NCBI GenBank assembly: GCA_902767365.1
Contig: CACXGX010000032.1
Span: 1-44,611, forward strand
Direction of reading: 5' to 3'
DNA: 44,611 bases
Source: an uncultured Erysipelotrichaceae bacterium
Lineage (GTDB): Bacteria > Bacillota_I > Bacilli_A > RF39 > UBA660
Part shown: positions 1-44,611 of the stretch, piece by piece
Position numbering within the stretch: the first letter of the stretch is position 1
Layout of the letters: each line of letters begins with the position of its first letter
Made by a program: the position numbers and the translations under genes
The notes under the pieces: model-generated
Told to the model about the DNA's origin: nothing
The model's database searches: none
The model's input: the letters and a program-made list of their open reading frames with translations, nothing else

Positions 1-1295
1 TTAATTATGTAATAACCGTAAATAAAGCGGATAATTATTCTTTTAGAAGACTTGTATTAACAAATCCAGTTAGTTATGTATCGATAGTTCAAGATATGTG
101 CGAAAAGGATAATTGGGATCTTATCACTCAAAGATTTGAAAAGTTTAAATCTAATTCAAAAATAAAATGTTGTAGTATTCCTGTTGAATCAGACAATCAT
201 TCAACTGACAAGAAAGAGCAGATTCTTAATTGGTGGACTGAATTTGAGCAGATTACAATTGCTGAAGCTTTGAATTTTGAATATATGATGACTACAGATA
301 TTTCTAATTTTTATCCTTCAATATATACTCATTCAATCCCGTGGGCGCTTCATGATAGAGATGTTGTTAAGCAAAATTATATAAACAAAATCAAAGTTAA
401 TTTTTATGGTGATAAATTGGATGAACAGATAAGAGGAATATCTTATGGGCAAACTAATGGAATTCCACAAGGAAGTAAATTGTATGATTTTATTGCAGAG
501 ATGATTCTAGGGTATTGTGATATGTTACTTGGTGAACAATTAAAATCGTTAAAAATAGATGATTATAAAATTATAAGGTATAGAGATGATTATAGAATTT
601 TTTCAAATAGTAGTAGTGAACTAGATGTAATATTTAAAACTTTAGTTAATATTCTTAATGATCTTAATCTTCAGATAAATGACAAAAAGACGCATAAGAC
701 TAATGATATAATTAGTAATTCTATAAAAAAAGATAAGATTTATGGATTGTTAAATCCTACACAAGGTGATTTAAATATTCAAAAAAAGCTATTTGTTATT
801 AGAGAAGTAGCAAATCTTTATCCGAATTCTGGTTTACTTGTAAGAATGCTACATTCTTATTATAAAGATGATATTATAAAATTGAGTAAAGATACTAAAT
901 CTAAAAATCAAATTATTAGTTTAATAGTTGATATAATGAAAAATAATTCTAGGGTTTATCCTGAATGTATTGCTGTTTTGAGTAAACTTTTTACTTTTTA
1001 TGCTGATAGTACAAAAAGTAGTTATATTCGTAAAGTAAGGAATAAAGTAAGTAATAAAATTAATGCTGATTATTTAAACATTTGGCTACAAAGATTAACA
1101 ATTACTGATGATATCAACTTAGAATATGACACTAAAATATGTGAGAAAATTTATAAAAATAATGAAATATGGAATACTAAATGGTCTTGTTGTAAAATCG
1201 ACGAGGACATAATTATTGATCGAAATGCATTGGTGACTATGCAAAAGGTTGTTACAATTGATGAATTTGATGATTTTTTAGTTACTATATATTAA
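1..1295 (+). CDS. Defence-type (UG/Abi-like) reverse transcriptase, 5' partial
   Basis: The frame is open from base 3 to a TAA at 1293, so the true start lies outside the window; the ATG at 96 is only the first internal methionine. RT motifs are clear, numbered from that Met: motif A TTDISNFYPSIYTHSIPWA with catalytic Asp68, motif B GQTNGIPQGS near 118-127, and motif C RYRDDYRIF at 161-169 with the YxDD pair. About 220 residues of helical, Lys/Asn-rich sequence follow and contain no maturase or HNH domain. The xxYTHSIPWALH signature and the helical tail resemble the unknown-group/abortive-infection RTs (AbiA, AbiK, DRT families) rather than group II intron, retron or DGR enzymes. In that family the RT synthesises DNA as part of an antiphage response. 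A HEPN-motif gene follows after 19 nt and is probably co-transcribed. The exact UG/DRT class is not assigned. Confidence 0.85.
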   Translation, partial: NYVITVNKADNYSFRRLVLTNPVSYVSIVQDMCEKDNWDLITQRFEKFKSNSKIKCCSIPVESDNHSTDKKEQILNWWTEFEQITIAEALNFEYMMTTDISNFYPSIYTHSIPWALHDRDVVKQNYINKIKVNFYGDKLDEQIRGISYGQTNGIPQGSKLYDFIAEMILGYCDMLLGEQLKSLKIDDYKIIRYRDDYRIFSNSSSELDVIFKTLVNILNDLNLQINDKKTHKTNDIISNSIKKDKIYGLLNPTQGDLNIQKKLFVIREVANLYPNSGLLVRMLHSYYKDDIIKLSKDTKSKNQIISLIVDIMKNNSRVYPECIAVLSKLFTFYADSTKSSYIRKVRNKVSNKINADYLNIWLQRLTITDDINLEYDTKICEKIYKNNEIWNTKWSCCKIDEDIIIDRNALVTMQKVVTIDEFDDFLVTIY

Positions 1296-1314
1296 TAAGA
1301 AAGAGGTGAAGTAA

Positions 1315-1995
1315 ATGGATGATAATAAATTCAAAATAAGAAGGGTATATTATTTGCTTGATGGAATAAAGAAAAGTGTTGAGTTACGTGACATTCCAAT
1401 AGATGACAATACAATTAATACATATAATAAACTTATAGAAGAATTGATGGAATATTTGAATGAAGATTTGAATGAATATAAGATGCATTCAAATGATAAC
1501 AAATATAGTCGTTACTTTTTGTATAAGTTAATTCCTATAACTAATTATATTAAAAATATGTATATTGAGTCTTCTGAATATCAAATAGAGAAGGTTGGAG
1601 CGTTATATCGATCATTAGATGACAAAGAGTTGAGAAAGAGGTGCGAGGATATTTTATTAGGGGAAGATGCTTTTGATAGGGCCATTAATCAAGCAACACA
1701 AGTTTTAGAAGATAGAATAAAAAAGAAAGCGGGATTAGAAAAAACTCCACTTATTGGGCTCCCTTTAGTTTCTAATGCGATTCATAAAGATTTTAGCCTT
1801 ACAAAATTGAAATTTAGTGATGAACCCGATGTTCAAGAGGGATATGCTAATTTATTTAAAGGTATTGTTAGTATATATAGAAATCCAACTCATCATACAT
1901 TAGGTTATCAATGTAGTAGAGAGTATGCTCTTAAAACTTGTGCTTTCATAGATGATTTATTAAAAGAAGTAGATAATAGTATTAAAGTAAAATAG
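1315..1995 (+). CDS. HEPN-motif protein, TIGR02391/Ymh-like, partner of the RT
   Basis: This 226-residue protein starts at ATG 1315 behind AGAGGTGAAG, in a likely operon with the RT. The C-terminal half (about 95-222) resembles the TIGR02391/Hypoth_Ymh family: a helical stretch ELRKRCEDILLGEDAFDRAI, then a short segment and the signature YRNPTHHTLGY. This contains R189-x4-H194, the HEPN RNase motif. HEPN proteins of this kind usually cleave RNA as toxins or effectors. The N-terminal ~90 residues are helical and unrecognised. Some AbiA-type RTs carry a HEPN domain as a C-terminal fusion; here it is a separate gene. The natural reading is that the RT senses or primes and the HEPN protein is the effector, but that is inference. 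Confidence 0.75.
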   Translation: MDDNKFKIRRVYYLLDGIKKSVELRDIPIDDNTINTYNKLIEELMEYLNEDLNEYKMHSNDNKYSRYFLYKLIPITNYIKNMYIESSEYQIEKVGALYRSLDDKELRKRCEDILLGEDAFDRAINQATQVLEDRIKKKAGLEKTPLIGLPLVSNAIHKDFSLTKLKFSDEPDVQEGYANLFKGIVSIYRNPTHHTLGYQCSREYALKTCAFIDDLLKEVDNSIKVK

Positions 1996-2096
1996 GTTGT
2001 TTTACGAATATTTAATATTTGTTTAAACTTGTCAAATTATCAAATAAGATGAAGAAATATCTTAATTTTTGTAAAGTTGGATATCAATTGGATTAG

Positions 2097-2279
2097 GCTA
2101 TTAGAAATAATTTAATAATAGAAAGTGGAAATGTTATTATTAATTATGATGAATTTAATAATAATTTTATAATCATGCTATTAATATTACTGTAAAAGAA
2201 GTTAATGGTGAAGTCAAAGAAAAAATAATAAAGAATTCTTTTGAAATAAAAAATTATAATTTAATATTAAAGAGTTAAC
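2097..2279 (+). pseudogene. Remnant of a small protein-coding gene, frameshifted
   Basis: Two adjacent reading frames each give plausible protein. From 2097 the frame reads AIRNNLIIESGNVIINYDEF and continues to about 2165. A second frame then takes over (NHAINITVKEVNGEVKEK) and ends at TAA 2277-2279. A shift near 2165-2175 would join them into the C-terminal part of a lost gene. No start codon or ribosome binding site is visible and a stop lies just before 2097. The peptide is not recognised. The rest of the gap between the HEPN gene and the next CDS (1996-2296) shows nothing else, and no clear terminator for the RT operon. Confidence 0.35.
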
Positions 2280-2296
2280 AAAAGGGAGTGAGTACA

Positions 2297-3616
2297 ATGT
2301 TTTGTGGTAATATTAAGATTAACAAAATGGAACCTATGTATCAGTTTGATGAAGATGCTAATATTTTAACAATTAAATGTAATAGTGGAGAATTGATTAA
2401 TGAAAATAATATTAAAGTGTTAAATGGCAATATTTTCCCTAATGATTATGATGTTATTTTTTATAGAAACAAAGGCTTTGATTATTCCGGTAAAAAAGAT
2501 TCATATGATGTGGATATGTTGATAAATAAAAAATATAGCGATTTGGGTGTATCAAAAATTAAATTCAGATTGAAGGAACTTGATTATATGCTTAGTGGTT
2601 TAAAAAGAATTTATGAAAATCCTTTTAATTTTTCTAATATTACTATTCAAGACTTTAATAATTTAAATAGTAAGGATTATGAGATAGAAATAGAAAAAAA
2701 GAAAATGAAATTCATTATTGAACATTCATATGATGTTATGTCTAATTCATTGTCTCCGATAAACTTTCATTTATCTTTAAGTGTAAAATATGATTTTAAA
2801 GACGATTATGATTTGATATATAAAACTATTAATTGTGTAAAGAAATTATTTTCATTTTTATGTTATAGAAATAATATTTGCTTTGAATGTATAGAAATAT
2901 TTGATAAAAATAAAGATAATAAATTTCTATCAAATGGAATTATCAAATATTATGAAAAAATCTATAATGAAAAAGATATAGAAAAAGATATAAATAAAAG
3001 TGTAATTCCTTTTTATTTAGTTAGAGATAAGTTCGATAATATTTTTCAAAGAATAATAGACAATAAGATTGGACTTAGATATTTACCTAATAGTTATTCA
3101 AGTAGAAAAACATATTTACCTCCAAGACTTATTATGATTTGTTCAACATTTGAATTTGAGTTTAGAGAGTCATTCGGTAATAAAATTGAACACAAGAATA
3201 AAACATTGAGTAACAGAAAAAATGTTAAAAATATATTGGATGAAGTTATTAAAGTCAAAAAACTTAATTCTGATGAAAAAGCAATAATAAAAAGACTAAA
3301 AAAATTAGTTGATAGTGAAAACTATAGTACAATGGTAAGAGAAATTATAAAAAAATCTGATTTATTTGAATGTATCTCTAAAAGTTACTATAAAAAATCT
3401 TTTAAACCATATGATATAACACCCTTATGTAATACTTTAGAAACAATGAGAAATAATATGGCACACTATAAAATAGAAGGAAGCTATGAGGAGAGTAGAT
3501 TATTTGCAATATCTTTTTTAGAAATTATAATTTATTCTATGCAGTTGAAATGTTGCGGGATTGACGAGAAAAATATAATAGAAATAATAAAAAGTATTTT
3601 TCCAAAAAAAATATAA
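2297..3616 (+). CDS. ApeA-like HEPN-domain protein, predicted antiphage RNase
   Basis: ATG 2297 is preferred over GTG 2288 because AAAGGGAG at 2281-2288 then lies at the correct distance. The product is 439 residues. The N-terminal ~260 residues are mixed alpha/beta and Lys/Asn-rich, like the ApeA N-terminal region. A middle segment (YLPPRLIMICSTFEFEFRES) precedes a helical C-terminal domain holding MRNNMAHYKIEG, in which R385-x4-H390 fits the HEPN catalytic motif. ApeA proteins are single-gene antiphage systems in which the HEPN domain cleaves RNA. Length and layout fit ApeA, but overall similarity is judged by eye, so another large HEPN protein is possible. It is apparently monocistronic, with a strong terminator 29 nt downstream and no obvious partner. 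Confidence 0.65.
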   Translation: MFCGNIKINKMEPMYQFDEDANILTIKCNSGELINENNIKVLNGNIFPNDYDVIFYRNKGFDYSGKKDSYDVDMLINKKYSDLGVSKIKFRLKELDYMLSGLKRIYENPFNFSNITIQDFNNLNSKDYEIEIEKKKMKFIIEHSYDVMSNSLSPINFHLSLSVKYDFKDDYDLIYKTINCVKKLFSFLCYRNNICFECIEIFDKNKDNKFLSNGIIKYYEKIYNEKDIEKDINKSVIPFYLVRDKFDNIFQRIIDNKIGLRYLPNSYSSRKTYLPPRLIMICSTFEFEFRESFGNKIEHKNKTLSNRKNVKNILDEVIKVKKLNSDEKAIIKRLKKLVDSENYSTMVREIIKKSDLFECISKSYYKKSFKPYDITPLCNTLETMRNNMAHYKIEGSYEESRLFAISFLEIIIYSMQLKCCGIDEKNIIEIIKSIFPKKI

Positions 3617-3644
3617 TTTGAAGATGCCAATTTACTGTTAAATT

Positions 3645-3690
3645 AAAACACTATTAGATCTTACCTACTAATAGTGTTTTATATTGTTTT
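3645..3690 (+). terminator. Intrinsic terminator after the ApeA-like gene
   Basis: A perfect 13-bp stem, AAAACACTATTAG (3645-3657) with CTAATAGTGTTTT (3668-3680), has a 10-nt loop and is followed by the T-rich ATATTGTTTTT. It is symmetrical and could also stop the minus-strand small gene at 3708-3872. Confidence 0.85.
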
Positions 3691-3707
3691 TCTCATAATC
3701 TTTTCCT

Positions 3708-3872
3708 TTATCTTATTCTATATAAGTTTTTTATACAGTCTTTGATTAGCTTATTTCTTAAAGTATCAAATGCAACTTTCTCATAACTAATAAGATGGTT
3801 GGATGCCAATATTAGGCTGTTACCTAGTTTATAACTATCAACTAGATCCCAATAAAAAAATAAATTTTTCAT
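3708..3872 (-). CDS. Small 54-residue protein of unknown function
   Basis: The minus-strand ORF starts at ATG 3872 and reads MKNLFFYWDLVDSYKLGNSL, ending ...KNLYRIR and TAA. It is probably real for two reasons. A near-perfect ribosome binding site (AAAGGAGGAAAAATAC) stands directly upstream, and a strong promoter (TTGACT at 3934-3929, 18-nt spacer, TATAAT at 3910-3905) faces this way. It is transcribed divergently from the broken toxin/antitoxin operon and shares the region with a GTATC-N3-GATAC palindrome. The peptide is helical and mildly basic, with no membrane segment and no recognised family. Confidence 0.55.
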   Translation of the reverse strand: MKNLFFYWDLVDSYKLGNSLILASNHLISYEKVAFDTLRNKLIKDCIKNLYRIR

Positions 3873-3904
3873 GTATTTTTCCTCCTTTCATAATTTATGG
3901 TTTA

Positions 3905-3991
3905 ATTATAATACTTGTTTTATATCTCAGTCAATAAAAAAGTATCTTTGATACCATTTTTGTTGACTTCTTTTCTTTTTTATAATATAAT
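3905..3991. promoter_or_regulatory. Divergent promoters with a central palindromic operator
   Basis: The minus-strand promoter (TTGACT 3934-3929, TATAAT 3910-3905) drives the 54-residue gene. The plus-strand promoter (TTGACT 3963-3968, 17-nt spacer, TATAAT 3986-3991) drives the toxin/antitoxin operon. Between the two -35 boxes lies a perfect palindrome, GTATC TTT GATAC (3942-3954). The downstream antitoxin has a HTH domain, so this is a plausible binding site for it. It does not match the E. coli MqsA site AACCT-N3-AGGTT. Confidence 0.6.
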
Positions 3992-4030
3992 TTTGGTGAA
4001 AAACGGAATATAGAGGGGAAAGGAGGTTTA

Positions 4031-4356
4031 ATGAAGTTTACGTCTGAGATTTATGCAAAGGAAATATTAAATGTAATTCCAAATAAAAAAGTAGAGATAA
4101 GAACAATGATTTTATAAAAAAATATAATTTGAAAAAAGCAAATGTTATAGAAATCGTTAATAGCTTAGATATTACATCTTTTAAAGAAAGAAGAGAAAAC
4201 TTAGATTCTAGAATTAATACTAAATATTTATATGTTTTTAAGCCATTGATTAGACTAACAGATGAATATGGATCTACACTAAATCATATATATGTAAAAA
4301 TATGTGAGTTAAATAATAATATTTTGGTGGTGTCAATACATCAAGATGACAATTAG
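4031..4356 (+). pseudogene. MqsR-like toxin, inactivated by a frameshift
   Basis: Translation starts at ATG 4031 behind AGGAGG (4021-4026) and reads MKFTSEIYAKEILNVIPNKK, then VEIRTMIL and a stop at 4115-4117. The -1 frame continues the protein as NDFIKKYNLKKANVIEIVNS and on to a TAG at 4354-4356. Adding one A in ACAATGAT (about 4103-4110) joins the halves as VEIRTNDFIKKYNL, a protein of about 108 residues. That is close to the MqsR length of about 98. The C-terminal half fits MqsR: KYLYVFKPLI corresponds to its Trp-Gln-Asp-Val-Tyr-Arg-Pro region, and HIYVKICELNNNILVVSIHQ to its terminal strand pair. MqsR toxins are ribosome-independent mRNA interferases. The frameshift should disable this one unless it is a sequencing error. 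Confidence 0.65.
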
Positions 4357-4381
4357 TAAATGGGAGATAGAGGTGAATAAA

Positions 4382-5389
4382 ATGAATAAAGAAAAACAGT
4401 TCTGTGATTATTGTTTAGATTATAGAAATGGTAAATATGAGGAAAAAATAATTAAAGAAATAATAGATGGTATAGAAATAGAATATTTAGAAAAATATTA
4501 TATTTGTGATACATGTGGAAATAAATTTTATGGAGATTTATATGATTATAATGTAAGTACTGCTAACGAGAAATTGCGAGAAAAAACAGGCATTATTACA
4601 GTTAAAGAAATAGAAAAAATAATGAAGAAATATTCAATAGGTAAGAAGCCACTTTCGCTTGTTTTAGGTTTGGGAGAAGTTACTATTATAAGATATTTAG
4701 ATGGACAAAATCCAACTAAAGATAATTCTGATCTTTTAAAGAGAGTACTTTATAATCCTTTTCTGTTTGAAATGTTTTTACTTGCTAATAAAGACAAAAT
4801 TAGTTCTGTAGCATATAAAAAATCAATGGGGAAAACAAAACAGGAAGAATTAACAGATAGTAATTCAAAACTATATAATGTGTCTCTTTATATTTTACAA
4901 AAAGAAAAAGAAGTAGATACTTTGTCTTTACAAAAACTATTATATTTTTGTTCTGGATTTTCTAAGGTTTTTCCAAATGTAAAGGATTTGATATTAGATT
5001 GTTCAGAATCATGGAAATATGGACCCGTATATAGGGAAATATATGAAGCATTTTCATATTATGGGTATGATAAGATAGATTTTGATGAACTAGTTAAAGA
5101 TAGAGATATTAATTTGTCTTTAGAAGAAAAAAAATATATTGATGCAATAATAGAAGCTTTTGGATTTTATAGTGGATCTATTTTAAGAGAAATGACACAT
5201 ATGACTGATCCTTGGATAGAATCTAGAAAAGGATTAGATGATGATGCTTTTTCAAATAGAATAATTGACAATGGAAGTATTGAAAAGTATTTTAAAAAGG
5301 TATGTGAAGAATATAAAATATCTAATTATGATGATATAAAAAAATATAGTGATGATATGTTTAAAAAAGCAAAGGCTAAATTAATGTAG
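4382..5389 (+). CDS. MqsA-type zinc finger/HTH antitoxin with SocA (Panacea) domain
   Basis: ATG 4382, behind GAGGTG (4370-4375), is preferred to the ATG at 4346 that overlaps the toxin end. The 335-residue product begins with a zinc ribbon (FCDYC and YICDTCGNKF). A HTH unit follows near residues 75-115 (LSLVLGLGEVTIIRYLDGQN, PTKDNSDLLKRVL). The C-terminal half (about 155-335) is a SocA/DUF4065-like Panacea domain: DTLSLQKLLYFCSGFSKVF, ESWKYGPVYREIYEAFSYYG and MTHMTDPW. Panacea domains are interchangeable antitoxin modules, and MqsA-type N-termini both neutralise toxins and repress the operon. Its toxin directly upstream is frameshifted, so this antitoxin may be an orphan or may still counter another toxin. 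Confidence 0.85.
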   Translation: MNKEKQFCDYCLDYRNGKYEEKIIKEIIDGIEIEYLEKYYICDTCGNKFYGDLYDYNVSTANEKLREKTGIITVKEIEKIMKKYSIGKKPLSLVLGLGEVTIIRYLDGQNPTKDNSDLLKRVLYNPFLFEMFLLANKDKISSVAYKKSMGKTKQEELTDSNSKLYNVSLYILQKEKEVDTLSLQKLLYFCSGFSKVFPNVKDLILDCSESWKYGPVYREIYEAFSYYGYDKIDFDELVKDRDINLSLEEKKYIDAIIEAFGFYSGSILREMTHMTDPWIESRKGLDDDAFSNRIIDNGSIEKYFKKVCEEYKISNYDDIKKYSDDMFKKAKAKLM

Positions 5390-5406
5390 AAGTTATTATA
5401 AAAGTA

Positions 5407-5443
5407 AAAACAAATGTCTACATGTGTATACATTTGTTTTTTT
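5407..5443 (+). terminator. Intrinsic terminator after the antitoxin gene
   Basis: AAAACAAATGT (5407-5417) pairs with ACATTTGTTTT (5430-5440), followed by TTT. The next gene's -10 box (TATAAT, 5448-5453) lies immediately after it. Confidence 0.8.
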
Positions 5444-5473
5444 ATACTATAATTGTTCTTGAGGTGGTTCTTT

Positions 5474-6232
5474 ATGGATAAAAACTTTAAGTTTAATACT
5501 TTACTTAATGATAGTAAATTAAATTATGATGAAAGATGGAGGCCTTATCAAATAAATGTGTTAACTGATTTACTTAATAAGGGCTTATTAAAAGATATGG
5601 ATAGTAATATAAGAAGAAATATTGCTTATAATATTCAGTATCTACAATTTATTGACTTTGAATTGAAAGAATTAAAACTTCATTCTGTAATTGAGAAAAT
5701 GTTATATAAAAATTTCATAATAGTATCTATCTCTATTGTAGAAGCAATATTCTATTATATATTAAAGAGCAATAATCAAGTTAGTACTAATAATAAAGAA
5801 CTATTATATAATACTTCAAGTAAGAAAAAGTATTTAGAAGATGATTTAATAATAGAGACTCATGTGTATAAGCAAATTGAACCAGTTGAAATAGAAATGA
5901 AATTTGAATCTATGATTCAAAAGATGGAAAAGAGAGGTTATCTTGATTTAAATCATGAATACTTTCCTTATTTAAAGCATTTTAAAAACTTAAGAAATAG
6001 AGTACACATACATATAACAGAAGGCAACAATAAAGGTACTGATTATATGATGTTTGATAAAGCAGATTATTTGTTTTCTAAATATATACTATTGTCTTTA
6101 CTTATAGATGATAATATCTTAAAACTAGAAAGAGATTCATTATATAATGAGAAACTAGTTCCTTATGCATATGAATTTCTTGTATTAACTAAAGAAGAAA
6201 GAAAGATTATTAAAAATAAATATAAATTTTAA
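5474..6232 (+). CDS. HEPN-like protein of unknown function
   Basis: ATG 5474 is chosen because GAGGTGG (5461-5467) stands six bases before it; the in-frame codon at 5453 overlaps the -10 box. The product is 252 residues, soluble and helical. The C-terminal part contains YFPYLKHFKNLRNRVHIHIT, where R174-N-x4-H180 fits the R-x4-6-H pattern of HEPN ribonucleases. The preceding helix, including NFIIVSISIVEAIFYYIL, is the usual HEPN hydrophobic core. It would be the third separate HEPN candidate in 6.2 kb. No antitoxin (such as a MNT nucleotidyltransferase) is adjacent. It has its own -10 (TATAAT 5448-5453) and is followed by a T-less hairpin. The fold assignment rests on one motif and the helical pattern. 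Confidence 0.5.
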   Translation: MDKNFKFNTLLNDSKLNYDERWRPYQINVLTDLLNKGLLKDMDSNIRRNIAYNIQYLQFIDFELKELKLHSVIEKMLYKNFIIVSISIVEAIFYYILKSNNQVSTNNKELLYNTSSKKKYLEDDLIIETHVYKQIEPVEIEMKFESMIQKMEKRGYLDLNHEYFPYLKHFKNLRNRVHIHITEGNNKGTDYMMFDKADYLFSKYILLSLLIDDNILKLERDSLYNEKLVPYAYEFLVLTKEERKIIKNKYKF

Positions 6233-6268
6233 TAGTATTAAAACTCTAATATCTATTAATACTATTAA
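6229..6268. repeat. 13-bp inverted repeat between two genes
   Basis: TTAATAGTATTAA (6229-6241) is perfectly complementary to TTAATACTATTAA (6256-6268), with a 14-nt loop. It overlaps the stop codon of the HEPN-like gene and ends just before the GGGTGA ribosome binding site of the oxidoreductase. No T-run follows, so it could be an mRNA-stabilising hairpin or an operator rather than a terminator. Confidence 0.5.
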
Positions 6269-6280
6269 TGGGTGATTCTT

Positions 6281-7624
6281 TTGAAGAGTATTAGTATTTG
6301 GAAAGATAATTATGAAAAGACTAATTATGAATCTTTAGACTCTGATATTGATGTTGACATTTTGATAATTGGTGGAGGTATTACTGGTGTAAGTTGTTTG
6401 TTTCATTTGAAAGATAGTAACTTGAAAGTTGCTTTAGTAGAACAAAATGAAATAGGTGTTAGTGTTACTGGTAATTCTACTGGAAAACTTAATTATTTAC
6501 AAAATGATTTAATTGATAAGATAAGATCTTTTTATGATGATGAAGTAGCTTCTATGTATTTAAAATCTCAAGTTGAAACTATTAATAGTATTTGTTCTAC
6601 TATTAAAGATAAAAATATAGATTGTGATTTAGAAAGAGTTAACTCTTTTTTATATACTAATGATTTAAGTGAAGTTGATAAGATTAAAAACTTAGAAAGT
6701 TTTCTTTTAAAGAATAATATTAATGTTAAAAGAGCTAATCATAAATTAGTAGAAAGTAAATATATGATTATGGTTAATGATACTTATATATTTAATCCTT
6801 TAAAGTTTATTAATGGTCTTTTAAAAGACAATAAATATCCTATATATGAGAATACAAGTATAGTAAAGATTAATAAACATAAAGATTATTATATATGTCA
6901 TACTTTAAGAAATAAAATTAGAGCAAAATATGTTATTATTGCTAGTCATTATCCATACTTTTTAAAACCTTTTCTTTTTCCTTTTAAAGTTAGTTTAGAA
7001 AAATCTTATTTATCAGCATCAATATACAAAACAAAACCATTTTCTCTTATTAGTTATTCTAATCCTTTTATATCTATTAGAACATATAAAGATTATTTGA
7101 TATATTTATCTAATTCTCATTCAATTAATAAAAGTGTTTCTTGTAAAGATAATTTTAATGAACTTATTAAAAAAGTAAATGATATAGGAGTTACTCCAGA
7201 ATATTTATGGAGTAATTGTGATATTTTAACTAGTGATGGACTTCCTTTAATAGGAGTACTTAAAGATAATATTTTAATTGGTACTGGATATAATACTTGG
7301 GGACTTACTAATGGATTTTTAGCAGGTAAAATATTAAGTGATATTATTATGAAAAAAGATAATTTATATATTTCTATTTTTTCTTTAAAAAGGAAAAATA
7401 GAAATAATCTTTTAACATATACTTCTAATATATATAAAAATGTAGATGGTTTTATAAAGGGATATATTAAGTCTAGTTCTAATTATTTATGTCCTCATAT
7501 GAAATGTAAATTAACTTATAATGAAGTAGAAAATACTTTTGATTGTTCTTGTCATGGATCTCGTTTTGATAAAGATGGAAAATGTATATGTGGTCCTGCT
7601 AATAAAGATATTGATATGAAATAA
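6281..7624 (+). CDS. FAD-dependent oxidoreductase with C-terminal Rieske domain
   Basis: TTG 6281 is preferred as start because GGGTGA (6270-6275) lies five bases upstream; GTG 6272 would overlap that site. The 447-residue protein opens with a Rossmann FAD-binding motif of the D-amino-acid-oxidase fold (VDILIIGGGITGVSCLFHL). A DAO-type C-terminal FAD segment follows near 315-345 (TSDGLPLIGVLKDNILIGTG). The end is a short Rieske [2Fe-2S] domain with CPHMKC and, further on, CSCHGSRFD, giving the Cys-His/Cys-His ligand pairs. The layout matches Bacillus YhfW-like proteins, whose substrate is unknown. Its place inside a defence island is unusual. A good terminator follows. Confidence 0.85.
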   Translation: MKSISIWKDNYEKTNYESLDSDIDVDILIIGGGITGVSCLFHLKDSNLKVALVEQNEIGVSVTGNSTGKLNYLQNDLIDKIRSFYDDEVASMYLKSQVETINSICSTIKDKNIDCDLERVNSFLYTNDLSEVDKIKNLESFLLKNNINVKRANHKLVESKYMIMVNDTYIFNPLKFINGLLKDNKYPIYENTSIVKINKHKDYYICHTLRNKIRAKYVIIASHYPYFLKPFLFPFKVSLEKSYLSASIYKTKPFSLISYSNPFISIRTYKDYLIYLSNSHSINKSVSCKDNFNELIKKVNDIGVTPEYLWSNCDILTSDGLPLIGVLKDNILIGTGYNTWGLTNGFLAGKILSDIIMKKDNLYISIFSLKRKNRNNLLTYTSNIYKNVDGFIKGYIKSSSNYLCPHMKCKLTYNEVENTFDCSCHGSRFDKDGKCICGPANKDIDMK

Positions 7625-7630
7625 TTGTTA

Positions 7631-7659
7631 AATAGTACGAATAATCGTACTATTTTTTT
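7631..7659 (+). terminator. Intrinsic terminator after the FAD/Rieske gene
   Basis: AATAGTACG (7631-7639) pairs with CGTACTATT (7646-7654) and a seven-T run follows. Confidence 0.85.
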
Positions 7660-7662
7660 AAT

Positions 7663-7860
7663 TTATTGGGAAATTCTTTTTTTATGGAAAATAATTATCC
7701 CAATATTAAAGGTTTTACTAAAAGAAATATTGAATGAATGATACAATTTTATAAAACATATAAAGATGATAAAATTACGTCAACACTGCTGACGCAATTG
7801 AGCTGGTCGAATAATATGCTTATTTTGAGTAATACAAAAAGTAAAGAAGAACGCCATTTA
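7663..7860 (+). pseudogene. DUF1016 (YhcG-like PDDEXK nuclease) fragment
   Basis: One frame reads LLGNSFF-MENNYPNIKGFTKRNIE, then an in-frame TGA (7735-7737), then [12 protein letters not shown] and [18 protein letters not shown]. This is the well-conserved N-terminal winged-helix region of DUF1016 proteins, where the residue before MIQFY is usually Arg, so the TGA could be a mutated CGA. Everything after about SKEER, including the nuclease domain, is missing and is replaced by ugd sequence. The base composition around 7780-7815 (many ACG, CTG and GAG codons) is richer in GC than the neighbours, which suggests transfer. The ATG at 7738 has no ribosome binding site. Confidence 0.75.
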
Positions 7861-8529
7861 TGTTTGAAAATTGCTATAAAAGAAAATATTCCAGTTAAAT
7901 ATATGGGTAGTACTGAAGCAGAAGCTGTTAAGCTTTTTGCCAATACTTTTTTAGCACTTCGCGTTTCATATTTTAATGAACTTGATACATATGCTGAATT
8001 AAAAATGTTAAATACTAAAGATATAATTGATGGAGTATGTCTAGATCCTAGAATTGGTGACTACTACAATAATCCGTCTTTTGGTTATGGTGGATATTGT
8101 CTACCTAAAGATACAAAGCAATTACTTGCTAACTATGATAATGTTCCTCAAAATATGATTAAAGCTATAGTAGATGCTAATGTAACTAGAAAAGAACATA
8201 TAACAAATATGATTATGCTAAGAAAACCTAAAGTAGTAGGTGTGTATAGATTAACTATGAAAGCTGGATCTGACAATTTTAGAGCATCTGCTATTCAAAG
8301 TGTAATGTCTTTAATAAAAAAAGAAAAAGTAGAAGTTCAAATATATGAACCCACTATTAAAGAAGATATATTTGAAGGTTATAAAGTTGAACATGATTTA
8401 GATACTTTTAAAAACACTTCTGACGTTATTATTGCAAATAGATATGATGAAGCATTAGAAGATGAAATAGACAAAGTATATACAAGATATATATATATAG
8501 AAATAATTAAAGGATTCAGTAAAAACTGA
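7861..8529 (+). pseudogene. ugd: UDP-glucose 6-dehydrogenase, 5' deleted, fused to DUF1016 fragment
   Basis: From about [20 protein letters not shown] the open frame matches the second half of UDP-glucose dehydrogenase. It includes the middle-domain motif [10 protein letters not shown], the catalytic-cysteine motif [31 protein letters not shown] and a C-terminal Rossmann half ending DKVYTR. The first ~200 residues (NAD-binding domain) are absent, so no dehydrogenase activity is expected. The junction falls in AIKEN, a string plausible in both parents, so microhomology recombination may have joined them. The last residues differ from the normal family end (VYTRDIYRNN): a change in an AT-dinucleotide run shifts the frame and adds [13 protein letters not shown]. 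The normal end survives in the second copy at 10048-10161. Confidence 0.8.
8395..8487 (+). repeat. Direct repeat, left copy (ugd 3' end)
   Basis: These 93 bp match 10048-10140 without gaps, with 2 mismatches. This copy is in frame with the ugd remnant. Similarity fades upstream of 8390 and ends in an AT-dinucleotide tract that differs in length between copies. Confidence 0.95.
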
Positions 8530-8540
8530 ATCCTTTATCT
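8509..8540 (+). terminator. Intrinsic terminator at the ugd remnant end
   Basis: AAAGGATTCAGT (8509-8520) pairs with ACTGAATCCTTT (8525-8536), with the short T-rich tail ATCTTTT. It overlaps the last codons of the shifted frame. This structure is not present after the right-hand ugd copy. Confidence 0.75.
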
Positions 8541-8601
8541 TTTAGAAAAATAACAATTCATGTGTAATAATAATATTTGAATACCTTTTAAGCAATTATA
8601 A

Positions 8602-8630
8602 TTGACTACTATTACTTACTAGGTTATAAT
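8602..8630 (+). promoter_or_regulatory. Promoter of the HigB/HigA-like operon
   Basis: TTGACT (8602-8607), a 17-nt spacer and TATAAT (8625-8630) stand about 20 bp before the GGGGGAAAA ribosome binding site of the toxin gene. Confidence 0.8.
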
Positions 8631-8652
8631 ATAAACTGAATGGGGGAAAATC

Positions 8653-8985
8653 GTGATTATCATCGAAAGTAAATCATATAGAAAAACAGAAACCAAATTA
8701 TTAAAAAATAAACATAAAGTAGCTGAATTAGAAAAACTTAATAATATAAAAAATATAATTATTAATAAAGAAAATTTACATGAACTAATGATAAGTGAAT
8801 TTAAATATATTTATGATATTAGGAAAAAATCTGGTGATTTAAAAGAATTGTATTCAGCTAGTTTAAATAGTAACATTAGATTATTATTTAAACCAGTAGG
8901 GGAATATCCATATAATGAAATAGAAATAATAGAATTGGAATTTATAGAAATAAATGATAAACATTATAAAGGGGTGAATATATGA
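8653..8985 (+). CDS. RelE/HigB-superfamily toxin
   Basis: The gene starts at GTG 8653 behind GGGGGAAAA and encodes 110 residues. The C-terminal half has the RelE/HigB pattern: FKYIYDIRKKSGDLKELYSA with the Leu-Lys-Glu-Leu turn, then NIRLLFKPVGE and IIELEFIEINDKHYKGV. These correspond to the strand carrying the conserved Arg and to the final His-Tyr motif. Such toxins cleave ribosome-bound mRNA. The stop overlaps the antitoxin start by four bases (8982-8985), so translation is coupled, and toxin-first order is typical of higBA. The two genes sit between two copies of the ugd 3' end. Confidence 0.7.
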   Translation: MIIIESKSYRKTETKLLKNKHKVAELEKLNNIKNIIINKENLHELMISEFKYIYDIRKKSGDLKELYSASLNSNIRLLFKPVGEYPYNEIEIIELEFIEINDKHYKGVNI

Positions 8986-9992
8986 ACGGCTTTGGTAGTA
9001 TTTTAAAAGATTATTTAAATTATCATAAAATATCTCAAACAGATTTTGCAGATAGATTAGGAATAACTCAAAAACATATGAATGAAATTATTAATGGAAA
9101 AACAAATCTTTCTTTAGAGTTAATCATCTCCATCAGTTTACTTACAAATATAGATGCTAACTTAATTTATTATGTGGAAAATAAAAAGAAAACATATGAA
9201 ATGTTAATAAAAAAATATAAAACAGAAAAAGATATTAATAAATTATTAAATGGTTTTTATATTAATGAAATGAATAAAAAAGGATGGATTAAATTAAAAG
9301 ATAAAAGTTCTTTTACTCAAAATTATTTAGATCTATTAGAGTTCTTAAATGTTAAAGATTTAGATGTTTTAAATACTTATTTAGAAAAGAGATATTTATT
9401 TAAAAAGAAAAATGATGCTGATAATAGAAAAATTTATTTATGGATAAAGCATTGCGATGAGATGGTTAAAAATATTGAAATAAAAAAATATAATCGTTTA
9501 TTATTAGATAAATTATTATCTGAACTTAAATTAGAAAGTAATAATAAATTTGACTCAGAAAAAATTATTAATATTTTAGCTAAATATGGAATTGTCTTAT
9601 ATATAGAAGATGCTTTACAAGGAACTAAGATAAGAGGAAGTATAAAAGTAATGATAGATAGACCAGTAATATATTTAACTAAATATTATAAAGAAAAATC
9701 ATCTTTTTATTTTACTTTGTATCATGAGTTATTTCATTTAAAAAAGGATTATAATATGTTAAAGAATAAAACTATTATTGAACTTGATGATGAAGATGAA
9801 ATGGATAACTTAGCTTTAAATGAAATGATACCTAATGAAGTATATAAAGACATAATAAATAATATAAGTAAAATAGATATTATTGCCAAAACCAATAATA
9901 TCCCATTATGTTTTATATATTCTAGATTAGCTAAAGAAGGAATAATATCATATAAATCAAAAGAATATCTACAAAATATTGAAAGGATTTAA
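8982..9992 (+). CDS. HTH-ImmA/IrrE metallopeptidase antitoxin (HigA-like)
   Basis: This is a 336-residue protein. Residues about 5-65 form a Cro/CI-type XRE HTH (ISQTDFADRLGITQKHMNEI then INGKTNLSL). The C-terminal part holds an IrrE/ImmA zinc peptidase signature: YFTLYHELFHLKKDY with the HExxH motif, followed by DEMDNLALNEMIPNEVY, the usual Glu-x-x-Ala-Asn/Asp helix. HTH-IrrE proteins occur as antitoxins of RelE/HigB-like toxins and as regulators that cleave partner repressors. The ribosome binding site AGGGGTGAATAT and the 4-nt overlap with the toxin support coexpression. It probably represses the promoter at 8602-8630. Confidence 0.85.
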   Translation: MNGFGSILKDYLNYHKISQTDFADRLGITQKHMNEIINGKTNLSLELIISISLLTNIDANLIYYVENKKKTYEMLIKKYKTEKDINKLLNGFYINEMNKKGWIKLKDKSSFTQNYLDLLEFLNVKDLDVLNTYLEKRYLFKKKNDADNRKIYLWIKHCDEMVKNIEIKKYNRLLLDKLLSELKLESNNKFDSEKIINILAKYGIVLYIEDALQGTKIRGSIKVMIDRPVIYLTKYYKEKSSFYFTLYHELFHLKKDYNMLKNKTIIELDDEDEMDNLALNEMIPNEVYKDIINNISKIDIIAKTNNIPLCFIYSRLAKEGIISYKSKEYLQNIERI

Positions 9993-10047
9993 GTGCAAAA
10001 AATATTAAAGTAGTATAAAAGGTTAATGTGCTTATAACAAAGTGCAC

Positions 10048-10140
10048 GATTTAGATACTTTTAAAAATACATCTGACGTTATTATTGCAAATAGATATGA
10101 TGAAGCATTAGAAGATGAAATAGACAAAGTATATACAAGA
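10048..10140 (+). repeat. Direct repeat, right copy (orphan ugd 3' end)
   Basis: This copy has no upstream ugd reading frame. It runs on to the normal family C-terminus (VYTRDIYRNN, stop at about 10159-10161), so it looks like the original 3' end, displaced 1.65 kb from the body of the gene by the toxin/antitoxin cassette. Confidence 0.95.
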
Positions 10141-10162
10141 GATATATATAGAAATAATTAAG

Positions 10163-10190
10163 TTGTAATTTCAAAAAAATATGTTATAAT
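10163..10190 (+). promoter_or_regulatory. Promoter for the 183-residue unknown gene
   Basis: TTGTAA (10163-10168), a 16-nt spacer and TATAAT (10185-10190), followed by an AAGGAGAT ribosome binding site at about 10201-10208. Confidence 0.65.
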
Positions 10191-10214
10191 AACTAATCAC
10201 AAGGAGATATAAAT

Positions 10215-10766
10215 ATGCTTAAAATTTATAATGCTTATGCAAATCATGGTAAGTTTGAATTAGATGATTATATAATTTTCGATTGTGGCAAATTTTATAC
10301 AGGTTATAATGGTTTCGGTGAAGTTCATTCAGGTGACCCAAAATGTATAAAAGCTAATTATGAATTACAATCATTAAAAAATTTTGAAGGTTATTCAAGT
10401 AATGTAAAAGTTGATGACGGTTGGGCCCAAAGCTTTACAATTTGGCATCCAATGAGTTATGAAAAAATTGCTGAAATATATGGAAATGTTGTTAAAACTC
10501 CTGAAGATTATGAGAAATATGGATTGAATGAAGAAGGAATTTTGTTATTTACAGATTATATTCATTTAAGATATGTTAATGATGGTTTGGTTAAGAAAAT
10601 TTTTGGAAGAGATCAAAATGCAGGCCTATATTTATTAATGCCTAATGCTTCAGTTAGTATGGAAGTAGCTTCATCAACAAGTAAAGATGAAAAAAAATAT
10701 GAAGTTTTGCAAAGCCAAAGTCTAGGAAAACAATTAATATTAGCACCAATGAAAAGAAAAATATAG
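10215..10766 (+). CDS. Unknown protein, 183 residues
   Basis: ATG 10215 follows AAGGAGAT at a good distance, and a promoter precedes it. The protein is soluble, rich in aromatic residues and Gly in its first half (CGKFYTGYNGFGEVHSGDPK) and contains a WHPMSYEKIAEIYG segment. There is no signal peptide, membrane segment or recognised motif. It ends in a basic LAPMKRKI and is followed by a two-way terminator shared with the convergent gene. It begins just after the orphan ugd end, so it marks the right border of the rearranged zone. Confidence 0.7.
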   Translation: MLKIYNAYANHGKFELDDYIIFDCGKFYTGYNGFGEVHSGDPKCIKANYELQSLKNFEGYSSNVKVDDGWAQSFTIWHPMSYEKIAEIYGNVVKTPEDYEKYGLNEEGILLFTDYIHLRYVNDGLVKKIFGRDQNAGLYLLMPNASVSMEVASSTSKDEKKYEVLQSQSLGKQLILAPMKRKI

Positions 10767-10784
10767 AAAATATAATAATCAATA

Positions 10785-10813
10785 GAAAAGACCAATTATG
10801 ATTGGTCTTTCTT
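10785..10813. terminator. Bidirectional terminator between convergent genes
   Basis: AAAGACCAAT (10787-10796) pairs with ATTGGTCTTT (10801-10810) around a TATG loop. It is flanked by A-rich and T-rich sequence, so it can serve both strands; it overlaps the end of the minus-strand gene. Confidence 0.8.
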
Positions 10814-12124
10814 TTGCTTATTAACGTTAAATAATAATCTTTTTTGATTGATTTGATCTAAATCACTTAATGGTTGTTTTCCATTTTGTAATAAAACTTG
10901 ATTATAAATATTAATTACTGATTCAAATATATTTTCTATTCTATAGTATTCTTCGTTTTCTTTATTACAATAATCATATTCTAATACAGTATCATAACTA
11001 TTATAATCTAACGGACAATTAAGTCCTCCAATTGTATAAGACAAATTAACTTTTCCAAGTTCACTATCAACTGTATCAGTATCTATTTGATGATTACTTG
11101 AACTATTTACTAAAATAGTTAGTTCTCTTCCTGTATCTTTACATTGTTCACAACTTTCAAGAAACATATCTGAAACTAGCATAGGAAAATCATTTGAAAC
11201 AATAATATCATATTCTCCAATATGACTTAAAAAATCCTTATCATTAAAAGTAAGATTTAATCCTTGTTCTTCTGCTACTTTAAGAGTAATTTCTTTTAAT
11301 TTAGAAGTACCTAAAAATAATATTTTTAAATCTGATTTTTTTGTAGGTAGAGGTAATCTCTCTTTATTAATATAATCTTCAATTGGTACAAATATCTTTT
11401 TTTCTTCTTTTTCTAATGTATGATTAACTAATGCATTATCTACTATTCTATTAAAACAATCATAATATGAAGAATGTTCAATTTCTTCCCATCGTTTCTG
11501 ATTATTATCAGTTTTTAAATATTCACAAGTAAATGCATCTTTATCACGATAAATTTTAGAAAATACTAAATGATTTTCACTTCTTAAAAACATAATTTTA
11601 TTTTCTAATTCAAATCTCTCTAATTTTATATTTTTAGATTCTTGATTTCCTTCAATAATAATATGATATTTATTTAATTCTTCTGGATGACTCTCAAAAT
11701 ATTGATTTGCTCTAATAATAGATTTAAAACAATCTACATTCTTAAATCCATATTTTATAAGTTCATCATATTCTATTTGAGAATCAGATAATAATAACAC
11801 ATTAGCATTATTTAATACTTTAACTCTTTTTTCTTCTTTTTCTTTTTTAAAAGCTTCAATATCTAATTTATTAAAATAATCAATAACATAAGGCCCCAAT
11901 AATCGTTCTTTAACATGTCTATCTATAGAATCAATTAATATATTATTCGTTGATAAAAATGTATTTATATCTGATATTAATTCAGTATGATCAAAATATC
12001 CATCAAGTTTTAAATTGAATTTTTTTTCAAAGTCTTCAATTAATAAATTTAAATCAGAGTCATCAATCTTACCAAACTTAAAAAAAACTCCAAAAAGGAA
12101 ATTATAATAATATACTATTTTCAT
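10796..12124 (-). CDS. Unknown protein, 442 residues, with two receiver-like alpha/beta segments
   Basis: The minus-strand gene starts at ATG 12124 behind AAAGGGTGTTATT. It is unrecognised. Two stretches look like parallel alpha/beta units. Around 105-155 is VKVLNNANVLLLSDSQIEYD then YGFKNVDCFKSII and NKYHIIIEGN; around 265-310 is LKILFLGTSKLKEITLKVAE then IGEYDIIVSNDF. Both resemble degenerate receiver or DUF2325-like folds without a clear phospho-acceptor context. There are no membrane segments. A Cys pair in ESCEQCKDTG and a late NCPLDYNSYD add nothing diagnostic. No partner gene is adjacent. The 12125-12292 interval upstream contains only a 32-codon ORF without a good ribosome binding site. 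Confidence 0.7.
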   Translation of the reverse strand: MKIVYYYNFLFGVFFKFGKIDDSDLNLLIEDFEKKFNLKLDGYFDHTELISDINTFLSTNNILIDSIDRHVKERLLGPYVIDYFNKLDIEAFKKEKEEKRVKVLNNANVLLLSDSQIEYDELIKYGFKNVDCFKSIIRANQYFESHPEELNKYHIIIEGNQESKNIKLERFELENKIMFLRSENHLVFSKIYRDKDAFTCEYLKTDNNQKRWEEIEHSSYYDCFNRIVDNALVNHTLEKEEKKIFVPIEDYINKERLPLPTKKSDLKILFLGTSKLKEITLKVAEEQGLNLTFNDKDFLSHIGEYDIIVSNDFPMLVSDMFLESCEQCKDTGRELTILVNSSSNHQIDTDTVDSELGKVNLSYTIGGLNCPLDYNSYDTVLEYDYCNKENEEYYRIENIFESVINIYNQVLLQNGKQPLSDLDQINQKRLLFNVNKQKKDQS

Positions 12125-12292
12125 AATAATAACACCCTTTCTTTAAATGGTTTTTATAATAACATAATTATAAAGTAATATCAATTTTTATAGATAAAAT
12201 TTTATAGGATTATTATGTTAGCTATAGGTAATCCAAGAAAAAAAGTGATTACTCTACAAAAACCTACTATGCTATTAAAACAAAAAAACTTA

Positions 12293-12321
12293 TTGACACT
12301 TTAAAAAGATAATAATACAAT
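12293..12321 (+). promoter_or_regulatory. Strong promoter of the tRNA-Asp gene
   Basis: TTGACA (12293-12298), an exact 17-nt spacer and TACAAT (12316-12321). The tRNA begins 12 bp after the -10 box. Confidence 0.85.
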
Positions 12322-12333
12322 ATGATTACTAAT

Positions 12334-12408
12334 GGTTCGTTGGTGCAATGTTAACACACTCGCCTGTCGCGTGAGAGATTAGAGGTTAAATTCCTTTACG
12401 AACCGCCA
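12334..12408 (+). tRNA. tRNA-Asp (GTC) with atypical D and T loops
   Basis: The acceptor stem GGTTCGT/ACGAACC is perfect, with discriminator G73 and an encoded CCA (12406-12408). The anticodon stem CTCGC/GTGAG encloses the loop C-T-GTC-G-C; the anticodon is at 12366-12368. The T stem AGAGG/CCTTT is sound. Two conserved elements are changed. The D loop reads A-A-T-G-T-T-A, with G18 followed by T instead of G19. The T loop is TTAAATT, with A at position 56 instead of C. The usual G19-C56 elbow pair is therefore lost on both sides and could be replaced by T19-A56. Position 37 is G rather than the usual A. G34, T35, C36, C38 and G73, known AspRS identity elements, are kept. The gene stands alone with its own promoter and terminator. 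Confidence 0.9.
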
Positions 12409-12419
12409 TATAGATTACT

Positions 12420-12447
12420 AGGATTCAATATAAATTGAATTCTTTTT
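12420..12447 (+). terminator. Terminator of the tRNA-Asp transcript
   Basis: GGATTCAAT (12421-12429) pairs with ATTGAATTC (12434-12442, one G-T pair), and a five-T run follows. Confidence 0.75.
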
Positions 12448-12484
12448 ATTTGTTATGATACAATATAAATAAATAGGTGAATTT

Positions 12485-13819
12485 ATGAAAAGAGTTATTA
12501 CATATGGAACTTTTGATTTGTTCCATGAAGGCCATTACAATATTTTAAAAAGAGCTAAAGAATTAGGAGACTATTTAATAGTAGGAGTTACATCTGAAAA
12601 CTATGATAAATCTAGAGGAAAACTTAATGTTCAACAATCTTTAGTTGATAGAATTGAAAATGTTAAGAAATCAGGTTTTGCTGATAAAATAATAGTAGAG
12701 GAATATGAAGGACAAAAAATTGAAGATATTAAAAAGTATAAAGCCAATACCTTTGTTATAGGATCAGATTGGGAAGGGAAATTTGATTACTTAAAAGAAT
12801 ATTGTAATGTTGTTTATTTAGAAAGAACAAGAGGAGTTTCAAGTACAAAACTAAGAAATGAAAAAAGAGGAATTATTAAACTAGGATGTGTTGGAACTGG
12901 AAGAATTGCTAAAAGAATGTGTCGAGAGTCTAAATATGTTAGTGGAATAAGTTTTGATTACATTTATGATAGAAAAATAGATAATGCAATAAAATTTGCT
13001 GAAGATAATGATATGACTTTTCATACTAATAACTATGATGAATTTTTAGATAAAGTAGACGCTGTATATATAGCAATACCTCATCCATATCATTATGAAT
13101 TTACTAAAAAAGCACTTTTAAAAGGAAAACATGTATTATGTGAAAAACCTATTACTTTAAAGAAAAAAGAAACTAAAGAACTTTATAGTTTAGCTAAAAA
13201 GAACAAAGTAGTATTATATGAAGCTATTAAGACTGCATATGCACCTGGGTTTAAAAGATTAATTGCTATTGCTAAAAGTGGACTTATTGGAGAAATAAGA
13301 GATGTAGATGCTACATTTACTAAATTAATAAATGATTATAATTTAAGAGAATATGATAAAGAACAAGGTGGAGGAAGTGTTAATGAGTTATCTACTTATC
13401 CATTAATTGCTATAGTTAAGTTATTAGGATGCCGTTATAAGAATCTTTCTTTTAATTCATTTAAAGGACCAAATGGAGTAGATATATATACTAAAATATA
13501 TCTTAGTTATCCTAATTCAGTTGCTACAGCAAGTGTAGGAATAGGCGTTAAAAAAGAAGGAGAATTAATTATATCAGGAACAAGAGGATATATATATGTT
13601 CCAGCTCCTTGGTGGAAAACAGAGTATTTTGAAGCAAGATTTGAAGATCAAAAAAATAATCAAAGATATTTCTTTAAATTTGATGAAGATGGATTAAGAT
13701 ATGAATTATCAGAATTTTTAAATTCTATTATAGGAAAGAATCCTAATATATCTTTATCAGAAGAAGAGAGTATAACTATTTCAGAAATAATAGAGAAGTT
13801 TAATAGTAAAGAAAAATAA
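12485..13819 (+). CDS. Fused cytidylyltransferase-like and Gfo/Idh/MocA oxidoreductase
   Basis: ATG 12485 follows AATAGGTGAATTT. Residues 1-130 are a nucleotidyltransferase of the TagD/glycerol-3-phosphate cytidylyltransferase type: ITYGTFDLFHEGHYNIL with the HxGH motif, DRIENVKKSGFADKII, and ERTRGVSSTKLR in place of RTxGISTT. From about residue 135 a NAD-binding Gfo/Idh/MocA domain follows (KLGCVGTGRIAKRM), with the CEKPITLKKKETKEL motif that carries the conserved Glu-Lys-Pro. The first domain would activate a polyol phosphate to a CDP-polyol, and the second would oxidise or reduce a sugar or polyol. A fusion suggests consecutive steps in making a cell-surface CDP-polyol such as a teichoic-acid or capsule precursor. 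No polymer genes are adjacent. Confidence 0.85.
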   Translation: MKRVITYGTFDLFHEGHYNILKRAKELGDYLIVGVTSENYDKSRGKLNVQQSLVDRIENVKKSGFADKIIVEEYEGQKIEDIKKYKANTFVIGSDWEGKFDYLKEYCNVVYLERTRGVSSTKLRNEKRGIIKLGCVGTGRIAKRMCRESKYVSGISFDYIYDRKIDNAIKFAEDNDMTFHTNNYDEFLDKVDAVYIAIPHPYHYEFTKKALLKGKHVLCEKPITLKKKETKELYSLAKKNKVVLYEAIKTAYAPGFKRLIAIAKSGLIGEIRDVDATFTKLINDYNLREYDKEQGGGSVNELSTYPLIAIVKLLGCRYKNLSFNSFKGPNGVDIYTKIYLSYPNSVATASVGIGVKKEGELIISGTRGYIYVPAPWWKTEYFEARFEDQKNNQRYFFKFDEDGLRYELSEFLNSIIGKNPNISLSEEESITISEIIEKFNSKEK

Positions 13820-13878
13820 AATAAATATATTTAATAATTAAATAATATATGTTATTCTAATAATAGGAGTGTGATAGT

Positions 13879-14718
13879 ATGAATGAAAATACAACTAAGA
13901 AGGGTAATAAAATTGTATTAATAATTATTATAATAGGAGTATTATTATTAATAGCAGGAGTAACATGTTTCTTTGTTCTTGGTAATAAAGATGAAAAAGA
14001 AAATAAAAATGAAACTACAAATGAACAAAATACAACAGAAGATTTAGCAAGTAAATTTGAAGGTATTTACAAAAATAAAGATAGTAAATTATATATTAAA
14101 AAACTATCTAATAATACTTTCCAATATTCTTTATCTAATCCAGGATTATTTCAAGGTAAAGCTAATATAGAAGGAAATAGTGCTAAAGAAAATGATGGAT
14201 TTAGTAGTGGTGAATTATTTACATTTGAATATAAGCAAGATGGAAATATTGAAGTTGGATATACTGATAAAGAATCTGAACCATTAATTGAATTAGGTAC
14301 TTATACTAAAGAAGCAGACTATAATAAAGAAAACGTTTATAAATATGAAGTAGGAGATCCAAAATATTTAAAATCTAATTATAGTGGATTATATAAAAAT
14401 GGAGATTTAACACTTGCTGTAATTCAGGTTTCAGAAAAAGAAGTACTATTAAAGACATATGAAAATTCAAATGATATTACTAATCATATTGATGATAATT
14501 TTACAATAGAACGTGATAATTATTTAGTATCAAAAGATTTATTTGATGAAACTAAAAATGATTATGAAATGAAGTTCAATGGAAAAGAATTCAATTTAAT
14601 TGTACATGATGAACTATTTGGTATAGATGAAGAAGATAAAAAACTAGAAGGTACTTATAAATATACTGGAGAAATAACTGAAGAAAAAATATTAAAAGAA
14701 TTTTATGGATTCTTCTAA
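13879..14718 (+). CDS. Membrane-anchored extracytoplasmic protein, unknown
   Basis: ATG 13879 follows AATAGGAGTGTGATAGT. Residues 1-12 are Lys/Asn-rich, 13-34 form one transmembrane helix (IVLIIIIIGVLLLIAGVTCF), and 36-55 are a charged, Asn/Glu-rich linker. The remaining ~220 residues are beta-rich, with two similar units (FEGIYKNKDSKLYIKKLSNN and YSGLYKNGDLTLAVIQVSEK), suggesting a duplicated barrel or lipocalin-like domain outside the membrane. No lipobox is present. Function is unknown. The same layout (anchor, charged linker, beta domain) recurs at 35337-36446. Confidence 0.75.
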   Translation: MNENTTKKGNKIVLIIIIIGVLLLIAGVTCFFVLGNKDEKENKNETTNEQNTTEDLASKFEGIYKNKDSKLYIKKLSNNTFQYSLSNPGLFQGKANIEGNSAKENDGFSSGELFTFEYKQDGNIEVGYTDKESEPLIELGTYTKEADYNKENVYKYEVGDPKYLKSNYSGLYKNGDLTLAVIQVSEKEVLLKTYENSNDITNHIDDNFTIERDNYLVSKDLFDETKNDYEMKFNGKEFNLIVHDELFGIDEEDKKLEGTYKYTGEITEEKILKEFYGFF

Positions 14719-14723
14719 AAAAT

Positions 14724-14752
14724 AAAGACTTTCAACAAAAGTCTTTTTTTGT
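14724..14752 (+). terminator. Intrinsic terminator
   Basis: AAAGACTTT (14724-14732) pairs with AAAGTCTTT (14738-14746), and seven T residues follow from 14744. Confidence 0.85.
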
Positions 14753-14784
14753 TATAATATATATTAATTTTTGGAGATGATTAT

Positions 14785-15234
14785 ATGCCTATTAATAATA
14801 AATTAAATAATATAGATGAATTTGAATATATTAGTAGATGTTTAGAATTTGAAAAAGAAAGAGAAAGTAATATTAATAATAATTGTAATATTATGATTAT
14901 TAGTAATTCAATTATTTTAATACCTTTGGTATATGCTTTTATTGAAACTTTAAAAGCTTTTCCACAAGTTAATACTTTAATTATTATATTTGGTTTCATA
15001 TTAATTGGTGTAGTATTAACTAGTATATTCTTATCAGTACTTTCACAAATATTTTATAAAACAATTAATAGAAGTATTGATGATAATCTTAATAATTATT
15101 TAAATAATGTTTATAAAATTAAATATAAAAATAATTGTTTAAGAAAAAGATTATTATTTGCTTCTTTAATATGTAATAGTATATTATTTATTTTATTAGC
15201 ATCATTTATTCTTGTAGTAATGATTGTAATGTAA
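14785..15234 (+). CDS. Small integral membrane protein, unknown
   Basis: This 149-residue protein starts at ATG 14785 behind TTTGGAGATGATT. A charged N-terminal helix (EYISRCLEFEKERESN) precedes three predicted membrane helices at about 34-54, 63-87 and 124-148, the last reaching the C-terminus (SLICNSILFILLASFILVVM). A polar, Asn/Lys-rich stretch lies between the second and third helices. The helix-then-TM arrangement recalls SLATT-type proteins, but similarity is too weak to name it. Confidence 0.7.
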   Translation: MPINNKLNNIDEFEYISRCLEFEKERESNINNNCNIMIISNSIILIPLVYAFIETLKAFPQVNTLIIIFGFILIGVVLTSIFLSVLSQIFYKTINRSIDDNLNNYLNNVYKIKYKNNCLRKRLLFASLICNSILFILLASFILVVMIVM

Positions 15235-15251
15235 AAAAATAAAAAACACTC

Positions 15252-15280
15252 TTGACAAACTTTCTTTTGGTGATTAAAAT
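15252..15280 (+). promoter_or_regulatory. Promoter of the leader/AAA_28 operon
   Basis: TTGACA (15252-15257), a 17-nt spacer and TAAAAT (15275-15280). A small hairpin, GGTGT-TAC-ACACC, follows at 15281-15293, near the expected RNA 5' end. Confidence 0.85.
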
Positions 15281-15327
15281 GGTGTTACACACCGAGAAAA
15301 TTTAACAATTTTTTAGGAGGTGACACT

Positions 15328-15405
15328 ATGAGAAAAAGGAAAAAGTTGAAATTCTTGTCTACCTCTATTGGTGTTTATATATTTGAGTGTAAAACGTATA
15401 TTTGA
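15328..15405 (+). CDS. Leader peptide of a transcription attenuator, 25 residues
   Basis: ATG 15328 stands seven bases after a perfect AGGAGG (15315-15320). It encodes MRKRKKLKFLSTSIGVYIFE plus CKTYI and ends at TGA 15403-15405. The last four codons and the stop lie inside the 5' arm of an intrinsic terminator, so a ribosome translating or stalling here would change folding of that terminator. This layout is known from ribosome-mediated attenuators of amino-acid and antibiotic-response genes. No run of a single amino-acid codon is present; the basic start and hydrophobic middle are more like a stalling peptide. Confidence 0.6.
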   Translation: MRKRKKLKFLSTSIGVYIFECKTYI

Positions 15406-15428
15406 AAAAAATATACGTTTTTTTTTAC
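15391..15428 (+). terminator. Attenuator terminator overlapping the leader peptide
   Basis: AAAACGTATATTT (15391-15403) pairs with AAATATACGTTTT (15409-15421) and is followed by a T-run to 15426. It lies 75-110 bp upstream of the ATPase gene, within that gene's own leader, so it must be read through for expression. Confidence 0.85.
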
Positions 15429-15447
15429 ACTTTTGGAGGTGGTATCC

Positions 15448-15456
15448 ATGAGCTAG
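15448..15456 (+). promoter_or_regulatory. Two-codon mini-ORF (Met-Ser-stop) with strong ribosome binding site
   Basis: GGAGGTGG (15435-15442) precedes ATG AGC TAG (15448-15456). A strong initiation site on a start-stop ORF 43 nt before the true gene start is unusual. It could reload ribosomes or modulate translation after readthrough, or be a relic of an older start. Confidence 0.4.
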
Positions 15457-15499
15457 TAAAAAAGACTTAATAAGAATTTTTAAATTGTAGGAGGTGTTT

Positions 15500-16153
15500 A
15501 TGAAGAAAATTCTTAGAATTGTTATTACTGGAGGTCCTTGTGGGGGAAAAACAACTGCCCTAAATAGAGTGTCAAAATTATTTGAGGAAGAAGGATACAC
15601 TGTCTTTTTAGTAAGTGAAACTGCTACAGAACTTATACTTGATCACATTAAACCATTTGGAGATGATTTAGATAGAATACCACTAATAGAATTCCAAAAG
15701 CTAGTTTTGATAAACCAACTTTCAAAAGAAAAAATAAGAGATTATGCTGCAGAAGTATGTCAAAATGATAAAGTAGTAATAATATGTGATAGAGGAATAC
15801 TAGATAATAGAGCATATATTACTCATAAGGAATTTGAACAACTTGCTCTAGAACAAGGAATAACTGAACAAGAAATACTTGATAGATACCAATTAGTACT
15901 TCATATGACAACAGCAGCTAAAGGAAAAGAACAAGCCTATATATTATCAAATAATGAAGCAAGAACAGAAACAATAAACGAAGCAATAGAAGTAGATGAT
16001 AGAACAATAAATGCATGGTATAATCATCCAAATAGATATATCTTTGAAAATGATTGTGATTTTCCTGAAAAGATGAGAAGAGTAGAAGTTATAGTAAAAA
16101 ACTTCATTAAGAAAGAAAAACAACAAGAACAAGCAAGAAAACTTATCAAATAA
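15500..16153 (+). CDS. AAA_28 / NadR-kinase-like ATPase
   Basis: ATG 15500 is chosen because AGGAGG (15489-15494) lies six bases before it; GTG 15494 overlaps that site. The 217-residue protein has a Walker A loop ITGGPCGGKTTALNRV at residues 9-24 and a Walker-B-like strand VVIICDRGILDNRAYI near 92-107. The family is AAA_28, which resembles the ribosylnicotinamide kinase domain of NadR and deoxynucleoside-kinase-like P-loop proteins. The Asp-Arg-Gly motif after the strand fits a small-molecule kinase fold. The substrate is unknown. It sits behind a leader-peptide attenuator, so it is likely induced by some translational stress or metabolite signal. Confidence 0.75.
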   Translation: MKKILRIVITGGPCGGKTTALNRVSKLFEEEGYTVFLVSETATELILDHIKPFGDDLDRIPLIEFQKLVLINQLSKEKIRDYAAEVCQNDKVVIICDRGILDNRAYITHKEFEQLALEQGITEQEILDRYQLVLHMTTAAKGKEQAYILSNNEARTETINEAIEVDDRTINAWYNHPNRYIFENDCDFPEKMRRVEVIVKNFIKKEKQQEQARKLIK

Positions 16154-16162
16154 AATATAAAT

Positions 16163-16188
16163 AATCTCCAAAAAATGGAGATTTTTTT
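16163..16188 (+). terminator. Terminator of the ATPase gene
   Basis: AATCTCCA (16163-16170) pairs with TGGAGATT (16176-16183), and a T-run follows to 16188. Confidence 0.85.
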
Positions 16189-16245
16189 ATTTATATTTTG
16201 GGAATAATAATATTGAAAGATCTATAATTTATATTAGGAGGGAAA

Positions 16246-16368
16246 ATGTTAAAGATATTAATAGTTGGAGGAGTAATTGTTTTCTTTTTCTTTATTTTAT
16301 TCTTATACTGTGCATTAGTTATTGCTCATGAAGCAGATGAACATATATATAATGATAAAAAAAACTAG
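16246..16368 (+). CDS. Small single-pass membrane protein, 40 residues
   Basis: ATG 16246 stands behind AGGAGGGAAA. The peptide begins MLKILIVGGVIVFFFFILFL and ends YCALVIAHEADEHIYNDKKN. One long transmembrane helix fills residues 3-28 and a short acidic/basic tail follows. The good ribosome binding site and a terminator immediately after the stop make it a convincing small gene. Function is unknown; it resembles many short uncharacterised membrane proteins of Bacillota. Confidence 0.6.
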   Translation: MLKILIVGGVIVFFFFILFLYCALVIAHEADEHIYNDKKN

Positions 16369-16384
16369 CAAAAATGCTAGTTTA
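16365..16384. terminator. Bidirectional terminator between the small membrane protein and upp
   Basis: CTAGCA (16365-16370) pairs with TGCTAG (16375-16380), with an A-run on one side and a T-rich tail (TTTATTTTG) on the other. It overlaps the stop codon of the small gene. Confidence 0.7.
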
Positions 16385-17011
16385 TTTTGTACCAAAAATT
16401 CTATCTCCAGCATCTCCTAGTCCTGGAACAATATATTTGTTTTTATTTAATTTTTTATCGATATGAGCACAATAGATTTTAACATCTTTATGTTTTTCAA
16501 CTACTGCTTTAAGTCCTTCAGGAGCAGCAATAATACACAAAAATTTAATTTTTTTAACTCCTTTTGATTTAAGTAGATCAATTGCATCAATTGCACTTCC
16601 TCCAGTAGCAAGCATTGGATCAATTATTATTACTTCACGTTTTTCAATATCTTTTGGTACTTTAAAGAAATAATTGTGTGGCTCAAATGTTGTTTCATCA
16701 CGATACATTCCAATATGACCAATCTTGGCATTAGGAAATACAGTTATAACTCCATCAAGCATTCCCATTCCTGCTCTTAATATTGGAATAAAAGCATAAT
16801 CATCTTCATTTATAGTTCCTGTTTGCATTTTTTCAATAGGAGTTTCAATTTCAGTTTTAGTAAGTTTTGCATCAGCAAGTGCTTCATAACACAAAAACAT
16901 TGCTATCTCACTAACTAATTCTCTAAATTTTTTAGTTCCAGTAGTTTTATCTCTTAATATAGCAAGTTTATGCTCTATTAAAGGATGTTTTAATTCAATT
17001 ACGTTTTCCAT
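16382..17011 (-). CDS. upp: Uracil phosphoribosyltransferase
   Basis: The start at 17011 (ATGGAAAACG) follows AAAGGAAAAATA; the upstream in-frame codon is less well placed. The 209-residue product is the standard length. It contains the PRPP-binding motif VIIIDPMLATGGSAIDAIDL, the uracil-site loop ending GLGDAGDRIFGTK, and ILRAGMGMLDGV. It converts uracil and PRPP to UMP in the cytoplasm. It overlaps the end of uraA by 17 bp, so the two are co-transcribed and translationally coupled as an uptake-and-trap unit. Confidence 0.95.
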   Translation of the reverse strand: MENVIELKHPLIEHKLAILRDKTTGTKKFRELVSEIAMFLCYEALADAKLTKTEIETPIEKMQTGTINEDDYAFIPILRAGMGMLDGVITVFPNAKIGHIGMYRDETTFEPHNYFFKVPKDIEKREVIIIDPMLATGGSAIDAIDLLKSKGVKKIKFLCIIAAPEGLKAVVEKHKDVKIYCAHIDKKLNKNKYIVPGLGDAGDRIFGTK

Positions 17012-18410
17012 TATTTTTCCTTTCACTTTTCAATTCTTCTAAAATTTCCGCCTTTAATTCTTTTTTTATTTCTTCTTTTAATCTATATACATTATATTTC
17101 TTTTTAGAAAGAAGTTCATCAACTTCCATTTCTTCAACATCACTAGGCAACAATAAGTTAAGAATAATACCAACAACTGATGCAAGACTCATTCCAGATA
17201 TTGTTATTGATAAGTCTCCACTAATAATTGATATTGCAGCTCCACCTAAACCAAGTACTAGCATTGAACTTGCTACTATAACATTTTTAGAGTCATCAAA
17301 ATTAGTCTGATTTTTAATTAATACTTTTAATCCATTTACTGCTATAAATCCATATAGTAAAAGTGATACTCCTCCAAGAACAGCATTTGGTATAGTTGAA
17401 ATAAGTGCTGTAAACTTGCCTAAGAAACTTATTACTATTGCAAATATTGCAGCAAGACCTATAACTCTTGTTGATGCTACTTTAGTCATTCCAACAACAC
17501 TTGTATTTTCTCCATATGTTGTATTAGCAGGTCCTCCAATAAATCCTGCAACAAATGTTGCAATTCCATCTCCTAAAAGAGTCTTATCTAAACCTGGATC
17601 TTTTATTAAATCTTTTCCAATTATGTTTGACAAAGAAGTATGATCTCCAATATGTTCACATAAAGTTACAAGAGCAACTGGGGCAATTGTTAAAATTGCT
17701 GCAAAATTTAAGTTATAATCTTTAAATGGTATTACAAATTTTGGTAATTGGAACCAAGATGCATCAGCTACAGGCGCAAAATCAATCATACCTAAAATAC
17801 ATGCAGAAATGTATCCAGCAATTATCCCAATAAGGAAAGGTATTATTTTAAAGAATCCTTTTGCTTTTGTCATTGTTATTGCTGTTGTTAAAAATGAAAT
17901 TAATGCAACTGTTACTACTTTCCATTCAATTGTTTCACTTGATAATCCAATTTGATTAATTGCTGATGGAGCAAGTCCAAGTCCTATAATCATTATCATT
18001 GGGCCAATTACTACTGGTGGTAATAACTTATTAATCCAATCTTTACCTACAAATCTAATTATTATTGCTACAATTATGTAGATAAGACCAACAGCCATAA
18101 TGCCTGTCATTGCTCCACTAATACCACCTTTTAAATATCCTGCTGCCACAGGTGTAATAAAAGCAAAAGAACTACCCAAATAAACTGGTGATTTCCCTTT
18201 AGTACATAAAATGTAGATTAGTGTTCCAATTCCACTTGCTACAAGAGCTGTAGGAATAGTAATTACTTCAGCTTTAGCTGCAGAATTGACAAGTATTGGA
18301 ACAAGTATTGTTGCACCAAACATTGCAAATAAATGTTGAAAAGCCAAGATGATACTTTTGCCTACAGGAGGCCACTCATTGACATCATATGTCATTTTTT
18401 TGTTTTTCAT
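16995..18410 (-). CDS. uraA: Uracil permease, NCS2/NAT family
   Basis: ATG 18410 follows AGAAAGGAGTTTAA. The 471-residue protein has about 14 membrane segments. NCS2 features include AFQHLFAMFGATILVPIL in TM1, LVTLCEHIGDHTSLSNIIG carrying the conserved substrate-binding Glu/His in the TM8 region, and the NAT signature GFIGGPANTTYGENTSVV in TM10. This is the uracil-type form rather than the xanthine type. It imports uracil with protons. An unusual charged helical tail of about 45 residues (KEEIKKELKAEILEELKSER) extends into the cytoplasm. The gene is preceded by a leader peptide and terminator. Confidence 0.93.
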   Translation of the reverse strand: MKNKKMTYDVNEWPPVGKSIILAFQHLFAMFGATILVPILVNSAAKAEVITIPTALVASGIGTLIYILCTKGKSPVYLGSSFAFITPVAAGYLKGGISGAMTGIMAVGLIYIIVAIIIRFVGKDWINKLLPPVVIGPMIMIIGLGLAPSAINQIGLSSETIEWKVVTVALISFLTTAITMTKAKGFFKIIPFLIGIIAGYISACILGMIDFAPVADASWFQLPKFVIPFKDYNLNFAAILTIAPVALVTLCEHIGDHTSLSNIIGKDLIKDPGLDKTLLGDGIATFVAGFIGGPANTTYGENTSVVGMTKVASTRVIGLAAIFAIVISFLGKFTALISTIPNAVLGGVSLLLYGFIAVNGLKVLIKNQTNFDDSKNVIVASSMLVLGLGGAAISIISGDLSITISGMSLASVVGIILNLLLPSDVEEMEVDELLSKKKYNVYRLKEEIKKELKAEILEELKSERKNNGKRN

Positions 18411-18433
18411 TTAAACTCCTTTCTAGCGTAGAT

Positions 18434-18471
18434 CAAAAAAAAGAGTTAATTGAAAAATCAAATTAACTCTT
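18434..18471 (-). terminator. Attenuator terminator of the uraA-upp leader
   Basis: Read on the minus strand, AAGAGTTAATTTG (18471-18459) pairs with CAATTAACTCTT (18452-18441) and is followed by a run of T (18440-18435). It lies between the leader peptide, whose stop codon it contains, and the uraA ribosome binding site. Confidence 0.85.
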
Positions 18472-18561
18472 AAAAACAAATATATTTGAAAATGAAGAAT
18501 TATTACCCCTGCTAGAATAATTACCACCTTTTTTATGATTGTAAATAAAATTCATTTTCAT
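18463..18561 (-). CDS. Leader peptide of the uraA-upp attenuator, 32 residues
   Basis: Minus-strand ATG 18561 follows AAGGTGTGG and encodes MKMNFIYNHKKGGNYSSRGN then NSSFSNIFVFKS, with a stop (18465-18463) inside the 5' arm of the terminator. The coupling of a leader peptide stop to a terminator suggests control of uraA-upp by translation of the leader. One analogy is UTP-sensitive pausing in E. coli pyrBI leaders, and U-rich tracts do occur (ATATATTTGTTTTTAAG). No PyrR-binding consensus is evident. The peptide is Asn/Ser-rich and unrecognised. Confidence 0.5.
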   Translation of the reverse strand: MKMNFIYNHKKGGNYSSRGNNSSFSNIFVFKS

Positions 18562-18576
18562 AAATCCACACCTTAA

Positions 18577-18601
18577 TTGACATATTATAATAATATGTCA
18601 A
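18577..18601. promoter_or_regulatory. 25-bp perfect palindrome at the uraA promoter
   Basis: Arms TTGACATATTA (18577-18587) and TAATATGTCAA (18591-18601) are perfectly inverted around three bases. On the minus strand the centre contains TATAAT, which can serve as the -10 of the uraA leader transcript, so a protein bound here would block initiation. It is a strong operator candidate. The plus-strand promoter of the kinase gene starts 29 bp further on. Confidence 0.65.
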
Positions 18602-18629
18602 AAAAATCAAGAGTTAATTTAATAATATA

Positions 18630-18658
18630 TTTACAACTATTTGCTATTTTGTTATAAT
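18630..18658 (+). promoter_or_regulatory. Promoter of the tyrosine kinase/phosphatase operon
   Basis: TTTACA (18630-18635), a 17-nt spacer and TATAAT (18653-18658), 43 bp before the kinase start codon. Confidence 0.75.
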
Positions 18659-18701
18659 ATAGAAGATTTAAAGAGAACTAGTAGTCAGAAATGAGGTTTT
18701 T

Positions 18702-20090
18702 ATGGAAGAAATTAATTTAAAAGAGTTTTGGGATTACTATAAGAGATATTTGAAGATTGTTATAGCAGTTGTTTTTTTATTTGCTCTTTTTTCATTTGGA
18801 TATAGCAAATTTTGGAAAAAACCTATGTATTCTACATCAACAACAATTTTACTTGTTAAAGGTGATGACAATGGTACAAATAATGATACAATTAATCAAA
18901 GTGATATTACATTAAACCAAAAACTTGTATCTACGTATACACAAATTATTAAAAGTAGACTAGTTGTTAATCAAGTAATAGACTATTTAAAACTTGATTA
19001 TTCTTATTCTCAATTAAGTAAGAGAATATCAGTTCAATCTATTGATGATACTGAAGTACTTAAAGTAACAGTAACTGATAAGGATCCAGAAATGGCTGCA
19101 GTAATTGCTAATAGACTAGCAAGTGTATTTGATAAAGAAGTTACAGAAATATATAATATTAACAACGTAAGTATTCTAGATGAAGCAATAGTTATTGAAA
19201 GCCCATCAAATATCCATACAATTAAAGATTTAATAATAGCAGGTTTAGTAGGATTTGTTTTAAGTAGTGGTATCATCTTTGTAATATTCTATTTTGATGA
19301 TATTTTAAGAGATACAGACTCAATTGAAAAAGAATTAGATTTACCAATACTTGCAAAAGTATTTAAGGATAAACAAAAAGTTGAACTTGTAGTAGCAGAA
19401 AAACCAAATGCTGCTGCAACAGAAAGTATAAGAAACTTAAGAACTAATTTACAATTTTCTTCAGTTGATGAAGTAATGAAAACAATACTTGTTACAAGTA
19501 GTGTACCAAGTGATGGAAAAAGTTTTATCAGTGCTAACCTTGCAATAAGTTTTGCTCAAACTGGTAAAAAAGTATTAATTGTAGATTGCGATTTAAGAAA
19601 AGGTCGTCAACACAAAATATTTGGCGTAAGTGGACATATGGGACTATCAAATCTATTAATTGGAGAGGTAGATTCATATACAAACTATATAACAAAAACG
19701 GGAATTGAAAACCTATATTTAATGCCTCGTGGAACGTTCCCACCAAATCCAAGTGAATTATTAAACTCAAAGAAAAATAGTAACTTAATAAATTTATTAA
19801 AAAGAAAATTTGATATTGTAATTTTAGATAGTGCTCCATTAACTGGATTATCTGATTCTTTAATTCTTTCATCATTAGTAGATAAAGTATTAATTGTAAG
19901 TTCAGTTAACCATACACCAAAAACTGAACTTACAAATGCTAAAAAAGCTCTTGAAAACGTTGGAGCAAATGTTGCAGGAATTGTTGTTAATAATGTAGTT
20001 GGTAGACGTGGAAGTTATGGTGGATATTATTACTATTATGGTTACTCTGATAAACCTAGTAGAAAAGTTAAGGAAAAGACTGAACAATGA
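18702..20090 (+). CDS. Fused CpsC/CpsD-type tyrosine autokinase (Wzz + BY-kinase)
   Basis: The 462-residue protein has an N-terminal Wzz/CpsC region: TM1 at about 17-35, an extracytoplasmic loop, and TM2 at about 175-200. A cytoplasmic BY-kinase follows. Its motifs are Walker A TSSVPSDGKSFISANLA near 267-283, Walker A' VLIVDCDLRKGRQHKIFG, and Walker B FDIVILDSAPL. The end carries the tyrosine cluster GGYYYYYGYS used for autophosphorylation. Such proteins control polysaccharide chain length and export. In Bacillota activator and kinase are usually two genes; here they are fused in the proteobacterial Wzc order. The ATGA overlap with the phosphatase gene shows coupling. No glycosyltransferases follow. 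Confidence 0.92.
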   Translation: MEEINLKEFWDYYKRYLKIVIAVVFLFALFSFGYSKFWKKPMYSTSTTILLVKGDDNGTNNDTINQSDITLNQKLVSTYTQIIKSRLVVNQVIDYLKLDYSYSQLSKRISVQSIDDTEVLKVTVTDKDPEMAAVIANRLASVFDKEVTEIYNINNVSILDEAIVIESPSNIHTIKDLIIAGLVGFVLSSGIIFVIFYFDDILRDTDSIEKELDLPILAKVFKDKQKVELVVAEKPNAAATESIRNLRTNLQFSSVDEVMKTILVTSSVPSDGKSFISANLAISFAQTGKKVLIVDCDLRKGRQHKIFGVSGHMGLSNLLIGEVDSYTNYITKTGIENLYLMPRGTFPPNPSELLNSKKNSNLINLLKRKFDIVILDSAPLTGLSDSLILSSLVDKVLIVSSVNHTPKTELTNAKKALENVGANVAGIVVNNVVGRRGSYGGYYYYYGYSDKPSRKVKEKTEQ

Positions 20091-20794
20091 TAGATATTCA
20101 TAACCATTTATTATATGGTGTAGATGATGGATCAAAATCATTAGAATTAAGTATAGAAGTTCTAAAAGATTTAGAAACAGCAGGAATAACAGATATTATA
20201 CTTACTCCACACTATATACCTTATAGCAATTACAGTAATCCAAGAAGTGATAACTTAGAAAGATTAGAAAAGTTAAAAAGGGAAGCAAAAAGAAATAATA
20301 TATCTATTAATTTATATTTAGGAAATGAAATATTTATAGATGATAGCATATATGATTTATTAGAAAAAAATGTTATAAGTTCATTAAATAATACAAACTA
20401 TATACTTGTTGAACTTCCAATGAGTGGAGATTTTTCTGGATATCAAGAGATATTTAAATTTCTAATGAGTAAAGGATATAAAGTAGTTCTAGCACATCCA
20501 GAAAGATATTTATCTTTTCAAGAAGATTATAGAAAAGCAATTGAACTTGATGAAATGGGAGTATATTTCCAAAGTAATTTAGATAGTTTGGTAGGAAAAT
20601 ATGGACCACGTGCTGAAGAACTTATAAAAAGATTATTAAGAGACAATAGAATATCTTTCTTAGCAACAGATATTCATCAAAAAAAACATGATTATGACAA
20701 ATGGAAAGAAGCAAAAAATATTGCTTTAGAGTATGTTACAGAAGAAGTTTTTAATGCTTTAGTTAAAGAAAATCCTAGTATGTTAATTTACTAG
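20087..20794 (+). CDS. CpsB/YwqE-type PHP-domain protein-tyrosine phosphatase
   Basis: ATG 20087 overlaps the kinase stop (ATGA). The 235-residue product has the PHP metal-site motifs: MIDIHNHLLYGVDDGSKSLE at the N-terminus, TPHYIP at about 45, GNEIFID, VLAHPERY near 140, and FLATDIHQKKHDYDKW near 193. This fits the manganese-dependent CpsB/YwqE family, which dephosphorylates the partner BY-kinase tail. The terminator hairpin overlaps its stop codon. Confidence 0.93.
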   Translation: MIDIHNHLLYGVDDGSKSLELSIEVLKDLETAGITDIILTPHYIPYSNYSNPRSDNLERLEKLKREAKRNNISINLYLGNEIFIDDSIYDLLEKNVISSLNNTNYILVELPMSGDFSGYQEIFKFLMSKGYKVVLAHPERYLSFQEDYRKAIELDEMGVYFQSNLDSLVGKYGPRAEELIKRLLRDNRISFLATDIHQKKHDYDKWKEAKNIALEYVTEEVFNALVKENPSMLIY

Positions 20795-20803
20795 GATTTT
20801 TTA
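20769..20803 (+). terminator. Terminator of the kinase/phosphatase operon
   Basis: AAAATCCTAGTA (20769-20780) pairs with TACTAGGATTTT (20789-20800), and the T-run continues to 20802. Confidence 0.88.
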
Positions 20804-20857
20804 TTTGAATTTTCATAAATTAAGTGTATAATTAGAATTATAGTAGGAGAGTGTCTT

Positions 20858-23800
20858 ATGAATAAAAAAGGTTTTACTTTAATTGAAATTTTAACTGTAG
20901 TAATAATATTAGGAATAATAATGATTATTGCTATACCATCAGTTTCCAAATATATATTGGATTCTAGAGATTCAGCATATGTTACATCAATAGAAAAATA
21001 CATAGAAGCAGCAAGAAATGAAATAACCGATTTTGAGTATATTGTTAATAAAACAAATACGACATATTATATTCCTACAAGATGTTTAAAAGTAGAAAAT
21101 GGAGAAGAATCTCCATATGGAAGAATGGAAGAAAGTTATGTAGTAGTAAACTATGATGAACAAGGCTTTCATGATTACTACTATATAGGACGTGATGATA
21201 CAAATCATGGAATGACTTTAACAGAAAGTTCAAATATAGATACAAATCATTTGAGAAATGATGTGGAAACTATTCAAACTGAAGCTGTAAATGGAAGAGC
21301 AAGAGTAGTAGTATATAAAGATGATTGTAGTAGAGAAACAGAATCAACAAATGATCCAAGCCTAGCAACTTGTGGAGAAGTAATAGGAGAATCAACAGAG
21401 TGGACAGGTGAAAATAGGACAATTACAGTAAAATGTCTTGGTAACTGTAAGCAACCAGAATATACAGAAACATTTAAAGTAACAAAGAAAGTAGGAGTAA
21501 TCCAAATCGCAGATAGAAATAATAAAAGACAAAATTGTAGAGTAAATGTATATGTAGATAAGACGAAACCAGAAGCAGTAATAAGAGCAACTAAAAAAGA
21601 TAGTGGGTTTCAAGTTGCAAGTAAACAATGGAGTAATGAAGGATTAAACTTCTTATTTGTTAATAAAAAAATAGCACCAAGTGGAACAACAATATATTAT
21701 TGTCAAGATACAACAAATACATGTGAACCTAATATTCAAGTTAGACCTACTGATACTATTACAACATATAATAATATAGAAGGAATATATTATATAAGAT
21801 ATAAAGCAGAAAGTAATACAGGTTTAACTAGTGGAATAGAAAGTTACGAAGCAAGAGTAGACTGGACAGAACCAACATGTACATTTGATTTAACAGGAAT
21901 AAAAAGAACAGATGAAACAACAACTTATGTGTCTAATGTAGGAGTGACTCTTAACTCTAGTGATAATTTAAGTGGCATATATCAATATGGAATAAATGAT
22001 GATATGAATTTGCATAATTTAACTCATACAGAAGATGGTAATTCTATAACATATAATGGAAGGGTTAAAGATAATGCAGGAAATGAAAAAACTTGTAATA
22101 TTACATTTAAAAAGAATAGTAATATTATATTAACTTTAAATGTTAATGATGGAAATGCATGGACTAATGAAACATGTACAGGAACAAATACAAGTTTATT
22201 ATTATCAACATGTAAAATAACAGTAAGATATAATGAAACATTTGGAACAATACCGACACCAACTCGTAAAGGATATGATTTTGTTGGATGGTATATAGGA
22301 ACAACAAAAATACTTGATAATGCAACAGTAACATTGACAAAAAATGAAACATTAACAGCTAATTGGAAAGCACAAAAATACATAGTAACATTAGACAATA
22401 ACGGAGCTACAACACAAGGAAGTACTACTACATATGTTACATTTGATACTAAAAACTTTGAACCAATTACTTTACCAAGAAAAACTTATACTATTAAATT
22501 TGATTTAAATGGTTCAGGAGCAACAGCATCTTCCACAAATGATATAGTATTTAATTATACTATTGGTGGATGGTATGTTAAAGATTCAACAAGCAATGGA
22601 GATCAAATAGCAGATAATAATTCAACTCCACAATTAATTCAAGGGGTTGATGGATATACAGATGTTGAAGGAAAATGGAAAAAAGACTCTGGAGAGGCTT
22701 TAATAGCTTCTTGGGAAAGTACGGATATTAGTCTTCCAACAATAACAAAGACAGAATATAATTGTGGTTGGTATGATGCTAGATCTGATGGAAATAAAAT
22801 AGCAGGGTCAGGTGGAGAATATACACCAAAAAATAATATAACATTATATGCTCAATGTAAGAATAATTGTTCTGAATTTGAAGCAGGACCATGCGGAAGT
22901 GTATGTTCTGAAGATAGGACAGGTACAAGAGTAACTAGAAAATTCTATAATGATTTATATACAGGAGACTTGAAAAAAGGAGAATGCTTTATAGATGGTA
23001 CTAACTGCTATAAATTATCAGGAGACCATGAATATAAATGTAATAATGGTGCTTGGCCACTAGGATACGGTAATGAACATTATGGTGATTATAATGAACA
23101 CTACTACTTCAAAAATAATAGTCCTGATATTTATACAAGATATTCTGGATCAAATACATATTGCTACTACGCAGCATATACAAATTATGGAAATAAACCA
23201 GCTAAAGCATGTACTGTTTTTGATGTAACACTTAATAAGCAAGGTGGAACTGGTGGAACATCAACAATATATGAAAAATATAATGAAGGATGGTATTCTA
23301 ATTCAGCAGGAACAACAGCAATTTCAAAGGTCACTCTACCATCAAAAGCAGGTTATAAGTTTGACGGATATTATACACAAACAGGAACTCAAATAATTTC
23401 AAATACTGGAACTATTAATGGTAATACAAACAAGACATTCTTATCAAGTGGTACATTATATGCTAAATGGACAGCAGTTAATTTAAACTTCAGTGGTAAA
23501 ACAATAACAAAAATATATAGTACAACTCAACAAACAGAATCATTTACTGCAGCATCAAACGGAACAGGAAGTTATACATATTCTGAAAAAAGTGAAACAA
23601 ATTCAGCAGGAGTAGCAACAAACTTCATAACTGTATCAGGAACAACTATAACTATTGCAGCGGGAACAACTGCAGGAACTTATACATATGTGGTAACAGC
23701 AAAAGATAATAATACATTGGCAACAAAAGACGCTACTTTTACAATTACAATAGGTAAAGCAACTCCTACATTATTGGCAACTGAATATAGTAAAAACTTG

Positions 23801-24328
23801 ACAATAAATGTAACTGATACTTTTGGAGTAGTTCCTTCTGTAAGTGGAACTCTTACATGGAGTTCTGAAAACACTTCTATAGTAACAATTGCTAAAAATC
23901 AACAGCATACTAATAATTCAATTCAAGAAAATGGACAATTTGTATTAAACGTTAAAGGGAAAGGACAAGGAAATTCAGCTGTAAATGTTACCCTTAAACC
24001 ATCAGATACAACAAACTATAATAACGCTTCAGTTAGAGTTACTATCTCTTCATGTATTTCATGGGCGGCTGGAAAATGTTGGAAAGATGCAAATGGATGG
24101 ACACCTGGGGCACATCCAAGTCAAGGTTGGGATTGTTTTAGCAGTCAAGAATTATATACTGGACACTGTAAAGCATATTCTAAATACACTGACTCTACAG
24201 CTCCAACAGATCATAATGGTGAACCATATTTCCCAGATGTCATGGCAGGAAAGGGTGAATGCATAGATAAATGTGATCAGCCAAGTGTGACAGTGTGGGC
24301 TTGTCCATGTTATAAGCTCGAAGGATAA
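20858..24328 (+). CDS. Giant prepilin-leader surface protein with InlB-type repeats
   Basis: The start at 20858 is behind TAGGAGAGTGTCTT. Residues 1-29 are a type IV prepilin leader, MNKKG/FTLIEILTVVIILG, with the cleavage Gly, Phe+1 and Glu+5 all present, followed by the usual pilin helix to about residue 55. Instead of ending at 150-200 residues the protein continues to 1156. It contains Ig-like beta units (VGVTLNSSDNLSGIYQYGIN), several Listeria-Bacteroides/InlB B-type repeats (RKGYDFVGWYIGTTKI, then ETLTANWKA; KAGYKFDGYY, then GTLYAKWTA), and a Cys- and Trp-rich end (AAGKCWKDANGW ... CIDKCDQPSV ... ACPCYKLEG). It is probably assembled or anchored by pilus machinery and exposed as an adhesin. 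No pilus assembly gene lies in the window. Confidence 0.88.
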   Translation: MNKKGFTLIEILTVVIILGIIMIIAIPSVSKYILDSRDSAYVTSIEKYIEAARNEITDFEYIVNKTNTTYYIPTRCLKVENGEESPYGRMEESYVVVNYDEQGFHDYYYIGRDDTNHGMTLTESSNIDTNHLRNDVETIQTEAVNGRARVVVYKDDCSRETESTNDPSLATCGEVIGESTEWTGENRTITVKCLGNCKQPEYTETFKVTKKVGVIQIADRNNKRQNCRVNVYVDKTKPEAVIRATKKDSGFQVASKQWSNEGLNFLFVNKKIAPSGTTIYYCQDTTNTCEPNIQVRPTDTITTYNNIEGIYYIRYKAESNTGLTSGIESYEARVDWTEPTCTFDLTGIKRTDETTTYVSNVGVTLNSSDNLSGIYQYGINDDMNLHNLTHTEDGNSITYNGRVKDNAGNEKTCNITFKKNSNIILTLNVNDGNAWTNETCTGTNTSLLLSTCKITVRYNETFGTIPTPTRKGYDFVGWYIGTTKILDNATVTLTKNETLTANWKAQKYIVTLDNNGATTQGSTTTYVTFDTKNFEPITLPRKTYTIKFDLNGSGATASSTNDIVFNYTIGGWYVKDSTSNGDQIADNNSTPQLIQGVDGYTDVEGKWKKDSGEALIASWESTDISLPTITKTEYNCGWYDARSDGNKIAGSGGEYTPKNNITLYAQCKNNCSEFEAGPCGSVCSEDRTGTRVTRKFYNDLYTGDLKKGECFIDGTNCYKLSGDHEYKCNNGAWPLGYGNEHYGDYNEHYYFKNNSPDIYTRYSGSNTYCYYAAYTNYGNKPAKACTVFDVTLNKQGGTGGTSTIYEKYNEGWYSNSAGTTAISKVTLPSKAGYKFDGYYTQTGTQIISNTGTINGNTNKTFLSSGTLYAKWTAVNLNFSGKTITKIYSTTQQTESFTAASNGTGSYTYSEKSETNSAGVATNFITVSGTTITIAAGTTAGTYTYVVTAKDNNTLATKDATFTITIGKATPTLLATEYSKNLTINVTDTFGVVPSVSGTLTWSSENTSIVTIAKNQQHTNNSIQENGQFVLNVKGKGQGNSAVNVTLKPSDTTNYNNASVRVTISSCISWAAGKCWKDANGWTPGAHPSQGWDCFSSQELYTGHCKAYSKYTDSTAPTDHNGEPYFPDVMAGKGECIDKCDQPSVTVWACPCYKLEG

Positions 24329-24444
24329 AAAAATTATAAGAAGTAGTTCTAATTGATGTGAATTTCAATCGTTATACATCAGTAAAAAAGTACTTAATTA
24401 AAGTAATAATTCACAAAGTGATCTTTAGTTGGAAGTAAAAATAT

Positions 24445-24479
24445 AAACTTAGTATTTCAAAATAATACTAAGTTTTTTT
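24445..24479 (+). terminator. Terminator after the giant surface protein
   Basis: AAACTTAGTATT (24445-24456) pairs with AATACTAAGTTT (24463-24474) and seven T residues follow. The 115 bp before it are non-coding with no other signal. Confidence 0.85.
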
Positions 24480-24498
24480 AGCTTTTTAAAACAATATA

Positions 24499-24527
24499 TT
24501 TACCTTTTTCTTTTATTTATGTATAAT
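24499..24527 (+). promoter_or_regulatory. Promoter of the Cys-repeat surface protein
   Basis: TTTACC (24499-24504), a 17-nt spacer and TATAAT (24522-24527). Its position rules out the ATG at 24519 as a start and supports ATG 24552. Confidence 0.65.
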
Positions 24528-24551
24528 TATTATGTTAGAAAGAGTGGTTTT

Positions 24552-26738
24552 ATGAAAATATTTAAATCTATTTGGTTTTACATTACATTATCAATAATTA
24601 TAGTAATTTGTGCTATAGGAATAGGTATTTCATATAATTCAAATAATACTATAAAAGTTAATATTAATAGTGACAGCAACTCACTTGGTTGCTTAAGTGT
24701 AAATATTACGCCTGTAGAAGGAGCAAGTGAATATTCATTTAATGGTGGAAAAACTTGGCAAAAAAGTAATTATGGAGTTTTTTATACTAATGGAAAACAC
24801 GAAATATTAGCAAGAGATAGTTATGGAAAAACAATTGCATCTAAAATGTATAATGTTAATACCATTGAAAGTGGATATCCAACTATAAAATTAGATTTTG
24901 ATAAAAAAATAAGTAATACAGACAAAGAATCATTATTAGAAGATGTCCATGCAAGTAATGGAGTATTTGATATATCTAAGAAATTAAGAGCAAATGTTAT
25001 AAGCGAAACAGATGAATATGCTATTGTTAAATATTCTGTAACTAGTGACAATAGAGCAGAAACATCTTTAATAGCAAAATTAGAAAAAAATAAAAAAGAT
25101 AAAACAATAAATGATGATATATCTTTTCAAATGAATAATTACTCATGTACAGAAGGAAAAAATATTAAAACAAATATTAAGTATGAGGACGTGAAAATAA
25201 AATCATATTATACTACAGATAACAAAATAGCTACAGTAGAACAAATAAATGAAACATGTGAAAAATGTATTGCAATTAATATAAAATGTTTAAAGACTGG
25301 AACTACATCTTTAATAGCAATTAATGAAAATAACAAAAAAGTTGAATCAAACATAAAAGTTGAATCAAATGTTGGTGCAATATCATTTAATAAAAGTGAA
25401 TATACATGTACTGAAGGAGATAAATTATATGCTACTATTACAGCAACAAATCCTGTTAATACAATAGTTAAAGCATATTCTAGTAGTAATACATCTATCG
25501 CATCTATAGAGAAAAATCCAAATGTTGCAAAATGTCCTAACTGTTTGGCAATTATCATTAATTGTAATAAAGTTGGAACTACAACTTTAAAGACTACTTC
25601 CTCAACTGGAGCAGTAGGAACAGCAATTGTAAAAGTAAATAGCAAAAAAATTGGAACTATAAATTATACTCAAAGCACGTATAAATGTACTGAAGGTGAA
25701 ACAATTGATGCAACAATTAAAACAGATAATGAAAATACAAGAGTTGTATCATATTCAAGCAATAATACTTCTATTGCAACAATTGCAAAACATCCAACAT
25801 TAACAGCAAAATGTCCAAACTGTGTTATTACTCAAATAAAATGTTTAAAGAGTGGAACTGCAATGTTATCAGCAAGTTCATCAACTGGAGCAAAAACAAC
25901 TTCAACATTAAATGTCGTTAAAAAAGAAACTCCAAGTGTAGGAACAATATCATTTGACAGTTCAAGTTACACATGTACTGAAGGAGAATCAAAAAGAGTT
26001 GTAATAACTTCAACTTCAGAAATTGTTAGTTACCAAAGTAGTAATGGAAATGTAGCAATAATAGCAAAAGATGCAAATGTTACTCCAAAATGTCCAAATT
26101 GTTATGCAGCACTTATTACTTGTAAAAAGAAAGGTACAGCAACTCTAACTGTTCAATCAAAAACAGGAGCTAAAAAAACAACAAATGTAACTGTTAAAGA
26201 AGTACCAGAAACATTATACTTTGACCATACAACATACACATGTACAGAAGGAACAACAATTGGAGCAACAATAACAAGTAGTGCAGGAATAAAAAGTTAT
26301 ACAACAAGTAATTCAGCTATTGCAACAATAGCAAAAGATCCAAATTTACAACCAAGATGCATTAACTGCACTGCAGCTATAATCACATGTAAAAATAAGG
26401 GTACTGTTTCAGTAGGTGTTGTATCAAATAAAGGAACAACAAAAACAGCAAGCGTAACTGTTAACGAATCTAATGAGGTTTTACGTTTTGACAATACAAG
26501 TTACACATGTACAGAAGGAAAAAGCCTTGTAGTAACCATAACAAGTACTAAAGGAGTAGCAAGTTACACAACAAGTAACTCAGCAATTGCTACAATAGAA
26601 AAACACCCAAATTTACAACCAAGATGTCTAAATTGTATAGCAGGACTTATTACTTGTAAAAAACAAGGTAGTGTAACAGTAGGTATTGTATCTAATACAG
26701 GAAAAATGTCTTCTGTTCCAGTTACAGTAACAAAGTAA
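24552..26738 (+). CDS. Membrane-anchored protein with six Cys4 Ig-like (Big_2-type) repeats
   Basis: ATG 24552 follows AGAAAGAGTGG; the upstream in-frame ATG lies in the promoter. The 728-residue protein has one N-terminal membrane helix (about 2-27), a ~160-residue beta domain with SFNGGKTWQKS, then six repeats of 87-96 residues. Each repeat reads Phe-x(5-6)-Tyr-x-Cys-Thr-Glu-Gly, then SxNxxIATI, then Cys-x-x-Cys, then Ile-x-Cys about eight residues on, ending in a hydrophobic strand. The spacing of S/T and V strands resembles bacterial Big_2 Ig-like domains. Four invariant cysteines per domain (24 in all) suggest two disulfides each, or metal sites at the CPNC/CINC pairs. It probably stands on the cell surface next to the pilin-like protein. 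Confidence 0.8.
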   Translation: MKIFKSIWFYITLSIIIVICAIGIGISYNSNNTIKVNINSDSNSLGCLSVNITPVEGASEYSFNGGKTWQKSNYGVFYTNGKHEILARDSYGKTIASKMYNVNTIESGYPTIKLDFDKKISNTDKESLLEDVHASNGVFDISKKLRANVISETDEYAIVKYSVTSDNRAETSLIAKLEKNKKDKTINDDISFQMNNYSCTEGKNIKTNIKYEDVKIKSYYTTDNKIATVEQINETCEKCIAINIKCLKTGTTSLIAINENNKKVESNIKVESNVGAISFNKSEYTCTEGDKLYATITATNPVNTIVKAYSSSNTSIASIEKNPNVAKCPNCLAIIINCNKVGTTTLKTTSSTGAVGTAIVKVNSKKIGTINYTQSTYKCTEGETIDATIKTDNENTRVVSYSSNNTSIATIAKHPTLTAKCPNCVITQIKCLKSGTAMLSASSSTGAKTTSTLNVVKKETPSVGTISFDSSSYTCTEGESKRVVITSTSEIVSYQSSNGNVAIIAKDANVTPKCPNCYAALITCKKKGTATLTVQSKTGAKKTTNVTVKEVPETLYFDHTTYTCTEGTTIGATITSSAGIKSYTTSNSAIATIAKDPNLQPRCINCTAAIITCKNKGTVSVGVVSNKGTTKTASVTVNESNEVLRFDNTSYTCTEGKSLVVTITSTKGVASYTTSNSAIATIEKHPNLQPRCLNCIAGLITCKKQGSVTVGIVSNTGKMSSVPVTVTK
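25110..26735 (+). repeat. Six tandem protein-coding repeats, 261-288 bp each
   Basis: The marker TGTACxGAAGG (Cys-Thr-Glu-Gly) recurs near 25145, 25407, 25686, 25974, 26240 and 26507. The last two units are the most alike in DNA (shared strings such as ACAACAAGTAA and TTACAACCAAGATG), which suggests recent duplication. Confidence 0.85.
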
Positions 26739-26769
26739 ATAATTAAAACTGTAAAAAATAATGTATAAT

Positions 26770-26792
26770 AGAGAGAGAAATCTCTCTTTTTC
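26770..26792 (+). terminator. Terminator after the Cys-repeat protein
   Basis: AGAGAGA (26772-26778) pairs with TCTCTCT (26781-26787), followed by TTTTCT. Confidence 0.7.
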
Positions 26793-26875
26793 TGTTCATA
26801 ATACTTTTTATGACCAAAGACGTTGTTACCCATAATTAAATAAGTATAATGATTATTATATTTGGAGGTAATAGA

Positions 26876-27055
26876 ATGTTAGAATTAAAAAGTTTTGATG
26901 ATGTTGTTATGATTATTAAGAATAAGGAGAATGTATTTATTGATTTAAATAAGTTAAATTATTATGATTATTTAAAAGCAATTGATTTTATTTCTAGATT
27001 TAAAGGCTTTTTTAAAAGAGTTACTAGATTTAGATTTGTTTTTAAATATAATTAG
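26876..27055 (+). CDS. SepF-like mini-protein, 59 residues
   Basis: ATG 26876 follows TGGAGGTAATAGA; the GTG/ATT-type codons upstream lack a ribosome binding site. The sequence SFDDVVMIIKNKENVFIDLN, then KLNYYDYLKAIDFISRF, has the strand-helix pattern of the SepF core (segment for FtsZ binding: Val-Val-hydrophobic-Asn/Asp-Leu, then helix with Ile-Asp-Phe-hydrophobic). The glycine that follows in SepF and the last strand are poorly conserved, and the N-terminal membrane-binding helix is absent. It sits 8 bp before the WYL regulator and is co-transcribed with it. It could be a reduced SepF paralogue or an unrelated small protein. Confidence 0.45.
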   Translation: MLELKSFDDVVMIIKNKENVFIDLNKLNYYDYLKAIDFISRFKGFFKRVTRFRFVFKYN

Positions 27056-27063
27056 GAGTATTT

Positions 27064-28047
27064 ATGGAATTATATGAGCAAAATGGTAATATTTTATATA
27101 TTTTAAATGTTTTAAAAAAGTATTCAAGTGAAGAACATATGCTTCAAATTGATGATATTAAAAATTATATTAAAGATTTATATGATGTTGATATTGATCC
27201 TCGAACTATTAGAAGAAATATTAATCTTTTAAAAGAAAAATTTGAATATGATATAGTTACATGGAATGAAAATAGAATGGGATATTATTTAATAAAAAAT
27301 CCTGATATAGATTTTGAACCAGGAGAAGTTAGAGCCATAATTGATACTTTTTCTTATTCTACTTTTATACCTAAATCTATTTCAAATGAAATAATTAATA
27401 AATGTAAAAATATGCAAAACATATATGAAAATGAAAAATTAAAAGATTATAAAGTTTTTTCTTTAGGTAATAAATCAAAAAATATTGAAATAGTTAAAAA
27501 TATAGAAGATATTACCGAAGCTATATATAATAATAAAAAAATTAAATTTGATTATTATAAATATGAATTAAACCCAGTTTTAAAAAACGCAAACACTGGA
27601 GAAAGAAAAATATCTCCTTATGCAATTGTCTATCAATTACAAGAAATGTATGTTGTAGGACTTAAAGAAGGACAAAGTAAGTTATATACATATAGAATAG
27701 ATAGAATGAAAAATATTAGTATTACTAATGAAAAAAGTGATAAAAGATTTTCTCAAAAAGAGATAGATGATTTTGTAGAGTCAACAGTATCAATGTTTGG
27801 TTCATCTAAAGAAGAAATAGAAGTAATATGTGATTTTACTCTCCTTGATGATGTTATTGATACTTTTGGTGAAAATTCAATTATTAAAAAAGTTGATAAC
27901 AATCATTTTAGATTAATTGTTAATAAAGATATAGAAGGATTTAAAAGATATATATTAAAAAATCTTGATATGATTAAAGTAGTTAAACCAATGAAATTAA
28001 AAGATGAAATAGAAAGAATAGTAAAATATTATTTAAGAAATCAATAG
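27064..28047 (+). CDS. WYL-domain transcriptional regulator
   Basis: ATG 27064 follows TAGGAGTATTT. The 327-residue protein has an N-terminal HTH of the HTH_11/DeoR type (DVDIDPRTIRRNINLLKEKF). A WYL domain follows at about 145-225 (ISPYAIVYQLQEMYVVGLKE, then KLYTYRIDRMKNISI), where the usual WYL trio reads MYV. A C-terminal WCX-like region follows. WYL regulators sense nucleic acids or other ligands and control defence, repair or metabolism. The cognate operator is not evident. Confidence 0.87.
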   Translation: MELYEQNGNILYILNVLKKYSSEEHMLQIDDIKNYIKDLYDVDIDPRTIRRNINLLKEKFEYDIVTWNENRMGYYLIKNPDIDFEPGEVRAIIDTFSYSTFIPKSISNEIINKCKNMQNIYENEKLKDYKVFSLGNKSKNIEIVKNIEDITEAIYNNKKIKFDYYKYELNPVLKNANTGERKISPYAIVYQLQEMYVVGLKEGQSKLYTYRIDRMKNISITNEKSDKRFSQKEIDDFVESTVSMFGSSKEEIEVICDFTLLDDVIDTFGENSIIKKVDNNHFRLIVNKDIEGFKRYILKNLDMIKVVKPMKLKDEIERIVKYYLRNQ

Positions 28048-28069
28048 AACCCATAAGTGTTCTTTTTTT
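28046..28069 (+). terminator. Terminator after the WYL regulator
   Basis: AGAAC (28046-28050) pairs with GTTCT (28059-28063), extended by C-G, and a seven-T run follows. Confidence 0.7.
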
Positions 28070-28110
28070 ACGTCAAATAGAAAGTGATATACAATACGTG
28101 ACCAACCTAA

Positions 28111-28138
28111 TTGTTTAAAAAAATAATCCAAGTATAAT
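28111..28138 (+). promoter_or_regulatory. Promoter of the 28.2-29.1 kb gene pair
   Basis: TTGTTT (28111-28116), a 16-nt spacer and TATAAT (28133-28138), upstream of AAAGGAGAAATTTT. Confidence 0.65.
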
Positions 28139-28166
28139 TGTTTTCATAATAGAAAGGAGAAATTTT

Positions 28167-28721
28167 ATGAAACATTTAGATTATTACATGGAAGCAAAAA
28201 ACACTTACAAATTAAATAATTATTTTGGAGGTCATTTTTACACAGATGAAAGATTATTAGAAGTAACTGATGGAGAGGTAGTTACAAATAATTCTACAGT
28301 AAAAAAATTTTTTCAATATTATAAAGATAAACTTCTTTCTTATAATATTGAAGACTTAAAAACAATTTTTAAAGATTGTAATTTTAGAATTTCACACTTA
28401 ATTATTACAAAAAAAAGAAGTTTATCTATAAGTAGAAACCATATTGAATTTTATGACTATGAAAATAGTGATAATTCTTATTATGATATGGATAGTATTT
28501 ATGAAGAAGCACTTGTTGATTTAAATCGGTATATGGAAGACGTGGATAAAGGAATAAGTAATATTAAAAAAATAAGTGATAATACTTTTAAAGTAATTGA
28601 TAATGATATTATTTTTCACACAATAGTAGATGATCTTAATAAAGATTTACTTGGTATATATATAATTAATAATGGAAATAAAAAATATATTTATGATTTT
28701 GAAAGGGTAGTATATGAATAA
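28167..28721 (+). CDS. Unknown protein, 184 residues
   Basis: ATG 28167 follows AAAGGAGAAATTTT. The protein is soluble, acidic and Tyr/Asn-rich (NSDNSYYDMDSIYEEALVDL), without a signal peptide or membrane segment. It overlaps the next gene by 8 bp, so the two products are translationally coupled and may act together. No family is recognised. Confidence 0.7.
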   Translation: MKHLDYYMEAKNTYKLNNYFGGHFYTDERLLEVTDGEVVTNNSTVKKFFQYYKDKLLSYNIEDLKTIFKDCNFRISHLIITKKRSLSISRNHIEFYDYENSDNSYYDMDSIYEEALVDLNRYMEDVDKGISNIKKISDNTFKVIDNDIIFHTIVDDLNKDLLGIYIINNGNKKYIYDFERVVYE

Positions 28722-29109
28722 TTTAGATAAAGTTTTAAAAGGAATAAATTTATATCCAGTAGTTGGAGATAAATATGTAAATATTGTATTAAAAATAAAT
28801 ATGAAAGAAGAATATAAAGAAATATTTGGACTTGATATTTCTTTTGACGAATTTATTAAAGATTTAAAAGAAGATGAATTTACACGTTTTATAGTATTAC
28901 AAGTTTTATATGATTATTATGGTTGCAAAAGAATACCAGTTATAACAGATTCATCGTATGAAAATTGGTATTTTGTTAACTATTTAGATAAAGTTAGTAA
29001 TCCATATACATTAAGTTTTGTTGACAAAATAGGAAGTATGAATACATATTCTATGATGGATGATTATACTGATTTATTTAATAATAAAATAGAATATAAA
29101 ATAGCATGA
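28714..29109 (+). CDS. Unknown protein, 131 residues
   Basis: ATG 28714 lies inside the end of the preceding gene, behind GAAAGGGTAGT. The product is a small acidic soluble protein (KEIFGLDISFDEFIKDLKED) with a mixed alpha/beta pattern. No motif is recognised. The operon ends in a hairpin that includes its stop codon. Confidence 0.7.
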   Translation: MNNLDKVLKGINLYPVVGDKYVNIVLKINMKEEYKEIFGLDISFDEFIKDLKEDEFTRFIVLQVLYDYYGCKRIPVITDSSYENWYFVNYLDKVSNPYTLSFVDKIGSMNTYSMMDDYTDLFNNKIEYKIA

Positions 29110-29134
29110 GTAGATAAGTTATCTACTCATTTTG
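29106..29134 (+). terminator. Terminator overlapping the stop codon
   Basis: ATGAGTAGATAA (29106-29117) and TTATCTACTCAT (29119-29130) form a near-continuous palindrome, followed by TTTTG. Confidence 0.7.
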
Positions 29135-29176
29135 TTAATAATATTATATTATATTTATAGTAGAAGGAGTGAGGAA

Positions 29177-29959
29177 ATGAAAAAAGTAAAATCTTTAGTA
29201 TACATTCTACTAACTCTTTGTTTGTTTTATGTTAGTGATGTATATGCAGAAACTGGAGAATGTGAATCTTTTAAAAATAAAGATGGTTTATTAACAAAAG
29301 TTGAATTACATAATAAAGAAAAAACAGAATATGCTCCTGGAGATAAAGTTTATGTAGATATTAAAGGAAAAGAAAGAGATAGTAGCATAACACTTTCAGT
29401 ATCTTTAAAACAAATTAATAAAGATCATGCAAATTCTACAACTTTAATAGCTATTAATGATGTTGAAGGAAATGATAATGATACTGGTAAAGCATATTTT
29501 ATTATTCCAGAAAATGCTATGATTGGTGACGAATTTGAAATTGATCATTATACCTACTATAAAACAGATGTTGTTGATGACGTTCAAGTAAGATATTGTG
29601 CTTTTTATGTAGTAGATAGTTCAATTAAATTAGGAAAAGATGATGAATATATTAAAGATTCTAACTTTAAATTGAAGGTTGTTGAAAAAAGCACAGAAAG
29701 TGATAATAACAATGGTGAAGTTGTAGTAGATAATAAGGAAGAAAACAATCAAGAAAACAATAATAATGATAAGACAGATGAAAATGATAATAAAGAAGAA
29801 ATAAATAATGAAGAAACAAACGAAAAAAAGAATGATACAAAAAGTTATGTATTTTATGTTGTATGTGGTGCCTTATTATTTATATTAGTAATTGCATTAT
29901 TAATATTTAGAAGAAAAATGAAAAATAAATATGATTATGTATCAGATTATAAAGAATAA
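29177..29959 (+). CDS. Secreted, C-terminally anchored surface protein
   Basis: ATG 29177 follows GAAGGAGTGAGG; the ATG at 29132 has no ribosome binding site. Residues 1-24 are a signal peptide (KSLVYILLTLCLFYVSDVYA, with cleavage after the Ala). A beta domain of about 150 residues follows (LHNKEKTEYAPGDKVYVDIK), with two Cys likely to form a disulfide. A low-complexity Asn/Glu/Asp linker spans about 175-220. A membrane helix (YVFYVVCGALLFILVIALLI) then precedes a basic RRKMKNK stop-transfer. No LPxTG motif is present, so it is a simple type I membrane anchor. The gene ends in its own terminator. Confidence 0.78.
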   Translation: MKKVKSLVYILLTLCLFYVSDVYAETGECESFKNKDGLLTKVELHNKEKTEYAPGDKVYVDIKGKERDSSITLSVSLKQINKDHANSTTLIAINDVEGNDNDTGKAYFIIPENAMIGDEFEIDHYTYYKTDVVDDVQVRYCAFYVVDSSIKLGKDDEYIKDSNFKLKVVEKSTESDNNNGEVVVDNKEENNQENNNNDKTDENDNKEEINNEETNEKKNDTKSYVFYVVCGALLFILVIALLIFRRKMKNKYDYVSDYKE

Positions 29960-29963
29960 ATAT

Positions 29964-29988
29964 AACTCTTCAATTGAAGAGTTTTTTA
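29964..29988 (+). terminator. Intrinsic terminator
   Basis: AACTCTTC (29964-29971) pairs with GAAGAGTT (29976-29983), with T to 29987. Confidence 0.85.
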
Positions 29989-30022
29989 TTTAATATGATA
30001 TAATTATTAAGAGGTGTATATT

Positions 30023-30778
30023 ATGAAAAAAATACTATTAAGTTTATTATTTATTATGCTATTAACAGGATGTGGATCTAGTAATAAGTTATTAGGAAAA
30101 TGGTATGGAATAGATGAAGATGGTACAGTTATACTTACATTTAATAAAGATAAAACATGTATAATAGAGCAATTTAATCAAGAAGAAAACTGTAAATATG
30201 AGTATGATGATAAAAATATAACTATTGAAAGTAATAATAACAAAATAGAGAGTAATTATTATTTTAAAGATAATTATTTAAATATTAAAGGATATAATTT
30301 TTATAAAGATTTAAAAACTGCTGAAGAAAATCCTAATAAAGATTTAGAAGAAGAAAGATTTGAATCTAATCTTGTTACTATACCAGATGTTACAGGAATG
30401 AATCTTGAAGAAGCAAAAAAAATATTGGAAAAAGAAGGATTCAAAATACAAGAAGTAATATATGAAGAAAATAATAATTTTGAAAATGGAATGGTAACTA
30501 AGACAATTCCACAAGCAGGTAGAAAAAGATCAATTAATACAAATGTAACAATATATGTTGCAAATGATAAAAAAGAAATAATAGTAGAAGAATATATTGG
30601 TAAAAATTATCTTGAAATAAAAACAAAATTAGAATCATATGGAATTAATGTTGAAATAGAATTAACAGATAGTTATGAAAGTAGTTTCCCTGAAGAAATA
30701 GTAAGTCAAAGTGTTAAGCCAGGTACTGTTTTATCAGATGGAGATTATATAAAATTATATATATCTAGTAGAAAATAA
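30023..30778 (+). CDS. Lipoprotein with two PASTA domains
   Basis: ATG 30023 follows GAGGTG (30011-30016). The signal peptide ends in a lipobox LLTGC (Cys18), so the mature protein is lipid-anchored. Residues about 22-95 form a small beta domain beginning LLGKWYGIDEDGTVILTF. Two PASTA units follow: VTIPDVTGMNLEEAKKILEK up to VTIYVAN, and IIVEEYIGKNYLEIKTKLES up to VKPGTVLSDGDYIKLYIS. PASTA domains bind muropeptides or lipid II and normally sit on Ser/Thr kinases or PBPs. Here they occur on a lipoprotein without kinase or transpeptidase, suggesting an envelope sensor or scaffold. Confidence 0.87.
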   Translation: MKKILLSLLFIMLLTGCGSSNKLLGKWYGIDEDGTVILTFNKDKTCIIEQFNQEENCKYEYDDKNITIESNNNKIESNYYFKDNYLNIKGYNFYKDLKTAEENPNKDLEEERFESNLVTIPDVTGMNLEEAKKILEKEGFKIQEVIYEENNNFENGMVTKTIPQAGRKRSINTNVTIYVANDKKEIIVEEYIGKNYLEIKTKLESYGINVEIELTDSYESSFPEEIVSQSVKPGTVLSDGDYIKLYISSRK

Positions 30779-30782
30779 TTAT

Positions 30783-31445
30783 ATGAAAAAAATAGATTTA
30801 AAAAGAAGAAAAATAAAATATGATTCTTTAAAAGATTTTGGTTTTATAAAAGTAAAAGATAATTTAGAATTTCATAAATCTATTCTTAATAATGACTTTG
30901 ATATAGTAATTGTTATAAAAGAAAATGAAGTTTTTTCCTATGTCTACGATAATAATTTTAATGAAGAATATTTTAATATTGATATAAATACTAGTGGAGA
31001 GTTTTTAGGTACTCTTAAAGATAATTATGAAGAAGTAATAAATAAATTCTTAAAGGAATGTACATCTATTGATAATGGTTATGAAAATCAAGTTAAAACA
31101 GTAATCAAATATATTAATGATAAGTATCATGATGATATAGAATACTTGTGGGAATCTTCTCCTAAAAGTGGAATTTTTAGAAATAAAAAGAATAACAAAT
31201 GGTATGCAGTTATTATGTCTGTAAAAGAAAATAGAGTAGGTGGAGAAACTGAAAAAGAAATAATGGTAATTGATCTAAGTTACTATAAAGGAGAAACAGA
31301 CAATATTATTGACAATAAAAATATATGGAAAGGATACCATATGAATAAAAAAAGTTGGATTACTATTAAACTAGATGGATCTGTTGATAACGAATTGATA
31401 TTTAAACATATTGATATAAGTTATGAAATATCTATAAACAAATAA
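30783..31445 (+). CDS. MmcQ/YjbR-like protein (DUF419) with extra N-terminal region
   Basis: ATG 30783 lies 4 bp after the lipoprotein stop and has little ribosome binding site, so it is probably translated by coupling. The C-terminal ~120 residues fit the MmcQ/YjbR fold: FRNKKNNKWYAVIMSVKENR, then KGYHMNKKSWITIKLDG with the conserved HMNK-Trp motif, and a final helix before SYEIS. The N-terminal ~95 residues (KKIDLKRRKIKYDSLKDFGF) are not part of the usual 115-residue protein. YjbR proteins are called DNA-binding-like on structural grounds only; their role is unknown. Confidence 0.75.
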   Translation: MKKIDLKRRKIKYDSLKDFGFIKVKDNLEFHKSILNNDFDIVIVIKENEVFSYVYDNNFNEEYFNIDINTSGEFLGTLKDNYEEVINKFLKECTSIDNGYENQVKTVIKYINDKYHDDIEYLWESSPKSGIFRNKKNNKWYAVIMSVKENRVGGETEKEIMVIDLSYYKGETDNIIDNKNIWKGYHMNKKSWITIKLDGSVDNELIFKHIDISYEISINK

Positions 31446-31455
31446 AGGAGATAAT

Positions 31456-33621
31456 ATGAAAAAGATAGTTCTTAAAATAGGTGGTATGACTTGTAGTGCT
31501 TGCTCATCTGGCCTTGAAAAATATCTAAATAAACAAGATGGAATAATAAGAGCTTCAGTTAATTTAGTAATGGCTAATGCAACTATTGAGTATGATGAAG
31601 AAAAAGTATCTTTAGATGATTTAGATAGATTTGTTAGTGAAGCTGGTTTTATAAGTCTTGGAGAATATAAATTTGAAATAGAAGAAAAGAAAAAACATGG
31701 AAAAATAATATTAATTAGTTATCTCTTTTTACTAATATTATTAATGTATATATCAATGTCACATATGATTAATCATCCAGTTATTCCTTTTTTACACATG
31801 ATAGATTATCCAATTAATTATTCAGTATGTTTATTTATTTTAACAATTCCATTTATAATATATGGATTTGATATTTTAAAAAATGGAATAAAAAATTTAT
31901 TATACAAGCATCCTAATATGGACTCTTTAATTACAGTAGGAGTAGTAGCAAGTTTCTTATATAGCATAGTTAATATGATATTAATAATAAATGGTAATAA
32001 TATTTTAGTAGAACATTTATATTTTGAATCTTGTGCCATGATTATATATTTTGTAAAACTAGGAAGATTTATTGATCATAAATCCAAAGAAAAAACGAAA
32101 ACAGCTTTAAAAGAATTAGTTCAAATAACTCCAGAAAAAGCTTATTTAAAAAAAGATGAAGAAATATTAGAAGTAACACTTGATGAAATTAAAAAAGGCG
32201 ATGTATTAGTATGTAAGCCTGGCGATAAAATAGCAGTTGATGGAGAAATTGTTAAGGGGACTACTCATATAGATGAATCTTTTATCACCGGAGAAAGTGT
32301 ACCTGTTAAGAAAGGTATTGGCTTGAAGGTTGTTGCTGGAAGTATAAATCTAGATGGTTTAATTGAATATAGAGCTGAAAGAATAGGAAAGGACTCTACA
32401 ATATCAGAGATGGTTAAACTTGTTTTAGAAGCAAGTGGTACTAAAGCTCCAATATCTCGTCTAGCAGATCGTGTTAGTTCTATTTTTGTACCATCTATAT
32501 TTGTTATTGCTATTATTACATTTATAGTTTATTTATTTATTGGAAATGTAAATACAGCACTTATTCATTTTGTTACAGTTCTAGTGGTCGCTTGTCCTTG
32601 CGCTTTGGGTCTAGCTACGCCTCTTGCAATGGTTGTAAGTGTCGGTAAATGTGCTAAAAATGGTATTCTAATTAAATCTAGTGAAATACTAGAAATGGCA
32701 AGTAAAGTCGATACAGTAATATTTGATAAAACAGGAACACTTACTTATGGAAATCTAAAAATATCCAAAATATATAACTATTCTAAATTTAGTGAAAAAG
32801 AAATTATGAACTATATATCATGTTTAGAAAAGCAATCAACTCATCCAATTGCAAAAGCATTTGAAAACGTTAAAACTTCTCTTTTATTAGATGAGTATAG
32901 ATTGTTACCAGGAATAGGTATATATGGTGAAATAGATGATAAAAAAATATATCTAGGTAATAATAAATTATTTGATAAAATAAAAATAGAAAATAAATAT
33001 AAATCTGATGAAGAAAAATTATTAAAAGACATCAATACAATTATCTATGTCATAATAAATAAAGAAGTAGCAGCTTTAATTGGAGTTAAAGATGTAGTAA
33101 GAATAGAATCTAAAACAGTAATTTCATTATTAAAACAAAGAAATAAAGATGTTGTAATGCTTAGTGGAGATAATGATAGTGTTGCTAAAAATGTTGGTCT
33201 AAATCTTGGTGTAAATAGAGTTATTTCTAATGTTGTACCTATTGGTAAAGAAGAATTTATTAAAAGAGAAAAAGAAAAGTTTAAAGTAATGATGGTAGGA
33301 GATGGAATTAATGATGCTCTTGCACTAACTAGTGCTGATATAGGAGTAAGTATTAATAGTGGTACTGATATAGCAATAGATACATCTGATGTAATATTAA
33401 TGAATGATGATTTAACTAAAATAATAGATTTAATCGATACAAGTAAAAGAACAATTAAAATAATTAAAGAAAACTTATTTTGGGCTTTTTTCTATAATAT
33501 ATTTATGATACCTTTAGCAATTGGATTATTTAATGTAGAACTATCTCCAATGTATGGAAGTATTTTTATGACTATTAGTAGTTTATTAGTAGTATTAAAT
33601 TCATTAAGACTTAGAAAGTGA
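31456..33621 (+). CDS. copA: Copper-translocating P1B-type ATPase (CopA-like)
   Basis: ATG 31456 follows AAAGGAGATAAT. The 721-residue protein has one N-terminal heavy-metal domain with GGMTCSACSSGLEKYL (Cys13, Cys16), eight predicted membrane helices, the actuator motif DESFITGESVPVKKG, and the transport motif VACPCALGLATP (Cys380-Pro-Cys382). It also has the phosphorylation site DKTGTLTYG (Asp424), the HP motif STHPIAKAF and the hinge MVGDGINDALALTSADIG. The CPC motif with late MxxSS residues (GSIFMTISSLLVVLNSLRL) fits the Cu(I) exporter subgroup. No copper chaperone or CopY-type regulator is adjacent. Confidence 0.93.
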   Translation: MKKIVLKIGGMTCSACSSGLEKYLNKQDGIIRASVNLVMANATIEYDEEKVSLDDLDRFVSEAGFISLGEYKFEIEEKKKHGKIILISYLFLLILLMYISMSHMINHPVIPFLHMIDYPINYSVCLFILTIPFIIYGFDILKNGIKNLLYKHPNMDSLITVGVVASFLYSIVNMILIINGNNILVEHLYFESCAMIIYFVKLGRFIDHKSKEKTKTALKELVQITPEKAYLKKDEEILEVTLDEIKKGDVLVCKPGDKIAVDGEIVKGTTHIDESFITGESVPVKKGIGLKVVAGSINLDGLIEYRAERIGKDSTISEMVKLVLEASGTKAPISRLADRVSSIFVPSIFVIAIITFIVYLFIGNVNTALIHFVTVLVVACPCALGLATPLAMVVSVGKCAKNGILIKSSEILEMASKVDTVIFDKTGTLTYGNLKISKIYNYSKFSEKEIMNYISCLEKQSTHPIAKAFENVKTSLLLDEYRLLPGIGIYGEIDDKKIYLGNNKLFDKIKIENKYKSDEEKLLKDINTIIYVIINKEVAALIGVKDVVRIESKTVISLLKQRNKDVVMLSGDNDSVAKNVGLNLGVNRVISNVVPIGKEEFIKREKEKFKVMMVGDGINDALALTSADIGVSINSGTDIAIDTSDVILMNDDLTKIIDLIDTSKRTIKIIKENLFWAFFYNIFMIPLAIGLFNVELSPMYGSIFMTISSLLVVLNSLRLRK

Positions 33622-33636
33622 TGATAAATAAAACTG

Positions 33637-33665
33637 TTGATAAAAAAAACAAAAAATATTATAAT
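33637..33665 (+). promoter_or_regulatory. Promoter of the metK leader RNA
   Basis: TTGATA (33637-33642), a 17-nt A-rich spacer and TATAAT (33660-33665), 6 bp before the aptamer. Confidence 0.8.
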
Positions 33666-33671
33666 GGATAT

Positions 33672-33756
33672 AGATTATCAAGAACGAGGAAGAGAATTAG
33701 CTCAGTGAACTCGTACCAACCTGCAAAAGCAAGGTGGTAATGCTAATAACGATAAT
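33672..33756 (+). ncRNA. SAM riboswitch aptamer (S-box/SAM-I-like variant)
   Basis: P1 forms between AGATTATC (33672-33679) and GATAAT (33751-33756). The P1 strand is followed by the S-box-like TATCAAGA start. P2 pairs ACGAG with CTCGT around an inner GAG/CTC helix. The CCAACCTGC-aaaa-GCAAGGTGGTAATGC segment matches the conserved GCAACC...AAGGTGCTAATTCC core of P3 and the P3/P4 junction. The usual GAGGGA and GGCCC of P2 are replaced (GAGGAAGAG, AGCTC), so this is a divergent SAM-I-type aptamer. Binding of S-adenosylmethionine should stabilise P1 and allow the terminator to form before metK, the SAM synthetase gene. Confidence 0.8.
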
Positions 33757-33771
33757 TATATTTCGTTTTAT

Positions 33772-33801
33772 ACTCCTTGATAATCTAGAAGGAGTTTTTT
33801 T
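33772..33801 (+). terminator. Riboswitch expression platform terminator containing the metK ribosome binding site
   Basis: ACTCCTT (33772-33778) pairs with AAGGAGT (33789-33795) and seven T residues end at the metK ATG. AAGGAG is also the metK ribosome binding site. The loop sequence CTTGATAATCT (33776-33786) is perfectly complementary over 11 nt to the 5' P1 strand AGATTATCAAG (33672-33682), giving a clear antiterminator that excludes P1. Confidence 0.88.
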
Positions 33802-34878
33802 ATGAGAAAATTTTTTACAAGTGAAAGTGTAACAGAAGGGCATCCAGATAAAATATGCGATAAAATTGCAGATAAAATACTTGATGAAGCACTTAAAGTT
33901 GACCCTAATAGTAGAATGGCAGTAGAAGCTACTATAAAAGATGATTTTATTTTAATCTATGGAGAAGCAAATACAAAAGCTAATCTAGATTATGAAAAAA
34001 TAGCTAAATGGGTACTTAAAGATATTGGATATACTGAAGAATATAATGTTTTAGTTAAAGTATCAAAACAATCACAAGAAATTAGTGATAAAGTAAATCA
34101 AAAAGAAATTATGGCAGGAGATCAAGGCATAATGTTTGGTTATGCTTGCAATGATACAGAAGAGTATATGCCTCTTGCGATAGATTTAGCGAGTAAATTA
34201 TGTAAACGACTAACAGAATATCGAAAAAGTGAATGTAAATATTTACTTCCAGATGGAAAAAGTGAAGTAACTATAGAGTATGAAGATAATACTCCAATAA
34301 GAGTTGATAAGGTTGTAATAGCAGCTCAACATAAAAAAGATATTTCTTTAGATAAATTAAGAAAATTAATTATTGATAATGTAATACTAAAAGTAATACC
34401 TAAAAAGTTAATCGATGATAAAACTGAATTTTTAGTTAATTCTAGTGGAAGTTTCATAGTAGGTGGATCATTTGGTGATTCTGGTACTACAGGAAGAAAA
34501 ATAGTTGTTGATTCCTATGGAGGATATGCTCCAGTAGGTGGAGGTTGCTTTAGTAGTAAAGATCCATCAAAAGTAGATAGAAGTGCAGCCTACTATGCAA
34601 GATATGTTGCTAAAAATGTAGTTGCACATAATTTAGCTACTAAATGCCAAATAGAAGTTGCATATGTAATAGGTTATGCTAAACCTATTTCTATAACTAT
34701 TGAAACATTTGGAACAAACAAAAAAAGTATAGAAGAAATAAAAAAATATATCGATGATAATTTTGACTTTAGAGTTCAAAATATAATTAATGAACTTGAT
34801 TTAAAAAAGCCTATTTATTATAATTTAGCAGCATACGGACACTTTGGAAGAAATACAAGTTGGGAAAAAATTAAGTAG
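33802..34878 (+). CDS. metK: S-adenosylmethionine synthetase
   Basis: The 358-residue protein begins MRKFFTSESVTEGHPDKICD with the catalytic His14 motif. It contains the signature GDQGIMFGYACNDTEEYMP, a central GSFIVGGSFGDSGTTGRKIV, and GGGCFSSKDPSKVDRSAAYY, the P-loop-like motif in which Cys and Ser replace the usual Ala and Gly. It ends AAYGHFGRNTSWEK. It makes S-adenosylmethionine from methionine and ATP in the cytoplasm. It is somewhat shorter than the usual 380-400 residues. The S-box-like leader gives feedback control. Confidence 0.96.
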   Translation: MRKFFTSESVTEGHPDKICDKIADKILDEALKVDPNSRMAVEATIKDDFILIYGEANTKANLDYEKIAKWVLKDIGYTEEYNVLVKVSKQSQEISDKVNQKEIMAGDQGIMFGYACNDTEEYMPLAIDLASKLCKRLTEYRKSECKYLLPDGKSEVTIEYEDNTPIRVDKVVIAAQHKKDISLDKLRKLIIDNVILKVIPKKLIDDKTEFLVNSSGSFIVGGSFGDSGTTGRKIVVDSYGGYAPVGGGCFSSKDPSKVDRSAAYYARYVAKNVVAHNLATKCQIEVAYVIGYAKPISITIETFGTNKKSIEEIKKYIDDNFDFRVQNIINELDLKKPIYYNLAAYGHFGRNTSWEKIK

Positions 34879-34920
34879 ACAATAGATAAATATTTATATA
34901 TACTTATTCTAGGAGGATAT

Positions 34921-35271
34921 ATGAAAAATAAATTATTATTAGTAACATTATTTGCTGTATCTTTATTTTTATTAGTAGGATGTGGCAAGAGCGATCCATT
35001 AGAAGGAACTTGGAAAGGCTTAACTGATGGTGAATCAAGAAACATGCAGATTGAAACAACTTTTACTTTTAAAGGTGGAGAAGTTGAATACAAAAACGAA
35101 TATGGATTTAATGGTAAAGGAACATACGAAATAAAAGATGATTCTGTTACAATAAAACTTGAAATTTGGAATAAAGAAAAAGTATACAAATTTGATGTAA
35201 AAGATGATACTTTATCTTTAACTGCAACAGATAAGTATTCACCTAGTTATAGTGAATTAAAAAAACAATAA
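34921..35271 (+). CDS. Small lipoprotein, lipocalin-like
   Basis: ATG 34921 follows CTAGGAGGATAT. The signal peptide (LLLVTLFAVSLFLLVGC) ends in a lipobox with Cys21. The 95-residue mature domain is a beta sheet that opens DPLEGTWKGLTDGES and contains GKGTYEIKDDSVTIKLEI. This is the pattern of DUF5640-like or lipocalin-like domains common in Bacillota lipoproteins. It may be co-transcribed with metK (42 nt gap, no terminator between). Function is unknown. Confidence 0.75.
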   Translation: MKNKLLLVTLFAVSLFLLVGCGKSDPLEGTWKGLTDGESRNMQIETTFTFKGGEVEYKNEYGFNGKGTYEIKDDSVTIKLEIWNKEKVYKFDVKDDTLSLTATDKYSPSYSELKKQ

Positions 35272-35299
35272 AGAGTTATTTAACTCTTTATTGTTTTTA
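35267..35299 (+). terminator. Terminator after the small lipoprotein
   Basis: AATAAAGAGTTA (35267-35278) pairs with TAACTCTTTATT (35281-35292), followed by GTTTTT. It overlaps the stop codon. Confidence 0.85.
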
Positions 35300-35336
35300 T
35301 GTTATAATCATATATACGAGAGAGGAAGGGATTAAA

Positions 35337-36446
35337 ATGAAAGAAAATAACAAGTTAAAGAAAAAAAGTATTGTTTTAATTAGTTCATTAGTTGCTTTTT
35401 TAGTAATTGTAATAATTGTTTTACTAGTTCTTTTAATTAATGAAAAAAATAACAATTCTACTAAAAATAATGATTCTAAAAATGATACAGAAGTTGTAGA
35501 AGAACAAAAGATAGAAAGTGATATTGACTTTGTTACTAATATTGATGATCAATTAGTTGGATTTGATAAGAATTTAAATAGTAAGGTTTTAGTTACAAAT
35601 GATTTTAATAATTTATCTGGATTTGATATTTATAATAATACACTTTATTATGTAAAAGATGGTTTTGTTCATAGTATTGGATTAGATGGATCAAATGATA
35701 AAAATCTAGAAATACCTGCTGAAAAAGATAGTATATCAATGAGAGTTTCTCAAAAATATATATTATTTTTAAAAAATAATTCTAATTCTGTTGTTGTTAA
35801 TAAAAAAACTAAAACAAGAAAAAATATTGAATTTCGAACAAATAATTATAGGATATTAGAGCATAATGAAAATGATATAATTTATATTAATAATGGTGGT
35901 ATTTCATTATTAGATTTAGATAATCTAAAAAATTATAATATCACTAGTGAAAATGCTATGCTAGTAACTATAAATGATAATTATCTTGTTTATTATACAG
36001 GACATTATCCTAATCTTATTTATAATTTATATGATTTAAATAATAAAAAAGTTATATATTCTGTTTCTGAAAAAAAAGATTTGAAATCTACTTTCCAAAT
36101 CGAACAAGCATTTTTATCAAATGATAATGAATTATATTATATTTCTAATGATAGTTCTACTTTAATGAAATACAACTTTGATACTAAAGAAGTATCTGAA
36201 GTATATCAATTTAAAGAATATGATATGGTTGTAACAAAATTTTTTAATACTAAAGATAATAACTTGATTATCTTAAGAGATTTGAATACATATTCAGATG
36301 ACACTAGTTCTTGTGATGTAGGATGTTATGATCCAGCAGGTGTAGAGATACTTAAATATGATATTAGTACTAATAAAATGAGTACTATGAAGTCAGAATT
36401 ACTTGAAAAATATAATGGTCATTATCTAATATCTTATTCAAAATAA
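35337..36446 (+). CDS. Membrane-anchored extracytoplasmic beta-propeller-like protein
   Basis: ATG 35337 follows GAGAGGAAGGGATTAAA. Residues 11-34 form a single membrane helix (IVLISSLVAFLVIVIIVLLV), followed by an Asn/Asp/Lys linker to about 60. The remainder is a series of short strand pairs with aromatic repeats: FDIYNNTLYYVKDGFVHSIG, LYYISNDSSTLMKYNFDTKE and LIILRDLNTY. They resemble DUF5050-type or six-bladed propeller repeats. CDVGCYDPAG near the end could form a disulfide. The catalytic role is unknown; it is probably an envelope-facing binding domain. Confidence 0.72.
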   Translation: MKENNKLKKKSIVLISSLVAFLVIVIIVLLVLLINEKNNNSTKNNDSKNDTEVVEEQKIESDIDFVTNIDDQLVGFDKNLNSKVLVTNDFNNLSGFDIYNNTLYYVKDGFVHSIGLDGSNDKNLEIPAEKDSISMRVSQKYILFLKNNSNSVVVNKKTKTRKNIEFRTNNYRILEHNENDIIYINNGGISLLDLDNLKNYNITSENAMLVTINDNYLVYYTGHYPNLIYNLYDLNNKKVIYSVSEKKDLKSTFQIEQAFLSNDNELYYISNDSSTLMKYNFDTKEVSEVYQFKEYDMVVTKFFNTKDNNLIILRDLNTYSDDTSSCDVGCYDPAGVEILKYDISTNKMSTMKSELLEKYNGHYLISYSK

Positions 36447-36448
36447 TA

Positions 36449-36485
36449 AAAAAGAGCTTATTCATTTATTTGAATAAGCCTTTTA
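36449..36485. terminator. Bidirectional terminator between convergent genes
   Basis: GCTTATTCA (36456-36464) pairs with TGAATAAGC (36471-36479), with A-rich and T-rich flanks that serve both strands. It overlaps the stop of the minus-strand gene. Confidence 0.8.
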
Positions 36486-38316
36486 TTTTGTCCCATAAAC
36501 TTTCACTTTTTTCATCTATTTTTTCTATTTTTACATTAGTATTTGTATTTGCTTTTATACTATCAATTACCATAATTATTTTTGTTGAACCTTTAACTCC
36601 TTCAGCTCTTTCATCAAAAGTTTGATAATTATTACTTAATTCTCCAAGTGCTTTAACTTTTCCTTCTAAAGATTTTAAATCACCATTTACTAAATTAGTT
36701 ATCTTATTAATTCCTTGTGAATTAAATTGAAGTATTCCATTATCTAATGCATATATTCCATCTTTTAAACTTTTTGTTCCACTGTTTAATAAAGACATAT
36801 TAGAATTAATTTCATTTAAACCACTAGTTAATTCATTTAGTCCATCATAAAGAGGTTTTAAAGAATCAATAGTTTTATTCTTTGCTGTTTCTTTAGCACT
36901 ATTAGCAACTTGTTTTGCTACATTTTCTGCAACTTGACTAGAAACATTAACAGAAACCGTTTCAGCAGTTTGTTCTGCAGTTTGTAATGCTACTTGCATA
37001 GCAGTTGAAATAGCAGTATTTCTTGCTGTTTCTTCCATTAAAGTTATCATTTCTTTTAACATAGTATATTGAGTAATGTGTGTTTGATTACTTGCACATA
37101 CTTCGATATATTGTTCATCTATTTCATTTTGAGAACATATACCTATTAAATTTGGAATTCCAGCTTGTTCTAATTGTTCTTTCTTATTTTTTAATTCATT
37201 ATATGTATTGTTTTGTTGTAATGCATTAACAGCTTGATTTCCAATTAAATTCTTATATTCATTTGTGAAAGTAGCTAAAACTTTATCTCTTGCTCCATTA
37301 ATAGCAACATCTTTTGTACTGTTAACAGCATTTTCTTTAATATAATTTAATGTATTATTATCTATTGCAGGACTATTATCATTTTTTAAACTTTCTAATG
37401 AATTTCCTACTAAATAGGTAATTTTTTTACTTCCTAAATAAGCACTTTCTATTCCATTAGTTAATTTATTTATTCCATCTTTTAATTTATTAGCCCCTTC
37501 TAATAATTGACCACTTCCATTTTTTAACTTTTTACTAGAAGATGATAAAAGATTAATTGAATCATAAACTTTATCAATATCGTTTAACATTTTTAAGTCT
37601 TCAGCTTCAACAATTTTTGGAGTAGCAACTGCATAGATTGAATTTAATTCAAATTTTTCAGTTTCATAAGTTATTTCGATAGTATCTAATCCTTTTAACT
37701 TTTCTATATTTAAACTTTCATATAAACCTGGGATAGATAAGCCTACAACAACACTATTTGTACCATTTGTAACAACTTTACCATTTATTACTTTAATATT
37801 TTTATTATCTATATTAGGAATAATAGTAGTAGTTGCAATCACAAAAGGAGTATATAAAGTTTCATTTTTACCATTTACTTTAACTAAATGTTTATCATTA
37901 TTTTTATACTTTAAAATAAGTTTAACATTTCCTTTTTTACCAATCATATCTTTAACATCAGACTCTTTACCATTTAAATAATAACTAACATCAAGTTCTA
38001 TTGGTAATTTATCTTTTGTTTGTCCTTGATAATAAATATCTTTTCCTTTTGTTTTCCATATTAACTTACTTTCTTCTTGAACAAATTCTTCATCCCCATT
38101 TATATTCTTTATTTTTATAAGTTTTGTTTTATCTTTAGTTTCACCTTCATTAACACCTTCTAAGTGTTCTGATATTACTACATTTTTTACTTGACCAGAA
38201 TTATTAAGTTTTGCATAAATTGTTTCATCTTTAACAAGAGCCCATATAGGTACAACATCTAATAGTAATCCAAATATAACTCCTATATACATTATCTTAC
38301 AAATTGTTTTTTTCAT
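36466..38316 (-). CDS. YhgE/Pip-like heptad-repeat secreted protein, MMPL partner
   Basis: The start at 38316 immediately follows the stop of the MMPL gene (TAAATG). The 616-residue protein has a signal sequence at 1-27 (ICKIMYIGVIFGLLLDVVPI), a ~200-residue beta domain, then long helical regions. Two of these carry the L-x-x-G heptads of the YhgE/Pip group: KLKNGSGQLLEGANKLKDGI before residue 290, and NELTSGLNEINSNMSLLNSG near 500. An Ala/Thr/Glu-rich coiled coil (EQTAETVSVNVSSQVAENVA) lies between. Proteins with these repeats commonly pair with MMPL/RND transporters and act on the outer face. No C-terminal membrane anchor is present. Confidence 0.8.
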   Translation of the reverse strand: MKKTICKIMYIGVIFGLLLDVVPIWALVKDETIYAKLNNSGQVKNVVISEHLEGVNEGETKDKTKLIKIKNINGDEEFVQEESKLIWKTKGKDIYYQGQTKDKLPIELDVSYYLNGKESDVKDMIGKKGNVKLILKYKNNDKHLVKVNGKNETLYTPFVIATTTIIPNIDNKNIKVINGKVVTNGTNSVVVGLSIPGLYESLNIEKLKGLDTIEITYETEKFELNSIYAVATPKIVEAEDLKMLNDIDKVYDSINLLSSSSKKLKNGSGQLLEGANKLKDGINKLTNGIESAYLGSKKITYLVGNSLESLKNDNSPAIDNNTLNYIKENAVNSTKDVAINGARDKVLATFTNEYKNLIGNQAVNALQQNNTYNELKNKKEQLEQAGIPNLIGICSQNEIDEQYIEVCASNQTHITQYTMLKEMITLMEETARNTAISTAMQVALQTAEQTAETVSVNVSSQVAENVAKQVANSAKETAKNKTIDSLKPLYDGLNELTSGLNEINSNMSLLNSGTKSLKDGIYALDNGILQFNSQGINKITNLVNGDLKSLEGKVKALGELSNNYQTFDERAEGVKGSTKIIMVIDSIKANTNTNVKIEKIDEKSESLWDKIKGLFK

Positions 38317-40386
38317 TTAAATCATTCCTTTCTTAAATCCAAATGTTGTTTTTGTAATCAATTTATCAAAAATAATTAATATACTTGGTAGAACAAATAT
38401 TACTACTAACATACTAATTATTGCCCCACGTGCCATAAGAGTACATAAAGAATTAATAATATCTATTGAGGAAATAATACTAACTCCAATAGTTGCTGCA
38501 AAAAAGCACATTCCACTTACAATTATTGATGAAATAGATGAATCAAGAGCATTTTCAATAGCTTTCATTTTATCTTTCTTCTTTTTTCTTTCTTCTAAGT
38601 ATTTAGTTGTCATTAATATTGCATAATCTATTGTTGCCCCTAATTGAATTGTTCCTATTACTATTGATGCTATAAAAGGTATTTTAGTACCCATAAAATA
38701 AGGAATACCTAAGTTTATAAAAATAGCAAATTCAATTGTTATTACTAAAAGAACAGGTAAAGAAATAGATTTTAAAGTTAATAACATAATAATAAATATT
38801 ACAAAAATAGAAGTATAATTTACATTAATAAAATCAGTATTTGTAACATTAACTAAGTCTTTAGTTAATGGACCTTCACCAGCAACTATTGCTTTATCAT
38901 CATATTTATCAACTATTTCATTCATTTTTTCTATTTGACTATTTAATTCATCAGTTGCAATATCATATTCTGAATTAACAATTATCATTGTATATTTATC
39001 TGATCTATACATTTCTTTTAATTCATCAGGAATAATTAAATCAGATATTCCTAATGAAGATAACATAGTAGGGGATAGAACCTGATTAATTCCATTTAAT
39101 TTTTTAATTTCTTCAACCATCTGATTAACTTTATAATTTGGAGTATCATTTGATACCAAAATCATTGATTGAGATGACATATTATAATCATTTTTTAATT
39201 TTTTAGTAGCAATGCTATATCCATAACTATCTGGAATAGAAGAATCTAATTTATAATATACTTCTGTTTTTCTTTGTGCTAAGAAGAATGGTACTAAAAG
39301 AATAATAAATATTACAAATATAGATATATAATGTTTTGTTACAAAATTCTTTGTATGAGTAAATTTTGGTAATAAATTTTTATGTTTTGTTTTCTCAATT
39401 TGTTTATCAAAAACAAGAAGTAGAGAAGGAAATAAAATAATAACACTTAGTAATCCAAATAAAACTCCTTTTGCCATTACTACACCAATATCTACTCCTA
39501 ATGTAAGTTGCATAGTACATAGTGCTAAAAAGCCTGCAATTGTTGTAAGAGAACTTCCAAGTACTGAAGAAATAGTTTCTTTTATAGCCTCAATCATTGC
39601 TTTATCATTATCTTTTTCATGTTTTTTATGATATTCATATTTATGATATAAGAATATAGAAAAATCAGTTGTAACACCCAGTTGTAATACAGCTGCAATA
39701 GCCTTAGTAATGTAACAAATGTTTCCAAGTAAAATATTACTTCCCATATTGTAAATAATAGCGATTCCAATATTTAATAAAAGCAAAAAAGGTACTAAAT
39801 ATGAATCAAGAGAAATAATTAAAACGATAATACAACATATAACAGCAATAATAATATAGTAAAGCATTTGACTATTAAATATTATCTCTGTATCTAAAAC
39901 CATTGCACTCATTCCACCGATATAGACAGAATCATCTACAATTTTTCTCATTGATTTAACTGCCTCAAGTGTTTTTTCATCACTTGTTGAATTTTCAAAA
40001 GTTACAAGAATTAATTCACTATCATTTTTAGCAACTTTATTTTGTATTTCATTAGGTAATATAGATAAAGGTATAATTGTTCCAGTTATATCACTAGCAC
40101 TAATAACTTTATTTACACCATCTATTTTTCTAAATTCATCTTCTAATAATAGTAAATTTTTACTATCCATATTTTCTACAATAGTAATAGAAAAAGCTCC
40201 CATATGAAAATCATCAGTTAATATTTTTTCTCCTTTAAGAGTTTCTATATCACTAGGTAGATAAACTAAAATATCATAATTAATTTTTGTATTAAAATAT
40301 CCAATTATAGATGGTATTAATAATAAAAAGGATATGATAACAATAAATAATTTGTTTTTACAAATAAATCTTCCTAACTTTTCCAT
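38317..40386 (-). CDS. MMPL/RND-family transporter
   Basis: ATG 40386 follows AGAAAGGAAGATATT; the longer in-frame ORF enters the promoter and operator region. The 689-residue protein has the two-fold RND layout. It has TM1 at about 12-30, an extracytoplasmic domain of ~140 residues, five more helices, and then a second copy of the same order beginning near 350. The helix pairs include LQLGVTTDFSIFLYHKYEYH and IQLGATIDYAILMTTKYLEE, with the conserved Gly-x-x-x-Asp-Tyr/Phe element that carries proton-relay residues. It probably exports lipids or hydrophobic compounds together with the YhgE-like partner, under the divergent TetR regulator. Confidence 0.88.
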   Translation of the reverse strand: MEKLGRFICKNKLFIVIISFLLLIPSIIGYFNTKINYDILVYLPSDIETLKGEKILTDDFHMGAFSITIVENMDSKNLLLLEDEFRKIDGVNKVISASDITGTIIPLSILPNEIQNKVAKNDSELILVTFENSTSDEKTLEAVKSMRKIVDDSVYIGGMSAMVLDTEIIFNSQMLYYIIIAVICCIIVLIISLDSYLVPFLLLLNIGIAIIYNMGSNILLGNICYITKAIAAVLQLGVTTDFSIFLYHKYEYHKKHEKDNDKAMIEAIKETISSVLGSSLTTIAGFLALCTMQLTLGVDIGVVMAKGVLFGLLSVIILFPSLLLVFDKQIEKTKHKNLLPKFTHTKNFVTKHYISIFVIFIILLVPFFLAQRKTEVYYKLDSSIPDSYGYSIATKKLKNDYNMSSQSMILVSNDTPNYKVNQMVEEIKKLNGINQVLSPTMLSSLGISDLIIPDELKEMYRSDKYTMIIVNSEYDIATDELNSQIEKMNEIVDKYDDKAIVAGEGPLTKDLVNVTNTDFINVNYTSIFVIFIIMLLTLKSISLPVLLVITIEFAIFINLGIPYFMGTKIPFIASIVIGTIQLGATIDYAILMTTKYLEERKKKKDKMKAIENALDSSISSIIVSGMCFFAATIGVSIISSIDIINSLCTLMARGAIISMLVVIFVLPSILIIFDKLITKTTFGFKKGMI

Positions 40387-40415
40387 AATATCTTCCTTTC
40401 TGTATCCAAAAAGAT

Positions 40416-40491
40416 ATCTTACTCCACAAATGACCAAAAGTCAATATTTTAATTACAATTAATTGACTTTTAGTCAAAACACTTATAAAAT
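40416..40491. promoter_or_regulatory. Divergent promoters with two TetR-type operators
   Basis: The perfect palindrome TTGACT-TTT-AGTCAA (40463-40477) forms the -35 of the tetR promoter (17-nt spacer, TAAAAT 40486-40491). A near copy, TGACCAAAAGTCAA (40431-40444), read on the minus strand, supplies TTGACT for the MMPL promoter (17-nt spacer, TAAGAT 40421-40416). One repressor could thus shut both promoters at equivalent positions. Confidence 0.85.
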
Positions 40492-40512
40492 ATATGTTGT
40501 GGAAGTGATAAT

Positions 40513-41118
40513 ATGCCAAATAGTATAAAAAGTAAAGTATATGAAAATAAAGAAGATAAAGAAAAAAGAATACTAGAAGCAAGTTATTCTTTATTAACTG
40601 AAAAAGGTTTTAAAGATACAACAATACAAGAAATAGTAGATAGAGCAAAAGTTGCTAAAGGAACATTTTATTTATACTTTAAAGATAAATATGATGTTGA
40701 AAAAAAATTAATCATAAACATATCTAAAAATTTATTTGAAAATGCTATAAAAGAAGTTAATGAAAAAAAATTAAATGACTTTTCAGATAAAATTATTGCA
40801 ATTATTGATTATGTTATCGACTATTTAAAAGACAATAGAGATGTTTTAAATATAATATCTAAATCTTTATCTTTAGGTGTATTTGGAGACAATATTTCTA
40901 ATTTAATAGATGATAAACCTATTGGTATATTAGACATGTTTTTAAAAAGTGCCAAAGACAATAATATTAAATTAAAAAACCCAGAAATAACTTTATTTAT
41001 GATAATAGAATTAACATCATCTGTTGTTTTTAGTTCTATTATGTTAAATATTCCATTACCAATTGATAAAGTTAAACCATATTTATATGAAAGTATAAGA
41101 AAGATAATAAAAGAATAA
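40513..41118 (+). CDS. TetR-family regulator of the MMPL operon
   Basis: ATG 40513 follows GTGGAAGTGATAAT. The 201-residue protein has the TetR HTH at about 20-65: RILEASYSLLTEKGFKDTTI, then QEIVDRAKVAKGTFYLYFKD, ending in the usual YFxxKxxL. The ligand-binding half is helical and unassigned. It is divergent from the MMPL/YhgE-like operon and flanked by matching palindromes, so it is probably its repressor and its own. Confidence 0.92.
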   Translation: MPNSIKSKVYENKEDKEKRILEASYSLLTEKGFKDTTIQEIVDRAKVAKGTFYLYFKDKYDVEKKLIINISKNLFENAIKEVNEKKLNDFSDKIIAIIDYVIDYLKDNRDVLNIISKSLSLGVFGDNISNLIDDKPIGILDMFLKSAKDNNIKLKNPEITLFMIIELTSSVVFSSIMLNIPLPIDKVKPYLYESIRKIIKE

Positions 41119-41134
41119 ATCTTTCTTTTTTTTA
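41098..41134 (+). terminator. Terminator of tetR
   Basis: AGAAAGAT (41098-41105) pairs with ATCTTTCT (41119-41126), followed by a T-run. It includes the end of the coding sequence. Confidence 0.75.
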
Positions 41135-41165
41135 TTATACGTATTATAATTGAAATGGTGATAAT

Positions 41166-41933
41166 ATGGTTAAAGCACTTATAAAAGCAGTAATTGCTTT
41201 GCTAATAATAACATCAGCTTTATATATAGTTTCATATAGTAAATGGAATTCAAATAATTTTGATAATATTGATTATACTTACAAAGAACATGATGAAGAT
41301 GAAACAAAAACTAAAACAGTTAGTGGAGAAAAATATAAATATCTTTATGATAACGTTCATTATGAATTAATTCAAAATAATTTTGGTAGTGATTATTTCG
41401 ATTATTATTATAAAGAAAAAAAATTTGATGATGAATTCTATATTTATATAGCAATTATCAATATAATAAAAAGTGAGACAATTACGAATTGTAATATAGA
41501 AAAAGAAATAAATGAAATAGTTGTTCATAATAAGATTAATGAAATATTTGGCCAAGTTACATACAATAATAAATCATTTAAAACTAGTGATGATTCATTG
41601 ATTGTTAATTATGATGTTACTAAAAGTAGTTATATAGTTAAAACAAATAAATGTAGTAATTTTGAATATACAAAAGGTGGGATAAAAACAGAATATGTAA
41701 AAGCATCAATAATTAATAATGATTTATATATCTATGAAAAAGCTTTATATCTTGATTATTCTTATGATGGAAATAATGCTTTAATATTTAATTATCATAG
41801 CGATTTAACTAAAGATTCCAAAATTATTTCAAACAACTATGAATCAATTGATTTAAATAATATTAAAACATTTATTTATAAATTTAAAAAAAGCGGAAAT
41901 AACTATTATTTTACTTCAATAATAGAAGATTAG
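41166..41933 (+). CDS. Membrane-anchored protein, unknown
   Basis: ATG 41166 follows AATGGTGATAAT. One N-terminal membrane helix (residues 4-23, ALIKAVIALLIITSALYIVS) precedes an extracytoplasmic domain of ~230 residues rich in Tyr, Asn and Asp (FGSDYFDYYYKEKKFDDEFY). Two cysteines (in TNCNIEK and TNKCSNF) may pair. There is no lipobox and no recognised family. It probably forms an operon with the next gene, 8 bp downstream. Confidence 0.7.
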   Translation: MVKALIKAVIALLIITSALYIVSYSKWNSNNFDNIDYTYKEHDEDETKTKTVSGEKYKYLYDNVHYELIQNNFGSDYFDYYYKEKKFDDEFYIYIAIINIIKSETITNCNIEKEINEIVVHNKINEIFGQVTYNNKSFKTSDDSLIVNYDVTKSSYIVKTNKCSNFEYTKGGIKTEYVKASIINNDLYIYEKALYLDYSYDGNNALIFNYHSDLTKDSKIISNNYESIDLNNIKTFIYKFKKSGNNYYFTSIIED

Positions 41934-41941
41934 GAGGTTTT

Positions 41942-42499
41942 ATGGAAGTATTTAAAGGAAATGAAAATAACAATAAGAAAGGGTTTTCTTCATTTGATAT
42001 TCACAATGAAGGTAAACATTTATTCTTTTCGATGGGGGATCTTGAATTTTTAACAGTAGGTTTTTTCTATGATGACATAAATAAAAGATTTAACATAGAA
42101 GAATATTTTACAATAGAAAAAAATGATGAAAATAAAGAAATAAATGGTTTACTTGATAAGTTCTTTTTATCATATAGTGGAGATGTATACTTTACTACAG
42201 AAGGAGCAGGTCTTGTTCTAGAAAGAGATAATCTTGATAACTATTGTTTCCATTTTTTTAGAGATTTTGAAGAAAAAAATAATATGATAAAATCTAAACT
42301 TATAGCATATACTCAGGAGAATAACTCTATGTATCGCTTCTATAAGAAGATACAAGAAGATAATTTAGAAATGAAAACTCGTCAAGAAAAAACAACTGAT
42401 AGTTTGACTCATCAAATAGATATGGATGAATATTTAGAAAGCCTAGAACAACATAAAAAAATAAAAAAACCTTGTGAAAAAAATAAAAAGGATCAATAA
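41942..42499 (+). CDS. Unknown cytoplasmic protein, 185 residues
   Basis: ATG 41942 follows TAGGAGGTTTT. The protein has no signal or membrane segment. The first ~115 residues are mixed alpha/beta (FDIHNEGKHLFFSMGDLEFL). The last ~60 are charged and probably helical (EDNLEMKTRQEKTTDSLTHQ), ending in a Lys-rich tail KKIKKPCEKNKKDQ. No family is recognised. Confidence 0.65.
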   Translation: MEVFKGNENNNKKGFSSFDIHNEGKHLFFSMGDLEFLTVGFFYDDINKRFNIEEYFTIEKNDENKEINGLLDKFFLSYSGDVYFTTEGAGLVLERDNLDNYCFHFFRDFEEKNNMIKSKLIAYTQENNSMYRFYKKIQEDNLEMKTRQEKTTDSLTHQIDMDEYLESLEQHKKIKKPCEKNKKDQ

Positions 42500-42512
42500 T
42501 AATAAAAAAATA

Positions 42513-42541
42513 TTGAAAGATTAAAAAAAGTGTTATATAAT
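42513..42541 (+). promoter_or_regulatory. Promoter of the T-box/ileS operon
   Basis: TTGAAA (42513-42518), a 17-nt spacer and TATAAT (42536-42541). Confidence 0.8.
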
Positions 42542-42560
42542 TTTCTTTATATTGACAGCA

Positions 42561-42768
42561 AATGAGGAAGACGTAATTAAGAAATGCTTAAAGAGAGCAA
42601 ATGTTTGGTGTGAATTTGCAAGTAATACTTAATTAAAATCACTTCTTGATGCACTTTATGGATAAGATAAAGTCGGTAACGCGTTATAGTTTTGAGTGCA
42701 TGGATTTATTCTATGAAAAAAGGTGGTAACACGGCTATATTCGTCCTTTGAATTATAGTCGTGTTTTT
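42561..42768 (+). ncRNA. T-box leader, isoleucine-specific
   Basis: The T-box proper, AAAGGTGGTAACACGG, lies at 42719-42734. Stem I is recognisable: GAAG (42567-42570) pairs with CTTC (42642-42645), and AATTAAG (42575-42581) with CTTAATT (42628-42634). These enclose a specifier loop whose 3' side reads AAA-ATC-A, with ATC (42638-42640) as an Ile codon followed by a purine. Apical elements AGAGAGC and GGTGTGAA are present (42590-42616). The terminator pairs ACACGGCTATA (42729-42739) with TATAGTCGTGT (42754-42764), with a short T-run, and shares its 5' arm with the T-box. Uncharged tRNA-Ile should favour antitermination and expression of ileS. Confidence 0.92.
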
Positions 42769-42784
42769 AATTTAGGAGGTATTT

Positions 42785-42985
42785 ATGGTTAGAAATTTCA
42801 AAGGTTTAAACTACATAGGAAGTACTATTTTTGGTTATACATTAGTACCGATTAAAGATTATGGAACAATTGGTTTATCAATAAGAAAGAATTATGAAGG
42901 TTATAACACTAAACCTCATTATAATAATTATAATATTGATAAAAGAATTAAATTGTTGTCTTATAAAAAAGAAATTAGAAAATAG
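42785..42985 (+). CDS. Small basic protein between T-box and ileS, 66 residues
   Basis: ATG 42785 follows TAGGAGGTATTT, an excellent ribosome binding site. The peptide (MVRNFKGLNYIGSTIFGYTL, later YEGYNTKPHYNNYN) is basic and Tyr/Asn-rich, with no membrane helix and no recognised family. It is the first gene behind the Ile T-box and ends 9 bp before ileS, so it is expressed under isoleucine control. It contains several Ile codons (9 of 66). Confidence 0.6.
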   Translation: MVRNFKGLNYIGSTIFGYTLVPIKDYGTIGLSIRKNYEGYNTKPHYNNYNIDKRIKLLSYKKEIRK

Positions 42986-42994
42986 GTGATATTT

Positions 42995-44611
42995 ATGTTT
43001 AAGGAATTAAAAAAAGGGAAAAATAATGAAGTTGAAAAAGAAATAAGTGAAAGATGGAAAAAGATGAATATCTTAGAGAAAACTATTAAGAATAGAAAAG
43101 ATGCTAAGAACTTTGTCTTTTATGATGGACCTGCTACAGCAAATGGTATGCCAGGAATTCACCATATGCTATCAAAATTACTAAAAGACGTATTCTGTAA
43201 GTACAAAACTATGAAAGGTAATAGAGTACTTCGTAAAGTAGGATGGGATACTCATGGATTACCAGTAGAAGTACAAGTAGAAAAAGAACTAGGATTTACT
43301 GGAAAAAATGATATAGAAAAATATGGTATAAAAGAATTTAATGAAAAGTGCCGTGAAAGTGTATGGAAAAATGAAGCTTCTTTTAAAGAATTTACAAATT
43401 TAATGGGACAATTTATTGATCTTGAAAATCCATATATTACATATCATAACTCATATATTGAAACAGAATGGTGGATTTTAAAGAAGTTCTTTGATGCTGG
43501 ATTAATTTATGATGGATTAAAAATACTTCCATACTGTCCAAGATGTGGAACAGGTCTTGCATCTCACGAAGTTGCTCAAGGATATGAAATGGTAAGTGTT
43601 AATACAGTTACTGTTCCATTTAAACTTAAGGATGAAGATAATACCTATCTACTTGTATGGACTACAACTCCATGGACACTTTTATCAAATGTGGCTGCAT
43701 GTGTTAACCCAAATGAAAAATATGTTAAATGTTTATCAAAAGGATATAACTTTATTGTAGCTAAAGCTCTTGCTAATAAAGTTTTAGGAGATAATTATGA
43801 AGTAGTTGAAGAATATCTTGGTTCTGACTTAGAAGGAAGAGAATACGAACAATTTTTACCAATATTAAAAGTAAATAAGAAAGCCTTCTTTATAACATGC
43901 GCTGACTACGTTACTATGGAAGATGGAACAGGTATTGTTCATATTGCTCCAGCTTTTGGACAAGATGACTATGAAGTAGGAGTTAAATATGACTTACCAA
44001 TGTTAAACCCAGTTGATGAAAATGGATGTTTTACAGAAGGACCTTGGAAGGGTAGATTAGTTGTTGAAAAAGAATTAGAACTTGATATTATTAAATATTT
44101 ATCAAGTGAAGATAAATTATTCAAAAAACAAAAAATGGAACATAATTATCCACATTGTTGGAGATGCCATACACCACTTGTTTATTACTCTAAACCAAGT
44201 ATTTATATTAAAGTTACTGAACTTAAAGATAAGATCGTAGAAGAAAACAAAAAAATAAATTGGTATCCTGATTATGTTGGAGAAAAACGTTTTGGAAACT
44301 GGTTAGAGAATTTAAATGACTGGGCAATATCAAGAAACAGATATTGGGGAACTCCAATACCATTATGGAGATGTGAGTGTGGTCATAATGAAATGATAGG
44401 TTCTCGCAAAGAACTTGTTGAAAAAGCAATAGAGAAGATTGATGAGAACATAGAACTTCATAGGCCATATGTTGATGATGTCCATATCAAGTGCCCAGTG
44501 TGTGGAAAAACAATGACTCGTGTTACTGAAGTTATGGACTGTTGGTTTGACTCAGGTGCTATGCCTTTTGCACAATATCATTATCCATTTGAAAATAAAG
44601 AATTATTTGAA
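42995..44611 (+). CDS. ileS: Isoleucyl-tRNA synthetase, 3' partial
   Basis: ATG 42995 follows AATAGGTGATATTT; the frame stays open to the window edge (539 codons of an expected ~1000 or more). It begins MFKELKKGKNNEVEKEISER. The class I HIGH-type motif is in FYDGPATANGMPGIHHMLSK, followed by RVLRKVGWDTHGLPVEVQVE. The editing domain shows LVWTTTPWTLLSNVA and YVTMEDGTGIVHIAPAFGQDD. ILPYCPRCGTGL is a zinc-type pair and WAISRNRYWGTPIPLW begins the second half of the catalytic domain. The form lacking the Bacillus-type N-terminal extension and carrying PGIHH resembles the eukaryote-like IleRS type. It attaches Ile to tRNA-Ile and is controlled by the T-box. Confidence 0.96.
   Translation, partial: MFKELKKGKNNEVEKEISERWKKMNILEKTIKNRKDAKNFVFYDGPATANGMPGIHHMLSKLLKDVFCKYKTMKGNRVLRKVGWDTHGLPVEVQVEKELGFTGKNDIEKYGIKEFNEKCRESVWKNEASFKEFTNLMGQFIDLENPYITYHNSYIETEWWILKKFFDAGLIYDGLKILPYCPRCGTGLASHEVAQGYEMVSVNTVTVPFKLKDEDNTYLLVWTTTPWTLLSNVAACVNPNEKYVKCLSKGYNFIVAKALANKVLGDNYEVVEEYLGSDLEGREYEQFLPILKVNKKAFFITCADYVTMEDGTGIVHIAPAFGQDDYEVGVKYDLPMLNPVDENGCFTEGPWKGRLVVEKELELDIIKYLSSEDKLFKKQKMEHNYPHCWRCHTPLVYYSKPSIYIKVTELKDKIVEENKKINWYPDYVGEKRFGNWLENLNDWAISRNRYWGTPIPLWRCECGHNEMIGSRKELVEKAIEKIDENIELHRPYVDDVHIKCPVCGKTMTRVTEVMDCWFDSGAMPFAQYHYPFENKELFE

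Follow-up and report, generated by a model that had tools for sequence, protein, structure and literature searches.

A membrane-anchored surface protein with six four-cysteine variants of the Big_2 fold, each probably stapled by two disulfides, in an uncultured lineage of Bacilli

We analyzed a 44,611-nucleotide stretch of contig CACXGX010000032.1 from an uncultured, low-GC, gut-type Erysipelotrichaceae bacterium (hereafter, the window), in which a gene on the plus strand (24552..26738) encodes a 728-aa surface protein with six tandem Ig-like repeats of four cysteines each (hereafter, Cys4 repeats). The reading frame is also open from 24519, but the in-frame ATG at that position overlaps the −10 box of a promoter-like site (TTTACC-17-TATAAT, 24499..24527, +; a consensus match only), and the ATG at 24552, which is preceded by AGAAAGAGTGG, is for this reason the likelier start as judged from the sequence. 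The gene stands alone between two terminator-like hairpins. One of these, read by eye from the sequence as AAACTTAGTATT...AATACTAAGTTTTTTT with an A+T-rich stem (24445..24479, +), separates it from an upstream prepilin-like gene, and the other lies 3' of the gene (26770..26789, +).

As read from its translation, the product has one N-terminal hydrophobic helix, no lipobox, and no LPXTG motif. The helix, IWFYITLSIIIVICAIGIGI (24570..24629, +), is a signal-anchor or transmembrane helix according to the translation and a hydrophobicity scan. It is followed by an N-terminal domain (YSFNGGKTW..., 24648..24875, +) that is also present in other large proteins exported by the family, and by a second domain (24876..25112, +) that is probably Ig-like: this stretch aligns with a copy in a genome of the same family (G233) that matches Bact_surface_Ig-like (PF16403), the window copy itself having no Pfam match. 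The YSFNGGKTW domain is found in large exported proteins in many genera of the family, and its match in Pfam is a weak one to BNR. The six Cys4 repeats, 87–96 aa long, then succeed one another on the plus strand at 25113..25373 (repeat 1), 25374..25652 (repeat 2), 25653..25940 (repeat 3), 25941..26207 (repeat 4), 26208..26474 (repeat 5), and 26475..26735 (repeat 6). A sortase anchor (C-terminal LPXTG plus hydrophobic tail) is absent, the protein ending with ...PVTVTK right after repeat 6.

The open reading frame, its translation, and the cysteine count confirm what an earlier note on this DNA had read at 24552-26738, namely six tandem Cys4 repeats with 24 cysteines on a membrane-anchored protein. 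Of the protein's 26 cysteines, 24 fall in the repeats, four in each, and the order that the note described (Y-x-C-T-E-G, then C-x-x-C, then I-x-C) is seen in every repeat of the window. At the genome's cysteine content of 1.1%, a length of 541 aa should hold about six. In the sample used for these statistics (stretches of the same genome amounting to 423 kb of 1.6 Mb, including the window), mean cysteine content was 1.10% in cytosolic proteins and 0.59% in exported ectodomains (Cys-rich ones excluded), against 3.7% in the Cys4 ectodomain; because this value is far above both averages, the Cys-rich repeats are real and not an effect of composition. No bias toward even numbers of cysteines was found among the sampled exported proteins of the genome (24 even, 23 odd), a set that includes an apparently cytosolic flavoprotein (window 6272). 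Two details in the note's description required revision. What it called an invariant CxNC pair is a CxxC in all six repeats but a CxNC in five, repeat 1 having CEKC, and the pair in relatives is mostly C-x-[N/D/G]-C and sometimes CX4C. Recent duplication of the last two repeats was overstated: no two repeats resemble each other more than 5 and 6 do, yet these share 62% amino acid and 72% nucleotide identity.

The upstream neighbor (20858-24328), which the note had described as ending in a Cys-rich domain, encodes a 1156-aa type IV prepilin-like protein with an N_methyl motif, List_Bact_rpt (Flg_new) repeats, and indeed 30 cysteines. It is far bigger than usual pilins. The same genome holds a second Cys-rich prepilin (L152:8845-9963) with 18 cysteines in a 352-aa ectodomain, and the first 150 residues of the two are 41% identical. 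The genome thus has more than one Cys-rich prepilin, and it is possible that these share an oxidative route with the Cys4 protein. Elsewhere in the window, a gene for an MMPL/RND-type exporter adjoins one for a 616-aa exported protein with no Pfam family above cut-off (38317-40437 and 36466-38316, respectively, −).

The Ig-like nature of the repeats, proposed from the sequence alone, is borne out by a high-confidence model, by fold matches, and by profile homology to Big_2. The AlphaFold model of repeat 4 alone, for which 35 repeats of eight genomes were aligned, is an all-beta Big_2-type Ig sandwich with a mean pLDDT of 95.8. Its best fold matches were SbsC, Big_2-CBM56 (7quz/7r3t; Z 10.9/10.7, rmsd 1.8 over 80 residues), and LigA (8gyr; Z 10.5), at Z 10.5–12 overall. 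Sequence search of solved structures gave nothing convincing (MRT4, intimin, IgA Fc receptor, E 0.09–0.7), so that structural relatives had to be found by fold. Nearest by Foldseek and VIA-align are the Ig-like domains of the S-layer protein SbsC (4uid, 4uj7, 5ftx), which also form cell-surface arrays; they are ~20% identical to the Cys4 repeat, and the likeness is one of fold. When repeats 5 and 6 were modelled together, both folds were kept (pLDDT 94) and their mutual orientation was uncertain (pTM 0.58), which suggests that neighboring repeats may be arranged like beads on a string. Matches to Tfb2, NUP210 Ig, and GH115_C, which were below cut-off or off-topic, were discarded.

Profile comparison (hhalign) aligned the Cys4 repeat with Cys-free Big_2 over 78 columns (prob 97.5, E 7.5e-12) and placed the CxxC segment, ~12 residues long, as an insertion in the D-E turn of Big_2, where it displaces the tight nGk turn. 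In the Big_2 frame, the first cysteine (C1) precedes the A'B turn and the last (C4) precedes the EF turn, with the CxxC pair (C2 and C3) inserted in the DE loop. The A2 profile also recovers Cys-free Big_2 in relatives. By profile and model, then, the repeat is a homologous Cys4 variant of the Big_2 fold, though the whole window protein scores 16.7 bits against Pfam Big_2 (PF02368), below the gathering score of 22.8. With Big_2 domains (LigA/LigB, intimin, Big_2-CBM56) it shares the fold, the length, the turn glycines (vGe and kaG), and tandem use at the surface; it differs from them in its four conserved cysteines and the CxxC insertion in the DE turn. Lig domains are without disulfide cysteines (PMC7821625).

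Cys4 repeats were found in nine MAG genomes, and counting them in these relatives gave 1–10 copies in each. The carriers include the window genome and three more of its genus (G002, G004, and G006) as well as three of the same family (G218, G233, and G855) and two MAG contigs, CAMJBC010000003 and JAFRIS010000039. No other carrier turned up when ~390 genomes were sampled at the class level and as many at the phylum level; the few further class-level matches that were read (G479, G674, and G258) were rejected as Cys-free or Cys-poor Big_2-like domains in which the four-cysteine pattern is absent. Among viral contigs, 40 pattern matches included no relatives, and tblastn against phages and plasmids returned no Cys4 repeat. 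Of the loci retrieved with a narrow alignment, two were truly Cys4 and three were of the Cys-free Big_2 type.

The proteins that carry the repeats are built in several ways. One from an 'uncultured Tenericutes' (CAMJBC010000003) has ten Cys4-type repeats, one of them with C1 and C4 only, and matches no Pfam family whatever and no NCBIfam name; immediately 3' of this ten-repeat relative lies a gene for a small exported protein, LysM-like by eye (L063:5378-5905, +). Another, from a member of the Bacilli in goat jejunum (JAFRIS010000039), has three SLH cell-wall domains followed by three Cys4 repeats. In G004 (L005:1513-3363, −), a Cys-free Big_2-like segment and a GH5-like enzyme precede a single C-terminal Cys4 repeat with CX4C, and one protein of G002 combines Cys4 copies with a good Cys-free Big_2 domain (2.8e-14). 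No conserved gene neighborhood was seen in L063 or L064. Because architecture and copy number vary, the Cys4 unit is a mobile module of surface proteins.

In the model of repeat 4, C13 lies in or at the end of strand A' (residues 10–14) and C52 in the DE loop; strand E (55–62) begins with C55 and ends with C62. From Ig topology we take C13 and C62 to be at the same pole, beside the AB and EF turns, which points to a contact between C1 and C4; the C1/C4 and C2/C3 pairs are at opposite poles of the domain. One metal ion shared by all four cysteines is excluded by the eight-residue strand, >20 Å long, that separates C55 from C62. The earlier note, which had weighed disulfides against a metal or redox function, counted cysteines lying far apart in a predicted structure against its reading; the opposite poles rule out a single metal site and leave two disulfides standing.

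The pattern of conservation argues for disulfides as well. All four cysteines are present in 33 of 35 aligned repeats and C1 and C4 only in the other two, with no single losses. Of 37 full repeats (the 35 plus two of G855), none lacks C1 or C4, and three lack both C2 and C3, a coincidence of three C2 and three C3 losses with a probability of ~1e-4 if losses were independent (a guide only, as the repeats are related). C1 and C4 are strictly conserved across genera in copies that are 30–50% identical; loss of the cysteines in homologues had been named beforehand as grounds for abandoning the idea, and they have been retained. The spacing of C2 and C3 is two or four residues. Repeat 5 of G002 has an additional CX4C pair upstream, and one of G855's two repeats has C1 and C4 only, the other an extra pair. 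These two diverged repeats of G855 lie in one protein (L164), one of them with an inserted CDC...CADC loop. Since the cysteines go missing in pairs and never singly, they should form two independent disulfides, and since single Cys4 copies exist, as at the C-terminus of the GH5 enzyme of G004, pairing within a domain must be possible. The strand positions of the cysteines and the paired loss of C2 and C3 together favor disulfides over metal, and the most likely arrangement, by sequence and model, is C1–C4 and C2–C3 as staples in a surface stalk.

Two other roles for the cysteines were weighed against this arrangement. We think it unlikely that C1–C4 alone is structural and that the CxxC in the DE loop acts as a redox-active or ligand-reactive site, serving thiol-disulfide exchange with proteins of the host or of neighbors, or cross-linking of stalks. 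That C2/C3 can go while C1/C4 stays would fit separate roles of the two pairs, and the CxxC is in a loop and probably exposed, but most copies have N, D, or G before C3, as is typical of a closed CxxC loop, and the motif, whose spacing varies to CX4C, is unlike the CPxC or CGxC at a helix start in thioredoxins. Quite unlikely, in our estimation, is a set of metal-binding repeats, with Zn or Fe held either within a domain or between the C1/C4 pole of one domain and the CxxC pole of the next. A CxxC followed by a strand recalls zinc-knuckle spacing, and the 2Fe-2S family Fer2_4 (PF13510) comes close to its cut-off (22.6 vs 22.8 bits); this match was rejected, C55 and C62 being at opposite ends of strand E with no clustered site, and the same eight-residue separation of >20 Å speaks against any site within the domain. 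For a metal at the interface, the poles of neighbors do face each other in a head-to-tail Ig chain, but a lone Cys4 repeat ends the GH5 enzyme of G004, a Cys4 repeat adjoins a Cys-free Big_2 domain in G002, repeat 1 of L063 is followed by a repeat without CxxC, and the geometry between domains is uncertain (pTM 0.58).

Disulfide staples call for oxidation outside the cell, and obligate anaerobes tend to keep cysteine out of exported proteins (PMC12453122), which counts against such staples. The oxidase families searched were VKOR, CcdA/DsbD, and Thioredoxin_4. Neither VKOR (PF07884) nor CcdA/DsbD was found in the nine carriers, among which the window genome is 74% complete, and this likewise counts against the staples. 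Thioredoxin_4 (PF13462) was above cut-off in none of eight carriers in a search of 14 genomes (these eight and six others of the genus, with G855 outside it); one sub-threshold match came from a non-carrier, G005. It is nonetheless very improbable that the cysteines are functionless free thiols, accumulated by drift and kept reduced in an anaerobic niche: the lineage is low-GC and presumably anaerobic and the three families were not found, but C1 and C4 are strictly conserved across genera at 30–50% identity and loss is only pairwise.

The check for a thiol oxidase thus failed for VKOR and for Thioredoxin_4 above cut-off, and it did turn up an exported PedC-like thioredoxin lipoprotein with a CPYC motif on contig 116 of the window's own genome (L119:96-509, −). 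Its best NCBIfam match is PedC/BrcD (TIGR01295; 4.2e-7), at 30 vs 120 bits and so below the equivalog cut-off. ORFs with a lipobox or anchor and a CxxC thioredoxin fold were read in G000 (CPYC), G001, G005, G006, G007, G009, G011, G218, G233, and G475, in a reading that gave none for G003 and no clear case for G002, G004, G474, and G855; G000, G006, G218, G233, and G475 are Cys4 carriers. Relatives of the CPYC lipoprotein vary the motif (CSHC, CSFC, CSAC, CHYC). In an NCBIfam scan of five of the thioredoxin-fold proteins, PedC/BrcD came first in four and second, after thioredoxin, in that of G475, all far under cut-off. Like PedC/BrcD and SdbA, which are extracytoplasmic thiol-disulfide oxidoreductases, the CPYC lipoprotein is exported and has a thioredoxin fold and a CxxC; PedC/BrcD is a bacteriocin disulfide helper. 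Pediocin, with two disulfides, is more potent when PedC is co-produced (PMC4919988), and some DsbA-like oxidases, SdbA for example, are known to have no partner (PMC12453122). We regard the CPYC lipoprotein as a candidate oxidase of the repeats. The candidates occur in carriers and in relatives without Cys4 repeats alike, with no genomic association between the two, and the link accordingly stays a proposal. A fuller account is somewhat doubtful as a whole: an unnamed Cys4 subfamily of Big_2, scattered in one uncultured low-GC Bacilli family, would fold oxidatively in a presumably anaerobic niche through an exported PedC-like thioredoxin and no VKOR/DsbB partner, the CxxC of the DE loop being a second, separable staple or a redox site.

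We propose, as the probable explanation, a membrane-anchored Ig stalk with two disulfide staples in each Cys4 domain. The surface stalk would consist of an anchor helix, an N-terminal part of one or two domains, and six Cys4 copies of the Big_2 fold. In each copy, C1, where strand A' ends, would be bonded to C4, where strand E ends, and so join the two sheets at the pole that carries the AB and EF turns; at the other pole, C2–C3 (C-x-[N/D/G]-C) would form a tight disulfide loop within the DE loop. Such staples could give a long, exposed stalk resistance to proteases and force, a role equivalent to that of the isopeptide or ester bonds of other Gram-positive adhesins. Oxidation, presumably extracellular, would probably have the help of an exported protein with a thioredoxin fold, for which the CPYC lipoprotein in the same genome may serve as an example. 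A role as stalk, adhesin, or scaffold is suggested by analogy with the stalks of Gram-positive adhesins (the Mobiluncus giant adhesin, FimP, Spy0128, Cpe0147), which also consist of tandem Ig-like domains and to which the comparison is one of working principle. In the Mobiluncus type, each tandem Ig-like domain is covalently locked (PMC10619420). Those stalks use isopeptide or ester bonds, to which some domains add a disulfide, whereas the Cys4 stalk would use two putative disulfides, and it is without their sortase motif.

The Big_2 domain is among the commonest building blocks of bacterial surfaces; its Ig fold is known, and what is new here is the Cys4 version. In the literature consulted, no paper connects the Big_2 domain with both cysteine and CXXC; as evidence of novelty this is weak. 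Annotation overlooks such proteins, as the ten-repeat relative, nameless in both Pfam and NCBIfam, illustrates. Disulfides may be a further route to tough surface stalks, besides isopeptide and ester bonds, and a lineage with doubly stapled Big_2 domains would be a natural test case for the making of exported disulfides in organisms where the textbook pathway was not found.
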